Positions 1 through 64,000 of a stretch of DNA of 64,000 nucleotides are shown piece after piece. Position 1 is the stretch's first letter. Every line of letters starts with the position of its first letter. Source of the DNA: Streptomyces sp. NBC_00708. Lineage in GTDB: Bacteria > Actinomycetota > Actinomycetes > Streptomycetales > Streptomycetaceae. Where the stretch lies: NCBI GenBank assembly GCA_036226585.1, contig CP108997.1, positions 1,426,001 through 1,490,000 on the forward strand. Direction: 5' to 3'. The notes under the pieces are model-generated. The model made no database searches, had not been told where the DNA came from, and worked only from the letters and a program-made list of their open reading frames with translations. A program made the position numbers and the translations under genes.

Positions 1-211
1 GCCCATCCGGCGCTGGAAGCCGGTCCGGCGCCGTCCTCACCGCAGTCCGGACGCGGTTTCCGCTCTTCGGATGGGCCGGAGCACGGCTGAGCCCCGGACG
101 GGCCCAAGCTCAAGAAAAGCTCAGATCAATCATGAAGTTCCAGTGCACCGCGGCAGGGTGTGCGTGACATACTTTGCAGGCGCTCCGCATCCCCCGTCGG
201 AGCGACGGACC

Positions 212-247
212 GACGCCGGGCAGCTCCCCCCGTGGCTGCCCGGCGTC
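212..247. terminator. GC-rich hairpin, probable terminator of an off-window gene
   Basis: A perfect 13-bp inverted repeat (212-224 pairing with 235-247, 10-nt loop) lies upstream of the first gene. No U-tract follows, as is usual for Streptomyces terminators. It most likely closes a gene left of the window. Nothing else in bases 1-295 could be supported as coding, although bases 1-9 and 68-76 also form a 9-bp long-range inverted repeat. Confidence 0.5.
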
Positions 248-282
248 GCCATTCCTCCGGCAGGGGATGCGCGCGGACCCTC

Positions 283-296
283 TAGGGTTGAGTACG
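283..296 (+). promoter_or_regulatory. Candidate leaderless promoter (-10 TAGGGT)
   Basis: TAGGGT at 283-288 is followed by 7 nt and then the GTG start at 296, the spacing expected if transcription begins at the start codon. No Shine-Dalgarno sequence is present before this GTG and no convincing -35 was seen. This is inference from spacing only. Confidence 0.4.
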
Positions 297-535
297 TGAA
301 CTCCCCCGAATCCGCCGAGAATCCCGCCCCCGTCTGTTCGGCCAAGGGCTGCCGGGCCGACGCCGTATGGGTGCTGGCCTGGAACAATCCGAAGCTGCAC
401 ACGCCGGAGCGGCGCAAGACGTGGCTGGCCTGCGAGGAGCACCGGGAGCACCTGTCCTCGTTCCTCGGGGTGCGGGGCTTCCTCAAGGACGTGGTGACGC
501 TGGCGGAGTGGGAGTCGCGCCCCGCGTCCGCCTAG
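296..535 (+). CDS. Conserved hypothetical small Cys-containing protein
   Basis: A 79-aa protein starting at GTG 296. The frame is open further upstream, but the residues there are low-complexity and the -10-like box sits just before this GTG. It has Cys residues in a CSAKGC motif near residue 14 and another in a WLACEEH motif, which could bind a metal, with conserved-looking Trp-rich text between (VWVLAWNNPK). It converges on moaA, with only 8 nt between the two stops. I do not recognise a function; similar small proteins occur next to moaA in other Streptomyces, from memory. Confidence 0.7.
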   Translation: MNSPESAENPAPVCSAKGCRADAVWVLAWNNPKLHTPERRKTWLACEEHREHLSSFLGVRGFLKDVVTLAEWESRPASA

Positions 536-543
536 GGGCGGGA

Positions 544-1533
544 TCAGCCGCCGATCGCGGACATCGGGCGGTCGGGCTGGAGGAAGCTCGGGTCGTCAAG
601 GCCGGAACCGGCCTTCTTGCCCCACATGGCGAGCTTCCAGATCCGGGCGATCTCCTCGTCGGGCGCGTCCGAGCGCAGCGCGCCGCGCAGGTCGGTCTCC
701 TCGCGGGCGAAGAGGCAGGTGCGGACCTGTCCGTCGGCGGTGAGGCGGGTGCGGTCGCAGGCCCGGCAGAACGGGCGGGTGACAGAGGCGATGACGCCGA
801 CCCGGTGCGGGCCGCCGTCGACGGTCCAGCGCTCGGCGGGGGCGGAGCCGCGCTCGCCGTCGTCCTCGGGGGTGAGGTCGAAGCGGGTGCGCAGGGACGC
901 GAGGATGTCGCCCGCGGTGATCATGCCGTCGCGCTTCCAGCCGTGCTGGGCGTCGAGCGGCATCTGCTCGATGAAGCGGAGCTCGTAGCCGTGCTCGACG
1001 GCCCAGGCGAGCAGGTCGGGGGCCTCGTCGTCGTTGAGCCCCGGCATCAGGACGGTGTTGACCTTGACCGGGGTGAGCCCGGCCTCGTGGGCGGCCTCCA
1101 GGCCCGCCAGCACGTCGTGGTGGCGGTCGCGGCGGGTGAGGGTCTTGAACACCTCGGGCCGCAGGGTGTCGAGCGAGACGTTGACCCGGTCGAGCCCCGC
1201 GTCCTTGAGCGCGGCGGCGGTCCGCTTCAGCCCGATGCCGTTGGTGGTGAGGGACATCCTGGGGCGCGGGTCGAGGGCCGCGCACTGCTGGACGATGGAG
1301 ACGAGTCCGGGGCGCAGCAGCGGTTCGCCGCCGGTGAAGCGGACCTCGGTGACGCCGAGCCGGGTGACGGCGACGCGGACGAGCCGGACGATCTCGTCGT
1401 CGCTGAGCAGGTCGGGCTTGGCGAGCCACTGCAGGCCCTCCTCGGGCATGCAGTACGTGCAGCGCAGGTTGCAGCGGTCGGTGAGCGAGACGCGCAGGTC
1501 GGTGGCGACCCGGTCGTAGGTGTCGATGAGCAT
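544..1533 (-). CDS. moaA: GTP 3',8-cyclase MoaA (molybdenum cofactor step 1)
   Basis: A 329-aa radical SAM enzyme that converts GTP to 3',8-cyclo-GTP with MoaC downstream in the pathway. The N-terminal 4Fe-4S motif is CNLRCTYC (Cys21, 25, 28), the C-terminal cluster ligands are Cys256, Cys259 and Cys273, and the protein ends in the functionally important Gly-Gly tail. Length fits the family. I chose ATG 1533 (MLIDTYDR), since the 31 upstream in-frame codons are Arg/Pro-rich and unlike MoaA. No other moa gene is in the window, so the pathway is scattered. Confidence 0.96.
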   Translation of the reverse strand: MLIDTYDRVATDLRVSLTDRCNLRCTYCMPEEGLQWLAKPDLLSDDEIVRLVRVAVTRLGVTEVRFTGGEPLLRPGLVSIVQQCAALDPRPRMSLTTNGIGLKRTAAALKDAGLDRVNVSLDTLRPEVFKTLTRRDRHHDVLAGLEAAHEAGLTPVKVNTVLMPGLNDDEAPDLLAWAVEHGYELRFIEQMPLDAQHGWKRDGMITAGDILASLRTRFDLTPEDDGERGSAPAERWTVDGGPHRVGVIASVTRPFCRACDRTRLTADGQVRTCLFAREETDLRGALRSDAPDEEIARIWKLAMWGKKAGSGLDDPSFLQPDRPMSAIGG

Positions 1534-1637
1534 GGTGGGCCCCCTCCCCCGGTGACTTCCCGGTCGCGGTAGCTGACTCTTCGAGCCTACGCGAGACCGG
1601 TGACGGCGGAGGGGCCCGTTTGGCACGAGGTGCGGCG

Positions 1638-1669
1638 GGGCCGCGTCGTAGGACCCTACGACGCGGCCC
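1638..1669. terminator. Hairpin terminator after the symporter operon
   Basis: A perfect 15-bp inverted repeat (1638-1652 with 1655-1669; the tightest pairs would open to form the loop) sits 12 nt downstream of the symporter stop on the minus strand and upstream of moaA. It separates the two transcription units. Confidence 0.65.
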
Positions 1670-1681
1670 GGTACGAACCGC

Positions 1682-3322
1682 TCAGTGGGCGCCGATGCCG
1701 GTGAGGGACTTGACCTCCAGTTCGGCGTACTTGCCCTTGTCGGGCTCCTCCTTGGACAGGAGGGAGCCGATCCAGCCGAGCAGGAAGCCGAGCGGGATGG
1801 AGATCAGGCCGGGGTTCTCCAGCGGGAACCAGGCGAAGTCGACGCCCTTGAACATCGAGGTCTTCTCGTTGCCGGAGACGACCGGCGAGAACAGCACCAG
1901 GATCACGGAGGAGGCCAGGCCGCCGTAGATCGACCACAGCGCGCCCTGGGTGGTGAAGCGCTTCCAGAAGAGGCTGTAGAGGATCGTCGGCAGGTTGGCG
2001 GACGCGGCGACGGCGAAGGCCAGGGCGACGAGGCCTGCGACGTTCATGTCGCGGGCGAACGCGCCGAGGACGATCGCGGCGGCGCCGATGAAGACGGTGG
2101 CCCAGCGGGCGGCCTTCATCTCCTCCTTCTCGGTGGCCTTCCCCTTGCGGATGACGTTGGCGTAGATGTCGTGCGCGAAGGAGGACGAGGAGGCGAGGGT
2201 CAGTCCGGCGACGACGGCGAGGATGGTGGCGAAGGCGACCGCGGAGATGACGGCGAGCAGGACGGCGCCGCCGGTGGTGCCGACCCCGCCGAGGTATTCG
2301 GCGAGCTGCGGGGCGGCCGCGTTGCCGGCGGGGTTCTTCGCCTTGATCTCCTCGGGGCCGATGAGGGCGGCGGCGCCGAAGCCGAGGGCGATCGTCATCA
2401 GGTAGAAGGCGCCGATGATGCCGATGGCCCAGTTGACGGACTTACGGGCGGCCTTGGCGGTGGGCACCGTGTAGAAGCGGATCAGGATGTGCGGCAGTCC
2501 GGCGGTGCCGAGGACGAGGGCGATGCCGAGGGAGAGGAAGTCCAGTTTCGAGGTGCCGGTGGCGCCGTACTTCAGGCCGGGCTCCAGGAACGCGGAGCCG
2601 TGGCCGCTCTTCTCGGCGGCGGTGCCCAGCAGGTCGGAGACGTTGAAGTCGAACTTCCACAGCACCATGAGCGTCATCAGGATGGCGCCGGCGATGAGCA
2701 GCACGGCCTTGACCATCTGCACCCAGGTGGTGCCCTTCATGCCGCCGATGGTGACGTAGACGATCATCAGTACGCCGACCAGCGCAACGATGAGGATCTT
2801 TCCGGCGTCGCTGGTGATGCCGAGGAGCAGGGAGACCAGGACGCCCGCGCCCGCCATCTGCGCCAGCAGGTAGAAGATCGACACGACGATGGTGGAGACG
2901 CCGGCCGCGGTGCGGACCGGGCGCTGGCGCATCCGGTAGGCGAGGACGTCGCCCATGGTGTAGCGGCCGGAGTTGCGCAGCGGCTCGGCGACGAGCAGGA
3001 GCGCGACGAGCCAGGCGACGAGGAAGCCGATGGAGTAGAGGAAGCCGTCGTAGCCGAAGAGGGCGATGGCGCCGGCGATGCCGAGGAAGGACGCGGCGGA
3101 CATGTAGTCGCCGGAGACCGCGAGACCGTTCTGGAAGGCGGTGAACTGGCGCCCGCCCGCGTAGAAGTCGGCGGCGCTGCGGGTCTGGCGGCCGGCCCAG
3201 ACGGTGATCCCGAGGGTGGCGGCGACGAAGACCGCGAAGAGGGTGATGATCAGCGGCCGGTGCTCGGTGGCCGAGGCGGCGAGGGTCACGGCGGCGTGCG
3301 GGGAGTGGTACGCGGCGCTCAT
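1682..3322 (-). CDS. Sodium:solute symporter family protein (ActP/acetate-permease-like)
   Basis: A 546-aa polytopic membrane protein of the SSS family, with about 13 hydrophobic segments, starting at ATG 3322. Recognisable family text includes the N-terminal FYAGGRQ region and the SGDYMSAASFLG segment in the first helices, typical of cation/acetate symporters. Its ATG overlaps the stop of the DUF485 gene by 4 nt (ATGA), so translation is coupled. DUF485 proteins are the usual partner of ActP-type permeases (yjcH-actP in E. coli), which supports monocarboxylate uptake. The exact substrate is inferred. Confidence 0.9.
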   Translation of the reverse strand: MSAAYHSPHAAVTLAASATEHRPLIITLFAVFVAATLGITVWAGRQTRSAADFYAGGRQFTAFQNGLAVSGDYMSAASFLGIAGAIALFGYDGFLYSIGFLVAWLVALLLVAEPLRNSGRYTMGDVLAYRMRQRPVRTAAGVSTIVVSIFYLLAQMAGAGVLVSLLLGITSDAGKILIVALVGVLMIVYVTIGGMKGTTWVQMVKAVLLIAGAILMTLMVLWKFDFNVSDLLGTAAEKSGHGSAFLEPGLKYGATGTSKLDFLSLGIALVLGTAGLPHILIRFYTVPTAKAARKSVNWAIGIIGAFYLMTIALGFGAAALIGPEEIKAKNPAGNAAAPQLAEYLGGVGTTGGAVLLAVISAVAFATILAVVAGLTLASSSSFAHDIYANVIRKGKATEKEEMKAARWATVFIGAAAIVLGAFARDMNVAGLVALAFAVAASANLPTILYSLFWKRFTTQGALWSIYGGLASSVILVLFSPVVSGNEKTSMFKGVDFAWFPLENPGLISIPLGFLLGWIGSLLSKEEPDKGKYAELEVKSLTGIGAH

Positions 3323-3684
3323 ACGTCGGCCTCCATACGGGACTTGATGGCCTCGGCCTTCGGGTCGAGCTTCGCGTTGGCGTGCCGCGAGTAGAACCAG
3401 GCGATGAGGAAGGTGGTGAGGAACTGGGCGAGGCCGAAGACGAAGGCCACGTTGATGTTGCTGAACACCTTGGTGCCCATGAAGCCGCCCGCGTAGTTGG
3501 AGAGCAGCACGTACAGCAGGTACCAGAGGACGAAGGCGATGGTCAGCGGGAAGGCGAACGAGCGGTGGGAGCGGCGCAGTTCGCCGAATTCCGCGCTGGC
3601 CTGCTCCGCGAGGAACGCCTCGGTCGTGGGCTGGGCAGGGCTCTTGTCCGTACTGCCCTCGGGCGGCGGTGCATCGGTAGCCAC
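3319..3684 (-). CDS. DUF485 domain membrane protein (symporter partner)
   Basis: A 121-aa protein with two transmembrane segments (around FAFPLTIAFVLWYLLYVLL and FVFGLAQFLTTFLIAWFYS). It has the DUF485 layout: short hydrophilic N-terminus, two helices, charged C-terminus. GTG 3684 is chosen because GAGGAG lies about 6 nt upstream; the frame is open for another 40 codons without a comparable ribosome site. It is the first gene of a two-gene operon with the SSS symporter and overlaps it by 4 nt. Confidence 0.88.
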   Translation of the reverse strand: MATDAPPPEGSTDKSPAQPTTEAFLAEQASAEFGELRRSHRSFAFPLTIAFVLWYLLYVLLSNYAGGFMGTKVFSNINVAFVFGLAQFLTTFLIAWFYSRHANAKLDPKAEAIKSRMEADV

Positions 3685-3874
3685 GGATTCTCCTCGCGAC
3701 GCGGGTGCGGTGGTGGGGACGATGGGTTTCACTGGGGGACCTCGTGATCGGGGGTGGTGGAGCGCTTCCCCTGACAACGGCACGCAACGCACGGCGAAGC
3801 GGTTCACTTCGGTTCGCGCCTTCTCCCGCTCACCCCTTCGGGGGGTCGGATGTGCACGTGTTCCCGCGAATCGA

Positions 3875-3904
3875 TTGATGTGCCGGGATGATCGGCGCTA
3901 GCTT
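3875..3904 (+). promoter_or_regulatory. Candidate promoter of the secreted protease gene
   Basis: TTGATG (3875-3880) and TAGCTT (3899-3904) are separated by 18 nt, a reasonable housekeeping-type promoter. A small hairpin (GGACACG 3925-3931 with CGTGTCC 3935-3941) would lie in the 5' leader. The DUF485 gene reads away from the same region. Confidence 0.45.
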
Positions 3905-3971
3905 CACTGGTCATGTACGCGACTGGACACGCCCCGTGTCCGGTCACTGACACGGATGAAGTGGAGACCCC

Positions 3972-5507
3972 ATGGCTCATCTGGGATCCAGACGGACGCG
4001 CGCACTGACGCTGCCCGTCGGATTGGCCCTCACCGCCTCGCTCGGCTTCCTGCCGGCGGGTGCCGCCTCCGCGGCCCCGGCGCACGGCGCGCCCCCGGCC
4101 GCCGCACCGGCGGACGGTCCGGAACTGTCGTACGTGGTCAACACGCGGGGCGGGGCCGGCACCGTCAAGCAGGTACGCACGGCGATAGAACGGGCCGGCG
4201 GCACGGTGGTGATCGCCTATGACCGGATCGGTGTCATCGTCGTCCACTCGAAGAACCCGGACTTCGCGAAGACGGTCCGGAAGGTCAGGGGCGTCCAGTC
4301 GGCGGGCGCCACGCGCACCAATCCGATCGTGCCGCAGGCCACCAAGGACATCGGGGTGGACCAGCCGCTGACCGCCGCGCAGGAGAAGGCCGCCGCGGCG
4401 GAGGCGACGGCGGACCAGGACCCGATGGAGCCGTTGCAGTGGGACCTGCCGGCCATCAAGGCGGACAAGGCCCACCAGAAGTCGCTGGGCAGCTCCAAGG
4501 TGACCGTCGCGGTCATCGACACCGGCGTGGACGACACCCACCCGGACCTCGCGCCGAACTTCGACCGCGCGGCCTCCGCCAACTGCGTGTCCGGCGCCCC
4601 GGACACCACGGACGGCGCCTGGCGCCCGAAGACCGGCGAGAGCGACCACGGCACCCATGTCGCGGGCACCATCGCGGCGGCGAAGAACGGCATCGGCGTG
4701 ACGGGCGTGGCGCCGGGCGTGAAGGTCTCCGGTATCAAGGTCGGCAACCCGGACGGCTTCTTCTACACGGAGGCCGTCGTCTGCGGCTTCGTCTGGGCCG
4801 CCGAGCACGGGGTCGACGTCACCAACAACAGCTATTACACCGATCCTTGGATGTACAACTGCAAGAACGACCCCGACCAGGGCGCCCTGGTCGAGGCCGT
4901 GTACCGGGCCACCCGGTACGCCGAGCTCAGGGGCGCGGTCAACGTCGCCGCCGCGGGCAACTCCGCCGAGGACCTGGCGGCGGACTCCATCGAGGACACG
5001 ACCAGCCCGAACGACACCACCCCGGGCAGCCGGACCGTCGACCCGCGCCAGTGCCTGGACATCCCGACGATGCTGCCGGGTGTCGTGACGGTCTCGGCGA
5101 CCGGCGCGAAGGGCCTGAAGGCCTCGTACTCGAACTACGGGAACGGCGTCATCGACGTGGCCGCGCCGGGCGGCGACTCGACGGTCTACCAGACGCCCGA
5201 ACCGCCGGCGACGAGCGGGCTGATCCTCTCGACGCTGCCGGGCGGCAAGTACGGCTACAAGGCCGGTACGTCGATGGCGTCCCCGCACGTCGCGGGCGTC
5301 GTGGCCCTGATCAAGTCGAAGCACCCGTACGCGCCGCCCGCCGCGGTCAAGGCGCTGCTGACGCTGGAGGCGGACGCGAAGGCGTGCGGCGCGCCGTACG
5401 ACATCGACGGTGACGGCACGGTCGACGCGGTCTGCGAGGGCGGCAAGAACCGCAACGGCTTCTACGGGGCCGGTGTGGTCGACGCGCTGGACGCCGTGCG
5501 CTGGTGA
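3972..5507 (+). CDS. Secreted S8 family subtilisin-like serine protease
   Basis: A 511-aa secreted peptidase. It has a Sec-type signal peptide (Arg-rich start, hydrophobic core to about residue 30, AxA-like cleavage near ASAAPA), then an inhibitor-I9-like propeptide-sized region, then the subtilase domain. The catalytic triad is Asp183 (AVIDTGVDDTHPD), His226 (SDHGTHVAGT) and Ser434 (GTSMASPHVAG); the oxyanion Asn is Asn330 in AAGNS. ATG 3972 follows a GGAG site. The mature enzyme probably acts outside the cell on peptides or extracellular proteins. No C-terminal anchor is seen. Confidence 0.95.
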   Translation: MAHLGSRRTRALTLPVGLALTASLGFLPAGAASAAPAHGAPPAAAPADGPELSYVVNTRGGAGTVKQVRTAIERAGGTVVIAYDRIGVIVVHSKNPDFAKTVRKVRGVQSAGATRTNPIVPQATKDIGVDQPLTAAQEKAAAAEATADQDPMEPLQWDLPAIKADKAHQKSLGSSKVTVAVIDTGVDDTHPDLAPNFDRAASANCVSGAPDTTDGAWRPKTGESDHGTHVAGTIAAAKNGIGVTGVAPGVKVSGIKVGNPDGFFYTEAVVCGFVWAAEHGVDVTNNSYYTDPWMYNCKNDPDQGALVEAVYRATRYAELRGAVNVAAAGNSAEDLAADSIEDTTSPNDTTPGSRTVDPRQCLDIPTMLPGVVTVSATGAKGLKASYSNYGNGVIDVAAPGGDSTVYQTPEPPATSGLILSTLPGGKYGYKAGTSMASPHVAGVVALIKSKHPYAPPAAVKALLTLEADAKACGAPYDIDGDGTVDAVCEGGKNRNGFYGAGVVDALDAVRW

Positions 5508-5516
5508 CGCCGGGGT

Positions 5517-5544
5517 CCGGGGGCCGGTACGACACGGCCCCCGG
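5517..5544. terminator. Bidirectional hairpin between convergent genes
   Basis: A 10-bp perfect inverted repeat (5517-5526 with 5535-5544, 8-nt loop) fills the 46-nt gap between the protease and alcohol dehydrogenase stop codons, so it can serve both strands. Confidence 0.6.
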
Positions 5545-5553
5545 GCCGCCGGA

Positions 5554-6597
5554 TCACGGCGTGATGAGGACCTTCAGCGCCGTGCGCTCGTCCATCGCCC
5601 GGTAACCGGCCGGTACGTCGTCGAGGCCGACGGACAGGTCGAAGACGGGTGAGGGGTCGATGGTGCCGTCCAGCACGTCGGGCAGCAGCTCCGGGATGTA
5701 CGTGCGCACGGGGGCGACGCCGCCGCGCAGGGCGATGTTCCGGTCGAACATGTCGCCGAGGTCCAGCCCGGTGCCGCTGCCGTGCGGGACGCCGACGTAG
5801 CCGATCGCCCCGCCGTCCCGGGTGATGCCGACGGCGGTGCGCATCGACTGCTCGGTGCCCACGGCCTCGATCACGCAGTGCGCGCCCTCGCCGCCGAGCA
5901 GTTCCCGTACGGCCGCGACCGCCGCGTCACCGCGCTCGGCGACGACGTCGGTGGCGCCGAAGTCCCGGGCGATGTCGGTGCGCGCCGTGTGCCGGCCGAG
6001 CGCGATGATCCGCTCGGCGCCGAGCCGCTTGGCGGCCATCACTCCGCACAGCCCGACGGCCCCGTCCCCGACGACGGCGACGGTCGAACCGGCCCGCACC
6101 CCGGCGCCGACCGCCGCGTGGTGGCCGGTGCCGAGCACGTCGGACAGGGCCAGCAGCGCGGTGAGCAGCCGGTCGTCGGAGGCCGCGGCGGTGGGCAGGG
6201 CGACCAGCGTGCCGTCGGCGAAGGGGACGCGGACGGCCTCGCCCTGCCCGCCGTCGGAGCCCACCGAGCCCCAGAAGCCGCCCCGCGGGCAGGAGGTGGT
6301 CAGCCCCTCGGCGCAGTACGCGCAGGTGCCGTCGGACCAGACGAAGGGCGCGACGACCAGGTCCCCGACGGCGAACCCGCGCACCTCGGGCCCGGCCTCC
6401 TCGACGATCCCGAGGAATTCGTGGCCGATGCGCTGGCCGGGCTGCCGGGCGGACTCACCGCGGTAGGCCCACAGGTCGCTGCCGCAGATGCAGGCCCGCA
6501 GGACCCGCAGCACCACGTCCGTGGGCTGCTGGATCACGGGGTCGGGGACCTCCTGCACGCGGATGTCGTGGGGGGCGTGGATGACGGTGGCGCGCAT
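5554..6597 (-). CDS. Zinc-dependent alcohol dehydrogenase family protein
   Basis: A 347-aa MDR-superfamily oxidoreductase. It has the catalytic zinc motif around CGSD near residue 38 and GHEFLG, a structural-zinc lobe, and a Rossmann nucleotide site (VAVVGDGAVGLCGV). The structural zinc loop reads DGTCAYCAEGLTTSC, so the first of the four usual cysteines is Asp. From memory the same variant occurs in a subfamily of actinobacterial homologues. It would oxidise an alcohol or reduce an aldehyde with NAD(P); the substrate cannot be told. It is monocistronic and convergent with the protease gene. Confidence 0.88.
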   Translation of the reverse strand: MRATVIHAPHDIRVQEVPDPVIQQPTDVVLRVLRACICGSDLWAYRGESARQPGQRIGHEFLGIVEEAGPEVRGFAVGDLVVAPFVWSDGTCAYCAEGLTTSCPRGGFWGSVGSDGGQGEAVRVPFADGTLVALPTAAASDDRLLTALLALSDVLGTGHHAAVGAGVRAGSTVAVVGDGAVGLCGVMAAKRLGAERIIALGRHTARTDIARDFGATDVVAERGDAAVAAVRELLGGEGAHCVIEAVGTEQSMRTAVGITRDGGAIGYVGVPHGSGTGLDLGDMFDRNIALRGGVAPVRTYIPELLPDVLDGTIDPSPVFDLSVGLDDVPAGYRAMDERTALKVLITP

Positions 6598-6618
6598 GCG
6601 TGGGGGTCCTTGCCGGTC

Positions 6619-7302
6619 TCAGATGCTGATACTCCTTTCACGGTACGCCCCCGGCCCGGGCTCCCTCGAAGCCGGGGCGAGCGCGCCCAGGGTCAGCAGG
6701 AGCTGTGCGGCCACATAGGTGAGCATCACCCAGAAGCCGGGGGCCGGCAGCTGCGGCCAGTCGGCGATGCCGGTGGCGATGAGCGCGTCGGAGAGCAGGA
6801 AGAGGGCGCCGCCGGTGGCCGCGTACCGGCCGAGGACGCCGGAGCGGTACGCCATGGCGGTCAGCAGCAGGCTGTAGCCGGCCATCGGGATCCGCAGCCC
6901 CGCCGGCAGCCCGTCCCAGATCAGCGCGACGAAGACGACGAGCACGACGGCGTACGCGATCCCGGGCAGCAGCGCCCCGCGCGCCCGGCCGAACAGCACC
7001 AGGTAGCAGACGTGCCCGGCGGCGAAGGAGGCCATCCCGACGAGGAACGCGGGATCGGAGTCGGCCAGCAGGAACACGTCGCCCGCCCAGCCGCACAGCA
7101 GCGCGGCGATCAGCGGCCGGGGCCCGCGCCGGGCGAACGCGTACCCGGCGAGCAGCGGCATCAGCAGCGGCTTGGCGCCGAGGTGGAGCCACTCCGGGCC
7201 GGTGAGGACGCCGACGAGGTCGACGGCGCACGCGATGAGGAAGGCGATGAGCAGCGGGCGCGCGTACCGCTCGCGCCCCTCGGCGACCGTGCCCTCGCTC
7301 AT
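6619..7302 (-). CDS. YhhN family lysoplasmalogenase
   Basis: A 227-aa integral membrane protein with about eight hydrophobic helices and the YhhN/TMEM86 signatures (GWAGDVFLL and an Asp-bearing LLSDALIA segment near the C-terminus). Family members hydrolyse the vinyl-ether bond of lysoplasmalogens. ATG 7302 overlaps the stop of the sterol desaturase gene by 4 nt (ATGA), so the two are translated together. The pairing with a membrane fatty-acid hydroxylase suggests a shared lipid substrate class, which is inference. Confidence 0.88.
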   Translation of the reverse strand: MSEGTVAEGRERYARPLLIAFLIACAVDLVGVLTGPEWLHLGAKPLLMPLLAGYAFARRGPRPLIAALLCGWAGDVFLLADSDPAFLVGMASFAAGHVCYLVLFGRARGALLPGIAYAVVLVVFVALIWDGLPAGLRIPMAGYSLLLTAMAYRSGVLGRYAATGGALFLLSDALIATGIADWPQLPAPGFWVMLTYVAAQLLLTLGALAPASREPGPGAYRERSISI

Positions 7303-8195
7303 CCGGTGTGCTCCGGCGCGGGGGCGGCGACAGGTCCGGCGGGCGCGGTACGGGACGCGGCCCCGGCCGGCTGCCAGCCCGGTCCGCGGAAGACCCGGCC
7401 GGCCCGCTCGCTCCAGCTGCCCGCCGCCCGGATGTCCCGGGCGATGGCGGCGTACTCGTGGGTGGCGACCCGCAGCGGGTTGTACGTGTGGATGTTCTTG
7501 GTGAGCCCGTACACCGGCCGCACCGTCTCCGAGGCGAACGAGCCGAACCAGCGGTCCCACACGATGAGGATGCCGCCGAAGTTGCGGTCGAGGTAGCCGC
7601 CCTGGGAGGCGTGGTGCACCCGGTGGTGGGAGGGCGTGTTGAGCACGTACTCGAAGGGCCTGGGCAGCTTGTCGATCCGTTCGGTGTGCACCCAGAACTG
7701 GTAGACCAGGTTGGCCGACGAGCAGAACGCGAGCGCCGCCGGGTGCACCCCGCACGCGATGAGCGGCAGATAGAACGGCCAGGACGTCAGCGAGGTCCAG
7801 GGCTGGCGCAGCGCGGTGGAGAGGTTGAACTTCTCGCTGGAGTGGTGGACCACGTGGCAGGCCCACAGGATGCGGATGACGTGGTGGCCCCGGTGGGACC
7901 AGTAGTAGAAGAAGTCCTGCGCGAGCAGCATCAGCGGAACCGTCCACCACAGCACCGGCACGCGCAGCGGCGTCAGCTCGTACACAGCGGTGTAGAGGGC
8001 GACGATGGGCACTTTCCACATCAGGTCGAAGACCAGACTGCCCAGCCCCATGGTGATGCTGGTGGCGGCGTCCTTCGCCTCGTACCCGGCGGCGTCCTCG
8101 TCGGGGTGGAAGTGGTGGAGCGCCATTTCCAGGACCGTGAGCAGGACGAAGGCCGGTATGGACCAGAGCACTACATCGGGCAGGTTCGTCGGCAT
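7299..8195 (-). CDS. Sterol desaturase / fatty acid hydroxylase superfamily protein
   Basis: A 298-aa di-iron membrane oxidase. Three histidine boxes are visible: HRGHH (101-105), HVVHH (114-118) and HHRVHH (190-195), with four or five membrane segments around them. The last 40 residues are Ala/Pro-rich and look dispensable. It would hydroxylate or desaturate a lipid in the cytoplasmic membrane. It is the first gene of a coupled pair with the lysoplasmalogenase; TMEM195/AGMO-type enzymes of this superfamily act on ether lipids, which fits that partner. Confidence 0.9.
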   Translation of the reverse strand: MPTNLPDVVLWSIPAFVLLTVLEMALHHFHPDEDAAGYEAKDAATSITMGLGSLVFDLMWKVPIVALYTAVYELTPLRVPVLWWTVPLMLLAQDFFYYWSHRGHHVIRILWACHVVHHSSEKFNLSTALRQPWTSLTSWPFYLPLIACGVHPAALAFCSSANLVYQFWVHTERIDKLPRPFEYVLNTPSHHRVHHASQGGYLDRNFGGILIVWDRWFGSFASETVRPVYGLTKNIHTYNPLRVATHEYAAIARDIRAAGSWSERAGRVFRGPGWQPAGAASRTAPAGPVAAPAPEHTG

Positions 8196-8301
8196 GCCTG
8201 CACCGTAGAGCCGCGCCGGGCCGGGGGCCAGATGTTGTTACCAACAAGTATGCGAGACCTGTTGTCAGCAGAGTTTGGCGACTTCCGACAGCGTCCGGCT
8301 C

Positions 8302-9015
8302 CTACACCCCCGCCGCGCCCAGCAGGTGCCCCGCCGCGTACGTCACCGCCATGGCCACCGCTCCCCCGCCCATGTTGCGCAGCACCGCCGGGCCGGCCGC
8401 CGCCTCGCCCAGGCGGGCGCTCCACCAGCCCGTCACGGCCAGCACCGCGAGGACACTGAGCACGGTCACCGGGACCCGGACGGTGGACGGGGGCAGCACG
8501 ATGGCCAGCAGAGGCAGCAGCGCGCCGGCGGTGAACGCGAGGAAGCTGGCGCCCGCCGCGTGCCAGGGGTTGGTGAGGTCGTCCGGGTCGATGCCCAGCT
8601 CGACCTCCGCGTGGGCACGCAGCGCGTCGCGTTCGGTGAGCTGGACGGCGGCCTCGCGGGCGACCTCACGGCTCAGGCCCTTGCCCTCCAACAGGCCGGT
8701 CAGCTCGACGAGTTCGGCCTCCGGGGTCTCCTGGAGCTCGCGCCTCTCGGTGGCCAGCGCGGCCTTCTCCGAGTCGCGCTGGGTGGAGACCGAGACGTAC
8801 TCGCCGGCCGCCATCGACAGCGACCCGGCGAGCAGCCCGGCCAGCCCGGCCGTCAGCAGGGCGCCCCGGTCACTCGTCGCCCCGGCGACCCCGACGACGA
8901 GCCCGGCGGTGGACACCACACCGTCATTCGCACCGAGCACGGCGGCCCGCAGCCAGTTGAGCCGGGCGCCCAGGCCGGAGCCGTGGGGTTCGTCGTGCTC
9001 GGACGGTCGCGTCAT
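8302..9015 (-). CDS. VIT1/CCC1 family transporter
   Basis: A 237-aa membrane protein of the VIT/CCC1 family, which moves Fe2+ or Mn2+ across membranes. The N-terminal signature NWLRAAVLGANDGVVST is followed by a helix pair with SLSMAAGEYVSVSTQRD, a cytosolic Glu-rich loop (metal-binding in plant VIT1) and three C-terminal helices. The ATG start at 9015 and length match the family. It follows the caspase-HSP90 operon in the same direction after 61 nt; whether it is cotranscribed is not shown. Confidence 0.93.
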   Translation of the reverse strand: MTRPSEHDEPHGSGLGARLNWLRAAVLGANDGVVSTAGLVVGVAGATSDRGALLTAGLAGLLAGSLSMAAGEYVSVSTQRDSEKAALATERRELQETPEAELVELTGLLEGKGLSREVAREAAVQLTERDALRAHAEVELGIDPDDLTNPWHAAGASFLAFTAGALLPLLAIVLPPSTVRVPVTVLSVLAVLAVTGWWSARLGEAAAGPAVLRNMGGGAVAMAVTYAAGHLLGAAGV

Positions 9016-9076
9016 CCCGGGATGGTCTCATCCCCAGCGGCCCGGCCCGCGTCCGACACCGCCGACGGGGCCGTCC

Positions 9077-9691
9077 TCAGCACCGTGCCGCCGGAGCCAG
9101 CGAGCGGACGTCACCGGCCGGGACACGGCGCAGTGCCTTCTGGCCGCGCACCTTGAGGGTGACCGCTTCCCGGTCGCTGAGGACCAGTTCACCGCAGGTG
9201 GTGCCGGTGGCCGTGGAGACGACGACGAGCGGTCCGGCCGGTGTGGGCTCCGCCGCCTTCTCCGCCGGGACGGTCCAGGTCACCGCGATGGCCGCGACGA
9301 CCGCGGACAGGCCGGCGACGGAGCAGCGGCGCGCCGAGGCCAGCACGTCCTGGATGCCTTCGACCTCGTCGAGGACGGCGGACAGCAGTTCGTCCCCGGT
9401 CAGCCAGGTGCCCTGACCGAGGCTCCCGTGCGCGGCACGCACCGCCAGCAGGGCGCCCCGCAGGAGCAGCAGGAAGGCCAGGACGAGCAGGCCGGCGGTG
9501 AGCCGGCGCCAGCCCGGGGTGAGGCCGGCAACACTCTCCGGCCCCTTGAGGACGAAGACGACTCCGACGAGCCCGGTCAGCGCGGTGAGGCCGTTGCGCC
9601 AGCCCTCGGCCTGCTTCCGTGCGGCGGTGAGCTGTTCGAGTTGCAGTTGCTGGCCGAGCTGGGCGAACCGCTTCCTGGTCAGGTCCGTCAC
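9077..9691 (-). CDS. Hypothetical three-helix membrane protein of the caspase-HSP90 operon
   Basis: A 204-aa protein I do not recognise. A Gln/Leu/Arg-rich amphipathic N-terminus (residues 1-35, coiled-coil-like, RFAQLGQQLQLEQL) is followed by three hydrophobic segments (about 40-57, 68-88 and 128-145). The C-terminal 55 residues are soluble and would face out or in depending on topology. GTG 9691 overlaps the stop of the upstream Cys-rich gene by 4 nt (GTGA), so it is the third translationally coupled gene of the operon. In conflict systems a small membrane partner often acts as an effector or anchor; that role is inference here. Confidence 0.75.
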   Translation of the reverse strand: MTDLTRKRFAQLGQQLQLEQLTAARKQAEGWRNGLTALTGLVGVVFVLKGPESVAGLTPGWRRLTAGLLVLAFLLLLRGALLAVRAAHGSLGQGTWLTGDELLSAVLDEVEGIQDVLASARRCSVAGLSAVVAAIAVTWTVPAEKAAEPTPAGPLVVVSTATGTTCGELVLSDREAVTLKVRGQKALRRVPAGDVRSLAPAARC

Positions 9692-10014
9692 GGCACCGGC
9701 ACATCCCAGAAGGCACCGCAGCCGGATTCCGGGAACTCGGCGGGCCGGTCGGGGTGCGGGTAGCCGCATTGGCAGTAGACCGCGATGTTCCCCGTCAGCT
9801 TCTCCGGGGTCCTGCGGCGGCCGAGCAGCCTGCCCTTGCCCTTGTACGGGCCGAGAACCCCGTACGACACCCGGAACACGCCGCTCGCGTGGCAGTGGGG
9901 ACAGTCGCTCGTCACGACGTACCAGCGGCCGTCGGCCGAGCGCGTGACGGTCGGGGTGCCGACAGGGGCGAGCTGCTGTTCGCGGAACGCTTTCAGATCA
10001 TGCGCGGGCGGCAT
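9688..10014 (-). CDS. Hypothetical zinc-ribbon-like protein of the caspase-HSP90 operon
   Basis: A 108-aa soluble protein with a CPHC motif near residue 38, a second Cys pair in YCQCGYPHPDRP near residue 80 and one more Cys (ESGCGAFW), the spacing of a zinc ribbon. The middle is basic (GPYKGKGRLLGRRR), compatible with nucleic acid or ribosome binding. Its ATG lies inside the 3' end of the caspase-HSP90 gene (17-nt overlap) and its stop overlaps the next start by 4 nt. Function unknown; a substrate or sensor partner of the large protein is possible. Confidence 0.75.
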   Translation of the reverse strand: MPPAHDLKAFREQQLAPVGTPTVTRSADGRWYVVTSDCPHCHASGVFRVSYGVLGPYKGKGRLLGRRRTPEKLTGNIAVYCQCGYPHPDRPAEFPESGCGAFWDVPVP

Positions 10015-13000
10015 CGGCCTTCCTCTCGTACGGCGCGTCGTCGTGGTACGAACGCGCGGGCGGGGTCGGTGCGGGGGCGTCGGGGTACGTCTCCGGGACG
10101 TCGAGGCCGAACACGCCCGCGTACAGCCGCAGCCGCTCCGCGACCCGGTCGGTGGTCCACTCCAGCTCCCGCGCGCCGACGGCGATCCGCTCGCCGGAGA
10201 CCGGGCCGGCGAGCGCGGGAGCCCGGCCGGTGTACTCGTCGGTGAGCAGGATCAGATCCTGCCACAGTGGAATGTCGGAGAACTCCGGCCGTTCGACGAG
10301 GAGTTCGACGCCGAAGGGCCGGTAGAGGGCGAGCCGGTCCCATGCCCGGTCCATCGGCCAGCCGAAGCGGGCGGCGACCCGCAGGAGGTCGAGCGGACCG
10401 ACGGGCCGGTCGCCCACAAGGTCGTCCTCGAACATCGCGGTGTCGTGTGGGGTGGGGCGCCACTGGGCCCATTCCGCGTCGGCCGTGTCGTCGCGGGGCT
10501 GCCAGGGGCTGCCGAGGGGGGCGAAGCGGCTGAGTTCCCTAACGCTGTCGCCGAGGGTGCCCTCCCTGTCGTAGGCGTGGCGCGACAGCCTTCGGGCATG
10601 GCCGTCCGTCAGCCATCGGAATCCTTCAGGGGCCCACTCGCAGCTCACAGCCACGTCCGTCGGGCTGACGTATTCACCGGTCAGGCACTCGGGCGGGGGC
10701 TCCAGCAGGAACTCGGCGTCCAGCAGCACGGCGAGTTCGGTCAGCTTCGCGTACACCACGCCGAGAGGAAGGCCCCGTGCGGACGCCGCCACGACGGCGT
10801 AGGCGGAGTCCAGGCGCGTCGGGCCGCCGGGCGTCGTCACCCAGTCGAGCCCCCAGGTCCATGGCATGAGAAGAGACATGTCCTCCTGAGGAACGGCAAG
10901 CCAGCGGTCGACGAGTCCGGGGGCCCGGGAGTCCAGGAGCCCGGATTCGGCCAGGCTGGTCAGCGCAGCGACGATGTCGGTGGTGTCGGCCTGAGACGTC
11001 CGGACCGCGACGGCCACCTCGGCGAGCGGCGCGAGGTACGGAGTGTCCCGTGGATGAACCTCGTAGGGCTCATAGCGTTTCTGTGGCACGGCCGGGTCCC
11101 TCACCAGCACGGCTTCCAGCTTGGTGAAGGCGCGGTCCCGCAGACTGTCCAGGTCGGGAAGGGCCAGGTCCATTGAGCCGAACCAGGGAGCGAAGCGTTC
11201 GTACGTCCCGCTCAGCGTCAACGACGTGCGGGCGGCCGCTCCGACCCAGCTGCGCAAGGCGGGACCATGCGTTCCACGCCAGAGGGCGCGCCCAAAAACA
11301 GCTTCAAGATCGGTGTACGTCGCACGGTTGGCCCGGACCCGCAAGGTTGCCGCCATGTCGCGGTCCTTCGACAGCCCGAGCCATTCATACCGGGCGACGA
11401 CGTCCTCGAACTCCTGCTGGGACGGCAGGTCGTCCGTCTCTGCTTGTTCTCTCTCCTTGGCGAAGTCGGGGTGCAGCCGCAGTACGCGCAGCTCCCGCTG
11501 CGTCGCCGGCCGGTCCGCGGGCACCCGGTCGTAGTCGGTGTCCAGTGGTACCAGAGGGAAACCGGCCTCGGTGAATCGCCCCGCCCTTGCCACGGCCTCC
11601 CGCAGGTGGAGTCCCGCCTCGACCGAAAAGTGTTGCAGCAGCGTCACCACCTGGGAGAGCCACGAACTCTGCTCGTTCGCGTCCGTCTCCTCCGTCCATG
11701 TGTGGATCAACGAGTCGGAGAAAGGCTCGTGGTCGGTCAAAAGCGCGCCGTCGACGGAATCGAGCGCGATCGCGTGCGCCACTTCGAGATCGGCGACGGC
11801 GGGGACACGGACTCCGCAGATGGCGTATCTACGGAGCCCTCGGAGCAGCCCGGCGAACGTGGCCGGCGCTTCTCCCGCCTGCGGCACCACGGACTCGGCC
11901 AGGCTGCCCCCTCGCCCGTACTCCTCCGCGACGATCCGGCTCTCCCGTGGTAGAGGCCGCGGGTAGCCGGCCAACGACTCCGGAGCCGGCACGTCCATCC
12001 ACTTGGCCTCCAAGGGAATACGAGCCGCTCGCAGGGCGGCCACGCGCCACGCCACCACGCCGGGCTCCACGCCCTGAAGGTTTCCGTGCAGGAAGACGAG
12101 GGAGTTCCGGCCGTCGTGGAGCACGAAGTCCATCGGCAGGCATCCGAGGTCTCTGAGAGAGATTCCGGCCGAGCTGTACCAGCTCGTTGCGCTGGCCACC
12201 GGCCGGCCCTCCGCGAGGAGCCTGGCCACCAGCGGTTGCGCGCCGCCGCAGTGGCTGTGCGCGAAACTCCAGAGCCACTCGACTGTGAACCATTCCGGAA
12301 GGACCATGTTCGCGGTCAGACGGCGCACATGGTCCGCAACCCATTGCTCGTCATACGTGAGGATCCTCGTTCTGCTGGTGTTCAGCTCCGGAGAGTGCGT
12401 CTCTCTGAGATCGACCACACACCCGAACATGATTCCGTCGAGCGGATTTCCCCCCATGTGGAACGAGCCTCCTGAAGCCACCTCCTGTTCGCTCACCGGT
12501 GTCCAGATCCCGTCCACGAGGAGGCAGCCCCGCCCCGGAACCCACCACACGTCATGGTCCGCCCGCACCGGGCTCACGCGGTCGCCGTCGTAATAGAGGA
12601 CGTCCGGCTCCCACTCCTTCACCACCGCGTCGCCCTTCTCGACGCGCATCGCGAAATCGCACCGCCACACATACTTGGCCAGCTCGTCGGCGGCCTCGAT
12701 CGCGTCGCCGTTCAGATAGAGACGTACCCGCGTGCCGCCGCCCGGCTGGGAGGCGTCGCTCTCCCTGATACGGAAGAGGCTTCCGCTCGACGCGATGTCC
12801 ACCCGTAGCCCGCGGCCGGACTCGGGGCGGCCGAACTCGTCCGTGGCCCGGGTCCAGATGCTGATCTCGTCGGCCAGCATGAAGTAGCTGAACACCCCGA
12901 TGCCGAAGCGGCTGTTCGCGAAGATCCGGAGGTCCTCGTCGACGGCCCGCCACCGTGCCTGCTCCCTGCGGTACTCCCGGGACTGCTCGAAGCGGCGCCC

Positions 13001-15184
13001 GGCCCTCGAGAACGTGCTGCGCAGTGCGGTCTGACTCATCCCGACGCCGTTGTCCTCGCACTCGACATAGGCGCGGCCGTCCTCGTCCACTCCCTGCCGG
13101 AAGACGATCGCGCCGTCCCACTGCTGGCGCATGCCCTCCTTCAGCTCGCCGTAGCGGACCCGGGCGCCGCGGTAGCGGCAGGCGTCCAGGGCGTTCTGGT
13201 ACAGCTCGCGCAGGGCCAGCGTGCGTTCCCCGTAGAGCTGGGAGCCCATGAGGAGTTCGCGCATCTCGTCCTCGGCGAGGCTGAACCGCATCAGCGGAAG
13301 TCCGTACGCCTCGCCGCGCCCGTCCGCGTTGTACCGGGGGCGCAGCTTGCGGCAGGTGACGCGTTCGGGGAGGTGGGCGAGGGGGCCGGCAGGCTCGGCC
13401 GGGGCGAGGTGCTGCTTGATGTGCTGAACGGCGTCGTCCGCCCACTCGGTCAGCTTTTCGAGGGCGGCGTGGACCGCCGGGTGCGGGCAGGGCAGGTCGA
13501 GGTCGATGCAGGTGCCGAGCCGGTCCCTGGACCAGCGCAGCTCCTGGACGCCGGTGACGGCCTGGGCGGGGACGAGCCCGTCGGTGACGCCGATGTTGTC
13601 CACCAGGACGCCCGGCATGTCCCTCAGGTCCCCGCCGAGCAGCCCCGCGAGCCCGAGGAGCCAGGACAGCTCCCTGGCCCGCCACCGCTCGACCGGTCCG
13701 GTGCGCGGGGCAATGTCCGAGAGGCGCTGCGATTCGTCGGCGGCCTCGCGCTCGCCCCCGTACGGCTGAGTGGGCGGGACGGCGGTCTGGCGGCACACCC
13801 GGACCAGGCCGTCCAAGACCTCGGCAAGCCGGGCGGACTCCTCGTTTCCCAGCATCGCGGCGGCCAGCGGGCGCAGCAGGTTCGGCGCGTAGATGTCCCA
13901 GAGGTCCTCTCGCCCCAGGACGTGGCGGTGCATCAGCCAGGCGGCGACGGCACCGGCCTCCTCGGTGGCGCCGCGGCCGGCGAGTTCGCGCCCCTTGCGC
14001 CAGATGAGCGGGTGGGCGGCGTACGTGTGCTCCAGGTCGATGCGGGCCGCGTCGGCGCCGAGTTCCCCCGTGGCCGGGTCGAGCCGCAGGGGCTGAGCGG
14101 CGGCCGCCTCCTTGACGCCCATCGCGTAGACGGCCTCGCGGACGAAAGGGGCGGCCATGAGGGCCGCGAACTCGCAGGGGTCCAGGAGCGGGCCGCCCTG
14201 GGTGACGGAGGGGGCGAGGAGCGCGCGCAGTCCGGTCGTCAGCACACGTACGGGATAGCCGTCGTCGGCCCACGGGTCGCTGACCTCGCCCAGGGCGGAG
14301 GCACGCAGCCTGGCGCACTCCAGGACCAGCCGTTCCAGGGCATTCTGGAGATCGCGCCTGCGCTCGTCGTCGCACTGGACGGCGGCCCACAGCTCGGGGT
14401 CGCCGATGGCCACGGACCACTCCTCCTGGAGGGTCCGCCCGGCGCAGAGTTCGACCCCGTTGATGGCGCCGGGCCCGCTGGGCGCGTACTGCGGGGCGGG
14501 GCGCTGTGCGTGCTGCGCGGCGCGGGCGAACTCCGTGGTCCTGCGGACGGTGTGGGCGATGACGTCGCCCACGGTGCGCGGGGAACTGTCGGAGGCGAGT
14601 GCCTCGGACAGCGCCCGGGTGAAGTGGCTGCCCTCCTGGTCGTCGGATCCGCAGGTCTGGCCGGCCGCGCAGCCGAAGAGGACGGCGACCCGGTCGCGCC
14701 AGGAGGGGAAGTTGGTCGCGGGGCCGCCGAAGGACACGTCAGCGTCGGGGTGGGCGTCGCGGCAGGCGTCGACGGTGAGCAGAACGGTGTCGGCCCGGCA
14801 GCCCTTGAGCAGGGTCGTCAGGTCGAGTCCGATCAGTCCGGCGGTGTCGACGTGCGGCGGGTCGGTCGACCAGTTGAGCTGGGCCTCGGAGGGGACGAGG
14901 TAGTCGGAGCCGTCCGCGGAGAGCCCGTGTCCGGTGAAGTGGATGAGGACGGTGCCGCCCTCGGGGGCGGTGCAGCAGACCCGGCTGATCGCGCTGATGA
15001 TCCGGGACCGCAGCGCCGGGCGGTCGGCGGTGAGCCCCAGCGTCTCCACGGTGTACCCCGAGGACCGCAGCGCGGTGTCCATCAACTCCGCGTCCTTGAC
15101 CACCGCTTGGGTCAGATCCGGGAAGTGGTCGCTCAGTTCGTACTGCGGCACCGCGATGATCAGTGCCCGCCTGCTCTCCCCCAC
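9998..15184 (-). CDS. Caspase-like (C14) and HSP90-like GHKL ATPase fusion protein
   Basis: A 1,728-aa multidomain protein. Residues about 4-250 are a caspase/metacaspase-like peptidase with the catalytic His86 (HFTGHGLS) and Cys141 (VDACRD). A helical region follows, then an HSP90-type GHKL ATPase at about 640-830: N-box with Asn664 (ELYQNALDA), G1 box starting at Asp711 (DNGVGM) and G2 box SRFGIGVFSYF near residue 760. The remaining 850 residues are alpha-helical and poorly recognisable; one stretch (DLLRVAARFGWPMDRAWDRL) resembles winged-helix modules described with HSP90-like NTPases of bacterial conflict systems. GTG 15184 is preferred: a GGGGGAGG site lies 11 nt upstream, and the more distal ATG would overlap the divergent exonuclease start. 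It is the first gene of a three-gene overlapping operon. Expected role: an ATP-gated protease switch, cutting partner or host proteins. Confidence 0.88.
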   Translation of the reverse strand: MGESRRALIIAVPQYELSDHFPDLTQAVVKDAELMDTALRSSGYTVETLGLTADRPALRSRIISAISRVCCTAPEGGTVLIHFTGHGLSADGSDYLVPSEAQLNWSTDPPHVDTAGLIGLDLTTLLKGCRADTVLLTVDACRDAHPDADVSFGGPATNFPSWRDRVAVLFGCAAGQTCGSDDQEGSHFTRALSEALASDSSPRTVGDVIAHTVRRTTEFARAAQHAQRPAPQYAPSGPGAINGVELCAGRTLQEEWSVAIGDPELWAAVQCDDERRRDLQNALERLVLECARLRASALGEVSDPWADDGYPVRVLTTGLRALLAPSVTQGGPLLDPCEFAALMAAPFVREAVYAMGVKEAAAAQPLRLDPATGELGADAARIDLEHTYAAHPLIWRKGRELAGRGATEEAGAVAAWLMHRHVLGREDLWDIYAPNLLRPLAAAMLGNEESARLAEVLDGLVRVCRQTAVPPTQPYGGEREAADESQRLSDIAPRTGPVERWRARELSWLLGLAGLLGGDLRDMPGVLVDNIGVTDGLVPAQAVTGVQELRWSRDRLGTCIDLDLPCPHPAVHAALEKLTEWADDAVQHIKQHLAPAEPAGPLAHLPERVTCRKLRPRYNADGRGEAYGLPLMRFSLAEDEMRELLMGSQLYGERTLALRELYQNALDACRYRGARVRYGELKEGMRQQWDGAIVFRQGVDEDGRAYVECEDNGVGMSQTALRSTFSRAGRRFEQSREYRREQARWRAVDEDLRIFANSRFGIGVFSYFMLADEISIWTRATDEFGRPESGRGLRVDIASSGSLFRIRESDASQPGGGTRVRLYLNGDAIEAADELAKYVWRCDFAMRVEKGDAVVKEWEPDVLYYDGDRVSPVRADHDVWWVPGRGCLLVDGIWTPVSEQEVASGGSFHMGGNPLDGIMFGCVVDLRETHSPELNTSRTRILTYDEQWVADHVRRLTANMVLPEWFTVEWLWSFAHSHCGGAQPLVARLLAEGRPVASATSWYSSAGISLRDLGCLPMDFVLHDGRNSLVFLHGNLQGVEPGVVAWRVAALRAARIPLEAKWMDVPAPESLAGYPRPLPRESRIVAEEYGRGGSLAESVVPQAGEAPATFAGLLRGLRRYAICGVRVPAVADLEVAHAIALDSVDGALLTDHEPFSDSLIHTWTEETDANEQSSWLSQVVTLLQHFSVEAGLHLREAVARAGRFTEAGFPLVPLDTDYDRVPADRPATQRELRVLRLHPDFAKEREQAETDDLPSQQEFEDVVARYEWLGLSKDRDMAATLRVRANRATYTDLEAVFGRALWRGTHGPALRSWVGAAARTSLTLSGTYERFAPWFGSMDLALPDLDSLRDRAFTKLEAVLVRDPAVPQKRYEPYEVHPRDTPYLAPLAEVAVAVRTSQADTTDIVAALTSLAESGLLDSRAPGLVDRWLAVPQEDMSLLMPWTWGLDWVTTPGGPTRLDSAYAVVAASARGLPLGVVYAKLTELAVLLDAEFLLEPPPECLTGEYVSPTDVAVSCEWAPEGFRWLTDGHARRLSRHAYDREGTLGDSVRELSRFAPLGSPWQPRDDTADAEWAQWRPTPHDTAMFEDDLVGDRPVGPLDLLRVAARFGWPMDRAWDRLALYRPFGVELLVERPEFSDIPLWQDLILLTDEYTGRAPALAGPVSGERIAVGARELEWTTDRVAERLRLYAGVFGLDVPETYPDAPAPTPPARSYHDDAPYERKADAARA

Positions 15185-15336
15185 GACCTGTGCCGCCTCC
15201 CCCTCGTACCTGTCCGGTAGCGGATCAGCCTGCCACAGGCGGAGCCCGGGACGGACGGGTTCGGCGACCTCTGCGCATACACCCCCGCCGCCACCGAATA
15301 GGGGACTGTCCGACACGGCCCGTATTCTCTGTGACC

Positions 15337-16335
15337 ATGCTCGACGACCCGCAGACCGCAGCACCGTGGCCGGCCGCCTACCCGCAGGGGTACGCGGTCG
15401 TCGACGTGGAGACCACCGGGCTCGCCCGGGACGACCGGATAGTGTCCGCGGCCGTCTACCGGCTGGACGCGCGGGGCAACGTCGAGGACCACTGGTACAC
15501 GCTGGTCAACCCGGAGCGCGATCCGGGGCCGGTCTGGATCCATGGGCTGACCAGTGACGTGCTGGAGGGGGCGCCGCTCTTTCCCGAGGTCGCGGCCGAA
15601 CTGTCCGAACGGCTCGCGGACCGGGTGCTCGTGGCGCACAACGCCGCGTTCGACTGGTCGATGCTGGCCCGGGAGTACGCGCGCGCCTCGGTGACCGCGC
15701 CGGTGCGGCAGCGGCTGTGCACCATCGCGCTCGCCAAGGAGCTGCGGCTGCCGCTGGCCAACCACAAGCTGGCGTCGCTCGCCGAGCACTTCGGCGTGGT
15801 CCAGCAGCGCGCGCACCACGCGCTGGACGACGCCCGGGTGCTGGCCGAGGCGTTCCGCCCGAGCCTGCACGCGGCGGCGCGGGACGGGGTGCGGCTGCCG
15901 CTCCTGGAGTGCCGGCCGCTGACCGAGTGGTCGCACTCGCCGGTGACCCCGCGGACCGGCTCCTCCTCGTACGGGGGACAGGGCACCTGGCGCGCCTCGC
16001 GGAAGCGTCCGGCCTGCCCGTATCCGAACCCGGGGCGGTACGACAAGGACAAACCACTCATGCAGGGCATGCGGGTGGCGTTCTCCGGGGACACCTCCAT
16101 CGACCGCGAACTGCTGGAGGACCGGGCGGTGGAGGCGGGGCTGCACGTGGCGACCAGCGTCTCCCGGCTGACCAGCCTGCTCGTCACCAACGACCCGGAC
16201 TCGGCGACGTCGAAGACGGTGAAGGCCAAGTCCTTCGGCACGCCGGTCCTGGACGAGAGCGCCTTCACACACCTTCTGCGGGACGTCGCCCCCGCTGTCG
16301 CGAAGGTGCCGGCACCGACGCCGTCATCGGAGTGA
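15337..16335 (+). CDS. DEDDh 3'-5' exonuclease with C-terminal BRCT domain
   Basis: A 332-aa DnaQ-like protein. The exonuclease fold (about 15-180) has Asp23 and Glu25 (VVDVETTGL), a second Asp in AHNAAFD and the terminal His/Asp pair in HHALDDAR. A charged linker leads to a BRCT domain (about 241-320, RVAFSGDTSIDRELL). The layout matches actinobacterial epsilon-like exonucleases that bind DNA-repair partners through BRCT. There is no Shine-Dalgarno before ATG 15337; TATTCT at 15323-15328 would place transcription at the start codon, so it may be leaderless. GTG 15331 is an alternative start. It is divergent from the caspase-HSP90 operon across 152 nt. Confidence 0.9.
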   Translation: MLDDPQTAAPWPAAYPQGYAVVDVETTGLARDDRIVSAAVYRLDARGNVEDHWYTLVNPERDPGPVWIHGLTSDVLEGAPLFPEVAAELSERLADRVLVAHNAAFDWSMLAREYARASVTAPVRQRLCTIALAKELRLPLANHKLASLAEHFGVVQQRAHHALDDARVLAEAFRPSLHAAARDGVRLPLLECRPLTEWSHSPVTPRTGSSSYGGQGTWRASRKRPACPYPNPGRYDKDKPLMQGMRVAFSGDTSIDRELLEDRAVEAGLHVATSVSRLTSLLVTNDPDSATSKTVKAKSFGTPVLDESAFTHLLRDVAPAVAKVPAPTPSSE

Positions 16336-16398
16336 ACCGGGGGCGACTCGCCGTCCGCCGTCCGCCCGGCGCCGCCCCCGCGTCCCACCCTGTGGCGC

Positions 16399-16632
16399 AT
16401 GGCACGTTGTGAGGTCTGCGGAAACGATTACGGGATGTCCTTCGAGGTGCACGCGCAGGGCGCGGTGCACGTCTTCGACTGCTTCGCCTGCGCCATCCAC
16501 CGCATGGCGCCCATCTGCGAGCACTGCCGGGTGCAGGTCATCGGCCAGGGCGTCGAGGTCGACGGGCACTGGTTCTGCGGCGGGCACTGCGCCCGCGCGG
16601 AGGGGAAGGTGGGCATCGTCGACAGGGTCTGA
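16399..16632 (+). CDS. Small zinc-binding protein (metallothionein/zinc-ribbon type)
   Basis: A 77-aa protein with at least eight cysteines and several histidines in paired motifs: CEVC near residue 4, CFAC near 28, CEHC near 40, and CGGHC near 60. The spacing indicates one or two treble-clef or LIM-like zinc sites. It is conserved in actinobacteria from memory but has no assigned function. It sits between the exonuclease and SURF1 genes, all in the same direction. Confidence 0.85.
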   Translation: MARCEVCGNDYGMSFEVHAQGAVHVFDCFACAIHRMAPICEHCRVQVIGQGVEVDGHWFCGGHCARAEGKVGIVDRV

Positions 16633-16700
16633 GCACCGGGTGCGCCCCCTTCGGCCACCCCCTGCGCGATGCGCCCCGCGACCGGTTGTACCGTCGTGGG

Positions 16701-17510
16701 GTGTACCGCTTCCTGATGACCCGGCAGTGGCTGATCCTCGCCCTCCTCTCCCTCGTCCTCATCCCCACGATGATCGAGCTGGGTTTCTGGCAGCTGCACC
16801 GGCACGAGCACAAGGTCGCGCAGAACGCCCTGATCTCGCGCAACCTCAAGGCGGACCCGGTCCGGGTGTCCGCGCTCACCTCCCCCGGCCACACCGTTCC
16901 GCGCGCCGACTACTGGCGCACCGTGACGGCGACCGGGACGTTCGACGAGAAGCACGAGGTCGTCGTGCGCCGCAGGACCGCCAACGACGGCTCCATCGGC
17001 GTCCATGTGCTGGTCCCGTTCGACCTCAAGGGCGGCGGCACCGTCATGATCAACCGCGGCTGGGTCCCGTCCGCCGCCGACCAGCACGCCTTCCCCGATG
17101 TCCCGGCCGCACCCCGGGGCGAGGTGACCGTCACCGGGCGGCTCAAGGCCGACGAGACGACCGGCGCGAGCGGCATCAAGGACATCTCGGACCTTCCGGA
17201 CCGTCAGGTGATGCTGATCAACAGCGCCCAGCAGGCCCGGCTGCTCGGCCGTCCGGTGCTCGGCGGCTATATCGAGCTGACCGGACCGGCGCCGAAGAAC
17301 GGCTCGCCCGAGCTGATCGAGGCCCCCGACGACAGCTCCATCGGCCCGCACATGGCGTACGCCGTCCAGTGGTGGCTGTTCGCCGCCGGTGTCCCGGTGG
17401 GCTTCGTGGTCCTGGCCCGGCGCGAGAAGCGCGACCGGGTCGCGGCGGCACAGGCGGCTGCCGCCGCCGAGCGGGACACGACGCCGGAGCCCGTGCCCGC
17501 GCAACCGTGA
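16701..17510 (+). CDS. SURF1 family cytochrome oxidase biogenesis protein
   Basis: A 269-aa membrane protein with the SURF1 plan: an N-terminal transmembrane helix (LILALLSLVLIPTMIELGFWQL), a large extracytoplasmic domain and a C-terminal helix (YAVQWWLFAAGVPVGFVVL). The GFWQLHRHE and INRGW motifs are diagnostic. SURF1 assists haem a insertion into aa3-type cytochrome oxidase. GTG 16701 (VYRFLMTRQW) is chosen by similarity to known N-termini; TACCGT ends 6 nt before it, so it may be leaderless. An Ala/Glu-rich tail follows the last helix. Confidence 0.93.
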   Translation: MYRFLMTRQWLILALLSLVLIPTMIELGFWQLHRHEHKVAQNALISRNLKADPVRVSALTSPGHTVPRADYWRTVTATGTFDEKHEVVVRRRTANDGSIGVHVLVPFDLKGGGTVMINRGWVPSAADQHAFPDVPAAPRGEVTVTGRLKADETTGASGIKDISDLPDRQVMLINSAQQARLLGRPVLGGYIELTGPAPKNGSPELIEAPDDSSIGPHMAYAVQWWLFAAGVPVGFVVLARREKRDRVAAAQAAAAAERDTTPEPVPAQP

Positions 17511-17572
17511 CTCCCACCTCTCCTGGCACACAGTCTGCTTAACGGGCGCCCGGTTCGGGAAGACGCCAGAAC

Positions 17573-19402
17573 GTGACCCCACGCATCGAGGACTACGCCC
17601 TCATCGGCGATCTCCAGACCGCGGCCCTGGTCGGCAAAAACGGTTCTGTCGACTGGTTGTGCCTGCCCCGCTTCGACTCGGGCGCCTGCTTCGCCGCCCT
17701 GCTCGGCGACGAGGACAACGGCCACTGGCGGATCGCGCCCAAGGGCGCGGACACCTGCACCCGGCGGGCCTACGCGGGCGAGTCCCTCGTCCTGGAGACG
17801 TACTGGGAGACGCGCACCGGCACCGTGAAGGTCATCGACTTCATGCCGCAGCGCGACAAGGAACCCGATGTGATGCGGATCGTCGAGGGCGTCAGCGGCA
17901 CCGTCGACATGACCTCCGTGATCCGGCTGCGCTTCGACTTCGGGTCCATCGTGCCGTGGATGCGCCGCTCGGACGGCCACCGGGTCGCGGTCGCCGGACC
18001 GGACTCGGCCTGGCTGCGCAGCGAACCGCCGGTCAAGACGTGGGGCCAGCAGTTCTCCACCTGTTCCTCGTTCACCGTGTCCGAGGGCGAGAAGGTGGCC
18101 TTCGTGCTGACCTGGCACCCCTCGCACTCCCCGCGGCCCAAGCTCGTCGACCCGTACGAGGCGCTGGAGAGCTCCCTGACCGACTGGGCGCAGTGGTCCG
18201 CCCGCTGCAAGTACGAGGGGCCGTACCGGGACGCCGTGATCCGTTCGCTGATCACCCTCAAGGCGCTCACCTTCGGCCCGACCGGCGGCATCGTGGCGGC
18301 CCCCACCACCTCGCTGCCGGAGGAGATCGGCGGCGTACGGAACTGGGACTACCGCTTCTGCTGGCTGCGGGACTCCACCCTCACCCTCGGCGCGCTGATC
18401 TCGGCCGGTTATCTGGAGGAGGCCGCCGCCTGGCGCGACTGGCTGCTGCGCGCGGTCGCCGGCGATCCGGCCGACCTGCAGATCATGTACGGCCTGGCCG
18501 GCGAGCGCAGACTCCCCGAGTCCGAGCTGCCCTGGCTGCGCGGCTACGAGAACTCCGCCCCGGTCCGGATCGGCAACGCGGCGGTGCGCCAGCGCCAGCT
18601 GGACGTGTACGGGGAGGTCATCGACTCGCTCCGGCTGGCCCGGGACGCGGGGCTGGACGACAAGCCGCACGCCTGGAGCCTCCAGCTCAGCCTGCTCGGG
18701 TTCCTGGAGTCCACCTGGCGCGAGCCGGACGAGGGGCTCTGGGAGATCCGCGGGCAGCGGCGCCACTTCGTGCACTCCAAGGTGATGGCCTGGGTCGCCG
18801 CCGACCGGGCGGTGCGCAGCCTGGAGGACGACCCCACGCTGGCCGGGGACGCCGACCGCTGGCGGGCGATGCGCGACGCCGTCCACCGGGAGGTCTGCGA
18901 GAAGGGCTACGACCCGGTGCGCAACACCTTCACCCAGTCGTACGGCTCCCGGGAACTGGACGCCGCGACGCTCCTGATCGCCAGGACCGGCTTCCTGCCG
19001 CCGGACGACCCGCGCGTGATCGGCACGGTGGACGCCGTGCGCGAGGAACTGGGCAGCGGCGGCGGGCTGGTGCGCCGCTACAGCACCGACGGCACCTCGA
19101 TCGACGGGCTGCCGGGCGGCGAGGGCGCGTTCCTGGCCTGCTCGTTCTGGCTGGCGGACGCGCTGCGGATGACCGGGCGCACCGACGAGGCCACCGCGCT
19201 GTTCGAACAGCTGCTGGCCCTGCGCAACGACGTGGGCCTGCTGGCCGAGGAGTACGACACCGCGGCGCAGCGCCAGCTCGGCAACTTCCCGCAGGCCTTC
19301 AGCCACATCGGCCTGGTCGGCACGGCGGTCGCGCTGTCCGGGGCGCGGTCCGCCGAGGCGGAGGCCGCCGAGGACACGGAGACGGGCGGCACGGCAGGAT
19401 AG
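17573..19402 (+). CDS. Glycoside hydrolase family 15 protein (trehalase/glucoamylase-like)
   Basis: A 609-aa cytosolic protein with an N-terminal trehalase-like beta domain (IEDYALIGDLQTAALVG) and a GH15 (alpha/alpha)6 barrel. Signatures include NWDYRFCWLRDST near residue 260, the GGEGAFLACSFWLADAL active-site region with a catalytic Glu near residue 515 and GNFPQAFSHIGLV near the end. Mycobacterial proteins of this architecture hydrolyse trehalose, so alpha,alpha-trehalase is the leading guess. It starts at GTG 17573 and ends 4 nt before the SDR gene, probably one operon. Confidence 0.9.
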   Translation: MTPRIEDYALIGDLQTAALVGKNGSVDWLCLPRFDSGACFAALLGDEDNGHWRIAPKGADTCTRRAYAGESLVLETYWETRTGTVKVIDFMPQRDKEPDVMRIVEGVSGTVDMTSVIRLRFDFGSIVPWMRRSDGHRVAVAGPDSAWLRSEPPVKTWGQQFSTCSSFTVSEGEKVAFVLTWHPSHSPRPKLVDPYEALESSLTDWAQWSARCKYEGPYRDAVIRSLITLKALTFGPTGGIVAAPTTSLPEEIGGVRNWDYRFCWLRDSTLTLGALISAGYLEEAAAWRDWLLRAVAGDPADLQIMYGLAGERRLPESELPWLRGYENSAPVRIGNAAVRQRQLDVYGEVIDSLRLARDAGLDDKPHAWSLQLSLLGFLESTWREPDEGLWEIRGQRRHFVHSKVMAWVAADRAVRSLEDDPTLAGDADRWRAMRDAVHREVCEKGYDPVRNTFTQSYGSRELDAATLLIARTGFLPPDDPRVIGTVDAVREELGSGGGLVRRYSTDGTSIDGLPGGEGAFLACSFWLADALRMTGRTDEATALFEQLLALRNDVGLLAEEYDTAAQRQLGNFPQAFSHIGLVGTAVALSGARSAEAEAAEDTETGGTAG

Positions 19403-19406
19403 GGCC

Positions 19407-20162
19407 ATGGATCTTGGACTGAAGGACCGTGTGTACATCGTCACCGGAGCGACGCGCGGGCTCGGTTACGCCACCGCCCGCGCCCTGGTGGCCGACGGCG
19501 CGAAGGTGATCATCACCGGCCGGGACGAGAAGCGCGCCCAGGAGGCCGCCGCCGAGCTGGGCCCGGACGCGGTCGGGCTCGCCGCCGACAACGCCGACCC
19601 CGCGGCGGCCGAACGGCTGGTGGAGGCCGCCAGGGAAGGGCTCGGCCGGCTCGACGGCATCCTGATCAGCGTCGGCGGTCCGCCGCCCGGCGGTATCGCG
19701 GACAACACCGACGAGCAGTGGCAGGCGGCCTTCGCGTCCGTCTTCCTGGGTGCGGTACGGCTGGCCAGGGCCGCGGCCGCGGCGCTCGGCGAGGGCGGGG
19801 CCATCGGCTTCGTGCTCTCCGGCTCCGTCCACGAGCCGATCCCCGGGCTGACCATCTCCAACGGGCTGCGCCCCGGACTGGCCGGCGTCGCCAAGTCGAT
19901 GGCCGACGAGCTCGGCCCGCGCGGGATCCGCGTCGTGGGCCTGCTGCCGGCCCGGATCGACACGGACCGGGTGCGGGAGCTGGACGCGCTGTCCGGGGAC
20001 GCGGAGGCCTCACGCACCGCCAACGAGGCGAACATCCCGCTGCGCCGCTACGGCACCCCGGAGGAGTTCGGCCGCACGGCCGCGTTCCTGCTGTCCCCCG
20101 CCGCCTCGTATCTGACGGGCATCATGGTGCCCGTCGACGGCGGGCACCGGCACGGCTTCTGA
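19407..20162 (+). CDS. SDR family oxidoreductase with non-canonical active site
   Basis: A 251-aa Rossmann protein with the NAD(P) motif TGATRGLG (about 14-21) and the C-terminal SDR signature (YLTGIMVPVDGG). The catalytic Ser is present (LSGSVHEP), but the position of the YxxxK pair reads SNGLRPGLAG, so Tyr and Lys are replaced. Subfamilies of 3-oxoacyl-ACP-reductase-like SDRs share this SN-LR text, so this is a lineage trait rather than a mutation. Catalysis may be altered or absent. It lies 4 nt downstream of the GH15 gene. Confidence 0.88.
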   Translation: MDLGLKDRVYIVTGATRGLGYATARALVADGAKVIITGRDEKRAQEAAAELGPDAVGLAADNADPAAAERLVEAAREGLGRLDGILISVGGPPPGGIADNTDEQWQAAFASVFLGAVRLARAAAAALGEGGAIGFVLSGSVHEPIPGLTISNGLRPGLAGVAKSMADELGPRGIRVVGLLPARIDTDRVRELDALSGDAEASRTANEANIPLRRYGTPEEFGRTAAFLLSPAASYLTGIMVPVDGGHRHGF

Positions 20163-20215
20163 GCCGCGGGCCGGGGTACGGCGGCGGCGCGGGGCCCGCG
20201 CCACCGCACCGCCCG

Positions 20216-20803
20216 TCAGCTCACCCGCGCGGCCCGGTGCTTGACGGCCTTCAGCCGGACCTCGGCGGGCAGCCGGTCGAGACCCGCCGAATCCCGGGCG
20301 TGCGCCAGCGCCTCGTCGCTCAGCCGGCCCAGCGCCTCGTCCGGCGCGGCGTGCGGCTCCATCAGCAGACGGACCCGGGCGGCCGGGGTGGAGCGCTTGC
20401 CGGTCAGGGTGACCTGGGCGCGGGCCACCCCGTCCAGGGCGCCCGCCTCCCCGGCGAGCACACCCTCCAGGGCCCGGCCGCGCAGCAGGGCGCCCTCGCC
20501 GTCGCCGCTCTCCACCAGCACCTCGGAGAGCCGGGAGCGGCGGAACTGCGCCAGCAGCCACCACAGGGCGAGGACCACGAGGACGGCGAGGACCGCGATC
20601 ACCGTCGGCCACCACCAGCCCTCGGAGCGCCAGCGGTCCCGGTCCGCGTCGCTGAGCAGCACGTCGTTCTTGCCGTACCAGGGCCACCAGGACGGGACGG
20701 ACAGACCGGTCGCGGCGGCCAGAACACCGCCGCCGACACAGATCAGCACCAGCCCGGCCAGGCCCAGCAGTACCCGGTTGACGGTCCTGAGCACGCCGTT
20801 CAC
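20216..20803 (-). CDS. amaP: Alkaline shock response membrane anchor protein AmaP
   Basis: A 195-aa protein with two N-terminal transmembrane helices (LLGLAGLVLICVGGGVLAA and WPTVIAVLAVLVVLALWWLL) followed by a soluble Asp23-interacting-like domain. AmaP anchors Asp23 proteins at the membrane in Gram-positive bacteria. GTG 20803 overlaps the stop of the upstream DUF6286 gene by 4 nt. It is the last gene of the five-gene Asp23 operon. Confidence 0.85.
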   Translation of the reverse strand: MNGVLRTVNRVLLGLAGLVLICVGGGVLAAATGLSVPSWWPWYGKNDVLLSDADRDRWRSEGWWWPTVIAVLAVLVVLALWWLLAQFRRSRLSEVLVESGDGEGALLRGRALEGVLAGEAGALDGVARAQVTLTGKRSTPAARVRLLMEPHAAPDEALGRLSDEALAHARDSAGLDRLPAEVRLKAVKHRAARVS

Positions 20804-21489
20804 CCCTTCTTCGCCGGCCGGCGGACATGGACCGACAGGCTCGGCTGCCTGGCGAGTCCCAGTTCTCGGATCCCCGTGGAGAGCACGGAGTCCAGGTCGG
20901 CCCGCACCTCGTCGAGTTCCCGGAAGTGCGACACGGCGCGCACCCCGACCTTGCTCCGGCCCATCCGGACCCGGACGGACTGCACACCGGAGACCTCGAC
21001 GGCCCGGTCCCGCAGGACCATCGCGGCGGCCGTCCGGTCGAGCGCGGCGCGCACGTCGGCGTGTTCGCGGCGCATCGGGAGCAGGTCGCGCAGTCCCGGG
21101 GTGAGCGCGAGGAGCAGCAGCCACAGGCCGAGGGCGGCGGCGACGGACGCGCCGGTGAGCACCCAGACGTCGTCGAGCCGGCGCGTCGCGAGTTCGTCCG
21201 CGAGGGTGCGGCGCCACTGCATCGCCGGGTGTCCGGCGCGGACCGCGGCCACGTCGTAGAGGAGCAGGCCGCTCGCGCCGAGGACCACCGCGGCGACGAT
21301 GCCGGCGGGGATGCGCCGGGCGGACCAGAAGCGGCCCGCACCGCCTTCGGGCCGGTCCTTGCCGGGCGCGGGGTCGTACGCCGCGGACGAGGCGGACTGG
21401 TCGAGCGCGAGGACGGCACCGCCATGTTCCACCGGCCCGGCGCCGGGCGGTCGCCGCGTGCCGTCGTCCGGGTCGTGGGGCTCGGTCAT
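20800..21489 (-). CDS. DUF6286-like membrane protein of the Asp23 operon
   Basis: A 229-aa protein. A Pro/Gly-rich, charged N-terminal 60 residues is followed by two transmembrane segments (IPAGIVAAVVLGASGLLLY and VWVLTGASVAAALGLWLLLL) and a C-terminal domain with an Asp23-like pattern of alternating Val/Arg (VEVSGVQSVRVRMGRSKVGVRA). It has the same plan as AmaP, likely a paralogue by duplication. ATG 21489 has GGGAGG upstream and overlaps the preceding stop (ATGA). Confidence 0.82.
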   Translation of the reverse strand: MTEPHDPDDGTRRPPGAGPVEHGGAVLALDQSASSAAYDPAPGKDRPEGGAGRFWSARRIPAGIVAAVVLGASGLLLYDVAAVRAGHPAMQWRRTLADELATRRLDDVWVLTGASVAAALGLWLLLLALTPGLRDLLPMRREHADVRAALDRTAAAMVLRDRAVEVSGVQSVRVRMGRSKVGVRAVSHFRELDEVRADLDSVLSTGIRELGLARQPSLSVHVRRPAKKG

Positions 21490-21848
21490 CGGATCCTCCC
21501 CTGTGCCGCGAGGCTCGCTCCTGAGGGGTGCAGGCGTTCGACCTGTACGGCCACTTCGGGCACCTCCATCCCCGCCAACGCCTTTACCCGCTCGGCGACC
21601 CGCCGACGCACGGCGCCGCACTGGTGGCCGATGTCGCTGGGATATCCCAGCTCCAGGCTCACCCGTACGCGGGCGGTGTCGCGGTGCACGGTGACCGTGG
21701 CACGCGGCGACGCCGCCTCCTTCGGGGACGCGTCGACCGCCTCCTTCGCCGCCTGCGCGGCGATCTTCGCGACCACCCGGTCGGCGATCCGTGTCTCTCC
21801 CCGCTCCCCGGCCGCGACCGCGCCGCTCGCCCCCGACACCGCCGTCAC
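21486..21848 (-). CDS. Asp23/Gls24 family envelope stress protein (short)
   Basis: A 120-aa Asp23-family protein: GETRIADRVVAKIAAQAAKEAV followed by beta-rich VTVHRDTARVRVSLELGYP and a helix ending in a Glu/Val-rich strand. It starts at GTG 21848, which overlaps the stop of the 63-aa hydrophobic protein (GTGA), and its own stop overlaps the DUF6286 start. Asp23 proteins form membrane-associated assemblies through AmaP and respond to envelope stress; that role is inferred from family. Confidence 0.87.
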   Translation of the reverse strand: MTAVSGASGAVAAGERGETRIADRVVAKIAAQAAKEAVDASPKEAASPRATVTVHRDTARVRVSLELGYPSDIGHQCGAVRRRVAERVKALAGMEVPEVAVQVERLHPSGASLAAQGRIR

Positions 21849-22036
21849 CGCCGTCGGTCGCCGCGCTCGCGACTCCGGAAGAAGTCGCCGGGTTCCAGGT
21901 CGCCGTCGAGGAAGCGGCCGGCGATGAAGCCGACCGCCCCGAGGGCGGCCACCAGTACAAAGGCACCGAACCCGCCGAAGTAACCGGCGAAACCGAGCGC
22001 CATGCCGGCCAACAGACCGACCACAGCCATGCTCAT
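21845..22036 (-). CDS. Small hydrophobic protein of the Asp23 operon
   Basis: A 63-aa protein: two hydrophobic Gly/Ala-rich helices (VVGLLAGMALGFAGYFGGFGA and a second) and a basic-acidic tail (FFRSRERGDRRR). GAGGAG lies 7 nt before ATG 22036. It resembles the DUF2273-type small membrane proteins found beside amaP. Its stop overlaps the next start. Confidence 0.8.
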   Translation of the reverse strand: MSMAVVGLLAGMALGFAGYFGGFGAFVLVAALGAVGFIAGRFLDGDLEPGDFFRSRERGDRRR

Positions 22037-22069
22037 CCTGTGCTCCTCAACCGCTGGACGCCGGGGCTA

Positions 22070-22552
22070 CTACTGGACACGCGACTCGGAATCGTCGTCG
22101 TCATCGTCCTCGTCGGGCAGTTTCACGTCGCTGACGGCGATGTTGACCTCGACGACCTCCAGGCCCGTCATGCGCTCGACGGCCGCGACCACGTTCTCCC
22201 GTACGTCGCGGGCGACATCGGCGATCGACACGCCGTATTCGACGACGATCTCCAGGTCCAGCGCGGTCTGGGTCTCGCCGACCTCGGCCTTGACCCCACG
22301 GGTGACGGACTTGGAGCCGCCGGGGACCCGGTCGCGGACCGCCCCGAACGTCCGGGACAGGCCGCTGCCCATCGCGTGCACCCCGACGACGTCGCGCGCC
22401 GCCATGCCGGCGATCTTCTCGACGACCCCGTCCGCGATCGTCGTACGGCCGCGGGTCCCGGGGTCGCCTCCGCCGCGCTTGGTCAGGCCGCTGCCGCCCG
22501 AGGCGCCGCTGTCGGGGTTCTCGGGCCGGTTCCGCTGTGGGGTCTCGGTCAT
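22070..22552 (-). CDS. Asp23/Gls24 family envelope stress response protein
   Basis: A 160-aa Asp23 protein. A disordered Gly/Ser/Arg-rich N-terminus (about 35 residues) precedes the core (TTIADGVVEKIAGMAARDVVGVHAM, then ALDLEIVVEYGVSIADVARDVRENV). The last 15 residues are acidic (DEDDDDDDSE). ATG 22552 follows a GAAGGGAAG site. It is the first gene of the operon and starts divergently from the Asp23-associated gene at 22646. Confidence 0.88.
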   Translation of the reverse strand: MTETPQRNRPENPDSGASGGSGLTKRGGGDPGTRGRTTIADGVVEKIAGMAARDVVGVHAMGSGLSRTFGAVRDRVPGGSKSVTRGVKAEVGETQTALDLEIVVEYGVSIADVARDVRENVVAAVERMTGLEVVEVNIAVSDVKLPDEDDDDDDSESRVQ

Positions 22553-22645
22553 CGCCGTACTTCCCTTCGGGGCAGTTTGGACTTCTTCGCCCACATTAAG
22601 GGCGCTTGCCCCGACTCGCGCCATGGATACGGCAGTCTGGTGGCC

Positions 22646-23356
22646 ATGACGACGGCTGACAGCCCGCACAGGGCCCACGCGTGGACGGCTGCGGTACGGC
22701 AACGGCTCTCGCTGGGCCGGCTGCTCCCTCTGGGCGGTCCGGCGGACGGCGCCTGGATCGCGGAGCGAGCCGCGGTCGCGGTGCTGCGCCGGGCGGTGGA
22801 CGGCCAGGCGGCCGGGCCGGTGCTCGGTGAGCTGCGCATCGCCGTGGCCGACCCGGAGTCGGCTCCCGCCGCCCAGGTGCCCCCGCCCCCGAGCGCGCTG
22901 CCGCCGGGTCCCCTACGAATCGAGGCGACGATGACCGCGACGGCCGATCAGCCCCTTCCCGCAGCCGCCGAGGCGTTGCGCGCGGCCCTTCTGTCGGCCG
23001 CCGCGCGGCGGCTCGGCCTGGCGGTCACCGAGGTGGACCTGCGGGTGACGGGGCTGCTGGACGGCTCGTCCGAACGGGTGGAGCCGGAGCCGGTGGAGGT
23101 GCGCCCGGCGCCCGCGGAGAACGCGGCGGGGCAGGCGGCCGCCTCCGTGACCGGGGTGGCGGCGCTGACCGGTGTGCTGGGTCCGGCGGTGCGGATGGGC
23201 ACCGGCCATGTGCAGGTCGAGCTGGCGACGGAGAGCGGGCACCGTGCGCTCGATGTGGCCCGCGCCGTGCGGGAGGCGGTGACGGAGGCGTCCGAGGGCC
23301 GGCCGTCGGTCGCGGTGCTGGTCACGGCGGTGTCCGGCGAGGCCACGCCGGGCTGA
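22646..23356 (+). CDS. Hypothetical protein divergent from the Asp23 operon
   Basis: A 236-aa soluble protein. The first 75 residues contain an Arg/Trp-rich helix and an Asp23-like beginning (WIAERAAVAVLRRAVDG); a Pro-rich linker (about 78-90) leads to an Ala-rich alpha/beta region ending in GRPSVAVLVTAVSGEA. The repeated pattern of helix plus Val-rich strands recalls two degenerate Asp23 units. It shares a 93-nt divergent intergenic region with the operon, suggesting common control. Confidence 0.7.
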   Translation: MTTADSPHRAHAWTAAVRQRLSLGRLLPLGGPADGAWIAERAAVAVLRRAVDGQAAGPVLGELRIAVADPESAPAAQVPPPPSALPPGPLRIEATMTATADQPLPAAAEALRAALLSAAARRLGLAVTEVDLRVTGLLDGSSERVEPEPVEVRPAPAENAAGQAAASVTGVAALTGVLGPAVRMGTGHVQVELATESGHRALDVARAVREAVTEASEGRPSVAVLVTAVSGEATPG

Positions 23357-23379
23357 CCGGAGGCGTGCGATGCCTCCGG
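23357..23379. terminator. Short hairpin between convergent genes
   Basis: CCGGAGGC (23357-23364) pairs with GCCTCCGG (23372-23379) across a 7-nt loop directly after the stop of the plus-strand gene and before the stop of the crotonase gene. Confidence 0.45.
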
Positions 23380-23391
23380 CCGGCCCCGGGA

Positions 23392-24183
23392 TCAGCCGAG
23401 GGCGCCCGCCAGGTCGCGGAGGCGGCGGCCCTGCGCGGCCCGTTCGGCGGCGCGCTGCTCCTCGTACGTACGCGAGACGGCGCCGCTCAGCAGCGCCTTG
23501 GTCTCGATGACGGCGTCACGCGGCGCGGAGATCAGGGCGCCGGCCAGGTCGCGGGCGGCGCCTTCCAGTTCGGCCGCGGGCACGACGAGGTTGGCCAGCC
23601 CGGTGCGCTCGGCCTCCTCGGCGTGGACGTAGCGGCCGGTGGCGCAGATCTCGAGCGCGCGGGCGTACCCCACGAGGTGCACCAGGGGGTGCGTACCGGT
23701 GAGGTCGGGCACCAGGCCCAGGCTGGTCTCGCGCATGGCGAACTGGACGTCCTCGGCAACGATGCGCAGGTCACAGGCGAGGGCGAGCTGGAAGCCCGCC
23801 CCGATGGCGTGCCCCTGGACGGCCGCGATCGTCACGATGTCGTTGCGGCGCCACCAGGTGAACGCCTCCTGGTACTCGGCGATCAGCGCGTCGAGGTCGG
23901 CCTCCGGGCCGCGCCCCATGTCGAGGAAGGACGGCTCACCGTCGAACCCCTCGGGGGTGAAGGCCTGGCGGTCGAGTCCGGCGGAGAACGACACGCCTTC
24001 GGCGCGCAGCACGACGACCCGCACACTGCCGGGCAGAGCCCGTCCGGCCTCGGTCAACGCCCGCCACAGAGCGGGAGACTGGGCGTTGCGCTTGGTCGGG
24101 TTGGTGAGGGTCACCGTGGCAACCGCGTCGTCGATGGTGAGTCGTACGCCGTCCTTGTCGAGCACGGAGTCGAGCGAGGTCAT
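23392..24183 (-). CDS. Enoyl-CoA hydratase/isomerase family protein
   Basis: A 263-aa crotonase-fold protein. The CoA-binding/oxyanion motifs are SFSAGLDRQAF near residue 68 and GHAIGAGFQLALACDLRI near residue 127. The position of the first catalytic Glu reads MRETSLGLVPDLTGTHPL, which retains Glu but lacks the usual PE-x-x-x-G text, so substrate or reaction may differ from classical hydratases. ATG 24183 has GGAGG upstream. It lies immediately downstream of gbn in the same direction. Confidence 0.9.
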   Translation of the reverse strand: MTSLDSVLDKDGVRLTIDDAVATVTLTNPTKRNAQSPALWRALTEAGRALPGSVRVVVLRAEGVSFSAGLDRQAFTPEGFDGEPSFLDMGRGPEADLDALIAEYQEAFTWWRRNDIVTIAAVQGHAIGAGFQLALACDLRIVAEDVQFAMRETSLGLVPDLTGTHPLVHLVGYARALEICATGRYVHAEEAERTGLANLVVPAAELEGAARDLAGALISAPRDAVIETKALLSGAVSRTYEEQRAAERAAQGRRLRDLAGALG

Positions 24184-24328
24184 ACGGAGCCTCCGGATCG
24201 GGTGCAGTCAGCACATGGAGCTAAGTGACTGAACAGTAACCACCGGATCGACCCTGCGGTCGACCGGGTGGCCGCACCCGGACCGGGAGCCCCCGGGGCC
24301 CTGACGTGCCCCGGTCCGCTGCCGGCCG

Positions 24329-24550
24329 TCAGGCCGTCGCGGCCTTCTTGCCTCGTGTGGCGCCGCCGCGTCCGCGGAGCGTCACTCCGGACTCGCTGAG
24401 CATCCGGTGGACGAATCCGTAGGAGCGGCCCGTTTCCTCGGCCAGCGCCCGGATGCTCGCACCGGAGTCGTACTTCTTCTTCAGGTCTGCCGCGAGCTTG
24501 TCGCGCGCGGCGCCGGTCACCCGGCTGCCCTTCTTCAGAGTCTCGGCCAC
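24329..24550 (-). CDS. gbn: Gbn-like small helix-turn-helix nucleoid-associated protein
   Basis: A 73-aa basic DNA-binding protein. The HTH (about 30-55, GASIRALAEETGRSYGFVHRML) is followed by a Lys/Arg/Gly-rich tail (RGRGGATRGKKAATA). Sequence, length and neighbours (crotonase downstream, ABC-F upstream) match S. coelicolor SCO1839, reported as the GATC-binding nucleoid-associated protein Gbn. GTG 24550 is chosen because AGGAGG lies 5 nt upstream; open frame continues further but without such a site. Identification rests on memory of the family. Confidence 0.85.
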   Translation of the reverse strand: MAETLKKGSRVTGAARDKLAADLKKKYDSGASIRALAEETGRSYGFVHRMLSESGVTLRGRGGATRGKKAATA

Positions 24551-24870
24551 CCGTGCCTCCTCATGGGAAGTGCGCTCTGGACTCTCATGATCACCCCTCA
24601 CGCGCTTCCTGGCCACCCATTCGGCAAGGTCCGTGCGACCGGATTCACGCCCCGCGAGTGCGCCGGCGTGACCGGAATGCCTCATTCCAGCGGGTCGCGC
24701 CGGACAGTCGGCGGGCGCCTGGGGAGGAACGTCCAGGTCAGGGCCCGCACGGGGAGGAGGGCCGAAATGGGTGCGCCCGGCAGCTGTCCGCCGGGCGCCG
24801 CGCCGAGGTACGAGACGTACTCACACAGATGACGGATCCCGGATAGGCCGAATGATCCAGTGCGGGGGGA
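24551..24870. other. 320-bp intergenic region upstream of gbn, rich in GATC
   Basis: No gene is supported here; frames open on both strands are shadow-like. It separates the ABC-F stop from gbn and should carry the gbn promoter. GATC occurs at 24589, 24835, 24854 and 24869 (the last overlaps the ABC-F stop), more than expected for DNA of this composition (about one). Confidence 0.5.
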
Positions 24871-26469
24871 TCAGGCCAGCGCGACCAGGTCCCGGTAGTC
24901 CGCACCCCACAGGTCCTCGATCCCGTCCGGGAGCAGGATGATCCGCTCCGGCTGCAGGGCCTCGACCGCGCCCTCGTCGTGCGTGACGAGGACGACCGCG
25001 CCCTTGTACGTACGCAGCGCGCCGAGGATCTCCTCGCGGCTGGCCGGGTCGAGGTTGTTGGTGGGCTCGTCGAGCAGGAGCACGTTGGCGGAGGAGACGA
25101 CCAGCGTCGCCAGGGCGAGACGGGTCTTCTCGCCGCCGGAGAGCACCCCGGCGGGCTTGTCCACGTCGTCCCCGGAGAACAGGAACGAACCGAGTGTCTT
25201 GCGGACCGCGACGAGGTCGAGGTCGGGCGCGGCGGAGCGCATGTTCTCCAGGACCGTGCGGTCGGGGTCCAGGGTCTCGTGCTCCTGGGCGTAGTAGCCC
25301 AGCTTGAGGCCGTGGCCCTCGACGATCTGGCCGGTGTCGGGCTGCTCGGCGCCGCCGAGCAGCCGCAGCAGCGTCGTCTTGCCGGCGCCGTTGAGGCCGA
25401 GGATGACCACGCGGGAGCCCTTGTCGATCGCGAGGTCGACGTCGGTGAAGATCTCCAGGGAGCCGTAGGACTTCGACAGCCCCTCCGCCATCAGGGGCGT
25501 CTTGCCGCACGGCGAGGGGTCGGGGAAGCGCAGCTTGGCGACCTTGTCGGCGACCCGGACCTCGTCGAGGCCGGACAGCAGCCGGTCGGCGCGCTTGGCC
25601 ATGTTCTGCGCGGCGACGGTCTTGGTGGCCTTGGCGCGCATCTTGTCGGCCTGCGCGTTGAGGGCCGCGGCCTTCTTCTCGGCGTTCTGGCGCTCGCGCT
25701 TGCGGCGCCTCTCGTCGGCCTCGCGCTGCTGCTTGTAGAGCTTCCAGCCCATGTTGTAGACGTCGATCTGCGAGCGGTTGGCATCGAGGTAGAAGACCTT
25801 GTTGACGACCGTCTCGACGAGTTCTTCGTCGTGGGAGATCACGACGAACCCGCCGCGGTAGGTCTTCAGGTAGTCGCGCAGCCAGACGATGGAGTCCGCG
25901 TCCAGGTGGTTGGTGGGCTCGTCGAGGAGGAGCGTGTCGGCGTCCGAGAAGAGGATGCGGGCCAGCTCGACGCGGCGGCGCTGACCGCCGGAGAGGGTGT
26001 GCAGCGGCTGGCCGAGCACCCGGTCGGGCAGGCTGAGCGCGGCGGCGATGGTGGCGGCCTCGGCCTCGGCGGCGTACCCGCCCTTGGTGAGGAACTCCGT
26101 CTCCAGGCGCTCGTACTTCTTCATCGCCTTCTCGCGGGTGGCGCCCTTGCCGTTCGCCATCCGGTCCTCGTTCTCCCGCATCCTGCGCAGGATCTCGTCG
26201 AGGCCGCGGGCGGACAGGACCCGGTCCCTGGCCAGGACGTCGAGGTCGCCGGTGCGGGGGTCCTGCGGGAGGTAGCCCACCTCGCCGGAGCGGGTGATGG
26301 TGCCGGCGGCGGGGGTGCCCTCGCCCGCGAGGCACTTGGTGAGGGTGGTCTTACCGGCTCCGTTGCGGCCGACGAGGCCGATGCGGTCGCCCTTGGCGAT
26401 GCGGAAGCTGGCGGATTCGATGAGCAGACGGGCGCCGGCGCGCAGCTCGATGCCGGAGGCGGTGATCAC
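24871..26469 (-). CDS. ABC-F family ATPase
   Basis: A 532-aa soluble protein with two ABC cassettes and no membrane segment. Cassette 1 has Walker A GRNGAGKTT (about 34-42), signature LSGGQRRR and Walker B TLLLDEPTNHLD; cassette 2 has GLNGAGKTT (about 348), LSGGEKTR and VLLLDEPTNNLD. A Lys/Arg-rich linker (about 235-300, ADERRRKRERQNAEKKAAA) is the P-site interaction motif region. ABC-F proteins bind the ribosomal E-site in translation factor or antibiotic-protection roles; which applies cannot be told. The start is GTG 26469 with GGAG 11 nt upstream. Confidence 0.93.
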   Translation of the reverse strand: MITASGIELRAGARLLIESASFRIAKGDRIGLVGRNGAGKTTLTKCLAGEGTPAAGTITRSGEVGYLPQDPRTGDLDVLARDRVLSARGLDEILRRMRENEDRMANGKGATREKAMKKYERLETEFLTKGGYAAEAEAATIAAALSLPDRVLGQPLHTLSGGQRRRVELARILFSDADTLLLDEPTNHLDADSIVWLRDYLKTYRGGFVVISHDEELVETVVNKVFYLDANRSQIDVYNMGWKLYKQQREADERRRKRERQNAEKKAAALNAQADKMRAKATKTVAAQNMAKRADRLLSGLDEVRVADKVAKLRFPDPSPCGKTPLMAEGLSKSYGSLEIFTDVDLAIDKGSRVVILGLNGAGKTTLLRLLGGAEQPDTGQIVEGHGLKLGYYAQEHETLDPDRTVLENMRSAAPDLDLVAVRKTLGSFLFSGDDVDKPAGVLSGGEKTRLALATLVVSSANVLLLDEPTNNLDPASREEILGALRTYKGAVVLVTHDEGAVEALQPERIILLPDGIEDLWGADYRDLVALA

Positions 26470-26532
26470 GGGGAAGTACTCCAGGGCGGAATGGACGGCG
26501 GAGGAACGGCAGGCGGGGACGACTCGACGCCG

Positions 26533-26565
26533 TTACTCACGCACACGCACAAGGAGGACTGCCAT
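26533..26565 (-). CDS. Candidate leaderless 10-aa leader ORF before the ABC-F gene
   Basis: ATG 26565 to TAA 26533 encodes MAVLLVRVRE. TAGACT (26573-26578 on the complement) sits 7 nt upstream of this ATG, so the transcript could start at the ATG. It ends 63 nt before the ABC-F GTG. Many actinobacterial ABC-F genes are controlled by translation of short upstream ORFs, so this is a plausible attenuator. An alternative small ORF lies on the opposite strand over the same DNA. Confidence 0.35.
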   Translation of the reverse strand: MAVLLVRVRE

Positions 26566-26632
26566 GGGAACCAGTCTACTGGCGGTGTCCAACGACTTTT
26601 CCGCGTGCTCCACCCGGCTCCCCACCTGGTGA
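26564..26632 (+). CDS. Candidate 22-aa small ORF with strong ribosome site
   Basis: ATG 26564 to TGA 26632 encodes a 22-residue peptide (MGTSLLAVSNDF...RLPTW). AAGGAGG lies 6 nt before the ATG, an ideal Shine-Dalgarno that is unlikely by chance in this composition. It would be the first translated frame upstream of the metallopeptidase gene at 26712. It competes with the minus-strand 10-aa leader as an explanation for this site. Confidence 0.35.
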   Translation: MGTSLLAVSNDFSACSTRLPTW

Positions 26633-26711
26633 ATCCGGGCATGAACGGACGAACTGCCGGATACTCGGCGAAGGGAACAAGCGGTGACCGTTCGTGGCGG
26701 AGGGTGGTGCG

Positions 26712-27602
26712 ATGCAGTTCGACGACGACGCCGATCTGGACACGTCGGAGGTCAGGGACGTACGCGGCAGCCGGATCCCGGGCGGCCGGGCCACGGTGGG
26801 CGGCGGCATCGCCGGGGTCGTCGCGCTGATCCTGGGACTGCTCTTCGGGGTCGGCCCCGATCAGCTCGGGCTCTCGTCCGGCGACTCGGACCCGGGCGCG
26901 ACCGCGTCCTCGGCGGCGCAGGTCCAGCAGGAGTGCCGGACCGGGCGGGACGCCAACACCAAGGACGACTGCCGGATCGTCGCGGTGGTCAACAGCGTGC
27001 AGGACTACTGGGACCAGGAGTTCACCCGCCGCGACGCGCAGTACGCCACGGCGCGCACGGTGCTGTTCACCGACCGGATCAGTACGGCCTGCGGCTCCGC
27101 GACCTCGGCCGTGGGGCCGTTCTACTGCCCCGGTGACCGGCAGGTCTACCTGGACCTGGGGTTCTTCGACGAGCTGCGGACGAAGTTCGGATCGAGCGGC
27201 GGGCCGTTCGCGCAGGCGTACGTCGTCGCGCACGAGTACGGGCACCACGTGCAGAACCAGATGGGGACGCTGGGCCGGACCCAGGACGGGCGGACCGGCG
27301 AGAACAGCAACGCGGTGAAGGTGGAACTCCAGGCGGACTGCTACGCCGGGGTCTGGGCGCACCACGCGACCACCACGCCCGACGAGTCGACCGGCAGGCC
27401 GCTGATCACCGAGGTCACCCGGGCGGACATCCGGGACGGCCTGGACGCGGCGGCGTCGGTCGGGGACGACCGCATCCAGGAGAAGTTCCAGGGCCGGGTC
27501 ACGCCCGAGTCCTGGACGCACGGGTCGGCGGCGCAGCGCCAGGAGTGGTTCACCACGGGGTTCCGCGGCGGGGACATGGACGACTGCGACACGTTCCGCT
27601 GA
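26712..27602 (+). CDS. Neutral zinc metallopeptidase (YpfJ family)
   Basis: A 296-aa membrane-anchored peptidase. Acidic N-terminus, one transmembrane helix ([16 protein letters not shown]), then the extracytoplasmic YpfJ domain with zinc site HEYGHH (His174, Glu175, His178) and a downstream Glu in [12 protein letters not shown]. Paired cysteines (about residues 77, 88, 118 and 135) may form disulfides. ATG 26712 follows a GGAGGGTGG site. Substrate unknown. Confidence 0.92.
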
Positions 27603-27680
27603 CGTCCGCCGGGACGTTGTCGGTGGGCGGTGCCAGACTGAGATCTGGATCACATGTGCCGTACGAAGGGGCTGAGCGCG

Positions 27681-28088
27681 ATGGCCGAGACAGGTGTGGC
27701 GACGGTGTACCCGACGATCCTCTACGACGACGCGAAGGCCGCGATCAGGACGCTGACGGAGGGCTTCGGCTTCACGAAGGAAGCGGTGTACGAGGCGGAG
27801 GACGGCTCGGTGGTGCACGCGGAGCTGTCCTGCGGCAACGGCAGGGTGATGCTGGGGTCGCGGGGGCGGGAGGGGGTGTTCGCGCGGGCGATGGCCGGGG
27901 GTGGGCCGGCCGGGGTCTATGTGGTGGTGGGGGAGGTCGACGCGCACTATGCGCGGGCCGTTGAGCACGGGGTGGAGATCCTGATGCCGCCCACGGATCA
28001 GTCGTACGGATCGCGGGACTACATGGCGCGGGACGGGGAGGGGAATGTGTGGAGCTTCGGCACGTATGCGCCGGGGGCGGCGAGCTGA
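27681..28088 (+). CDS. VOC family (glyoxalase/bleomycin-resistance-like) protein
   Basis: A 135-aa single VOC unit with paired beta-alpha-beta modules (VATVYPTILYDDAKAAIRTLTEGFGF and VVVGEVDAHYARAVEHGVEI) and a final DGEGNVWSFGTY strand. Such proteins bind metals and small molecules as lyases, dioxygenases or drug-sequestering proteins. Function not resolvable. ATG 27681 has a GAAGG site. Confidence 0.85.
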   Translation: MAETGVATVYPTILYDDAKAAIRTLTEGFGFTKEAVYEAEDGSVVHAELSCGNGRVMLGSRGREGVFARAMAGGGPAGVYVVVGEVDAHYARAVEHGVEILMPPTDQSYGSRDYMARDGEGNVWSFGTYAPGAAS

Positions 28089-28116
28089 GGCGGGGCGCGG
28101 GCGGGCGGGCGCCTGC

Positions 28117-28301
28117 GGCGGGCCTGTTCCCCTACCCGCCCCTTCCCGAACCGGGGCGCTGCCCCGGACCCCTGCTCCTCAAGCGCCGGAGAGGCTGAGT
28201 TTCGGGGCTCCGCCCCGGACCCCCGCGCCTCAAACGCCGGCGAGGCTACCTGTAAGCCCCTCCGGCGCTTGAGGAGCGGGGGTGTGGGGGCAGCGCCCCC
28301 G
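28117..28301. repeat. Cluster of Streptomyces-type intergenic repeats (three copies)
   Basis: Copy A (28117-28194) contains a pyrimidine-rich stretch, GGGGC...GCCCCGGACCCC and CTCAAGCGCCGG; copy B (28204-28245) repeats GGGGCTCCGCCCCGGACCCC plus CTCAAACGCCGG; copy C (28257-28301) is the inverted form (CTCCGGCGCTTGAGGAGCGGGGG). The element fills the gap between the convergent VOC and hypothetical genes and can fold in both directions, so it may act as a terminator. A close copy lies inside cobB at 39654-39736. Confidence 0.8.
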
Positions 28302-28303
28302 CG

Positions 28304-29689
28304 TCATGAGCCGCCCGTGTGGACCTGGAAAGCCGCCTTGCGGACCGCCTTGGCCAGGGCCGGGTCGGGGTGGGCCGCAGCCAGGGCCACCAGGACCTGG
28401 ACCGTGCGGGGGTGGCCGACGGCCCGGACCTCGTCCAGGAGGGCCGGGACCGTGCCCTGGACCGCGGAGTCGAGGTGCCGGACAAGGAGGCCCGTCTCGC
28501 CGTGGTCCGCGACCGCCGCCGCCGTGTCGACCCAGAGCCACGTGGCCTCCTCGCGGCTGAGGACCTCCTGCGCGTCCTCGGGGTCCGTACCGTCGTACTC
28601 CGCGAGCCACAGCAGCGCGTAGGGCCGCAGCGACGGGTCGGTGACGACCGCCCGTACCTCGGGCTCGGCGGGCGCGCCGACGACGCGCAGGGCCTCGAAG
28701 GCCAGCCCGCGCAGCAGCGCGTCCTCGCCCCGGGCGACGTCCAGGAGCTCGGCGACGGCGCTGCCGACGGGGCGGGCGGCCAGCCAGGCGCGGTATTCGG
28801 CGCGGGCCGGTCCGGGGGTGAGGCGGGCGCAGCCCAGGAGCATGTCGGCGGCGGCCTGCTCGATGTTGCCGGCCGGGCTCTGGGCGGCGACGCAGATCTG
28901 CTCCAGCTTGACCCAGACCGCCCAGTTGCCGAGCGGCGTCAGGGTGGCCTGACCGGCGCCGAGGGTGAGCGCGCCGACTGCGGCCAGGCCCTCCAGCGCC
29001 CAGTCCAGCAGGAGCGCGACGAGCGCCGGGGAGTGGGCGGTGGGAGCCGGCTCGGCGGGGACGGGCAGCGGCTCGGGGCCGTACGGCACCTCGCAGCGCT
29101 CCTCGTGGAGTTCCGCGACGCGCTGGCCGAGGAGGTCGAGCAGGGCGGGCACGGTGACCGGGCCCGCCGAGAGCTGGAGCAGCGAGAGGACCTGGGGGAC
29201 GGCCTCGACGGCCTCGGCGACGGCGGTGGACTCGACGTCCAGGGGCGCGGGGTGGACGAGCGACCACGCGTCGAAGAGGGCCACCCAGCCGCGGAGCACC
29301 GCGGAGTCGTCCCGGTCCCAGGCGCGCAGCCGCCAGCCGGGCCGCGCGGTGTCGCCGTGCAGCTCGACCAGGCCGGCGAGGCGGGCCCGGTCCCAGCCGG
29401 AGCGCACCTGCGCCGGGGACAGTTCCAGCGCGGCGGCGGCGTGTTCGAGGGCCTGTGCCGCCAGCGGCGGGGTGCCGGGGGTCGCCCCGTCGGCCGCCCA
29501 GTGGGCGATCCGTACGGCGTCGGCGAGCACCTTCCTGGCCTGGCGGGCCAGTTCGGCCCGGGGCGGGGTGCCCTCCGGGGGGCGCGGCGCGGGCCTCGTG
29601 CGCCGGGTCGTCACGGCCTTGCGAGCGGTGGTGAGGGATCGCGGGCGGACAAGTCGCAGCCTGGAGTCGCGCGGGGTACGGGACGTCAC
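28304..29689 (-). CDS. Hypothetical protein with HEAT-like C-terminal half
   Basis: A 461-aa protein that I do not recognise. A basic N-terminus (about 1-45) precedes an Ala/Leu-rich helical protein with winged-helix-like stretches (LGQRVAELHEERCEV, LGNWAVWVKLEQ). Residues about 315-455 form regular helical pairs resembling HEAT/armadillo repeats (DALLRGLAFEALRVVGA, ... TVQVLVALAAAHPDPALAKAVRKAA). Starts at GTG 29689, without a clear Shine-Dalgarno. The plan suggests a protein-binding scaffold. Confidence 0.75.
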   Translation of the reverse strand: MTSRTPRDSRLRLVRPRSLTTARKAVTTRRTRPAPRPPEGTPPRAELARQARKVLADAVRIAHWAADGATPGTPPLAAQALEHAAAALELSPAQVRSGWDRARLAGLVELHGDTARPGWRLRAWDRDDSAVLRGWVALFDAWSLVHPAPLDVESTAVAEAVEAVPQVLSLLQLSAGPVTVPALLDLLGQRVAELHEERCEVPYGPEPLPVPAEPAPTAHSPALVALLLDWALEGLAAVGALTLGAGQATLTPLGNWAVWVKLEQICVAAQSPAGNIEQAAADMLLGCARLTPGPARAEYRAWLAARPVGSAVAELLDVARGEDALLRGLAFEALRVVGAPAEPEVRAVVTDPSLRPYALLWLAEYDGTDPEDAQEVLSREEATWLWVDTAAAVADHGETGLLVRHLDSAVQGTVPALLDEVRAVGHPRTVQVLVALAAAHPDPALAKAVRKAAFQVHTGGS

Positions 29690-29799
29690 GGGGAGCAGTC
29701 TTGCCCCTGACGGCCCGAAAGCCCAAACGGAACCCGGGTCACCGGTGTCCGCGGGCCCCTGTGCCGGCCGGGACCAATCGGCCGAACCGGCGCATCACC

Positions 29800-30927
29800 T
29801 CACATCAGGGGCGTGAGAAAGCGGCGCAGGGTCTCCTCGTAGCGGGCCGGGCCGGCGTTCCACATCGCCGCATGCGGAGCCCGGTCCACGGTGTGCAGGG
29901 AGACGACGTCGGGGCGGGTCGCGGCGAGCCGGCGGGAGTGCGACCAGGGCGCCAGGGTGTCGTCGGGGCCGTGGAAGATCAGCGTCGGGACGTGCAGGCT
30001 CACCGGCAGCGAGGTCTCCAGGAGCCCCGTGCCGTGCAGCCCGGTCTGGCCCTGGGCGGCCCGCACGGCCAGCGGCAGCAGTGCGGCGGGTACCCCGCGC
30101 GCGGCGGCCAGGCCGCGCAGGGTGTCGGTCCAGTCCAGCACCGGGGAGTCGAGGACGAGGCCGGAGATCCGGTCGCGGAGCGCGGAGCCGGCGCAGGCGT
30201 GCAGGGCCATGGACGCGCCGGTGGACCAGCCGTACAGGATGACCTGCTCGGCGCCGCCCCGGACGGCGAAGCGGAGGGCGGCGTCCAGGTCGCGCCACTC
30301 GGACTCGCCGAGGTGGCCGAGCCCGTCCGGGGAGCGGGGGGCGCCCGGGTCACCCCGGTAGGCGAGGTCGAGCACGGGCAGCTGCTGGCCGTGCAGGAAG
30401 CCGAGGAGGTTCAGCGGGTGCTCGCGGGTCGCGCCGATGCCGTGCACGGTGATGACCCAGGTGGGACGGGGCGCGGGGACGAGCCAGGCGGGCAGTGCGC
30501 CGAGTTCGCCGGGGATCTCCACCTCGCGGAAGGCGAGACCGAGCGCGCTGCCGGGGTCGCCGCTGTACACCTGGGGCGTGAGGCGGACCTTGTCGCCGGG
30601 GGCCAGGATGCCGTGGTCGACGCGCTCCAGCCGGCGTACGACGGTGTCGGCGGCCTGGTGGGCCCGGTCGAGCACGGGGCCGACGACGGCATGGACGTTC
30701 TTGCCCGTCAGCCCGTAGGTACCGGGGCGCAGTGAGGTGAGGGACCGGGTCAGGGTGACCTGTCCGGCGGCCGTCGCGTGGACGGTGAGTTCGCGGTCGG
30801 CGGGGAGCGGACGTCCGGGCGGCGTCTTCAGGGCGACGTCGCCCGCGATCCGGCCGGCCGCGACCGCTGCCGCACCGGCGCCGATGAGTGTGGTGACGGC
30901 CGCTGCCGTCGCTGTTACCGGGCGCAC
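29800..30927 (-). CDS. Alpha/beta hydrolase family protein
   Basis: A 375-aa protein with an N-terminal hydrophobic helix (signal anchor) and an alpha/beta-hydrolase domain. The nucleophile elbow is GWSTGA (Ser near residue 234), the oxyanion region VHGIGATREHP, and probable acid/base residues lie in HGPDDTLAPW and DRAPHAAMW. It looks like an esterase or acyl-peptidase-like exported or membrane-bound enzyme. GTG start at 30927. Confidence 0.85.
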   Translation of the reverse strand: MRPVTATAAAVTTLIGAGAAAVAAGRIAGDVALKTPPGRPLPADRELTVHATAAGQVTLTRSLTSLRPGTYGLTGKNVHAVVGPVLDRAHQAADTVVRRLERVDHGILAPGDKVRLTPQVYSGDPGSALGLAFREVEIPGELGALPAWLVPAPRPTWVITVHGIGATREHPLNLLGFLHGQQLPVLDLAYRGDPGAPRSPDGLGHLGESEWRDLDAALRFAVRGGAEQVILYGWSTGASMALHACAGSALRDRISGLVLDSPVLDWTDTLRGLAAARGVPAALLPLAVRAAQGQTGLHGTGLLETSLPVSLHVPTLIFHGPDDTLAPWSHSRRLAATRPDVVSLHTVDRAPHAAMWNAGPARYEETLRRFLTPLM

Positions 30928-30997
30928 ACCCTCAGTGTCGGGGTGCGGGCGGCGCGATGCCAGTGGGCGGGGCCGTACGGGCCCCGTACGGACCGCC

Positions 30998-31654
30998 TCA
31001 GCGCTGCCCGTACCCCTTCAGGGCCTCGCCCACCTCGCCCAGCTGGTCCTCCGTGAGCAGGGACGGGCTGCGTCCGGGCACGGAGCCGGCGGCGAGCCAG
31101 ACGTGGCAGAGCCATTCGAGCTGGGCGGTGCGGTCGTACGCCTCGTCGAGGGTGGCCCCGTAGGTGACGGTGCCGTGGTTGGCGAGCAGGCAGCCGGTGC
31201 GGTCGCGGAGGGCGGCGAGCATGTTCGCGGCGAGTTCGGGGGTGCCGTACCGGGCGTAGGGGGCGACCCGGACGGTGCCGCCCAGGATCGCGGCGGCGTA
31301 GTGGACCGGGGGGACCTCGGTGACGAGTGTGGAGACGGCGGTGGCGTGGACCGCGTGGGTGTGCACGACGGCGGTCGCCCCGGTGTTCCGGTAGATGGCG
31401 AGATGGAGGGGAAGTTCGCTGGTGGGGGTCAGTTTCCCGAGGATCTGGTTGCCTTCCGGATCGACGCCGGTCAGGTCCTCGGGGCGGAGCCGTTCGTACG
31501 GGACTCCGCTGGGTGTGACCAGCACGGTGTCGCCGATGCGCACGGAGACGTTTCCGGAGGTTCCGACGACCAGCCCCTCGGCCGCCGTCCGGCGGGCCGT
31601 GGCGACGACCGCCTCCCACCCCCGGCCGATCGCCTCGTGCTGTCGGTCACTCAT
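30998..31654 (-). CDS. Class II aldolase/adducin family protein (fuculose-phosphate-aldolase-like)
   Basis: A 218-aa zinc-dependent class II aldolase. The phosphate/substrate loop is GTSGNVSVR (about 31-39), TPSG, catalytic Glu in TPTSELPLHLAIY, zinc histidines in HTHAVHA (about 98-104) and a later His in NHGT. Substrate (fuculose-1-P, ribulose-5-P or a methionine-salvage intermediate) cannot be told from sequence alone. ATG 31654 follows AAAGGA. Confidence 0.9.
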   Translation of the reverse strand: MSDRQHEAIGRGWEAVVATARRTAAEGLVVGTSGNVSVRIGDTVLVTPSGVPYERLRPEDLTGVDPEGNQILGKLTPTSELPLHLAIYRNTGATAVVHTHAVHATAVSTLVTEVPPVHYAAAILGGTVRVAPYARYGTPELAANMLAALRDRTGCLLANHGTVTYGATLDEAYDRTAQLEWLCHVWLAAGSVPGRSPSLLTEDQLGEVGEALKGYGQR

Positions 31655-31717
31655 ACGAAGATCCTTTCCGGGCCCCGCCCGGCCGCCGCGGCAGGGGTCA
31701 CCGCAACGCCCTGCTCA

Positions 31718-31739
31718 GTTCATCTTCTGTTCACTCAAG
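31718..31739 (+). promoter_or_regulatory. PHO box (two 11-nt direct-repeat units)
   Basis: GTTCATCTTCT (31718-31728) and GTTCACTCAAG (31729-31739) are adjacent 11-nt units of the Streptomyces PhoP consensus (GTTCACC-like). A -10-like TACGTT lies at 31745-31750, so PhoP would bind across the -35. This fits known PhoP control of the S. coelicolor homologue. Confidence 0.75.
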
Positions 31740-31786
31740 TTGCCTACGTTCCACGTGCCAATGACGTCGAACGATTGCCTGGGTAA

Positions 31787-33055
31787 ATGGAACACATCAC
31801 GCTGCTGCTCGCGATAGTGATCGTGACAGCTCTAGTGTTCGATTTCACGAACGGTTTCCACGACACCGCCAACGCGATGGCCACGACCATCTCGACCGGC
31901 GCCCTCAAACCCAAGACGGCGGTCGCGATGTCCGCCGTTCTCAATCTGGTCGGCGCGTTCCTGTCCGTGGAGGTCGCCAAGACGATCTCCGGCGGGATCG
32001 TCAATGAGGACGGCCTCAGAACCGAGGTCATCTTCGCGGCGCTCGTCGGCGCCATCCTGTGGAATCTTCTGACCTGGCTGGTCGGGCTCCCGTCCAGCTC
32101 CTCCCACGCACTGTTCGGCGGCCTCATCGGCGCCGCGGTGATGTCCGCCGGCTGGTCGTCGGTCAACGGCGGCACCATCGTCACCAAGGTGCTGCTGCCC
32201 GCCCTCGCCGCCCCGATCGTGGCCGGCCTGGCCGCGCTGCTGGCCACCCGGCTCACGTACCGGATCGGCGGGAAGATCCGGAACGACGCCCAGGAGAAGG
32301 CCACCGCCAAGGGCTACCGGGCCGGCCAGATCGCCTCGGCCGGTCTCGTCTCGCTCGCCCACGGCACCAACGACGCGCAGAAGACCATGGGCATCATCAC
32401 GCTCGCCCTGGTCACCGGCGGTGTCCTCTCCCCCGGCTCCAACCCGCCGGTGTGGGTCATCGTCAGCGCCGGCCTGGCCATCGCGCTCGGCACGTACCTC
32501 GGCGGCTGGCGCATCATCCGCACCATGGGCAGCGGCCTGACCGAGCTGAAGCCCCCGCAGGGCTTCGCCGCCCAGACCAGCGCGGCCACCGTCATCCTGG
32601 CCTCCTCGCACCTCGGCTTCTCCCTGTCCACCACGCAGTCCTGCTCCGGGGCCGTGATGGGCGCGGGCCTCGGCCGCTCCGGGGGTGTGGTCCGCTGGTC
32701 CACCGCCACCCGGATGTTCGTCGCCTGGGGCCTGACCCTGCCGGCCGCCGGTCTGGTCGGCGCGGGCGCGGAGTTCCTGACCAAGCAGGGCACCTGGGGC
32801 GTCGTGGTCGTCGCGGCGCTGCTGGTCGCCGGTTCGGGAGCGATCTGGATGCTCTCGCGCCGCCGGCCCGTCGGCCACGACGATGTGGCGCCCTCCGAGG
32901 ACGCGGCCCCGGCCGAGCCCGCGGGTGTCGTCACCCAGGCCATCGCGGCCGTGAGCCCGCCGCCCACCCTGGCCCAGGCCCACGACCTCGCCGCCACCAT
33001 CCCGGCGCCCGCCGCACCCGTCGCCGCCGATCCGGCCCGACCCGCCACGGTCTGA
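31787..33055 (+). CDS. pitH2: Low-affinity inorganic phosphate transporter (Pit family)
   Basis: A 422-aa membrane protein of the PiT family with the two PD001131-type signatures, GFHDTANAMAT near residue 22 and HGTNDAQKTMGI near 190, in inverted halves. It carries a Pro/Ala-rich cytosolic tail (about 365-422). Pit proteins take up metal-phosphate with protons. Location next to a 77-aa membrane protein and the cobalamin genes matches S. coelicolor pitH2. The upstream PHO box supports phosphate regulation. Confidence 0.93.
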   Translation: MEHITLLLAIVIVTALVFDFTNGFHDTANAMATTISTGALKPKTAVAMSAVLNLVGAFLSVEVAKTISGGIVNEDGLRTEVIFAALVGAILWNLLTWLVGLPSSSSHALFGGLIGAAVMSAGWSSVNGGTIVTKVLLPALAAPIVAGLAALLATRLTYRIGGKIRNDAQEKATAKGYRAGQIASAGLVSLAHGTNDAQKTMGIITLALVTGGVLSPGSNPPVWVIVSAGLAIALGTYLGGWRIIRTMGSGLTELKPPQGFAAQTSAATVILASSHLGFSLSTTQSCSGAVMGAGLGRSGGVVRWSTATRMFVAWGLTLPAAGLVGAGAEFLTKQGTWGVVVVAALLVAGSGAIWMLSRRRPVGHDDVAPSEDAAPAEPAGVVTQAIAAVSPPPTLAQAHDLAATIPAPAAPVAADPARPATV

Positions 33056-33087
33056 CAGACCCCGGTACTCCGGTAAGGACACCCCGT

Positions 33088-33321
33088 ATGAACATCGACT
33101 GGGCAGCTCTGGGCACCGTCTTCGGCGTCTCCCTCGTCACCACCGTCGCCCTGGTGGGCCTCTTCACCCTCGGCATCGTCGGCCTCTCCAAGCAGCCGGA
33201 ACCGGCCGCGCAGGGCGGTCCGGCGGGCGGCTCGCTGCTGCTGGCCCGCGCCGGGGCGTACGTCTGCTTCGGGCTCTGCGCGGCGGCCGTCGCGTACGGC
33301 ATCTATCTGATCGTCGCCTGA
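33088..33321 (+). CDS. Small membrane protein downstream of pitH2
   Basis: A 77-aa protein with two hydrophobic helices (GVSLVTTVALVGLFTLGIVGL and YVCFGLCAAAVAYGIYLIV) and a short polar loop between. No function recognised. It follows pitH2 after 32 nt and precedes a strong terminator, so the two form one operon; a helper role for Pit is inference. Confidence 0.82.
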   Translation: MNIDWAALGTVFGVSLVTTVALVGLFTLGIVGLSKQPEPAAQGGPAGGSLLLARAGAYVCFGLCAAAVAYGIYLIVA

Positions 33322-33335
33322 CGCACCACCACCCC

Positions 33336-33374
33336 CATCGGGCCGGACGCACCCCGTGTGCGTCCGGCCCGATG
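33336..33374 (+). terminator. Strong hairpin after the pitH2 operon
   Basis: A perfect 17-bp inverted repeat (33336-33352 with 33358-33374, 5-nt loop) lies 14 nt downstream of the small membrane protein. It isolates the phosphate operon from the cobalamin riboswitch transcript. Confidence 0.8.
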
Positions 33375-33424
33375 TGCGTCCGCCCACACCGCGCCGCCGC
33401 AGGTCAACAGCGAGTTGACGGGCG

Positions 33425-33612
33425 TTCGCGGGGCGTGGTGGACTGCCGGAGCCATTACGGCGACAGCAGAGGAAGCCGGTGCGAATCCGGCGCGGTCCCG
33501 CCACTGTCACCGGGGAGCGGTCCCCCACCACCGCACGTCACGGCTCGCGCGAGCGGGCTGGAAGACCGGGGGAATCCGCCGATCCGGAAGCCAGGAGACT
33601 CTTGTCGCCGTC
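33425..33612 (+). promoter_or_regulatory. Cobalamin (B12) riboswitch
   Basis: The conserved core is visible: GAGGAAGCCGGTGCGAATCC, then GGCGCGGTCCCGCCACTGTCACC (the CCGCCACTG element), and the B12 box AGCCAGGAGACTC at 33589-33601. The distal stems lie between. Ends are approximate. It precedes cobD and should reduce expression of the cobalamin operon when adenosylcobalamin is plentiful. The cobD ribosome site lies about 120 nt further on. Confidence 0.95.
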
Positions 33613-33723
33613 ACGTCGAACCAGGGCGCGGACCCTGAGTGAGGACATGTCGCCATGCCCGGCTGCCGTACGGCTCCCTCCCCAGCACCCCTGTCTGCGG
33701 ACACCGGTACGGCCGGCTGACCC

Positions 33724-34716
33724 GTGCGTGCCGACCGCATCTACGCGTACGGCGCCACGGCCGGCCTGATCGGCGACCTGCTGCTCGGTGACCCCCGCAG
33801 GGGGCACCCGGTCGCCGCCTTCGGACGGGCCGCCGCAGCCGTCGAACACCGGCTCTGGCGCGACCACCGCGGCTGGGGCGCCCTGCACACCCTGCTCTGC
33901 GCCGGAGGCGCCGCCGGGTCCGCCGCGCTGGCCTCCCGCGCCCTGCGCCGCCACCCCGCCGTGTCCGTGGCCCTGACCGCCGCCGCCACCTGGTCCGTCG
34001 TCGGCGGTACGTCGCTGGGGCGCGAGGCCCGCGCCATCGGCGGGGCGCTCGCCGCCGGGGACGTCGAACTGGCCCGGGAGCGGCTGCCGCACCTGTGCGG
34101 GCGCGACCCGCAGGCGCTGGACGCTCCCGGGATCGCCCGCGCCGTCGTCGAGTCCGTCGCCGAGAACACCTCGGACGCCGTGGTCGGCGCCCTGGTGTGG
34201 GGCTCCCTCGCCGGTGTCCCCGGACTCGTCGGCTTCCGCGCCGCCAACACGCTCGACGCGATGGTCGGCCACAAGTCGCCCCGCTACCGGCGGTACGGCT
34301 GGGCATCGGCCCGGCTCGACGACCTCGCGGGCTGGCCGGGCGCCCGGCTGACCGCCCTCCTCGCCGTGGCCGCCGGGGGCCGGCCCCGGGAGGCGGTACG
34401 GGCCTGGCGGGCGGACGCCGCGAAGCACCCGAGCCCCAACGCGGGCCCGGTGGAGGCCTCGTTCGCCGGGGCGCTCGGCGTACGGCTCGGCGGAACCCTC
34501 GCCTACGGCGGGCGCGTCGAACACCGGCCCGTGCTCAACGGGGACGCCGGGCGGGCGGTGGAGACCGGGGACATCGAGCGTGCCGTGCGCCTCTCGCGCC
34601 GGGTGGGCGTGCTCGCCCTGGGCGTCACCGTGGCGGCCCGGCTGGGCGCGGCAGCGGTCGCGCGCCGGGCCGCACGACCCCACGGACCCCGTATTTCCGG
34701 ACGGAGAGCGATATGA
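33724..34716 (+). CDS. cobD: Adenosylcobinamide-phosphate synthase CobD/CbiB
   Basis: A 330-aa integral membrane protein that attaches (R)-1-aminopropan-2-ol (or its phosphate) to adenosylcobyric acid. Family text includes GDLLLGDPRRGHPVAAFGR at the N-terminus, ESVAENTSDAVVGALVWG and ANTLDAMVGHKSPRYRRYGWASARLDD. First gene under the B12 riboswitch, GTG start at 33724. Its stop overlaps the cobQ ATG (ATGA). Confidence 0.94.
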   Translation: MRADRIYAYGATAGLIGDLLLGDPRRGHPVAAFGRAAAAVEHRLWRDHRGWGALHTLLCAGGAAGSAALASRALRRHPAVSVALTAAATWSVVGGTSLGREARAIGGALAAGDVELARERLPHLCGRDPQALDAPGIARAVVESVAENTSDAVVGALVWGSLAGVPGLVGFRAANTLDAMVGHKSPRYRRYGWASARLDDLAGWPGARLTALLAVAAGGRPREAVRAWRADAAKHPSPNAGPVEASFAGALGVRLGGTLAYGGRVEHRPVLNGDAGRAVETGDIERAVRLSRRVGVLALGVTVAARLGAAAVARRAARPHGPRISGRRAI

Positions 34717-36266
34717 GCGGCGGACTGCTGGTCGCCGGGACCACCTCGGACGCGGGCAAGAGCGTCGTCACCGCGGGCATCTGCCGCTGGCTCGTACGCC
34801 GGGGGGTGAAGGTCGCCCCGTTCAAGGCGCAGAACATGTCGCTGAACTCCTTCGTCACCCGCGAGGGCGCCGAGATCGGCCGCGCCCAGGCGATGCAGGC
34901 CCAGGCCGCCCGCGTCGAGCCGACCGCCCTGATGAACCCGGTGCTGCTCAAGCCCGGCGGCGACCGCTCCAGCCAGGTCGTCCTGATGGGGCGGCCGGTC
35001 GGCGAGATGAGCGCCCGCGGCTACCACGGCGGGCGGCAGGAACAGCTGCTGTCCACCGTCACGGACTGCCTGGAGCAGCTGCGGGACACATATGACGCGG
35101 TGATCTGCGAAGGGGCGGGCAGTCCGGCCGAGATCAACCTGCGGCGCACGGACATCGTGAACATGGGCATCGCCCGTGCGGCGCGCTTCCCCGTGGTCGT
35201 GGTCGGGGACATCGACCGGGGCGGGGTCTTCGCCTCGTTCTTCGGCACGACCGCGCTGCTCGCGCCCGAGGACCAGGAGCTGATCGCGGGGTACCTGGTC
35301 AACAAGTTCCGGGGCGACGTCTCACTGCTGGAACCGGGGCTCGACATGCTCCGCGATCTGACGGGCCGCCCCACCTACGGAGTGCTGCCCTTCGCGCACG
35401 GGCTCGGCATCGACGAGGAGGACGGCCTGCGTGTGTCGCTGCGCGGCACCGTACGGGAGTCGGCGGTCGCCCCGCCGCACGGCGAGGACATCCTGCGCGT
35501 CGCCGTGTGCGCGGTGCCGCTGATGTCCAACTTCACCGATGTGGACGCGTTGGCCGCCGAACCCGGCGTCGTCGTCCGCTTCGTGGACCGGGCCGAGGAA
35601 CTGGCCGACGCGGACCTCGTCATCGTGCCCGGCACCCGGGGCACCGTGAAGGCGCTCGCCTGGCTGCGCGAGCGCGGGCTCGCCGACGCGCTGCGACGGC
35701 GCGCGGCCGAGGGCCGGCCGGTGCTCGGCATCTGCGGCGGCTACCAGATCCTCGGCGAACACATCGAGGACGAGGTCGAGTCGCGCGCCGGGCAGGTCGA
35801 CGCGCTCGGGCTGCTGCCCGTACGCGTGCGCTTCGACCGCGAGAAGACCCTCGCCCGGCCGGCCGGCGAGGCGCTCGGCGCGCCCGTCGAGGGGTACGAG
35901 ATCCATCACGGCGTCGCCGATGTGCGCGGCGGCGAACCGTTCCTGACGGACGGGCGGGGCACGCCGCTGGACGGCTGCCGGTCCGGTTCCGTCTGGGGCA
36001 CCCACTGGCACGGTTCGCTGGAGAGCGACGCGTTCCGCCGCCGGTTCCTGACCGAGATCGCCCGCATCACGGGCCGCCGCTTCGTGCCCGCCCCCGACAC
36101 CTGTTTCGCCGCGCTGCGCGAGGAGCAGCTCGACCGCCTAGGCGACCTGATCGAGGAGCACGCGGACACCGACGCGCTGTGGCGGCTCATCGAGTCGGGC
36201 GCGCCGTCCGGACTGCCGTTCATCCCGCCGGGAGCGCCCGCCATGCCCGTCAAGGAGGCCCTGTGA
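34713..36266 (+). CDS. cobQ: Cobyric acid synthase CobQ
   Basis: A 517-aa amidotransferase that adds amino groups to four peripheral carboxylates of adenosylcobyrinic acid a,c-diamide. An N-terminal DTBS-like P-loop domain (GTTSDAGKSVV, with FKAQNMSLNS) is followed by a triad-type glutamine amidotransferase domain with nucleophile Cys341 (GICGGYQ) and a downstream His/Glu region (VEGYEIHHG). Coupled to cobD upstream and to the chelatase gene downstream. Confidence 0.96.
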   Translation: MSGGLLVAGTTSDAGKSVVTAGICRWLVRRGVKVAPFKAQNMSLNSFVTREGAEIGRAQAMQAQAARVEPTALMNPVLLKPGGDRSSQVVLMGRPVGEMSARGYHGGRQEQLLSTVTDCLEQLRDTYDAVICEGAGSPAEINLRRTDIVNMGIARAARFPVVVVGDIDRGGVFASFFGTTALLAPEDQELIAGYLVNKFRGDVSLLEPGLDMLRDLTGRPTYGVLPFAHGLGIDEEDGLRVSLRGTVRESAVAPPHGEDILRVAVCAVPLMSNFTDVDALAAEPGVVVRFVDRAEELADADLVIVPGTRGTVKALAWLRERGLADALRRRAAEGRPVLGICGGYQILGEHIEDEVESRAGQVDALGLLPVRVRFDREKTLARPAGEALGAPVEGYEIHHGVADVRGGEPFLTDGRGTPLDGCRSGSVWGTHWHGSLESDAFRRRFLTEIARITGRRFVPAPDTCFAALREEQLDRLGDLIEEHADTDALWRLIESGAPSGLPFIPPGAPAMPVKEAL

Positions 36267-38314
36267 GTACGCCTTACCCCTTCACCGCCATCGTCGGCCA
36301 GGACGACCTGCGGCTCGGGCTGCTGCTCAACGCGGTCAGCCCGGCCGTGGGCGGGGTCCTGGTCCGGGGTGAGAAGGGAACCGCCAAGAGCACCGCCGTC
36401 CGCGCGCTGGCCGCGCTGATGCCGCGGGTGTCCGTCGTCGCGGGCTGCCGGTTCTCCTGCGACCCGGCGGCGCCCGACCCGGCGTGTCCGGACGGCCCGC
36501 ACGAGGACGCCTCCGGCGTGTCGCGGGCGGCGCGGACCGTGGAGCTGCCCGTCGGCGCGTCCGAGGACCGGCTCGTCGGGGCGCTCGACATCGAACGGGC
36601 CCTCGCCGAGGGCGTGAAGGCCTTCGAACCGGGGCTGCTCGCGGACGCGCACCGCGGAATCCTGTACGTGGACGAGGTCAACCTCCTCCACGACCATCTG
36701 GTGGACCTGCTGCTGGACGCGGCGGCCATGGGTGCCTCGTACGTGGAGCGCGAGGGCGTCTCCGTACGGCACGCGGCGCGGTTCCTGCTCGTCGGGACGA
36801 TGAATCCCGAAGAGGGCGAGCTGCGGCCCCAGTTGCTCGACCGGTTCGGGCTGACCGTGGAGGTCGCCGCCTCCCGGGAGACGGACCAGCGGGTGGAGGT
36901 GGTCCGGCGGCGGCTGGCGTACGAGGACGACCCGGCGGCGTTCGCGGCGCGCTGGGCCGACGAGGAAGCGGAGTTGCGGGACCGGATCACGGCGGCGCGG
37001 GCGCTGCTGCCCGAAGTGCGGCTCGGGGACAAGGCGTTGCGTCAGATCGCGGCGACCTGCGCGGCCTTCGAGGTCGACGGGATGCGCGCCGACATCGTGA
37101 TGGCCAGGACCGCCACCGCGCTGGCCGCGTGGGCGGGGCGTACCGACGTACTCGCCGAGGACGTCCGGCAGGCGGCGCTGCTCGCGCTCCCCCACCGGCG
37201 CCGGCGCAACCCCTTCGACGCGCCGGGGCTCGACGAGGACAAGCTCGACGACACGCTGGAGCAGAACGGCGGCGGGGACGACGATCCGGAGCCGGACGGG
37301 CCCGGTGACGGCGGTGACGGTGGCGGCGGTGGCGGGCTGCCGCCGCAGGGGGACGGCCCCGACACGCCGCCCCCGCCGGCCGACGGGAGCGACGACACGC
37401 CCGGCACGAGCGAATCCGAGCAGTCCGGGCCCGCCCCGTCCGTGCCGGGTCAGGGCGGCGAGCAGCAGCCCGTGCGGGCCGGCGAGCCGTTCCGTACGAA
37501 GATGCTGAGCGTGCCCGGTCTCGGCGAGGGCGCGGCGGGGCGGCGGTCCCGGGCGCGTACCGAGCACGGGCGGACGACGGGTTCGCGGCGGCCCGAGGGC
37601 GCGCTGACCAAGCTGCACCTGGCCGCGACCGTCCTGGCCGCCGCCCCGCACCAGCGGGCGCGGGGCCGGTCCGGGCGGGGTCTGGTGGTGCGGCGCGACG
37701 ATCTGCGGCAGGCGACGCGGGAGGGGCGCGAGGGCAACCTCGTGCTGTTCGTCGTGGACGCCTCCGGTTCGATGGCCGCCCGGCAGCGCATGGGCGCCGT
37801 GAAGGGCGCGGTCCTGTCCCTGCTGATGGATGCCTACCAGCGGCGCGACAAGGTCGGGCTGATCACCTTCCGGGGCCGGGACGCGGAGCTGGCGCTGCCG
37901 CCGACCTCGTCGGTGGACGCGGCGGCGGCCCGGCTGGAGTCGCTGCCGACCGGCGGGCGCACCCCGGTGGCCGCCGGGCTGCTCAAGGCCCATGACGTGC
38001 TGCGGGTGGAGCGGCTGCGCGATCCGTCCCGGCGGGCGCTGCTGGTCGTGGTGACGGACGGGCGGGCGACCGGCGGGCCGGACCCGGTGGCGCTGGCCGC
38101 GCGGGCCGCCCGGCTGCACGCGGCGGAGGGCACGGCGTCGGTCGTCGTGGACTGCGAGTCCGGGCCGGTACGGCTGGGACTCGCGGCGAGCCTCGCGGGC
38201 GAGCTGGGCGGCACCGCCGTCACGCTCGACGAACTGCGGGCCGAATCGATCGCCGGGCTGGTCAAGGACGTCCGGGGCGCGGGTCCCGGGCACAGCGACA
38301 GGAGGGCCGCGTAA
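36263..38314 (+). CDS. ChlI-ChlD-type (BchI/BchD fused) metal chelatase subunit, probable cobaltochelatase ATPase
   Basis: A 683-aa fusion. Residues 1-330 are an AAA+ ChlI/BchI module with P-loop GEKGTAKST and Walker B ILYVDEVN. An acidic Gly/Pro linker (about 330-410) joins a ChlD-like VWA domain with MIDAS motif DASGSM (Asp499). In cobalamin synthesis such proteins drive cobalt insertion together with CobN, which is not in this window. GTG 36263 follows AAGGAGG and overlaps the cobQ stop (GTGA). Confidence 0.9.
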   Translation: MSTPYPFTAIVGQDDLRLGLLLNAVSPAVGGVLVRGEKGTAKSTAVRALAALMPRVSVVAGCRFSCDPAAPDPACPDGPHEDASGVSRAARTVELPVGASEDRLVGALDIERALAEGVKAFEPGLLADAHRGILYVDEVNLLHDHLVDLLLDAAAMGASYVEREGVSVRHAARFLLVGTMNPEEGELRPQLLDRFGLTVEVAASRETDQRVEVVRRRLAYEDDPAAFAARWADEEAELRDRITAARALLPEVRLGDKALRQIAATCAAFEVDGMRADIVMARTATALAAWAGRTDVLAEDVRQAALLALPHRRRRNPFDAPGLDEDKLDDTLEQNGGGDDDPEPDGPGDGGDGGGGGGLPPQGDGPDTPPPPADGSDDTPGTSESEQSGPAPSVPGQGGEQQPVRAGEPFRTKMLSVPGLGEGAAGRRSRARTEHGRTTGSRRPEGALTKLHLAATVLAAAPHQRARGRSGRGLVVRRDDLRQATREGREGNLVLFVVDASGSMAARQRMGAVKGAVLSLLMDAYQRRDKVGLITFRGRDAELALPPTSSVDAAAARLESLPTGGRTPVAAGLLKAHDVLRVERLRDPSRRALLVVVTDGRATGGPDPVALAARAARLHAAEGTASVVVDCESGPVRLGLAASLAGELGGTAVTLDELRAESIAGLVKDVRGAGPGHSDRRAA

Positions 38315-38913
38315 TGCCGCAGGGACAGCCGGAGAGCGTGCCGGACGACGGACTCACCACCCGGCAGCGGCGCAACCGCCCGCTGCTGATGGTGCACACC
38401 GGCATCGGCAAGGGGAAGTCGACGGCGGCCTTCGGGCTCGCGCTGCGCGCCTGGAATCAGGGGTGGCCCATCGGGGTCTTCCAGTTCGTGAAGTCGGCGA
38501 AGTGGAAGGTCGGCGAGGAGAACGCCCTGAAGGTCCTCGGCGCGAGCGGCGAGGGCGGGCCGGTCGCCTGGCACAAGATGGGCGAGGGCTGGTCCTGGGT
38601 CCAGCGCGACGACCAGACGGACAACGAGGCGAAGGCCCGTGAGGGCTGGGAGCAGGTCAAGCGCGACCTGGCCGCCGAGACGTACCGGCTGTACGTGCTG
38701 GACGAGTTCGCCTACCCGCTGCACTGGGGCTGGATCGACACCGACGAGGTCGTCTCGGTGCTGCGCGACCGCCCGGGTACGCAGCATGTGGTGATCACCG
38801 GCCGCAACGCGCCCGCCGCGCTGCTGGACGCGGCGGACCTGGTGACGGACATGTCGAAGGTCAAGCACCCGATGGACGCCGGCCAGAAGGGCCAGAGGGG
38901 CATCGAGTGGTGA
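38314..38913 (+). CDS. cobO: Cob(I)yrinic acid a,c-diamide adenosyltransferase CobO
   Basis: A 199-aa P-loop enzyme (GIGKGKSTAAFG near residue 32) that transfers the adenosyl group from ATP to cobalt. The family marker FQFVKSAKWKVGEENAL and LYVLDEF Walker B are present. Its ATG shares a base with the chelatase stop (TAATG), so translation is coupled. The order cobO-cobB is common in Streptomyces. Confidence 0.95.
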   Translation: MPQGQPESVPDDGLTTRQRRNRPLLMVHTGIGKGKSTAAFGLALRAWNQGWPIGVFQFVKSAKWKVGEENALKVLGASGEGGPVAWHKMGEGWSWVQRDDQTDNEAKAREGWEQVKRDLAAETYRLYVLDEFAYPLHWGWIDTDEVVSVLRDRPGTQHVVITGRNAPAALLDAADLVTDMSKVKHPMDAGQKGQRGIEW

Positions 38914-40349
38914 ACATCCCCCGCCTGGTCGTCGCCGCGCCCTCCTCGGGCAGCGGCAAGACCACCGTCGCGACGGGGCTGATGGCCGCGTTCGCCGCGC
39001 GGGGGCTCGCCGTGTCCGGGCACAAGGTGGGCCCCGACTACATCGACCCCGGTTTCCACACGCTGGCGACCGGGCGGCCGGGGCGCAACCTCGACGCGTA
39101 CATGTGCGGGCCCGAGCTGATCGCGCCGCTCTTCGCGCACGGGGCACGGGGGTGCGGGCTGGCGGTCGTCGAGGGCGTGATGGGGCTGTACGACGGTGCC
39201 TCGGGGCTCGGCGAGCTGGCGTCCACGGCGCATGTGGCGAAGCTGCTGCGGGCGCCGGTGGTACTGGTCGTGGACGCGTCCTCGCAGTCCCGGTCGGTGG
39301 CGGCGCTGGTGCACGGGTTCGCGTCCTGGGACACGGAGGTGCGGATCGGCGGGGTGATCCTGAACAAGGTGGGGTCCGACCGGCACGAGGCGCTGCTGCG
39401 GGAGGCGCTGGAGGAGTCGGGGGTGCCGGTGCTGGGTGCCTTGCGGCGGGCGGAGGGGGTTTCCGTGCCGTCGCGGCATCTGGGGCTGGTGCCGGTGGCG
39501 GAGCGGCGGTCCGATGCGGTGGCCGCTGTCGCGGCGATGGCGGGGCAGGTGGCTGCGGGGTGTGACCTGGAGGGGTTGGTGGCGTTGGCGCGGTCGGCGC
39601 CGGCGTTGCCGGGGGTGGAGTGGGGGGCGGGGGGCGCCGTGGGGGGCGCCTTCGGCGGGGCTGTTCCCCTCCCCGCCCCTTCCCGTAACCGGGGCTCCGC
39701 CCCGGACCCCGCTCCTCAAACGCCGGAGGGGCTGGATATGGCGGAGGCGCGGCCCATCGTTGCTGTGGCAGGTGGGGCTGCTTTTACGTTTTCCTACGCG
39801 GAGAACACCGAGTTGCTCGCCGCTGCGGGGGCCGACGTCGTGACCTTTGATCCGCTGCGGGACGAGGCGTTGCCGCTGGGGACCCGGGGCGTCGTCATCG
39901 GGGGCGGGTTCCCCGAGGTGTACGCCCCCGAGTTGTCGGCCAATGAGGCGTTGCGGAAGGCCGTGGCGGAGCTGGCCCGGAGCGGGGCGCCGGTGGCTGC
40001 CGAGTGTGCCGGGTTGTTGTATCTGGCGCGGTCGCTGGACGGGCTGCCGATGTGCGGGGTGCTCGACGCCGACGCGCGGATGACCAAGCGGCTGACGCTC
40101 GGGTACCGGGATGCCGTGGCGCTCACCGACAACGTGCTGGCGCCCGCCGGGGCGCGGATGCGGGGGCACGAGTTCCACCGGACCGTCATCGAGCCCGGGG
40201 CGGGGGACGAGCCCGCCTGGGGCATGCACCGGCCCGAGCGGCGCGTCGAGGGGTTCGTGCGGGGGAACGTGCACGCGAGCTATCTGCACACGCACTGGGC
40301 CGCCTCGCCCGGCACGGCCGTGCGGTTCGTCGAGCGGTGCCGGGGGTGA
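38907..40349 (+). CDS. cobB: Cobyrinate a,c-diamide synthase CobB (carries an in-frame repeat)
   Basis: A 480-aa enzyme that amidates the a and c carboxylates of cobyrinic acid. N-terminal P-loop SSGSGKTTVATG, then KVGPDYIDPGFH, and a glutamine amidotransferase domain with nucleophile Cys367 (AECAGLLYL). GTG 38907 is used; GTG 38910 is equally possible and both overlap cobO. Residues about 250-277 (GGAVPLPAP...TPEGLD) derive from a Streptomyces-type repeat (39654-39736) inserted in frame between the two domains; the reading frame is kept and both domains look intact. Confidence 0.93.
   Translation: MVNIPRLVVAAPSSGSGKTTVATGLMAAFAARGLAVSGHKVGPDYIDPGFHTLATGRPGRNLDAYMCGPELIAPLFAHGARGCGLAVVEGVMGLYDGASGLGELASTAHVAKLLRAPVVLVVDASSQSRSVAALVHGFASWDTEVRIGGVILNKVGSDRHEALLREALEESGVPVLGALRRAEGVSVPSRHLGLVPVAERRSDAVAAVAAMAGQVAAGCDLEGLVALARSAPALPGVEWGAGGAVGGAFGGAVPLPAPSRNRGSAPDPAPQTPEGLDMAEARPIVAVAGGAAFTFSYAENTELLAAAGADVVTFDPLRDEALPLGTRGVVIGGGFPEVYAPELSANEALRKAVAELARSGAPVAAECAGLLYLARSLDGLPMCGVLDADARMTKRLTLGYRDAVALTDNVLAPAGARMRGHEFHRTVIEPGAGDEPAWGMHRPERRVEGFVRGNVHASYLHTHWAASPGTAVRFVERCRG
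39654..39736. repeat. Intergenic-type repeat copy inside cobB
   Basis: About 80 bp closely match copy A at 28117-28194: GGCGGGGCTGTTCCCC, CCCCGCCCCTTCCCG, GGGGCTCCGCCCCGGACCCC, then CTCAAACGCCGGAGGGGCT, with only a handful of differences. It is translated as the cobB interdomain linker. Confidence 0.85.
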
Positions 40350-40363
40350 CCACGGGGGCGGGG

Positions 40364-41086
40364 TCACTGCGCGAGGCCCACCACCAGCCAGATGAAACCC
40401 GCTCCGGCCACCGTGCACAGCAGGGTGGAGAGGGCCGGGTGGTCGTGATGCGCCTCGGGCAGGATCTCGGCGGCGGCGAGGTAGAGGAGCGCGCCGCCGA
40501 AGAAGCCGAGATAGCAGCCGAGGAGTTCCTCCGGCAGGGTGAACAGCAGCGTCGTCGCCGCCCCGACGACGGGCGCCGCCGCGTCCGCGAACAGCATCGT
40601 CAGGGCCTTGCGGCGGGCGTTCCCGTACAGGCTGGTGATCGTGTACGTGTTGAAACCGTCCGCGAAGTCGTGCGTGATCACGGCGAGCGCGACGGCCGCC
40701 CCCATCCCGCCGCCGACCTGGAACGCGGCGCCGAGCGCGACGCCGTCCATCAGGCTGTGGCCGACCATCGCGGCCGCCGCCGTCAGCCCGACCTGCGGGA
40801 CGCGTTCCTCGGCCGCCCCGTGTGCCGCCTGGCGCACCGCGAGCAGCCGCTCCACCAGGTGGGCCACGAGGAAACCGCCGACGAACAGCAGCAGGGCCGC
40901 CGGGACGCCGAAGACCAGGCCGCCCGCCGCCTCCACCGCCTCGGGCAGCAGGTCCAGGCCGACCACGCCGAGCATCAGCCCGCCGGCCAGACCGAGGACC
41001 AGGTGGCGGCGGTCGCTGACGCGCTGGGCGACCCAGCCGCCGGCCAGGGTCATCAGGAACGCGCCGAGCGCGACGAACACCGCCAT
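40364..41086 (-). CDS. ZIP family metal transporter
   Basis: A 240-aa membrane protein with eight predicted helices. Metal-binding helix pairs are GHSLMDGVALGAAF and VITHDFADGFNTYTI, typical of ZIP transporters (Zn2+, Fe2+, possibly Co2+). It is the only minus-strand gene within the cobalamin cluster, between cobB and cobE. Cobalt delivery would make sense of the location, but this is inference. Confidence 0.88.
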   Translation of the reverse strand: MAVFVALGAFLMTLAGGWVAQRVSDRRHLVLGLAGGLMLGVVGLDLLPEAVEAAGGLVFGVPAALLLFVGGFLVAHLVERLLAVRQAAHGAAEERVPQVGLTAAAAMVGHSLMDGVALGAAFQVGGGMGAAVALAVITHDFADGFNTYTITSLYGNARRKALTMLFADAAAPVVGAATTLLFTLPEELLGCYLGFFGGALLYLAAAEILPEAHHDHPALSTLLCTVAGAGFIWLVVGLAQ

Positions 41087-41134
41087 GGCCTCTTGCTAGC
41101 CGATGCAACCCGGTCCGCGCATCTCGACGCGCTC

Positions 41135-41527
41135 GTGGTCGGGGTCGGCGCCGCCCGGGGCGTCTCGGCGGACGAGGTGGCCGGGCTGGTCGCGGAGGTC
41201 CTGCGGGAGGCCGGACTTCCGGTGGGCGCGGTCGCCGAGTTGGCCACCGCCGAGGCGAAGGCCCGTGAGCCGGGGATCGTGGGCGCCGCCGCACGGCTGG
41301 GCGTGCCGCTGCGGGCGCACCCGGCCGAGGTGCTGGCCCGGGTCGCCGTCCCGCACCCCTCCGGCGCGGTGCTCGCCGCCCTCGGCACCCCCTCGGTGGC
41401 CGAGGCCGCCGCCCTCGCCGGGGGCGGTCAACTCCTCGTGCCCAAAAGGAAGTCGCGGCCCCGTGACGGGCACCCGTCGATGGCCACCTGCGCGGTCGCG
41501 CGCCGGCCGGTCGGGACCGTTGCGTGA
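41135..41527 (+). CDS. cobE: Cobalamin biosynthesis protein CobE/CbiG C-terminal-like
   Basis: A 130-aa protein of the CobE/GbiG_C fold (LVVGVGAARGVSADEV...PVGAVAELATAEAKAREPGIVGAA...VPLRAHPAEVLARV). CobE binds HBA-type intermediates and probably helps the ring-contraction path. The start is uncertain: GTG 41135 fits homologues (xVVGVG), TTG 41093 is an upstream alternative; neither has a Shine-Dalgarno. It ends 87 nt before cobC. Confidence 0.78.
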   Translation: MVGVGAARGVSADEVAGLVAEVLREAGLPVGAVAELATAEAKAREPGIVGAAARLGVPLRAHPAEVLARVAVPHPSGAVLAALGTPSVAEAAALAGGGQLLVPKRKSRPRDGHPSMATCAVARRPVGTVA

Positions 41528-41614
41528 AACCGGGTGCGGGGCGCATAGTCATCCTGCCGGAGTCCACCCAGACGACGGCGCACTCCCCCACACCACACCC
41601 CCACCACGGCGGTC

Positions 41615-42709
41615 ATGCACACTCCCACTGAGAGTCCCGACGCGACAGGCGCGGGCACGCACGATCTGCGTCACCACGGCGACGCGGAAGTACGCGGACG
41701 GGACCGGGATCTGACCGATCTCGCCGTCAACGTACGGGCCGGGACCCCACCGGCCTGGCTCAAGGAGCGGATAGCCGGCTCGCTGGGTGCGCTCGCCGCG
41801 TATCCCGACGGGCGCGAGGCACGTGCGGCCGTCGCCGAACGGCACGGACTGCCCCCGGAACGCGTCCTGTTGACCGCCGGTGCGGCCGAGGCGTTCGTCC
41901 TGATCGCCCGCGCGCTGCCGGCCGAGCGGCCGTATGTGGTGCACCCTCAGTTCACCGAGCCCGAGGCGGCGCTGCGCGCGGCCGGGCACGAGGTGGGGCG
42001 GGTCCTGCTGCGGCCCGGGGACGGCTTCCGGCTCGACCCGGCCGATGTGCCCGCCGAGGCGGATCTCGTGGTGGTCGGCAATCCGACCAACCCGACGTCC
42101 GTGCTCCATCCCGCCGCCGTCCTCGAACGGCTGGCCCGCCCCGGGCGCACCCTGGTGGTCGACGAGGCGTTCATGGACGCGGTCCCGGGCGAACGCGAGG
42201 CCCTGTGCGGGCGTACGGACATCCCCGGGCTCGTCGTCCTGCGCAGCCTCACCAAGACCTGGGGGCTCGCCGGGCTGCGCATCGGTTACGTGGCGGCCGC
42301 CCCGGAGACGATCCGCACCCTGGAGGAGGCGCAGCCGCTGTGGCCGGTGTCGTCGCCCGCGCTGGCGGCGGCGGAGGCGTGCGTGGAGCCCAGGGCCCTG
42401 GCGGAGGCCGCCGACGCGGCGGACCGGATCGTCGTGGACCGGGCCCATCTGGTCGCCGGTCTGCGCGAGTTCACCGAGGTGCGGGTGGTGGAGCCGGCCG
42501 AGGGGCCGTTCGTGCTGATCCGCCTCGACGGGGCCGCCGAGATAAGGGACCGGCTGCGGCTGCTGGGCTTCGCGGCCCGGCGCGGCGATACGTTTCCCGG
42601 GCTCGGGGACGGCTGGCTGCGGCTGGCGGTACGCGACCGGACGACGACCAACCGCTTCCTCCAGGCCCTCGACCTGGCGCTCCAGGCGCTGACGGTGGCG
42701 GGGCGGTAG
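41615..42709 (+). CDS. cobC: Rv2231c-type CobC, PLP-dependent aminotransferase-like
   Basis: A 364-aa fold-type I PLP enzyme resembling threonine-phosphate decarboxylases that make the aminopropanol linker of cobalamin. The Schiff-base lysine is Lys214 in SLTKTWGLAGLRIGY; other family text includes VVGNPTNPTSV and VDEAFMD. The first 30 residues are His/Arg-rich and variable. It closes the cobalamin cluster. Confidence 0.9.
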   Translation: MHTPTESPDATGAGTHDLRHHGDAEVRGRDRDLTDLAVNVRAGTPPAWLKERIAGSLGALAAYPDGREARAAVAERHGLPPERVLLTAGAAEAFVLIARALPAERPYVVHPQFTEPEAALRAAGHEVGRVLLRPGDGFRLDPADVPAEADLVVVGNPTNPTSVLHPAAVLERLARPGRTLVVDEAFMDAVPGEREALCGRTDIPGLVVLRSLTKTWGLAGLRIGYVAAAPETIRTLEEAQPLWPVSSPALAAAEACVEPRALAEAADAADRIVVDRAHLVAGLREFTEVRVVEPAEGPFVLIRLDGAAEIRDRLRLLGFAARRGDTFPGLGDGWLRLAVRDRTTTNRFLQALDLALQALTVAGR

Positions 42710-42724
42710 GACGGCGCACTCGTG

Positions 42725-42853
42725 GGTGAGCGGTGCTCCCGCCGTCGGCCGTCTCTTCATGAGGTGAGCGGTGCTCCGGTCCCGGAGCGCCTGCACGCAC
42801 GGTGAGCGGTGCTCCCGCCGCCGGCCGTCTCCTCATGAGGTGAGCGGTGCTCC
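42725..42853. repeat. Tandem 76-bp repeat with four GGTGAGCGGTGCTCC copies
   Basis: A 53-bp unit at 42725-42777 recurs at 42801-42853 with two substitutions, a period of 76 bp. Each unit begins and ends with GGTGAGCGGTGCTCC (starts 42725, 42763, 42801 and 42839). The last copy is the left arm of the downstream hairpin. No coding content is supported. Confidence 0.85.
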
Positions 42854-42874
42854 CCCCTCGGAGCACCGCTCACC
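42839..42874. terminator. Hairpin between convergent cobC and the surface-protein gene
   Basis: GGTGAGCGGTGCTCC (42839-42853) and its perfect complement GGAGCACCGCTCACC (42860-42874) form a 15-bp stem with a 6-nt loop. It is placed to stop transcription from both sides. Confidence 0.7.
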
Positions 42875-42907
42875 ACCCCCGCCCCCGGGGTTCCTCCCCT
42901 CGGGCCG

Positions 42908-44008
42908 TCAGCCCCGCGCGCGGCGGCGGGTCACGACCATGGCGCCCGCGCCGGCCGCCAGCAGCAGGGCCGCGCCGCCCGCGATGTACGGGGTGCTGGA
43001 GCTGCTGCCCGTCTCGGCCAGGTCCGCGTCGCTCGCGGCGGGTGCCTGGTCCGTGCCGGTCTGGGTCTTCACGTCGCCGCCGCCCCCGGTGGTGTCGGCC
43101 TTGTCGCCGCCGCCCGTGGAGCCGCCGTCGCCGGAGCCGCCGCCGGTCGAACCGCCGTTGCCGGAGCCCCCGTTCTCGCCGCCGCCGTTCTCGTTGCCCC
43201 CGTTCTCGTTACCCCCGTTCTCGTTGCCGCCGTTGTCACCACCGCCGTTGTGACCGCCCCCGTTGTCCCCGCCGCCGCTGTGGCCGCCGTGGCCCTTCGG
43301 GGTTTCGCAGGTGGCCTCCGCGAGCGTGACCTCGCCCTGGACGTCCGCGACGTTCAGCCGGCCCGGGTTGACCGACACCTTCAGCTGGAGCGCCACCGCC
43401 GCGGCCGTGCGCGAGGTGGTCTCCGTCTTCGACAGGTCGAGGCTCACCTCTCCGACACCCGGCACCGCGACCCGCGTGGTGCCGCCCGCCGTGAGCGTGA
43501 CGCGCTTGCCGAGCACCGACACATGCCCGAGCACGTTGGACTCGGCGACCGGGCGGCTGCCCGCCTCGCAGACCGCCTTGGAGGTGACCTTCTCCACCTC
43601 GATCAGCGGGAACACCGCGAGCCCCGGCAGGCTCACCCGGGCGTTGGCGAGGTTGCTGTAGCCGGCCGCGCGGTGCTTGTCGGCGGTGGCCTTCGCGGTG
43701 GCCACGTCCGCCTTGAGGACGCTGAACGGCTTTCCGCGGTCCACCCCGTCGAGCCGGACGCTCAGCGCGGTCTCCTCGGCGGTGCGCGGTGCGTGCACCT
43801 CGTTGAGCGTGACCTTCAGCGGTACGTCGACCGCCTTGTTGAGGAGCGAGACGTCGAGCGCGGTGCGGAGCACGGTCGCGCTCGCCTTCCCGTCGCCGCC
43901 GGACGTGGTGGTGGTCGCGGGAGCCGCGTGGGCCGGGACGGTGACCAGCAGCGCGACGGGTGCGGCGGCGACCGCCAGGGCAGCGAGACGGAAGGTGTTG
44001 CTGTTCAA
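42908..44008 (-). CDS. Sortase-type LAETG cell-wall-anchored surface protein
   Basis: A 366-aa secreted protein: N-terminal signal peptide (LAALAVAAAPVALLVTVPAHA), a mature region with three or four beta-rich repeats of an SCO1860-like protein (VPGVGEVSLDL, ...), then a Gly/Asn-rich low-complexity stretch (about 245-310, repeats of NENGG) and a sortase signal LAETG, hydrophobic helix and RRRARG tail. It is probably covalently attached to peptidoglycan by a class E sortase. The start is TTG 44008 with GGGGG upstream; ATG 44065 is an alternative with a longer N-terminus. Confidence 0.85.
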   Translation of the reverse strand: MNSNTFRLAALAVAAAPVALLVTVPAHAAPATTTTSGGDGKASATVLRTALDVSLLNKAVDVPLKVTLNEVHAPRTAEETALSVRLDGVDRGKPFSVLKADVATAKATADKHRAAGYSNLANARVSLPGLAVFPLIEVEKVTSKAVCEAGSRPVAESNVLGHVSVLGKRVTLTAGGTTRVAVPGVGEVSLDLSKTETTSRTAAAVALQLKVSVNPGRLNVADVQGEVTLAEATCETPKGHGGHSGGGDNGGGHNGGGDNGGNENGGNENGGNENGGGENGGSGNGGSTGGGSGDGGSTGGGDKADTTGGGGDVKTQTGTDQAPAASDADLAETGSSSSTPYIAGGAALLLAAGAGAMVVTRRRARG

Positions 44009-44330
44009 GATGGTGGAACCCCCACAAGAGACATGGAGCCACCGGCGCCGTCCAATGGGGGACATCGCGGGCACCGGTGGCCTCGACTCCGTGAATCTTT
44101 ACGCACAGAGGGTGAACTGGCGGACACCTGAGCCCAGTTCACTCCAAAGGGGGGTTTCCGTGCCTGTTTTCGAATATTCCGGCACGTGCGTTCCTCGCGT
44201 TCACCCGTTTCACTGAGCGCCACGGCGTTTCGGACAGCGCGGGGGCTGCTCGTACGGTGACCGTGCCGCGTACACGGAAAAGGTTCAACGAGCGGGCCGC
44301 CCCCGGGTCACTGCCGGTCAACGCGGTGCG
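44009..44330. other. Intergenic region upstream of the surface-protein gene
   Basis: 322 nt between the surface-protein start and the amidohydrolase stop, both on the minus strand. It contains a 9-bp inverted repeat GTGAACTGG (44112-44120) / CCAGTTCAC (44134-44142) and a lower-GC stretch around 44165-44180. No gene is supported; small overlapping frames look like shadows. It should carry the surface-protein promoter. Confidence 0.5.
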
Positions 44331-45431
44331 TCAGGCGATCACGCGCCCGTTCAGGACGACCCGGCGCGGCCCGGCCAGCACCCGCACGTCGGCCCTCGGG
44401 TCCTCGTCGTACACCACGAGGTCGGCCGGTGCCCCCTCCTCCAGACCCGGCCTGCCGAGCCACGCGCGTGCGCCCCAGGTCGTCGCGGACAGCGCCTCCA
44501 GCGGCGGGATGCCCGCCTTCACCAGTTCCGCGACCTCGTCGGCCACCAGACCGTGCGCGAGGACGCCGCCCGCGTCGGTGCCGACGAAGACCGGCACCCC
44601 GGCGTCGTAGGCGGCGCGCACGGTGTCGTAGCGGCGTTCGTGCAGCCGGCGCATATGGGCGGACCAGCGCGGGAACTTGGCCTCGCCGCTCTGCGCCAGC
44701 GAGGGGAAGGTGGCGATGTTGACCAGGGTCGGGACGATCGCCACACCGCGCTCCGCGAAGAGCGGGATGGTGTCCTCGGTCAGCCCGGTGGCGTGCTCGA
44801 CGCAGTCGATCCCGGCCTCCACGAGGTCGCGCAGCGAGTCCTCCGCGAAGCAGTGCGCGGTGACCCGGGCGCCCAGCCGGTGCGCCTCGGCGATGGCCGC
44901 CTCCACCGCCTCGCGCGGCCACAGGGCGGTCAGGTCGCCCACCTCGCGGTCGATCCAGTCGCCGACGAGCTTCACCCAGCCGTCGCCCCGCCGCGCCTCC
45001 TGGGCCACGTAGGCGACGAGTTCGTCCGGCTCGACCTCCCAGGCGTAGTTACGGGTGTAGCGGCGGGGCCGGGCGATGTGGCGGCCGGCCCTGATGATCT
45101 TCGGCAGGTCCTCGCGGTCGTCGATCCACCGGGTGTCCGCGGGCGAGCCCGCGTCCCGCAGGAGCAGCGCCCCCGCCTCCCGGTCGTCGAGCGCCTGCTT
45201 CTCGCTGGTCGCCGCGTCCACGGCGCCGTGGTGGTCGAGTCCGACGTGGCAGTGGGCGTCGACCAGTCCGGGCAGGGCCCAGCCGGAGACGGTGACGGCG
45301 TCGTCCGCGCCGGGTGGCCGCTCGTAGGCGACCCGGCCGTCCACCGCCCACAGCTCGTCCCTGACCTCGTCGGGTCCGGTGAGCACCCGCCCCTTCACAT
45401 GCAGCACCCGCGATGCCTCGTGATCAGTCAT
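44331..45431 (-). CDS. Amidohydrolase family protein
   Basis: A 366-aa metal-dependent hydrolase. Motifs in order: DAHCHVG (near 60), a carboxylated-lysine-like WVKLVGD, HCF near 205, CVEHATGL and FVGTDAGG (Asp near 285), so a binuclear or mononuclear TIM-barrel enzyme of the imidazolonepropionase/prolidase type. ATG 45431 is used; a GTG three codons upstream is possible. Substrate unknown. Confidence 0.88.
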   Translation of the reverse strand: MTDHEASRVLHVKGRVLTGPDEVRDELWAVDGRVAYERPPGADDAVTVSGWALPGLVDAHCHVGLDHHGAVDAATSEKQALDDREAGALLLRDAGSPADTRWIDDREDLPKIIRAGRHIARPRRYTRNYAWEVEPDELVAYVAQEARRGDGWVKLVGDWIDREVGDLTALWPREAVEAAIAEAHRLGARVTAHCFAEDSLRDLVEAGIDCVEHATGLTEDTIPLFAERGVAIVPTLVNIATFPSLAQSGEAKFPRWSAHMRRLHERRYDTVRAAYDAGVPVFVGTDAGGVLAHGLVADEVAELVKAGIPPLEALSATTWGARAWLGRPGLEEGAPADLVVYDEDPRADVRVLAGPRRVVLNGRVIA

Positions 45432-45564
45432 GCCCAGCACTGTACGAGGGGCCGTCGCGGGGCCGTCGCCCTGTCCCGGGCCGTGCGGCGGGCCCTGGGT
45501 ACTCTCGAGGACGCCCGGTCAGCAGACCGGCGCCCGCCGATCCGAACCCGAAGAGAGCACCGCC

Positions 45565-46671
45565 GTGACGCACCCCTTCCTCGACCTCGCCCCGCTGACC
45601 GCCGCGCACTTCGCGGCGATCGAGCGGCGGGTGGCCGGTCTGCTGGCCACCGAGCAGGACGTCGTCGTCATGCAGGGCGAGGCGCTGCTGCCCCTGGAGG
45701 GCTGCATCAGGGGCGGCGCCCGGCCCGGTTCGACGGCGCTGAACGTGGTGACCGGCCCCTACGGGCAGACCTTCGGCAACTGGCTGCGCGACTGCGGCGC
45801 CGAGGTCGTCGACCTGGAGGTGCCCTTCCACACGGCCGTCACCGCCGCCCAGGTCGCCGAGGCGCTGGCCGCGCACCCGGAGATCGACTTCGTCTCGCTG
45901 GTGCACGCCGAGGCGGCGACGGGGAACACCAACCCGGTCGCGGAGATCGGCGAGGTGGTGCGGGCGCACGGGGCGCTGTTCATGCTGGACGCGGTCGCCT
46001 CGGTGGGCGCGGAGCCGCTGCTGCCGGACGCCTGGGGCGTGGACCTGTGCGTGATCGGGGCGCAGAAGGCGATGGGCGGGCCGGCCGGGGTGTCGGCGGT
46101 GTCCGTGAGCGGGCGCGCCTGGGAGCGGATCGCGGCCAACCCGCAGGCGCCGCGCCGCTCGTACCTGTCGCTGCTCGACTGGAAGGAGCGCTGGATCGAC
46201 GGTGGCCGCAAGGCGCTGCTGCATGCCCCGGCCCAGCTGGAGATGCTGGCCCTGGAGGCGTGCGTGGAGCGGATCGAGGCGGAGGGCCTCGACGCGGTGA
46301 TGGCGCGTCACGCGGCGGCCGCCGCGGCCACCCGGGCCGGTGCGGTGGCACTGGGCGGCGGTCTGACCCCGTACGTGCGTGAGGCGCGGGACGCGGCCCC
46401 TGTGGCGACGACGCTGCGCACGCCCGAGGGGGTGGACGCGTCGGCGCTGGTCGCGCGGGCGCTCGCGGGCGAGCCGTCGCTGCCGCTGATCGCGGGTGGC
46501 GGGGCGCTGTCCAAGGAGATGATCCGGGTCAATCACTACGGGGTGGATGCGACGCGGGGCGCGGTGCTCGCCTCGCTCGCGGCTCTGGGGTCGGCGCTGG
46601 CCGACGCGGGCCGGCAGGTCGATCTGGAGGCTGCCCGGAAGGCCGTCTCGGAAACCTGGCCCAGCGAATAA
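45565..46671 (+). CDS. Class V aminotransferase (alanine/serine-glyoxylate-like)
   Basis: A 368-aa fold-type I PLP enzyme. Lys168 (IGAQKAMGG) is the likely Schiff-base lysine, preceded by an HAEAATGNTNPVAEIG segment and a LDAVASVGAEPL segment typical of the SGAT/AGT group. PucG-type ureidoglycine aminotransferases are similar, so purine catabolism is possible. GTG 45565 follows a GAAGAGAG site. Confidence 0.87.
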   Translation: MTHPFLDLAPLTAAHFAAIERRVAGLLATEQDVVVMQGEALLPLEGCIRGGARPGSTALNVVTGPYGQTFGNWLRDCGAEVVDLEVPFHTAVTAAQVAEALAAHPEIDFVSLVHAEAATGNTNPVAEIGEVVRAHGALFMLDAVASVGAEPLLPDAWGVDLCVIGAQKAMGGPAGVSAVSVSGRAWERIAANPQAPRRSYLSLLDWKERWIDGGRKALLHAPAQLEMLALEACVERIEAEGLDAVMARHAAAAAATRAGAVALGGGLTPYVREARDAAPVATTLRTPEGVDASALVARALAGEPSLPLIAGGGALSKEMIRVNHYGVDATRGAVLASLAALGSALADAGRQVDLEAARKAVSETWPSE

Positions 46672-46691
46672 ATCGCACCGCTTTCGACAAT

Positions 46692-46727
46692 TGCGGGGAG
46701 CTGCTTAATTCTGAGCAGCTCCCCGCA
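46692..46727 (+). terminator. Hairpin after the class V aminotransferase gene
   Basis: TGCGGGGAGCTGCT (46692-46705) pairs with AGCAGCTCCCCGCA (46714-46727) across an AT-rich 8-nt loop; 20 nt after the stop codon. A strong stem that isolates the aminotransferase from the ect promoter. Confidence 0.8.
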
Positions 46728-46990
46728 TTCTTATGCCCGCTCCTCCCGAGGCTAAACACCCTCGTTTCCGAGCCCCCTCCCGGGCTCATTTCGCTTGTGT
46801 GTGGAGAGAGTTATGGGCTTGTGACCGACTCCACACAGCCGGAGTTCTGTCCGAAAAATCCGGGTCAAAACGGAAGGAAACGCCAGCGATTCGCGCCGGT
46901 GCGCGCACCCGCCCGATAACACAGCCGATCGCTCCACCCAACCCCTGACGTCGATGCAATTTCGAAATTTGCTAGGTAAATTCAAATGCC
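46728..46990 (+). promoter_or_regulatory. AT-rich upstream region of ectABCD
   Basis: Markedly lower GC than its surroundings. It contains a perfect 12-bp palindrome AATTTCGAAATT (46958-46969) just before the ectA start, with TAGGTA and TAAATT as -10 candidates. No convincing -35 box and no strong Shine-Dalgarno for ATG 46991 were seen. Such a region fits osmotic or nitrogen-dependent control of ectoine genes, but no specific site could be assigned. Confidence 0.5.
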
Positions 46991-47521
46991 ATGACCGCCG
47001 CACCAGCAGATTTTGCAAGTGCCCGAAGCGAATTCCTTACGATCGACACGCCACGAGTGGAGGACGGAGCCGCGATCTGGCGCATCGCCCGCGACTCCGA
47101 GGTCCTGGACCTCAACTCCTCGTACAGCTACCTGCTGTGGTGCCGTGACTTCGCGGCGACCTCCGTGGTCGCGCGTGACGAGACCGGCACGCCGGTCGCC
47201 TTCGTGACGGGGTACATCAGGCCCGACCGCCCCGAGACGCTCGTCGTCTGGCAGGTGGCCGTCGACCACGGCCACCGCGGGACCGGCCTGGCGGCGAAGC
47301 TGCTGGACTCCCTGACCGCACGCGTCGCCGCCGAACAGGGCCTCGCCTCGGTCGAGACGACCGTCACCCCGGACAACACCGCGTCGGACCGCCTGTTCAC
47401 CTCCTACGCGCAGCGCCACGACGTGGCCCTGGAGCGCGAGGTGCTCTTCGACGGCGGACTGTTCCCCGAAGGCACCCATCTGCCGGAAGTGCTGTACCGC
47501 ATCGGGCCGTTCCACGCCTGA
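46991..47521 (+). CDS. ectA: Diaminobutyrate acetyltransferase EctA
   Basis: A 176-aa GNAT enzyme that N-acetylates L-2,4-diaminobutyrate, step 2 of ectoine synthesis. GNAT features: VWQVAVDHGHRGTGLAAKLL (acetyl-CoA loop) and the EctA-typical LNSSYSYLLWCRDF. First gene of ectABCD. Confidence 0.96.
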   Translation: MTAAPADFASARSEFLTIDTPRVEDGAAIWRIARDSEVLDLNSSYSYLLWCRDFAATSVVARDETGTPVAFVTGYIRPDRPETLVVWQVAVDHGHRGTGLAAKLLDSLTARVAAEQGLASVETTVTPDNTASDRLFTSYAQRHDVALEREVLFDGGLFPEGTHLPEVLYRIGPFHA

Positions 47522-47598
47522 GCGCGCGCACCTCCCCCCACCGCAGCTTCCTTCAACGCCGCCCGTCACACCACCTCACGCCCCGCAGGAGACCCGCT

Positions 47599-48861
47599 GT
47601 GACCATCACCCCGCCCGCCCTCAGTGTCTTCGAGACCCTGGAATCCGAGGTCCGGAGCTACTGCCGCGGCTGGCCCGCCGTGTTCGACCGCGCCCAGGGC
47701 GCCCGGCTGACCGACGAGGACGGCCACTCGTACCTGGACTTCTTCGCCGGCGCGGGCTCGCTCAACTACGGCCACAACAACCCGGTGCTCAAGCGCGCGC
47801 TGATCGACTACATCGAACGCGACGGCATCACGCACGGCCTCGACATGGCGACCACCGCCAAACGGGCCTTCCTGGAAACCTTCCAGAACGTCGTGCTGCG
47901 CCCCCGCGACCTTCCGTACAAGGTGATGTTCCCCGGCCCGACGGGCACCAACGCCGTCGAGGCCGCCCTGAAGCTCGCCCGCAAGGTCAAGGGCCGCGAG
48001 TCCGTCGTCTCGTTCACCAACGCCTTCCACGGGATGTCGCTCGGCTCGCTGGCCGTGACCGGCAACGCGTTCAAGCGGGCCGGCGCCGGCATCCCGCTGG
48101 TGCACGGCACGCCGATGCCGTTCGACAACTACTTCGACGGCCAGGTCCCCGACTTCCTCTGGTTCGAGCGGCTGCTCGAGGACCAGGGCTCCGGGCTCAA
48201 CCACCCGGCCGCCGTGATCGTGGAGACCGTCCAGGGCGAGGGCGGCATCAACGTGGCCCGCGCCGAGTGGCTGCGCGCGCTCCAGGAGCTGTGCCACCGC
48301 CAGGACATGCTGCTGATCGTCGACGACATCCAGATGGGCTGCGGCCGTACCGGCGGCTTCTTCTCCTTCGAGGAGGCCGGCATCACGCCGGACATCGTGA
48401 CGCTGTCGAAGTCCATCAGCGGCTACGGACTGCCCATGTCCCTGTGCCTGTTCAAGCCGGAGCTGGACGTCTGGGAGCCGGGCGAGCACAACGGCACCTT
48501 CCGCGGCAACAACCCCGCGTTCGTCACCGCGGCCGCCGCGCTCGACGCCTACTGGGCGGACGGCCAGATGGAGAAGCAGACGCAGGCCCGGGGCGAGCAG
48601 GTGGAGCAGACGATGCTGGCCATCTGCGGCGAGCACGACAGCGCCCGCTTCCGGGGCCGCGGCCTGGTCTGGGGCCTGGAGTTCGACGACCCGGCGCGTG
48701 CGTCGGCCATCTGCGCCCGCGCCTTCCAGCTGGGGCTGCTGCTGGAGACCTCGGGCCCGCAGAGCGAGGTCGTGAAGCTGCTGCCGCCGCTCACCATCAC
48801 CCCCGAGGAACTGGACGAGGGCCTGCGCACGCTGGCCCGCGCCGTCCGCGAGACCGCCTGA
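47599..48861 (+). CDS. ectB: Diaminobutyrate-2-oxoglutarate transaminase EctB
   Basis: A 420-aa PLP aminotransferase making L-2,4-diaminobutyrate from aspartate semialdehyde. PLP lysine Lys271 (TLSKSISGYG); VDDIQMGCGRTG and FPGPTGTNAVEAALKLAR are EctB signatures. GTG start with AGGAG upstream; 77 nt after ectA. Confidence 0.97.
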   Translation: MTITPPALSVFETLESEVRSYCRGWPAVFDRAQGARLTDEDGHSYLDFFAGAGSLNYGHNNPVLKRALIDYIERDGITHGLDMATTAKRAFLETFQNVVLRPRDLPYKVMFPGPTGTNAVEAALKLARKVKGRESVVSFTNAFHGMSLGSLAVTGNAFKRAGAGIPLVHGTPMPFDNYFDGQVPDFLWFERLLEDQGSGLNHPAAVIVETVQGEGGINVARAEWLRALQELCHRQDMLLIVDDIQMGCGRTGGFFSFEEAGITPDIVTLSKSISGYGLPMSLCLFKPELDVWEPGEHNGTFRGNNPAFVTAAAALDAYWADGQMEKQTQARGEQVEQTMLAICGEHDSARFRGRGLVWGLEFDDPARASAICARAFQLGLLLETSGPQSEVVKLLPPLTITPEELDEGLRTLARAVRETA

Positions 48862-48915
48862 ACCGCACGGCCCCCACCCGCACCACCGTCGTAGAGAGAA
48901 AGGCACCGAACCACC

Positions 48916-49314
48916 GTGATCGTCCGATCGTTCGCCGACGTCGAGAACACCGACCGGCATGTCAAGGCCGCCTCCGGGACCTGGGAGAGCAAGCGCATCG
49001 TGCTCGCCCAGGAGAAGGTCGGCTTCTCGCTCCACGAGACCACGATGTACGCCGGTACCGAGACGTCGATGTGGTACGCGAACCACATCGAGGCGGTCCT
49101 GTGCGTCGAGGGCGAGGCCGAGCTGACCGACGACGAGACCGGTGAGAAGCACTGGATCACGCCGGGCACCATGTACCTGCTCGACGGCCACGAGCGCCAC
49201 ACGATGCGACCCAAGACGGACTTCCGTTGCGTCTGCGTCTTCAACCCGCCGGTCACCGGACGGGAGGAGCACGACGAGAACGGTGTCTATCCACTGCTGA
49301 CCGAGGAGGGCTGA
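48916..49314 (+). CDS. ectC: Ectoine synthase EctC
   Basis: A 132-aa cupin that cyclises N-acetyl-diaminobutyrate to ectoine. Cupin text: [23 protein letters not shown] and [14 protein letters not shown] with metal-binding Glu/His. GTG start with a GAGAGAAAGG site; 4 nt before ectD. Confidence 0.97.
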
Positions 49315-49318
49315 ACCC

Positions 49319-50212
49319 ATGACCACCGACGTACGCACCGACCTGTACCCCTCGCGCGGCGCCGCCGAGATGACCACTCCCCGCCAGGACCCGGTCATCT
49401 GGTCCGCGCCGGGCGCGCCGGGTCCGATCACCGCCAAGGAACTCCAGGGCTACGAGCACGACGGCTTCCTCACCGTCGAGCAGCTGATCGCCCCGGACGA
49501 GGTGACCGGCTACCACGCCGAACTGGAGCGGCTGATCGCCGATCCGGCCGTCCGCGCCGACGAACGCTCGATCATCGAACCGAAGTCGCAGTCCGTGCGC
49601 TCGGTCTTCGAGGTCCACCGGATCAGCGAGGTCTTCGCCCGGCTGGTCGCCGACGAGCGGGTGGTGGGCCGGGCCCGCCAGATCCTCGGCTCGGACGTCT
49701 ACGTCCATCAGTCGCGGATCAACGTCAAGCCCGGCTTCGGTGCCTCGGGGTTCTACTGGCACTCGGACTTCGAGACCTGGCACGCCGAGGACGGTCTGCC
49801 GAACATGCGGACGGTGTCCGTGTCGATCGCGCTGACCGAGAACCACGACACCAACGGCGGGCTGATGATCATGCCCGGCTCGCACAAGTCGTTCCTCGGC
49901 TGTGCGGGCGAGACGCCGAAGGACAACTACAAGAAGTCGCTCCAGATGCAGGACGCCGGCACCCCGTCCGACGAGGCGCTGACGAAGATGGCGGACCGGC
50001 ACGGCATCAAGCTCTTCACGGGCAGGCCGGGTTCGGCGACCTGGTTCGACTGCAACGCGATGCACGGCTCGGGCGACAACATCACCCCGTACCCGCGCAG
50101 CAACGTGTTCATCGTGTTCAACAGCGTGGAGAACACCGCACAGGAGCCGTTCGCGGCGCCGATCCGCCGCCCGGAGTTCATCGGGGCGCGCGACTTCACC
50201 CCGGTGAAGTAG
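49319..50212 (+). CDS. ectD: Ectoine 5-hydroxylase EctD
   Basis: A 297-aa Fe(II)/2-oxoglutarate dioxygenase that makes 5-hydroxyectoine. Iron ligands His148 and Asp150 (WHSDFETWH) and His249 (AMHGSGDN). The EctD signature GFYWHSDFETWHAEDG is intact. Presence of ectD means the organism can make hydroxyectoine, which also protects against heat and drying. Confidence 0.97.
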   Translation: MTTDVRTDLYPSRGAAEMTTPRQDPVIWSAPGAPGPITAKELQGYEHDGFLTVEQLIAPDEVTGYHAELERLIADPAVRADERSIIEPKSQSVRSVFEVHRISEVFARLVADERVVGRARQILGSDVYVHQSRINVKPGFGASGFYWHSDFETWHAEDGLPNMRTVSVSIALTENHDTNGGLMIMPGSHKSFLGCAGETPKDNYKKSLQMQDAGTPSDEALTKMADRHGIKLFTGRPGSATWFDCNAMHGSGDNITPYPRSNVFIVFNSVENTAQEPFAAPIRRPEFIGARDFTPVK

Positions 50213-50228
50213 GTTCCGGCAGAGCCTT

Positions 50229-50264
50229 GGAGGGGGTGGGACGGCGGACCGTCCCACCCCCTCC
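50229..50264 (+). terminator. Strong hairpin ending the ect operon
   Basis: A perfect 16-bp inverted repeat (50229-50244 with 50249-50264, 4-nt loop CGGA), 16 nt after the ectD stop. Confidence 0.85.
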
Positions 50265-50311
50265 GGCATATCTCGCTGGACCACGCGGGGGCCACCGGCG
50301 ACAGTGAGCGC

Positions 50312-51340
50312 ATGACTTCCCATGTGCAGCACATCACCATCGACTGCGCCGACGCCTACACCCTGGGCACCTTCTGGTCGGCCGTGCTCGATGCCCCGCT
50401 CTCCGACGACGATCTGCCCGGTGACCCCGAGGCCCTGATCGAGATCCCGGGCACCGCCCTCCTCTTCGTCACCGTGCCGGACAAGAAGCAGACCAAGAAC
50501 CGCGTCCACCTGGACGTCCAGCCCCAGGACCGCACCCGGGACGAGGAGGTCGAACGGCTGCTGGCCCTCGGCGCCACCCTGGTCGGCGACCACCGCAAGC
50601 CGAACGGACGCGGCTGGGCGACCCTGGCCGATCCGGAGGGCAACGAGTTCTGCGTGGAGTGCGGCGCCGCCGAACGCGCGGCGCTCACCGGTACGCGGCT
50701 GCCGGTCACCGCCGACGACGTGACCGAGGCGGTCCGGCTGACGGTCGACACCCTCGCCGCCTCCGCTTCCGCCGACTGGCGCGTCCCGGCCGGGACCCTG
50801 ACGTGGGACTGCTGGGAGACCGCGGAGCACCTGAGCGACGACCTGTTCGCGTACGCCGTCCAGCTCGGCCCGCGCACGCCGTCGGTGGAGACCGAGGTGC
50901 CCTACCACTGGGGCCCCCGGCGCGAGGGCGGGCCGTGGAACGCGATCTTCGCCGACCCGGAGGCCGGCACGGCGGGGCTGCTCCAGACGCTGGAGGCGAG
51001 CGGCGCGCTGCTGGCCGCGATGGTGCGTACGGCCTCGCCGGCCCTCCGCTCGTACCACGGGTACGGGGTCTCCGACCCGGAGGGCTTCGCGGCCATGGGT
51101 GTCGTGGAGACCCTGGTGCACGCCCATGACATCGCGTCCGGCCTGGGCATCTCCTGGGAGCCGCCCGCCGCCCTGTGCGACCGGGCGCTGGCCCGGCTCT
51201 TCCCCGACGCGCCGGACGACGCGGACCGGTGGGCCGTGCTGCTCTGGTCCACCGGCCGCGGCGACCTTCCGGGCCGCGAGCGCGTCACCTCGTGGAAGTG
51301 GCGCAGCGCCCCGCTGGAGACGAAGACCCCGCAGGCGTGA
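50312..51340 (+). CDS. VOC-domain / DinB-like (maleylpyruvate isomerase N-domain) fusion protein
   Basis: A 342-aa protein with two modules: residues 1-115 a VOC domain (HITIDCADAYTLGTFWSAVL, ... GWATLADPEGNEFCVE) and residues 125-342 a DinB/mycothiol-type four-helix domain (TWDCWETAEHLSDDLFAYAVQ, ETLVHAHDIASGLG with His residues for metal). Such domains often use mycothiol in actinobacteria. Role unknown; detoxification is plausible. ATG 50312. Confidence 0.85.
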   Translation: MTSHVQHITIDCADAYTLGTFWSAVLDAPLSDDDLPGDPEALIEIPGTALLFVTVPDKKQTKNRVHLDVQPQDRTRDEEVERLLALGATLVGDHRKPNGRGWATLADPEGNEFCVECGAAERAALTGTRLPVTADDVTEAVRLTVDTLAASASADWRVPAGTLTWDCWETAEHLSDDLFAYAVQLGPRTPSVETEVPYHWGPRREGGPWNAIFADPEAGTAGLLQTLEASGALLAAMVRTASPALRSYHGYGVSDPEGFAAMGVVETLVHAHDIASGLGISWEPPAALCDRALARLFPDAPDDADRWAVLLWSTGRGDLPGRERVTSWKWRSAPLETKTPQA

Positions 51341-51350
51341 TGCCGCGCGG

Positions 51351-52910
51351 TTACCGGTGGGCGAACCAGTTCGCGGCCGGCAGCAGCTTCTGGTCGTAGC
51401 CGAACAGGGCCTGGTTCTCCCAGGCGTTGCCGGAGGCCGGGTCCGCCGGGTCCCAGCCGCTGCCGCCGACTGCGGTCCAGGCCGGCTCCCAGTACACCGC
51501 GCCCAGGCCCCGGCCGCCGGGGACCGCCTCGACGACGTTCAGCACGTCGCGCAGGTTGGCGGCCTGGCCCGCCGGGGTGGCCGGGTAGCCGCTGACCAGC
51601 TGGTCCGCGGTGGCGATGTTGTTCTCCAGGCCGTCGGCGCCGGCGAGGGTGTGGGCGTAGGCGGTCTCGGCGACCAGTACCGGCTTCCCGTAGCGGGAGG
51701 CGGCGTCGTCCAGGTTGGTCTGGAGGTCGGAGAGCGGTCCGTGCCAGTAGCCGTAGTACGAGAGCGCGATGACGTCGAAGGGCACGCCGTACGCCACCGC
51801 GTTGTCGAACCACCAGCGGGTGCCCGCGTTGTCGCCGCCCTTGGCCAGGTGCAGGGCCACCTGCGTACCGGAGGAGACCGCCTTGGCCGCGTTCGCGCCG
51901 GAGGTGAGGAGTCCGGCGAGCTGGGACCAGTGGTCGGTGGAGCCCTCGGGCCAGAGCATGCCGGCGTTGATCTCGTTGCCGATCTGGACCATGTCGGCGG
52001 TGGTGCCCTGCGCCTTGAGCGCGTTCAGCACGTCGTACGTGTGGTCGTAGACGTCCGTGCGCAGCTGCGCGTAGCCGTGTCCCGACCAGGCGGCGGGCTT
52101 GTTCTGCTTGCCGGGGTCGGCCCAGCTGTCGGAGTAGTGGAAGTCGACGAGCACCTTCATGCCGAGGGCCTTGGCGCGCTTGGCCATGGCCAGGACGTGG
52201 GCCTTGTCGTTGAAGCCGTCGGCCGGGTCCACCCACACCTTGAGGCGGACGTAGTTCATCCCGGCGGACTTCAGCAGGCCCATCGCGTCGCCGGTGGTGC
52301 CGCTCGCGGAGCGGTAGACGGCGCCGTGGGCCTCGTTCTTCGGGAGCGTGGAGAGGTCGCCGCCCTTGACGGTGAGGCCGGTCGCGCCGGGGACGAAGGA
52401 GATGTCGTCGAAGTTGGCCCACTCCCCCGCGTGGGCATCGGAGTTCAGGCTGATGGTGCAGGCGCCGCCGACCACCTTCACGGAGGTGACGAGACGGATC
52501 CAGGCGCCGTTGGCGGTGGGCGGCAGGTCGGTGCGCTGCTCGGCGCTGCCGCAGTTGCGCAGGGCGATGTAGGCGGAGTTCTGGCCGCCGCCGGAGCGCA
52601 CCCAGGCGCTCAGGGTGTAGGTGCCGTCCGTGAGGCCGGTGAGGTACTGGTACGTCTCCACCTTGTAGGCGGAGGCGGACCAGTGGCTGAGCCGGGTGCT
52701 GCCGCCGTGGCCGCCGGCCTCGGTGAACGAGGCGGCGTTCTGCCCGCCCGCCGAGTAGGCCGACCAGCCGGTGGAGCCCGACTCGAAGCCGGGGTTGGCG
52801 AGGGTGGTGGCGGCGTGGGCGGACTGGGCGGGCAGGGCGGCCAGCAGGAGTCCGGAGAGCGAGGCGGCCAGCGCCGCCGCTCTCTTCCTGCCGTGCTTCG
52901 TTGCGTGCAT
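51351..52910 (-). CDS. Secreted GH53 arabinogalactan endo-beta-1,4-galactanase
   Basis: A 519-aa exoenzyme. A signal peptide (to about residue 33, ALPAQSAHA), a beta-sandwich carbohydrate-binding-like N-domain (about 35-175, TTLANPGFESGSTGWS) and a GH53 barrel (about 180-519). The acid/base Glu is in VQIGNEINAGM and the nucleophile Glu in VLVAETAYA. It cuts beta-1,4-galactan side chains of pectin outside the cell. ATG 52910 follows GAAGGGA. It is downstream of the GH42 gene, same strand. Confidence 0.93.
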   Translation of the reverse strand: MHATKHGRKRAAALAASLSGLLLAALPAQSAHAATTLANPGFESGSTGWSAYSAGGQNAASFTEAGGHGGSTRLSHWSASAYKVETYQYLTGLTDGTYTLSAWVRSGGGQNSAYIALRNCGSAEQRTDLPPTANGAWIRLVTSVKVVGGACTISLNSDAHAGEWANFDDISFVPGATGLTVKGGDLSTLPKNEAHGAVYRSASGTTGDAMGLLKSAGMNYVRLKVWVDPADGFNDKAHVLAMAKRAKALGMKVLVDFHYSDSWADPGKQNKPAAWSGHGYAQLRTDVYDHTYDVLNALKAQGTTADMVQIGNEINAGMLWPEGSTDHWSQLAGLLTSGANAAKAVSSGTQVALHLAKGGDNAGTRWWFDNAVAYGVPFDVIALSYYGYWHGPLSDLQTNLDDAASRYGKPVLVAETAYAHTLAGADGLENNIATADQLVSGYPATPAGQAANLRDVLNVVEAVPGGRGLGAVYWEPAWTAVGGSGWDPADPASGNAWENQALFGYDQKLLPAANWFAHR

Positions 52911-52969
52911 CGTCGATGTCCCTTCGACCGTGCGCGGGAGTTGCCTGGGGGTGGAGCGGTCGTGCGGCC

Positions 52970-55015
52970 TCAGCCGTCGAGCCGGACGACGCGGACGGCA
53001 CCCGCCGGGACGGCGAGTTCGCCCGCGACGGGCTCGGCGGTGAGGAGTTCGGTGCCGGGGGCGTCGAGCGGCACCTTCGCCGCGTCCCCGGTGTGGTTGA
53101 TGACGAAGAGGTACGTGCCGCTCTCACCGGCCCGGGTGACGGCCTCGACGTCGTACGGAAGCGAGGTGCGGGGCGCGATGCCGGCGTCCTCGCAGGCCCG
53201 GTCGAGGACGGCGTCCAGGTCCGCGCCGCTCAGCCGGGTGGAGACGTACCAGGCGGTGCCCTCGCCGAGGCGGTGGCGGGTGACGGCGGGGCGGCCCGCC
53301 GGGATGCCGTTCGCGTAGGACCACACCGTCTCGGCGCCGCGCGGGATCACCACGTCCGACCAGAGGTCACCGGTGAGCTCCGGGCCCTCCGGGGCGCCCT
53401 CGGGGGTGATCAGGCGGACCGTTTCCCCCTCGGCGAGCGGCGAGAACTCCTCGACGGTCAGCCCCAGCACGTCCCGGAGCGGGCCCGGGTACGGCCCGGG
53501 GTGCACGGCGTCGTTCGTGTCGACGATGCCGGAGAAGTACGAGACGACGAGGGTGCCGCCGCCCTCCACGTACCGGCGCAGGTTGCGGCCGGTCTCCTCG
53601 GTGGCGAGGTAGAGGGCCGGGACGACGACCAGGGGGTGGCCGGAGAGGTCGGCGTCGGGGTGGGCGAAGTCGACGGTGAGGTGCCGGTCGTAGAGCGAGG
53701 CGTAGAACGTGTCGGCGCGCTCGCGGGCGTCGTGGTCCTGGCTGGGCCGCCACTCCAGGGACTGCGCCCACCAGGACTGCCAGTCCCAGACCATGGCCGC
53801 GTCGGCGACGGTCCGGGTGGCGCGGACGCCGTCCAGCAGGCCGATGTCCGCGCCCAGCCGGGAGACCTCGCGCCAGATCCGGGAGTCGGTGCCGGCGTGC
53901 GGGAGCATCGCCGAGTGGAACTTCTCGGCGCCGCGCCGGGACTGCCGCCACTGGAAGAACATCGCGCCCTCGGAGCCCCGGGCGACGTGGGAGAGGCTGT
54001 TGCGGGCCATCTCGCCGGGGCGCTTGGCGGGGTTGCGGGGCTGCCAGTTGACGCCGCCCGCGGAGTGTTCGAGGAGCAGCCAGGGGGCGCCGCCCGCCAC
54101 CGAGCGGGTGAGGTCGGCGGCCATGGCGAGGTTGACGTGGGTGCGGCGGCCGTCGGTGATCAGGTAGTGGTCGTTGGTGACGAGGTCGACCTCGCGCCCC
54201 CAGGCCCAGTAGTCCACCGACTCGCACTGGCTGAGGGCGGTCATGAAGTTGGTGGTGACGGGGATGCCGGGAGCGTACCGGTGCAGCAGGTCGCGCTCGG
54301 CGCGGAAGTTCTCGCGCATGGTGGCGTCGGCGAAGCGGGCGTAGTCGAGCTGCTGGGCGGGATTGCCGACGGTCGGGGTGGTGCGGGGCGGGTCGATCTC
54401 GCCGAGGTCCCGGTAGCGCTGGCCCCAGAAAGCGGTCCCCCAGGCCTCGTTGACGGCCTCGACGGTGCCGTGGCGGGCGGTGAGCCAGCGGCGGAAGTGG
54501 GCGGCGCAGTGGTCGCAGTAGCAGGCGCTGACCGGGACGCCGTACTCGTTGTGGACGTGCCACAGGGCGAGGGCCGGGTGGTTTCCGTAGCGGCGGGCGA
54601 GCTGTTCGGTGATGCCGGCCGCGGCGGCGCGGTAGTCCGGGTTGCTGTGGCAGATCGCGCCGCGCGAGCCGAAGGCGTATCGGACTCCGTCCCGGCCGGC
54701 CGGCAGGGCGTCGGGGTGTGCGCGGTAGAACCAGGCGGGCGGGGCGACGGTCGGGGTGCCGAGGTCGGCGCGGATGCCGTTGACGTGCAGCAGGTCCAGG
54801 AGCCGGTCGAGCCAGCCGAAGTCGTAGCGGCCGGGCTCGGGTTCCAGCAGGGCCCAGGAGAAGATCCCGACGCTGACCAGGGTGACGCCGGCCTCCCGCA
54901 TGAGGCGCATGTCCTCGTGCCAGACCTCCTCGGGCCACTGCTCGGGGTTGTAGTCGCCGCCGAAGGCCAGCTGGTGCAGACCCTTCGGGAACGTCGCGCG
55001 AGGGGTGTGCGGCAT
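52970..55015 (-). CDS. GH42 beta-galactosidase
   Basis: A 681-aa cytosolic enzyme with no signal peptide. GH42 text: FGGDYNPEQWPEEVW at the N-terminus, acid/base Glu in WHVHNEYG (near residue 156), nucleophile Glu in PWLLLEHSAG (near 318), and a zinc-cluster-like CYCDHC near residue 165. It would split imported galacto-oligosaccharides. AGGAGA precedes ATG 55015. It forms an operon with the GH53 gene and is divergent from the ABC importer. Confidence 0.94.
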   Translation of the reverse strand: MPHTPRATFPKGLHQLAFGGDYNPEQWPEEVWHEDMRLMREAGVTLVSVGIFSWALLEPEPGRYDFGWLDRLLDLLHVNGIRADLGTPTVAPPAWFYRAHPDALPAGRDGVRYAFGSRGAICHSNPDYRAAAAGITEQLARRYGNHPALALWHVHNEYGVPVSACYCDHCAAHFRRWLTARHGTVEAVNEAWGTAFWGQRYRDLGEIDPPRTTPTVGNPAQQLDYARFADATMRENFRAERDLLHRYAPGIPVTTNFMTALSQCESVDYWAWGREVDLVTNDHYLITDGRRTHVNLAMAADLTRSVAGGAPWLLLEHSAGGVNWQPRNPAKRPGEMARNSLSHVARGSEGAMFFQWRQSRRGAEKFHSAMLPHAGTDSRIWREVSRLGADIGLLDGVRATRTVADAAMVWDWQSWWAQSLEWRPSQDHDARERADTFYASLYDRHLTVDFAHPDADLSGHPLVVVPALYLATEETGRNLRRYVEGGGTLVVSYFSGIVDTNDAVHPGPYPGPLRDVLGLTVEEFSPLAEGETVRLITPEGAPEGPELTGDLWSDVVIPRGAETVWSYANGIPAGRPAVTRHRLGEGTAWYVSTRLSGADLDAVLDRACEDAGIAPRTSLPYDVEAVTRAGESGTYLFVINHTGDAAKVPLDAPGTELLTAEPVAGELAVPAGAVRVVRLDG

Positions 55016-55083
55016 GGGTGTCTCCTGGGCTCTTTGCTACACATACTGGGAACGTGCACACGCCTCATCGGCGGTGCTGGCCC

Positions 55084-55114
55084 AACATAACCGCACAGCA
55101 ACAACCATTGACAA
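55084..55114 (-). promoter_or_regulatory. Candidate promoter of the GH42-GH53 operon
   Basis: On the minus strand TTGTCA (55114-55109) and TATGTT (55089-55084) are 19 nt apart (or TTATGT at 18). Its -35 box overlaps the -35 box of the plus-strand promoter. Confidence 0.45.
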
Positions 55115-55138
55115 GTGTCGGTTTCGTTTCTCTACTGT
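55108..55138 (+). promoter_or_regulatory. Candidate promoter of the galactoside ABC operon
   Basis: A perfect -35 TTGACA (55108-55113) with TCTACT (55131-55136, spacing 17) or TACTGT (55133-55138, spacing 19) as -10. The LacI-type operator overlaps the -10 and +1, so repression by blocking RNA polymerase is expected. Confidence 0.6.
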
Positions 55139-55150
55139 GAACGCTCACAG
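55135..55150. promoter_or_regulatory. LacI-family operator CTGTGAACGCTCACAG
   Basis: A 16-bp near-perfect palindrome (only one centre pair off) with the CG-centred form TGTGAGCGCTCACA typical of LacI-family sites. It is placed over the -10 of the ABC operon promoter and close to the minus-strand -35. The LacI gene at 58341 is the likely regulator. Confidence 0.75.
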
Positions 55151-55196
55151 CGCACATCAGGCGCTGCACCCTCGCTTCTCGTCAGGGGAGACCTCC

Positions 55197-56513
55197 ATGA
55201 AGTACCGCATCGTCGCGACGGCCGCGGCCGCCTCGCTCGCCGCCACCGCACTGCTCACGGGCTGCGGCTCGTCGGACGACGACGGCGAAGGACCGGCCGC
55301 CTCCGGTCCCGTCTCGCTCACCTACTGGGCCTGGGCCCCCGGCCTGGACAAGGTCGCGGACATCTGGAACAAGGGCGAGGGCAGGAAGGCCGGCATCAAG
55401 GTCACGGTGAAGAAGCAGGCGTCCGGCGACGACCTGGTCACCAAGATCATCACCGCGGCGAAGGCGCACAAGGCCCCCGACCTGGTGCAGGCGGAGTACC
55501 AGGCCCTGCCCACCCTGGTCTCCAACGACGTGCTCGCCGACATATCCGAGGAGGCGGGCGACGCCGAGGACGCGTTCGCCGAGGGGGTCTGGCAGCAGGC
55601 GACCGTGGGCTCGGCCGCCCTGTACGCGCTGCCGCAGGACTCCGGCCCGCTGATGTTCTACTACCGCAAGGACCTGTTCGAGAAGTACGGGCTGTCGGTG
55701 CCCACCACCTGGGACGAGTTCGCCGAGACCGCCCGCGCGCTGAAGAAGAAGGCACCGGACAGGGACCTCACCACCTTCTCCTCCAACGACTCCGGTCTCT
55801 TCGCGGGCCTGGCCCAGCAGGCCGGCGCGAAGTGGTGGACCACCTCGGGCGACAAGTGGAAGGTCGCCATCGACGACCCGGCCACGCGGAAGGTCGCGGA
55901 CTTCTGGGGCGGGCTGGTCCAGGAGGGCGCCATCGACAACCAGCCGATGTACACCCCGGCCTGGAACAAGGCGCTCAACACCGGCAAGCAGATCGCCTGG
56001 GTCAGCGCGGTCTGGGCGCCCGGCACCCTGACCACCGCGGCCCCCGACACCGCGGGCAAGTGGGCGATGGCCCCGCTCCCCCAGTGGACGGCCGGCGAGA
56101 ACGTCACCGGCAGCTGGGGCGGCTCCTCCACCGCCGTCACCAACGACTCGGAGCACAAGGAGGCCGCGGCCACCTTCGCGAAGTGGCTGAACACCGACCC
56201 CACCGCGCTCGCCGCCCTGGTCAAGGAGAGCGGCATCTACCCCGCCGCCACCGCCGCCCAGACCGGGGGCGCGCTCGCGAAGCCGCCGGCCTACTTCGCC
56301 GGCCAGCCGGACTTCTACACCCAGGCCGCGAAGATCGCCAAGGGCACCGCCCCGGCCGCCTGGGGCCCGAACGTGAACGTCGCGTACTCCGCCTTCAAGG
56401 ACAACTTCGCCAGGGCCGCCAAGAACAGGTCCGGCTTCGCACCGGCCCTCACCGCGATGCAGGACGCCACCCTCGCCGACCTGAAGAAGCAGGGCTTCGG
56501 AGTCTCCGAGTGA
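55197..56513 (+). CDS. Sugar ABC transporter substrate-binding lipoprotein
   Basis: A 438-aa binding protein with a lipobox LLTGC (lipidated Cys23), then a family-1 solute-binding fold (SLTYWAWAPGLDKVADIWNK, YWGG..., GSWGGSSTAVTNDSEHKEAA). It should bind galacto-oligosaccharides by context. ATG 55197 with GGGGAG upstream. First gene of the importer operon, stop overlapping the permease start. Confidence 0.93.
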   Translation: MKYRIVATAAAASLAATALLTGCGSSDDDGEGPAASGPVSLTYWAWAPGLDKVADIWNKGEGRKAGIKVTVKKQASGDDLVTKIITAAKAHKAPDLVQAEYQALPTLVSNDVLADISEEAGDAEDAFAEGVWQQATVGSAALYALPQDSGPLMFYYRKDLFEKYGLSVPTTWDEFAETARALKKKAPDRDLTTFSSNDSGLFAGLAQQAGAKWWTTSGDKWKVAIDDPATRKVADFWGGLVQEGAIDNQPMYTPAWNKALNTGKQIAWVSAVWAPGTLTTAAPDTAGKWAMAPLPQWTAGENVTGSWGGSSTAVTNDSEHKEAAATFAKWLNTDPTALAALVKESGIYPAATAAQTGGALAKPPAYFAGQPDFYTQAAKIAKGTAPAAWGPNVNVAYSAFKDNFARAAKNRSGFAPALTAMQDATLADLKKQGFGVSE

Positions 56514-57436
56514 CACGCGCGCGCCGCCGGAAGCCGTACGGGGTCAAGAGCGCCCCGTACGTCTTCCTGATCCCCGCCACCGTGCTCTTCCTGCTCTTCT
56601 TCGCCCTGCCCATCGGCTACGCCGTGTACCTCTCCCTGCGCCGTACCGAGGTCAGCGGGCTCGGCCTCGGCAAGGGCGCCCGCCAGGAGGTCTGGGCCGG
56701 CTTCGCCCACTACCGCGAGGCGCTCTCCGACTCGGAGCTGCTGCACGGCGCGCTGCGCATCCTCGGCTACGGCGCGATCGTCGTGCCGGTGATGCTCGGT
56801 CTCGCCCTGCTCTTCGCCCTGCTCCTGGACACCGAACGGCTCCGGCTGCGCGGCTTCACCCGGCTGGCGATCTTCCTCCCGTACGCCATCCCGGGTGTGG
56901 TCGCCGCGCTGATGTGGGGCTTCCTCTATCTGCCGGACGTCAGTCCGTTCCACTTCGTCCTGGACAAGGCGGGGCTGCCCGCGCCGGACCTCCTGGACGG
57001 CGGACCGCTCTACGCCGCGCTCGCCAACATCGCGGTCTGGGGCGGCACCGGGTTCAACATGATCGTGATCTACACCTCGCTGCGGGCCATTCCCGCCGAG
57101 ATCTTCGAGGCGGCCCGTCTCGACGGCTGCTCGCAGCTCCAGATCGCGCTCCGGATCAAGATCCCGATGGTGGCGCCCTCGCTGGTGCTGACCTTCTTCT
57201 TCTCGGTCATCGCGACGCTCCAGGTGTTCAACGAGCCGACCACGCTGAAGCCGCTGACCAACTCCCTGTCCACTACCTGGAGTCCGCTGATGAAGGTCTA
57301 CCAGGACGCGTTCGTCAACAACGACATCTACGCGGCGGCCGCCCAGGCGGTCATCATCGCCGCCGTCACCCTGGCCCTGTCCTTCGGATTCCTCCGGGCG
57401 GCCAACTCCCGTACGAAGCAGGAGGGGTCCCAGTGA
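56510..57436 (+). CDS. Sugar ABC transporter permease (MalF-type)
   Basis: A 308-aa protein with six transmembrane helices and the EAA loop EAARLDGCSQLQIALRIKIPMV. GTG 56510 overlaps the upstream stop (GTGA). Pairs with the following permease to form the channel. Confidence 0.93.
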   Translation: MTRARRRKPYGVKSAPYVFLIPATVLFLLFFALPIGYAVYLSLRRTEVSGLGLGKGARQEVWAGFAHYREALSDSELLHGALRILGYGAIVVPVMLGLALLFALLLDTERLRLRGFTRLAIFLPYAIPGVVAALMWGFLYLPDVSPFHFVLDKAGLPAPDLLDGGPLYAALANIAVWGGTGFNMIVIYTSLRAIPAEIFEAARLDGCSQLQIALRIKIPMVAPSLVLTFFFSVIATLQVFNEPTTLKPLTNSLSTTWSPLMKVYQDAFVNNDIYAAAAQAVIIAAVTLALSFGFLRAANSRTKQEGSQ

Positions 57437-58299
57437 CCACGACGTACCCGGGGCGGCTGCCCGCGACCCGGCGCCGGTTCGCCCTCGTGCCCACCGCCGC
57501 CCTGCTGCTCGGCGCCGTCTACTGCCTGCTGCCCGTCGCCTGGATCCTCGTCGCCTCGACGAAGTCGGGCAGCGAGCTGTTCTCCACCTTCACCTTCCTG
57601 CCCGGGTCCGGCTTCGCGGACAACGTCGCCGATCTGTCGGCGTACCGGGACGGGGTGTACTGGAAGTGGATGGCCAACTCGGCCCTGTACGCCGGCGTGG
57701 GCGCGCTGCTGTCCACGGCGGTCTCCGCGGTCTCCGGGTACGCCCTGGCGGTGTACCGCTTCCGGGGCCGGGAGACCTTCTTCAACATCCTGCTCGCCGG
57801 GGTGCTGATGCCCCCGGTGATCCTCGCCGTGCCGCAGTACCTGCTGATGGCGAAGGCCGACCTCACGGACTCCTACCTGTCGGTGATGCTGCCCGTGATC
57901 CTCTCCCCGTACGGGGTGTACCTCGCCCGGATCTACGCGGCGGCGGCGGTGCCCGGCGATGTGATCGAGGCCGGGCGGATGGACGGCGGCGGCGAGTGGC
58001 GGATCTTCCGGACCATCGCGCTGCCGATGATGCTGCCGGGCCTGGTGACGGTCTTCCTCTTCCAGTTCGTCGCGATCTGGAACAACTTCCTGCTGCCGTA
58101 CATCATGCTCGGTGACGACGAGAAGTTCCCGGTCACGCTCGGTCTTTTCACCCTGCTCCAGCAGGGATCCACCACTCCGGCCCTCTATACGCTGGTGATC
58201 ACGGGGGCGCTGCTGGCGATCGTCCCGCTGATCGCCCTGTTCCTGGTCATCCAGCGATTCTGGAGCCTCGACCTGCTCTCCGGGGCCGTAAAGTCCTGA
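57433..58299 (+). CDS. Sugar ABC transporter permease (MalG-type)
   Basis: A 288-aa protein with six helices and the EAA loop EAGRMDGGGEWRIFRTIALPMM. GTG 57433 overlaps the previous stop (GTGA). No ATP-binding subunit is encoded nearby; in Streptomyces MsiK usually energises such carbohydrate importers. Confidence 0.93.
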   Translation: MTTTYPGRLPATRRRFALVPTAALLLGAVYCLLPVAWILVASTKSGSELFSTFTFLPGSGFADNVADLSAYRDGVYWKWMANSALYAGVGALLSTAVSAVSGYALAVYRFRGRETFFNILLAGVLMPPVILAVPQYLLMAKADLTDSYLSVMLPVILSPYGVYLARIYAAAAVPGDVIEAGRMDGGGEWRIFRTIALPMMLPGLVTVFLFQFVAIWNNFLLPYIMLGDDEKFPVTLGLFTLLQQGSTTPALYTLVITGALLAIVPLIALFLVIQRFWSLDLLSGAVKS

Positions 58300-58340
58300 C
58301 GGGCCCCGCCAGGACGCCACTTGATGAAAGATCACGCACC

Positions 58341-59375
58341 ATGAGCCGCACAGAACAGACCGGTACGGGACGCCGCCGGCCGCCGACGATCCATGACGTG
58401 GCGCGCGAGGCGGGGGTCTCCCGGGGCACGGTCTCCCGGGTGCTCAACGGCGGCCACAACGTCAGTCCGGCCGCGCTCGACGCGGTCAACTCGGCCATCC
58501 GCAAGACCGGTTACACGGTGAACCGGCACGCCAGGTCACTGATCACGGGCCGCTCGGACTCGGTGGCCTTCCTGCTCACCGAGCCCCAGGAGCGGTTCTT
58601 CGAGGACCCGAACTTCAATGTGCTGCTGCGGGGCTGCACCAGCGCGCTCGCCGCGCACGACATCCCGCTGCTGCTGATGATCGCGGGCACGGAGGCCGAG
58701 CGCCGCCGGAACATGCGGTACATCGCCGGTCATGTGGACGGGGTCCTGCTGGTCTCCAGCCACTCCGGCGACCCGGTCGCCGCCCAGCTGCACGAGGCCG
58801 GGGTCCCCCTCGTCGCGTGCGGGAAGCCGCTCGGGCAGGGCTCGAAGGTCAGCTATGTGGCGGCCGACGACCGCGACGGCGCCCGGGACATGGTGCGCTT
58901 CCTGTACGAGTCGGGGCGCCGCCGGATCGGTACGGTCAGCGGCCCCCTGGACACCCCGGGCGGCGTCGAGCGGCTGGCCGGCTACCGGGAGATGCTGGCC
59001 GGCTGCGGACTGCCCGCCGACGACGCGCTGATCGTGCCGGGCGACTACAGCCGGGCGGGCGGCGAGGCGGCGGCGGCGCTGCTCCTGGAGCGGGCGCCGG
59101 ACCTGGACGCGGTGTTCGTCGCCTCGGACCTGATGGCGCAGGGCGTGCTCGCGGCCCTGGAGAAGGCCGGACGCAGCGTGCCGCACGATGTCGCGGTGGG
59201 CGGGTTCGACGACTCCCCCGCCGCGCTCGCCTCCCGGCCGGCGCTGACGACGATCCGTCAGCCGTGGGACCGCATCAGCGCCGAGATGGTACGGGTGCTG
59301 CTGGCCCAGATCGGCGGGGAGGACCCCGCCGCGGTGATACTGCCCACCGAACTGGTCCGCCGCGACTCGGCGTGA
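58341..59375 (+). CDS. LacI family transcriptional regulator of the galactan locus
   Basis: A 344-aa repressor: HTH about 16-36 (TIHDVAREAGVSRGTVSRVLNG), hinge helix, and a periplasmic-binding-like domain ending in the FDDSPAALASRPALTTIRQP region that forms the effector pocket. It is the fourth gene of the importer direction, 41 nt downstream. It probably binds the CTGTGAACGCTCACAG site and is released by a galactoside. Confidence 0.94.
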   Translation: MSRTEQTGTGRRRPPTIHDVAREAGVSRGTVSRVLNGGHNVSPAALDAVNSAIRKTGYTVNRHARSLITGRSDSVAFLLTEPQERFFEDPNFNVLLRGCTSALAAHDIPLLLMIAGTEAERRRNMRYIAGHVDGVLLVSSHSGDPVAAQLHEAGVPLVACGKPLGQGSKVSYVAADDRDGARDMVRFLYESGRRRIGTVSGPLDTPGGVERLAGYREMLAGCGLPADDALIVPGDYSRAGGEAAAALLLERAPDLDAVFVASDLMAQGVLAALEKAGRSVPHDVAVGGFDDSPAALASRPALTTIRQPWDRISAEMVRVLLAQIGGEDPAAVILPTELVRRDSA

Positions 59376-59409
59376 CCGGGGGGGGCCGCGGCCGGGGATC
59401 CCCCGGTCA
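59373..59409. terminator. Hairpin between convergent LacI and aminotransferase genes
   Basis: TGACCGGGG (59373-59381) pairs with CCCCGGTCA (59401-59409); the arms overlap both stop codons and the loop is 19 nt, GC-rich. Confidence 0.4.
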
Positions 59410-60468
59410 GCCGGCGAGCACGTCCAGCGCGCGGTCCACGTCCGCCTCGGTGTTGTAGAGGTGGAAGGACGCCCGCAGGTTGCCGGCCCGTCCGGCGACC
59501 AGCACCCCGGCCCGCTGGAGCTCCGGTGCCCGGTCGCCGAGTCCGGGCACCGCGACGACGGCGGTGTCCGCCGGGACGGCGGTGTGCCCGAGGTCCGCGA
59601 GGCCTGAGCGGAAGCGGTCCGCGAGCCCGGTGGCGTGGGCGTGCAGCGTGTCGATGCCGATCTCGTGGATCAGGGCGAGCGAGTGCTCGGCGCCGTGGTA
59701 CGCGAGGAAGGCGGGGGGCTCGTCGTAGCGGCGGGCGTCCGACGCGAGCTCGGTGACCGGTCCGTAGGTGCTGTTCCACCGGTCCTCGGCCGCGGCCATG
59801 CCCGCGTAGACGGGTGTCAGGCCCTCCTGCGCCTCCTCGGTGACGGTGAGGAACGAGGTGCCGCGCGGGCAGAGCAGGTACTTGAAGCCGCCGGTGACCG
59901 TGTAGTCGTACGCCCCGGCGTCCAGCGGCAGCCAGCCGGCGGACTGGGTGGCGTCCAGCAGCGTCCGGGCGCCGTTGTCGGCGGCGGCGGCCCGGACCGC
60001 GTCCAGGTCCGCACACCGGCCGTCGGAGGACTGCACCGAGGAGAAAGCGACCAGCGCGGTCCCGAGGCGCACGGCATCGGCCAGGTCCGTCAGCGGCACG
60101 TACCGCATCTTGAGGTCGCCGCGGACCGCGAAGGGGCTGACGACCGAGCTGAACTCTCCTTCGGGCGCGAGCACTTCGGCGCCCGGCGGCAGCGAGGAGG
60201 CGATCAGTCCGACGTGGGCGGCCACGGAGCCGCCGACGGCGACCCGGCCCGCCCCGACGCCGACGAGCCGCGCGAAGCCCTCCCGGGCCCGGTGCACCGC
60301 CCCGAAGTCTCCGGAGCCGTCCCGGAGGCCGGAGGCGTTCTCGTCGACGAGGGTCTTCACGGCGTCGACGGCACGGCGGGGCAGCAGCCCGCAGGTGGAG
60401 GTGTTCAGGTAGATGGTCTGCGGGGCGAACTCGGCGGCAACGGCACGGCTGAGCGAAGAGATCGTCAT
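59407..60468 (-). CDS. Class V aminotransferase-like PLP enzyme
   Basis: A 353-aa fold-type I enzyme of the cysteine-desulfurase/kynureninase-like group. Lys196 (GGFKYLLCPRG) is the likely PLP lysine; the upstream DATQSAGWLPLDA strand provides the PLP Asp. It lacks the cysteine loop expected of desulfurases, so another beta-lyase or epimerase-type function is likely. ATG 60468 is preferred over a start 7 codons upstream. Confidence 0.85.
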   Translation of the reverse strand: MTISSLSRAVAAEFAPQTIYLNTSTCGLLPRRAVDAVKTLVDENASGLRDGSGDFGAVHRAREGFARLVGVGAGRVAVGGSVAAHVGLIASSLPPGAEVLAPEGEFSSVVSPFAVRGDLKMRYVPLTDLADAVRLGTALVAFSSVQSSDGRCADLDAVRAAAADNGARTLLDATQSAGWLPLDAGAYDYTVTGGFKYLLCPRGTSFLTVTEEAQEGLTPVYAGMAAAEDRWNSTYGPVTELASDARRYDEPPAFLAYHGAEHSLALIHEIGIDTLHAHATGLADRFRSGLADLGHTAVPADTAVVAVPGLGDRAPELQRAGVLVAGRAGNLRASFHLYNTEADVDRALDVLAG

Positions 60469-60579
60469 GCGCTCAGCCTGACCCGTCACCGACCTGGGGT
60501 CAATTGTCGAAATTGCACGGAGAACCCCAAGCCACGCTTATGCGCCGGGCGGGCGGGCCGCCCCTGCGGACCCGGCCCG

Positions 60580-61296
60580 TCAGGCGTTCCCGGCGACCCC
60601 GGGGACCTCGCACGCACCGTCGGCGTCGCACGCCGCCGCGTCCCCGGCGGCGGTCACCGGGCGGTCCTTCCACGCCTGCTCCAGCGCCTGGGCGAAGACC
60701 TCGGCGGGCTGGCCGCCGGAGATGCCGTAGCGCCGGTCGAACACGAAGAACGGCACCGCGTTGGCGCCCAGCTCGGCCGCCTCCCGCTCGTCGGCGCGCA
60801 CCTCCTCGGCGTACGCCTGCGGGTCGGCGAGGACCGCGCGGGCCTCCTCGGCGTCGAGACCCGCCTCGACGGCCAGGTCCAGCAGCACGGCGTCGTCGAA
60901 GACGGACCGTTCCTCGGCGAAGTTGGCCCGGTAGGCGAGGGTCAGCAGTTCGTCCTGGCGGCCGCGCGCCTTGGCGAGGTGCAGCAGCCGGTGGATGTCG
61001 AACGTGCTGCCGTGGTCGCGGCCCTCGGCGCGGTAGCCGAGCCCTTCGGCCCGGGCGTTGGCCGCGACGTTGGCCTCCATCGAGCGGGCCTCGTCGGGGG
61101 TGCGCCCGTACTTCTGCGCCAGCATGTCGATGACCTGCTCGGTGTCGCCCTTGGCGCGGCCGGGGTCGAGCTCGAAGGAGCGGTGCACCACCTCGACGTC
61201 GTCGCGGTGGGCGAAGCCCTCCAGGCCCTTCTCGAAGCGTGCCTTGCCGATGTAGCACCACGGGCAGGCGATGTCGCTCCAGATCTCGACGCGCAT
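60580..61296 (-). CDS. DsbA family oxidoreductase (FrnE-like)
   Basis: A 238-aa cytosolic DsbA-fold protein with a CPWC active site (Cys11, Cys14) in MRVEIWSDIACPWCYIGK and cis-Pro region NAVPFFVF. FrnE homologues take part in stress responses and polyketide metabolism. A Cys-rich C-terminus (AACDADGACEVPG) is unusual. ATG 61296 is preferred; upstream in-frame codons are Arg-rich. Confidence 0.92.
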   Translation of the reverse strand: MRVEIWSDIACPWCYIGKARFEKGLEGFAHRDDVEVVHRSFELDPGRAKGDTEQVIDMLAQKYGRTPDEARSMEANVAANARAEGLGYRAEGRDHGSTFDIHRLLHLAKARGRQDELLTLAYRANFAEERSVFDDAVLLDLAVEAGLDAEEARAVLADPQAYAEEVRADEREAAELGANAVPFFVFDRRYGISGGQPAEVFAQALEQAWKDRPVTAAGDAAACDADGACEVPGVAGNA

Positions 61297-61414
61297 GACT
61301 CTTCTTCTCTCCGGACTCTCTCGGGCGGCTGCTCGCACAGCGCGGAGGCACCCTCCGCTCCCCCGGCCAACGCATGGCGGGCCCGTGCCATTCCCGGCCC
61401 GGACCCGCGCGGTC

Positions 61415-61894
61415 CTAGGGGGCCGGCGGGACGGCCAGGCGCAGCACCACGTGGTCGCCGTCCAGCGGGTTGTCCGGGTCGGGGGTCCAGCCGCAGGCGG
61501 AGTAGAAGGCCTGGGCGCGCTTGTTGGGTTCGAAGACCTCCAGACGGGCCTCGGTGACGCCCAGCCGCTGCCACTCGGCGACGCACGCGCGGTGCAGGGC
61601 GCTGCCGACCCCCTCGCGCCAGTGGGCGGGGGACACGTGGAACTGGCTGAGGGTCATGACGCCGTCGCGCACCGAGTGGGCGGCGATACCGACGAGGACG
61701 CCGTCCGCCTCGGCGCAGAGCACGGTGGCGTCCGGGCGGTCCACCGCACGGGCCCAGCCCTCCCGGCTGCGGCTCACCTCGGCCTCGCCCGCGTACTCCT
61801 CCTCGGGCAGGTGGCCGCGGTAGTAGGTGGCCCTGGCCTCGGTGTGGAGGGTCACTATCGCGTCGAGGTCGTTCTGCGTCGCTGTACGGATCAT
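61415..61894 (-). CDS. GNAT family N-acetyltransferase
   Basis: A 159-aa GNAT protein: TQNDLDAIVTLHTEARATYY, MTLSQFHVSPAHWREGVGSALH (acetyl-CoA loop) and an EVFEPNKRAQAFYSACGW end. Substrate unknown. ATG 61894. Confidence 0.92.
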   Translation of the reverse strand: MIRTATQNDLDAIVTLHTEARATYYRGHLPEEEYAGEAEVSRSREGWARAVDRPDATVLCAEADGVLVGIAAHSVRDGVMTLSQFHVSPAHWREGVGSALHRACVAEWQRLGVTEARLEVFEPNKRAQAFYSACGWTPDPDNPLDGDHVVLRLAVPPAP

Positions 61895-61982
61895 GGTGGC
61901 AAGGACGCGGGGAGCGGCCCCCCGGTTGCGGCCGGGGCGCGGTGGGCCGGGACGCGTACCGGCCCACCACGCCCCGGGAACG

Positions 61983-62588
61983 TCAGCTGCCGTCGCGGAG
62001 GTCGGCCAGGCCCTCCGGCCGGAAGGCGATCCGGTCGAAGGTCACCTCGCAGCCCTCACCGGTGGGCGACTGGGCGAGGAAGCCGACGGAGGCGGTGGCC
62101 GCCTGTTCCGGGGTGCCGAGGGTGAAGACGCGGACGAAGGTCCACTTCTCGCCGTCGGCCGAGGCGTGGAACGCGAAGGCACCTCCCGTACGGCTCAGGC
62201 GCAGCCAGTGGGTGTCGCCGTCCACGACGGAGGAGTTGACGTCGTCGGAGTGGCCCCGGGTGACCACCGTGCAGATGGTCGGCTGCTCCGGGGAGAGCTC
62301 CAGGCAGAGCTTGGCCCAGTCCCGGTCGCCGGCGTGGAGGTAGAGCACGCCCGCGTCGAAGGCGGCGGCGAAGCCCACCTTCACCCGGGCGACGAGCTGG
62401 AAGTCGCCCGCCGGGGCGGTGCCCAGCAGCCGGGGCGCGTCGCTCGCCGGTTCCAGGCTGTCGCCGCCCGGCGGGACGAAGCGGTCCTGCCGGGCGCCCG
62501 CGCGGCCGGTGAGCACGCCGTTCTCGTACGCCCAGCCGCCCTCGGGGCCGTGCGGATCGAGCGCGAAGGGGAGTTCGGGGAGGTTCAC
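61983..62588 (-). CDS. DUF1349 domain-containing protein
   Basis: A 201-aa beta-sandwich protein (FQLVARVKVGFAAAFDAGVLYLHAGD, ... GFLAQSPTGEGCEVTFD). The family resembles concanavalin-like/GH43-associated domains and is thought to bind carbohydrates. GTG 62588 overlaps the aldehyde dehydrogenase stop by 4 nt, so they are coupled. Confidence 0.87.
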   Translation of the reverse strand: MNLPELPFALDPHGPEGGWAYENGVLTGRAGARQDRFVPPGGDSLEPASDAPRLLGTAPAGDFQLVARVKVGFAAAFDAGVLYLHAGDRDWAKLCLELSPEQPTICTVVTRGHSDDVNSSVVDGDTHWLRLSRTGGAFAFHASADGEKWTFVRVFTLGTPEQAATASVGFLAQSPTGEGCEVTFDRIAFRPEGLADLRDGS

Positions 62589-64000
62589 GCGGGTCGTCCG
62601 TTCACTCGGCGGGGCAGGCCCAGCGGGTTGTCCTCGCGCAGCTCGGGCGGGAGGAGCGCGTCGGGGGTGGTCTGGTAGCTGACCGGGCGCAGCCAGCGTT
62701 CGATCGCGGTGGCGCCGACCGAGGTGGAGGTGGAGGTGGTGGCCGGGTAGGGGCCGCCGTGGTGCTGGGCGGGGGCGACGGCGACGCCGGTCGGCCAGCC
62801 GTTGACGAGGACCCGGCCGGCGAGCGGGGTGAGCGCGGCGAGGAGTCCGGCGGCGCTGCCCCCGGCCTCGTCCTCGGCGATGTGGAGGGTCGCGGTGAGG
62901 TTGCCGGGGAGCCGGGACAGGACGGCGGTGATCTCGTACTCGGAGGCGTAGCGGGCGACCACGGTGACGGGGCCGAAGCACTCCTCCAGGAGCGCGTCGT
63001 GCGGCCCTTCGGCCGTGAGCAGCCGGGCCGGGACGGTCAGGAAGCCGGCCGCGACGGTGTGCTCGCCGCCCGCGCCGGGGGTGACGGGGGCGTCCACGTC
63101 CGGGAGCGCGGCCCGCTCGGTCACTCCGGCGAGGAAGGCGTCGCGCATCCGGTGGTCGAGCAGGACGCCGGCCTCGGAGTCGCTGACGGCCTCGGTGAGG
63201 GCCTTCAGGAAGCGGTCGCCGCCTTCGCCCTCGGGGGCCAGGACGAATCCGGGCTTGGTGCAGAACTGGCCCGCGCCCATGGTCATCGAGCCGGCCAGGC
63301 CCGCGCCGATCTGCTCGCCGCGCTCGGCGGCGGCGGCCTCGGTGACGACGACGGGGTTGAGGGAGCCCAGCTCGCCGTGGAAGGGGATGGGCGCGGGGCG
63401 CGCGGCGGCCGCGTCGAACAGGGCGCGGCCGCCGCGCACCGAGCCGGTGAAGCCGGCGGCGGCGACGAGCGGGTGCCGGACGAGGGCGACGCCGGCGTCG
63501 AAGCCGTGGACGAGGGTGACGACGTCCTCGGGCAGCCCGGTCCGCGCGGCGGCCCGGCGCAGGACGGAGGCGCACAGCTCGGAGGTCGCCGGGTGGTCCG
63601 GGTGCGCCTTGACGACGACGGGGCAGCCGGCCGCGAGGGCGCTGGCGGTGTCGCCGCCGGGCACGGAGAAGGCGAGCGGGAAGTTGCTGGCGGCGTAGAC
63701 GGCGACGACGCCGAGCGGGATCTTGTAGCGGCGCAGGTCGGGCCAGGGCGGGGTGCGGGTGGCGTCGGCGTGGTCGATGTGGATGTCGAGGAAGGCGCCC
63801 TCGTCGACGACCTCGGCGAAGGCCCTCAACTGGGCCGCGGTGCGGGCGAGTTCCCCGGTCAGCCGGGCCGGGCCGAGGGCCGTCTCGGCGTCGGCGGCCT
63901 CGATGACGTGCTCACCGGCCTCGGTGAGCAGCTCGGCGGCCGTCCGCAGGAACGCGGCGCGCGTGGTGCGGTCGGCGAGGGAGCCGCGTACCGCGTGGGC
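62585..64000 (-). CDS. Aldehyde dehydrogenase (NADP+), ketoglutaric-semialdehyde-dehydrogenase-like, partial
   Basis: The C-terminal 471 codons of an ALDH-superfamily enzyme; the frame is open to the window edge with no start, so the N-terminus lies outside. Catalytic Cys in GAGQFCTKPGFVL (complement of about 63262), with NADP-binding text SNFPLAFSVPGGDTASALAAGCP. Such proteins oxidise 2,5-dioxovalerate in pentose/uronate breakdown. That fits the neighbouring carbohydrate-type DUF1349 gene, although the pathway genes are off-window. Confidence 0.9.
   Translation of the reverse strand, partial: AHAVRGSLADRTTRAAFLRTAAELLTEAGEHVIEAADAETALGPARLTGELARTAAQLRAFAEVVDEGAFLDIHIDHADATRTPPWPDLRRYKIPLGVVAVYAASNFPLAFSVPGGDTASALAAGCPVVVKAHPDHPATSELCASVLRRAAARTGLPEDVVTLVHGFDAGVALVRHPLVAAAGFTGSVRGGRALFDAAAARPAPIPFHGELGSLNPVVVTEAAAAERGEQIGAGLAGSMTMGAGQFCTKPGFVLAPEGEGGDRFLKALTEAVSDSEAGVLLDHRMRDAFLAGVTERAALPDVDAPVTPGAGGEHTVAAGFLTVPARLLTAEGPHDALLEECFGPVTVVARYASEYEITAVLSRLPGNLTATLHIAEDEAGGSAAGLLAALTPLAGRVLVNGWPTGVAVAPAQHHGGPYPATTSTSTSVGATAIERWLRPVSYQTTPDALLPPELREDNPLGLPRRVNGRPA

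Follow-up and report, generated by a model that had tools for sequence, protein, structure and literature searches.

Caspase-like proteases joined to a membrane component are already known from bacteria. In the EACC1-caspase system, a two-gene system described as System 4 by Kaur et al. (2020; PMC7159879), actinobacterial operons encode a membrane protein together with an N-terminal caspase whose C-terminal part varies; the membrane protein, which has a single helix, has been proposed to act there as the sensor activating the caspase. Bacterial gasdermin operons (PMC9079055) follow a similar idea, a caspase-like protease having a small partner that acts on the membrane. A further comparison is offered by a set of Pfam families, iHD-CE (PF24401), HD-CE (PF24391), wHTH-HSP90_Na-assoc (PF24410), and Pepco (PF24393), the first three of which are borne, around its ATPase, by the large protein considered here.

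The window analyzed is a stretch of 64,000 nucleotides of the Streptomyces sp. NBC_00708 chromosome (contig CP108997.1). It contains three open reading frames on the minus strand, encoding a large protein (gene 1) and two small ones (Zn and TM), flanked as follows:

8302..9015, minus strand: VIT1-family gene, the edge of the operon's chromosomal interval opposite the exonuclease gene (Pfam; positions in relatives)
9077..9691, minus strand: gene 3 (TM), predicted membrane protein of 204 aa
9688..9691, minus strand: 4-nt overlap of genes 2 and 3 (ORF coordinates; recurs in relatives)
9688..10014, minus strand: gene 2 (Zn), zinc-ribbon-like protein of 108 aa
9998..10014, minus strand: 17-nt overlap of genes 1 and 2 (ORF coordinates)
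9998..15184, minus strand: gene 1, caspase-iHD-CE-HSP90-like ATPase-wHTH protein of 1728 aa, with iHD-CE above the family cut-off
10121..10270, minus strand: wHTH-HSP90_Na-assoc, residues 1639-1688 (Pfam PF24410, 46.6 bits vs cut-off 23)
12695..13267, minus strand: HSP90-like GHKL ATPase, about residues 640-830, with E660, N664, D667, D711, G713, and G715 (HtpG N-domain match)
13337..14419, minus strand: iHD-CE, residues 256-616 (Pfam PF24401, 237 bits vs cut-off 27)
14492..15172, minus strand: Peptidase_C14 (caspase), residues 5-231, with H86, D139, and C141 (Pfam 53.9 bits vs cut-off 21.4)
15337..16335, plus strand: exonuclease gene (RNase_T + BRCT), one edge of the operon's chromosomal interval (Pfam; positions in relatives)

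The reading frames and both overlaps are thus those reported in the initial annotation, which had also taken the two small genes to be members of the operon. This is borne out by the recurrence of the overlaps and by linkage in other genomes: among 27 loci, the window included, in which Zn was called adjoining gene 1, gene 1 and Zn overlap in 18, and the Zn-TM overlap is exactly 4 nt in 21. Gene 1 starts at GTG 15184, 11 nt downstream of a GAGGGGGAGG stretch. Its product would lengthen to 1788 aa if translation began at the earlier in-frame GTG, 15364, and TM would reach 230 aa from the in-frame ATG 9769.

By its domain score and its His/Cys dyad, gene 1 is a C14-family caspase, with predicted proteolytic activity, and by its N-box Glu/Asn and G1-box DxGxG it carries an HSP90-like GHKL ATPase. 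The initial annotation had numbered H86, C141, N664, and D711 correctly and considered both active sites intact; its condition that the catalytic His and Cys be conserved among homologs is answered by their invariance. In alignments, H86, D139, and C141 are kept in all 43 proteins from caspase-bearing loci and in 119/119 full-length homologs, and the six ATPase residues listed above in 58/58 locus proteins and the same 119 homologs (gene 1 pieces below 1100 aa, the near-duplicate L032, and homolog P0031, of 1160 aa, were left out). About 850 residues had been described as unassigned, which holds in part but not for residues 256-616 and 1639-1688, now assigned to iHD-CE and wHTH-HSP90_Na-assoc. 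The ATPase part matches the HtpG N-domain 2ior_A (E-value 6.4e-9), and the Pfam HATPase_c model scores below its cut-off on gene 1 (16.6 vs 26.4 bits). Gene 1 falls short of the full-length HtpG chaperone equivalog (42.3 bits vs 371), the match being confined to the N-terminal ATPase part. With 209 homologs of the caspase-iHD-CE-HSP90-wHTH protein found, this architecture, already curated by Pfam, is not particular to the window.

Nor is gene 1 an EACC1-type caspase: it scores 40.8 against NF047832, the NCBIfam model for the EACC1 caspase, whose cut-off is 140, and its 5' neighbor, 152 nt away, is the divergent exonuclease gene at 15337, not EACC1. The operon does have a membrane component, TM, but this is a different protein, its membrane nature predicted; compared with the EACC1-caspase system, the operon lacks EACC1, its membrane protein belongs to another family and lies 3', and a zinc-ribbon-like protein is added. 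PADLOC matched gene 1 to its generic caspase model only and gave no match for Zn, TM, or the CHAT partners examined (see below). The initial annotation could not name the three-part operon, and we found no name for the set in the open-licence literature either. Membrane-linked bacterial caspase systems are known, and it is their Zn-TM variant that is new: the new element is the pair behind gene 1, neither protein of which is in Pfam.

Linkage of the small genes to caspase-HSP90 genes elsewhere, on which the initial annotation had made its reading depend, was examined within one genus, Streptomyces, from which all counts come. A C-terminal fragment of gene 1 matches 35 of 392 genomes, and in 34 of these a TM match lies 224-464 bp downstream on the same strand; the lone exception is G308 (E-value 9.8e-4). 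A second set was made of 47 iHD-CE places in 199 genomes, picked regardless of Zn-TM. Among the 30 that bear a caspase, 19 have Zn/TM, 10 have Pepco, and one has neither (L192 was scored as Zn/TM because both genes lie past its transposase genes). Zn-TM adjoins 19/28 assessable caspase-bearing iHD-CE-HSP90 genes, the Pepco-type L177 and L185, which run off their contigs, being counted in the 30 and left out of the 28, and 0/13 assessable caspase-lacking ones (Fisher p 3e-5, relatedness ignored). When the 13 caspase-lacking loci were searched in six frames, TM had no match; a weak Zn match at L178 (E-value 1.4e-4), on the opposite strand and within the gene itself, was taken as chance. Outside these counts are the broken gene of L195, two pieces at contig ends (L200 and L201), and L170, whose gene continues past the end of its contig; L196 and L167, skipped by the gene caller, were located by six-frame search.

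Pepco and Zn/TM never occur together beside one of the iHD-CE genes examined, and a model built from Pepco genes found no match near gene 1. The caspase core is common to the Pepco branch and the window type, which has Zn-TM in the place of Pepco; a branch with support 100 splits the two. The pair also occurs away from HSP90 genes. Of 40 further Zn-TM loci, one (L147) proved to be a caspase-HSP90 locus; in 25 of the remaining 39, a gene for another caspase-fold protease, of the CHAT family (PF12770), lies at most two genes away, always on the 5' side and always with both His and Cys kept. With 79 CHAT matches in 20 such genomes, ~0.1 such neighbor is expected by chance. These CHAT proteases share the caspase fold and the same pair with the window type but lack iHD-CE-HSP90-wHTH and are mostly divergent from the pair (17/25), an orientation that one would expect less if protease and substrate formed a stoichiometric set; TPR repeats score above the Pfam cut-off in the N-terminal part of one of six examined, the rest being weakly TPR-like or unassigned. 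In the TM tree, C14-linked and CHAT-linked proteins separate with a single change of label, so that the sharing may represent one old event rather than repeated recruitment. (Matches left out of the locus set were, for TM, G148, G253, G351, G252, G291, G299:C77, G350:497362, and G375, and for Zn, G027, G343, and G361.) Because Zn-TM lies beside caspase-bearing but not caspase-lacking HSP90 genes, and near CHAT genes, the pair follows caspase-fold proteases of either kind, C14 and CHAT, and not the HSP90 module.

The other 14 of the 39 loci have no nearby CHAT gene (L149, L150, L151, L152, L156, L161, L162, L165, L213, L217, L219, L214, L222, and L225; in the last three the gene caller gave no Zn or TM gene). 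Pairs without a protease persist at L149, L152, and L150/L151/L156/L162, and Zn-TM is therefore not evidently lethal by itself. Such orphans would also agree with Zn-TM being an inhibitor or immunity module that silences the protease until displaced, as would the arrangement of the small genes, which overlap translationally and lie 3' of an enzyme that may be toxic. We consider this role quite improbable: the alternative partner, Pepco, sits upstream and showed no membrane span in our scan, and a membrane antitoxin would be unusual for a protease without predicted spans.

We lean, tentatively, toward the operon being a protease switch, in which the ATPase/wHTH part would sense a trigger, possibly phage infection or another stress, and then license the caspase to act on Zn-TM at the membrane, harming or arresting the cell. 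The caspase may be restrained until ATP-driven clamp closure, Zn could bridge protease and membrane protein, and cleavage, perhaps after Arg/Lys because the D139-x-C141 arrangement resembles the metacaspase type, would turn Zn-TM into a membrane-disturbing effector. That the pair also lies beside a second caspase-fold family makes it likely to be the proteases' dedicated membrane-side target. To our knowledge, most bacterial caspase-fold proteases have no known substrates; a pair accompanying two regulatory architectures, and confined, across the genomes sampled, to places where a caspase-fold protease exists or formerly existed, is a candidate substrate or partner. If true, this would connect bacterial membrane events under protease control with an HSP90-type ATPase clamp. 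More doubtful is the bolder idea of a portable protease-gated membrane executioner, a gasdermin counterpart of unrelated origin used by HSP90-clamped C14 and CHAT proteases alike, with Zn docking the protease and cleavage opening or collapsing TM. The likeness to gasdermin operons is one of concept; TM is a predicted multi-helix membrane protein, and neither Zn nor TM matches any Pfam family above chance level.

The linkage and conservation facts also fit a Zn-TM that acts upstream of the protease, as a membrane sensor or anchor detecting envelope disturbance and activating the caspase, which would then cut other cell proteins. This is a serious rival, possible if on the unlikely side, and one with a precedent in the sensor role proposed for the one-helix membrane protein of the EACC1-caspase system (PMC7159879). 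TM is a predicted three-helix membrane protein; its AlphaFold model (mean pLDDT 82) has three long helices and, at the C-terminus, a small five-strand barrel of Sm/SH3-like topology in fold comparison. The barrel, with a C166/C204 pair of which both members are kept in 43/46 sequences and both missing in 3/46, would make a plausible outside sensor. However, it is absent from the ~150-aa TM proteins of L188, L190, and L193, which are still inside the operon, and the five residues invariant in the 46-sequence alignment (A28, R32, G50, A86, and W139) all fall in the helical part. Zn, predicted to bind zinc, is modeled with five strands (mean pLDDT 83.5), and its invariant positions in 43 aligned sequences are C38-P-x-C41, C81-x-C83, H87, and G98-C99-G100.

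The operon could instead encode a protease that has no part in defence but regulates Streptomyces physiology or development, the membrane pair being its regulated partner. The genes neighboring the operon belong for the most part to metabolic families (Pfam), and at an E-value of 1e-3 TM has no match among 72,556 records of plasmids and 50,697 of phages. This role nevertheless appears improbable, given that TM is patchy (69/392 Streptomyces genomes), that between the same flanks the interval is empty or otherwise filled in relatives, that L192 is disrupted by transposase genes, and that decayed relics exist; an accessory conflict-type system therefore fits better than a housekeeping one.

An ORF check of the window bore out the initial annotation, whose three open reading frames are real, whose positions for them hold, and whose observation is confirmed. 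The operon and the domains of its largest product are as follows:

9998-15184, minus strand: caspase–iHD-CE–HSP90-like ATPase–wHTH protein gene (gene 1), 1728 aa
gene 1, residues 5-231: Peptidase_C14 (C14), N-terminal
gene 1, residues 256-616: iHD-CE
gene 1, residues about 640-830: HSP90-like GHKL ATPase
gene 1, residues 1639-1688: wHTH-HSP90_Na-assoc, C-terminal
9688-10014, minus strand: small Cys/His-rich zinc-ribbon-like protein (Zn), 108 aa
9077-9691, minus strand: predicted membrane protein (TM), 204 aa

Gene 1 by itself is an already known, curated architecture, because 119 of the 120 homologues listed (of 209 found among 7,992 scored proteins) carry C14, HD-CE, iHD-CE and wHTH domains, the remaining one being a 1160-aa piece. 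The closest named record is Streptomyces sp. col6, at 97% identity. Both active sites, proposed at first from the window alone, are conserved in an alignment of 58 loci proteins (43 caspase-bearing) and 119 homologues, two sets that partially overlap: the caspase dyad H86 and C141, together with D139 two residues ahead of the cysteine, is intact in 43/43 caspase-bearing loci proteins and 119/119 homologues, and the ATPase residues E660, N664, D667, D711, G713, G715 and M716 in 58/58 and 119/119, respectively. Assignment of gene 1 to the HtpG chaperones was rejected, the score of 42.3 bits falling short of the 371 cut-off and the match being limited to the N-terminal ATPase part.

Of the two small genes' products, neither Zn nor TM matched Pfam beyond chance, nor was any Pfam domain found among the 120 TM homologues listed of 284. 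In an alignment of 43 Zn sequences, C38, P39, C41, C81, C83, H87, G98, C99 and G100 are invariant, and zinc binding is predicted. The predicted structure of TM (mean pLDDT 82, pTM 0.53) comprises three long helices and a C-terminal five-strand barrel; the number of membrane spans is itself a prediction, since a simple hydropathy scan frequently gives two instead of three. A28, R32, G50, A86 and W139 are invariant in 46 aligned TM sequences, and the cysteines C166 and C204 occur together in 43 and are jointly missing from the other three (L188, L190, L193), short proteins that also have no barrel. TM proteins of this reduced length, about 150 aa, yet within an operon, also occur at L189, L194 and L205.

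The suggested linkage of the small genes to the caspase-HSP90 gene holds in other genomes. The C-terminal fragment of gene 1 matched 35 of 392 Streptomyces genomes, and in 34 of these a TM match follows it on that strand, 224 to 464 bp downstream; the single exception, G308, has a marginal gene-1 match. Counting the window's own, there are 15 Zn homologues: 13 are on contigs equal in size to those of gene-1 homologues, and the remaining two come from contigs no longer than 2,053 bases. The window's own genome holds a second complete, diverged caspase-HSP90, Zn and TM operon (L145:5791-11899; C1, about 2.98 Mb). At L133:7394-18416, a single Zn-TM pair lies between two tandem caspase-HSP90 genes.

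To which part of gene 1 the pair is tied was examined at 47 iHD-CE places from 199 genomes, picked without regard to the pair. The 30 caspase-bearing places have the pair in 19, the alternative partner gene Pepco in 10 and neither in one; two of the Pepco type (L177, L185) run off their contigs downstream, leaving 28 assessable. The pair thus adjoins 19/28 caspase-bearing versus 0/13 assessable caspase-lacking places (Fisher p 3e-5, relatedness ignored; caspase absence judged by Pfam in three and by our own caspase model in the rest), and is therefore more than a plain HSP90 companion. Pepco and the pair never occur beside one gene among these places. An unrooted tree built from 58 rows of the iHD-CE-HSP90 core, for which the program warns of long branches, is divided by a branch whose support is 100. 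The 33 pair-bearing caspase proteins group on one side of it, along with three further rows: a tandem copy at L133, which uses the pair of its neighbour jointly with it, L192, broken by transposase genes, and L200, a piece at a contig end. On the other side are L199, 14 proteins that lack the caspase and seven of the Pepco type. At L173:5479-7395, directly before a caspase-lacking iHD-CE-HSP90-wHTH gene, lies a separate protein of 638 aa that gives an HSP90-like ATPase match.

The pair is also found where HSP90 is missing. Of 39 such loci, 25 have a gene for a CHAT protease at most two genes away. CHAT was seen directly by Pfam in six of the 25. In 20 genomes selected for having a pair–CHAT locus (21 loci), PF12770 matched at the pair's locus in 20/20, among 79 CHAT matches altogether. 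CHAT lies 5' of the pair in 25/25 loci (17 divergent, eight co-directional) and keeps its conserved His and Cys in all of them. CHAT and C14 have the caspase fold in common but differ in their regulatory parts; what unites the two settings is the protease. What is new is a partner pair common to two caspase-fold protease families, around a core already known. The sharing may trace to a single event, as one label change suffices to separate C14-linked from CHAT-linked proteins on the TM tree.

Some pairs stand without a protease. Three (L149, L152, L161) are nested in the caspase-linked clade of the TM tree and have lost theirs. At L192:4721-11944, transposase genes interrupt the caspase-HSP90 gene, and beyond them lie a wHTH remnant and Zn/TM. 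All that is left at L149 and L152 is relics of Zn/TM, in the vicinity of genes that also neighbour L192; Pfam shows there an oxidoreductase carrying a 4Fe-4S domain, and we take these genes to be glutamate-synthase-like. Four more orphan pairs (L150, L151, L156, L162) form a separate group. In L150, L151 and L162 the pair adjoins a gene for an elongation-factor-G-like GTPase (checked by Pfam in L150 alone), and no protease was found near it; L156 has part of the site in common with them. The persistence of pairs without a protease suggests that they are not harmful on their own.

From these data we infer a working of the operon in four steps, given by decreasing support. The protease and the pair would act together, because the linkage follows the protease. 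Gene 1 would be the switch, HSP90-type ATP-driven clamp closure holding or releasing the caspase, with its helical/wHTH C-terminus as the sensor. The pair would be the target at the membrane, with Zn as the link, and the outcome membrane damage or arrest under phage attack or stress. In the main rival explanation, protease and pair would still act together and the pair would itself be the sensor; for the closest system described, Kaur et al. (PMC7159879) propose this role for EACC1. The window operon is predicted to work like the described EACC1 kind, yet is not a member, because it has neither EACC1 nor Pepco and instead carries another membrane protein and a zinc-ribbon-like partner. Among open-licence papers, we found none naming iHD-CE, Pepco in the present sense, or the Zn-TM pair.

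The window-type operon sits at a single site. An exonuclease gene lies 5' of it in 9/10 close relatives (L032-L035, L127-L132), L127 stopping short, and the 3' side has VIT1, fatty-acid-hydroxylase, YhhN or alcohol-dehydrogenase side genes in 10/10, with only a remnant in L129; extra genes separate operon and flanks in L034, L127 and L128. None of 18 further same-genus relatives has the operon at this site; in 17 of them the interval is either empty (11, two of these with a short ORF, 60 or 92 aa long) or occupied by other genes, for example, amidohydrolase and short-chain dehydrogenase (six). TM had no match in plasmid and phage collections. The operon is an accessory chromosomal cassette. 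The window interval 9016-15336 (also L271, L272, L273, L278, L280 and L286), bounded by the exonuclease and VIT1 genes, is a variable site, being empty or holding either the operon or a set of genes with amidohydrolase and short-chain-dehydrogenase members. The flanking exonuclease-BRCT gene (15337-16335, plus strand) is hit at E 9e-75 by PDC-S48, a candidate defence model in PADLOC; despite this match it looks like a core gene, present in 31/31 relatives.
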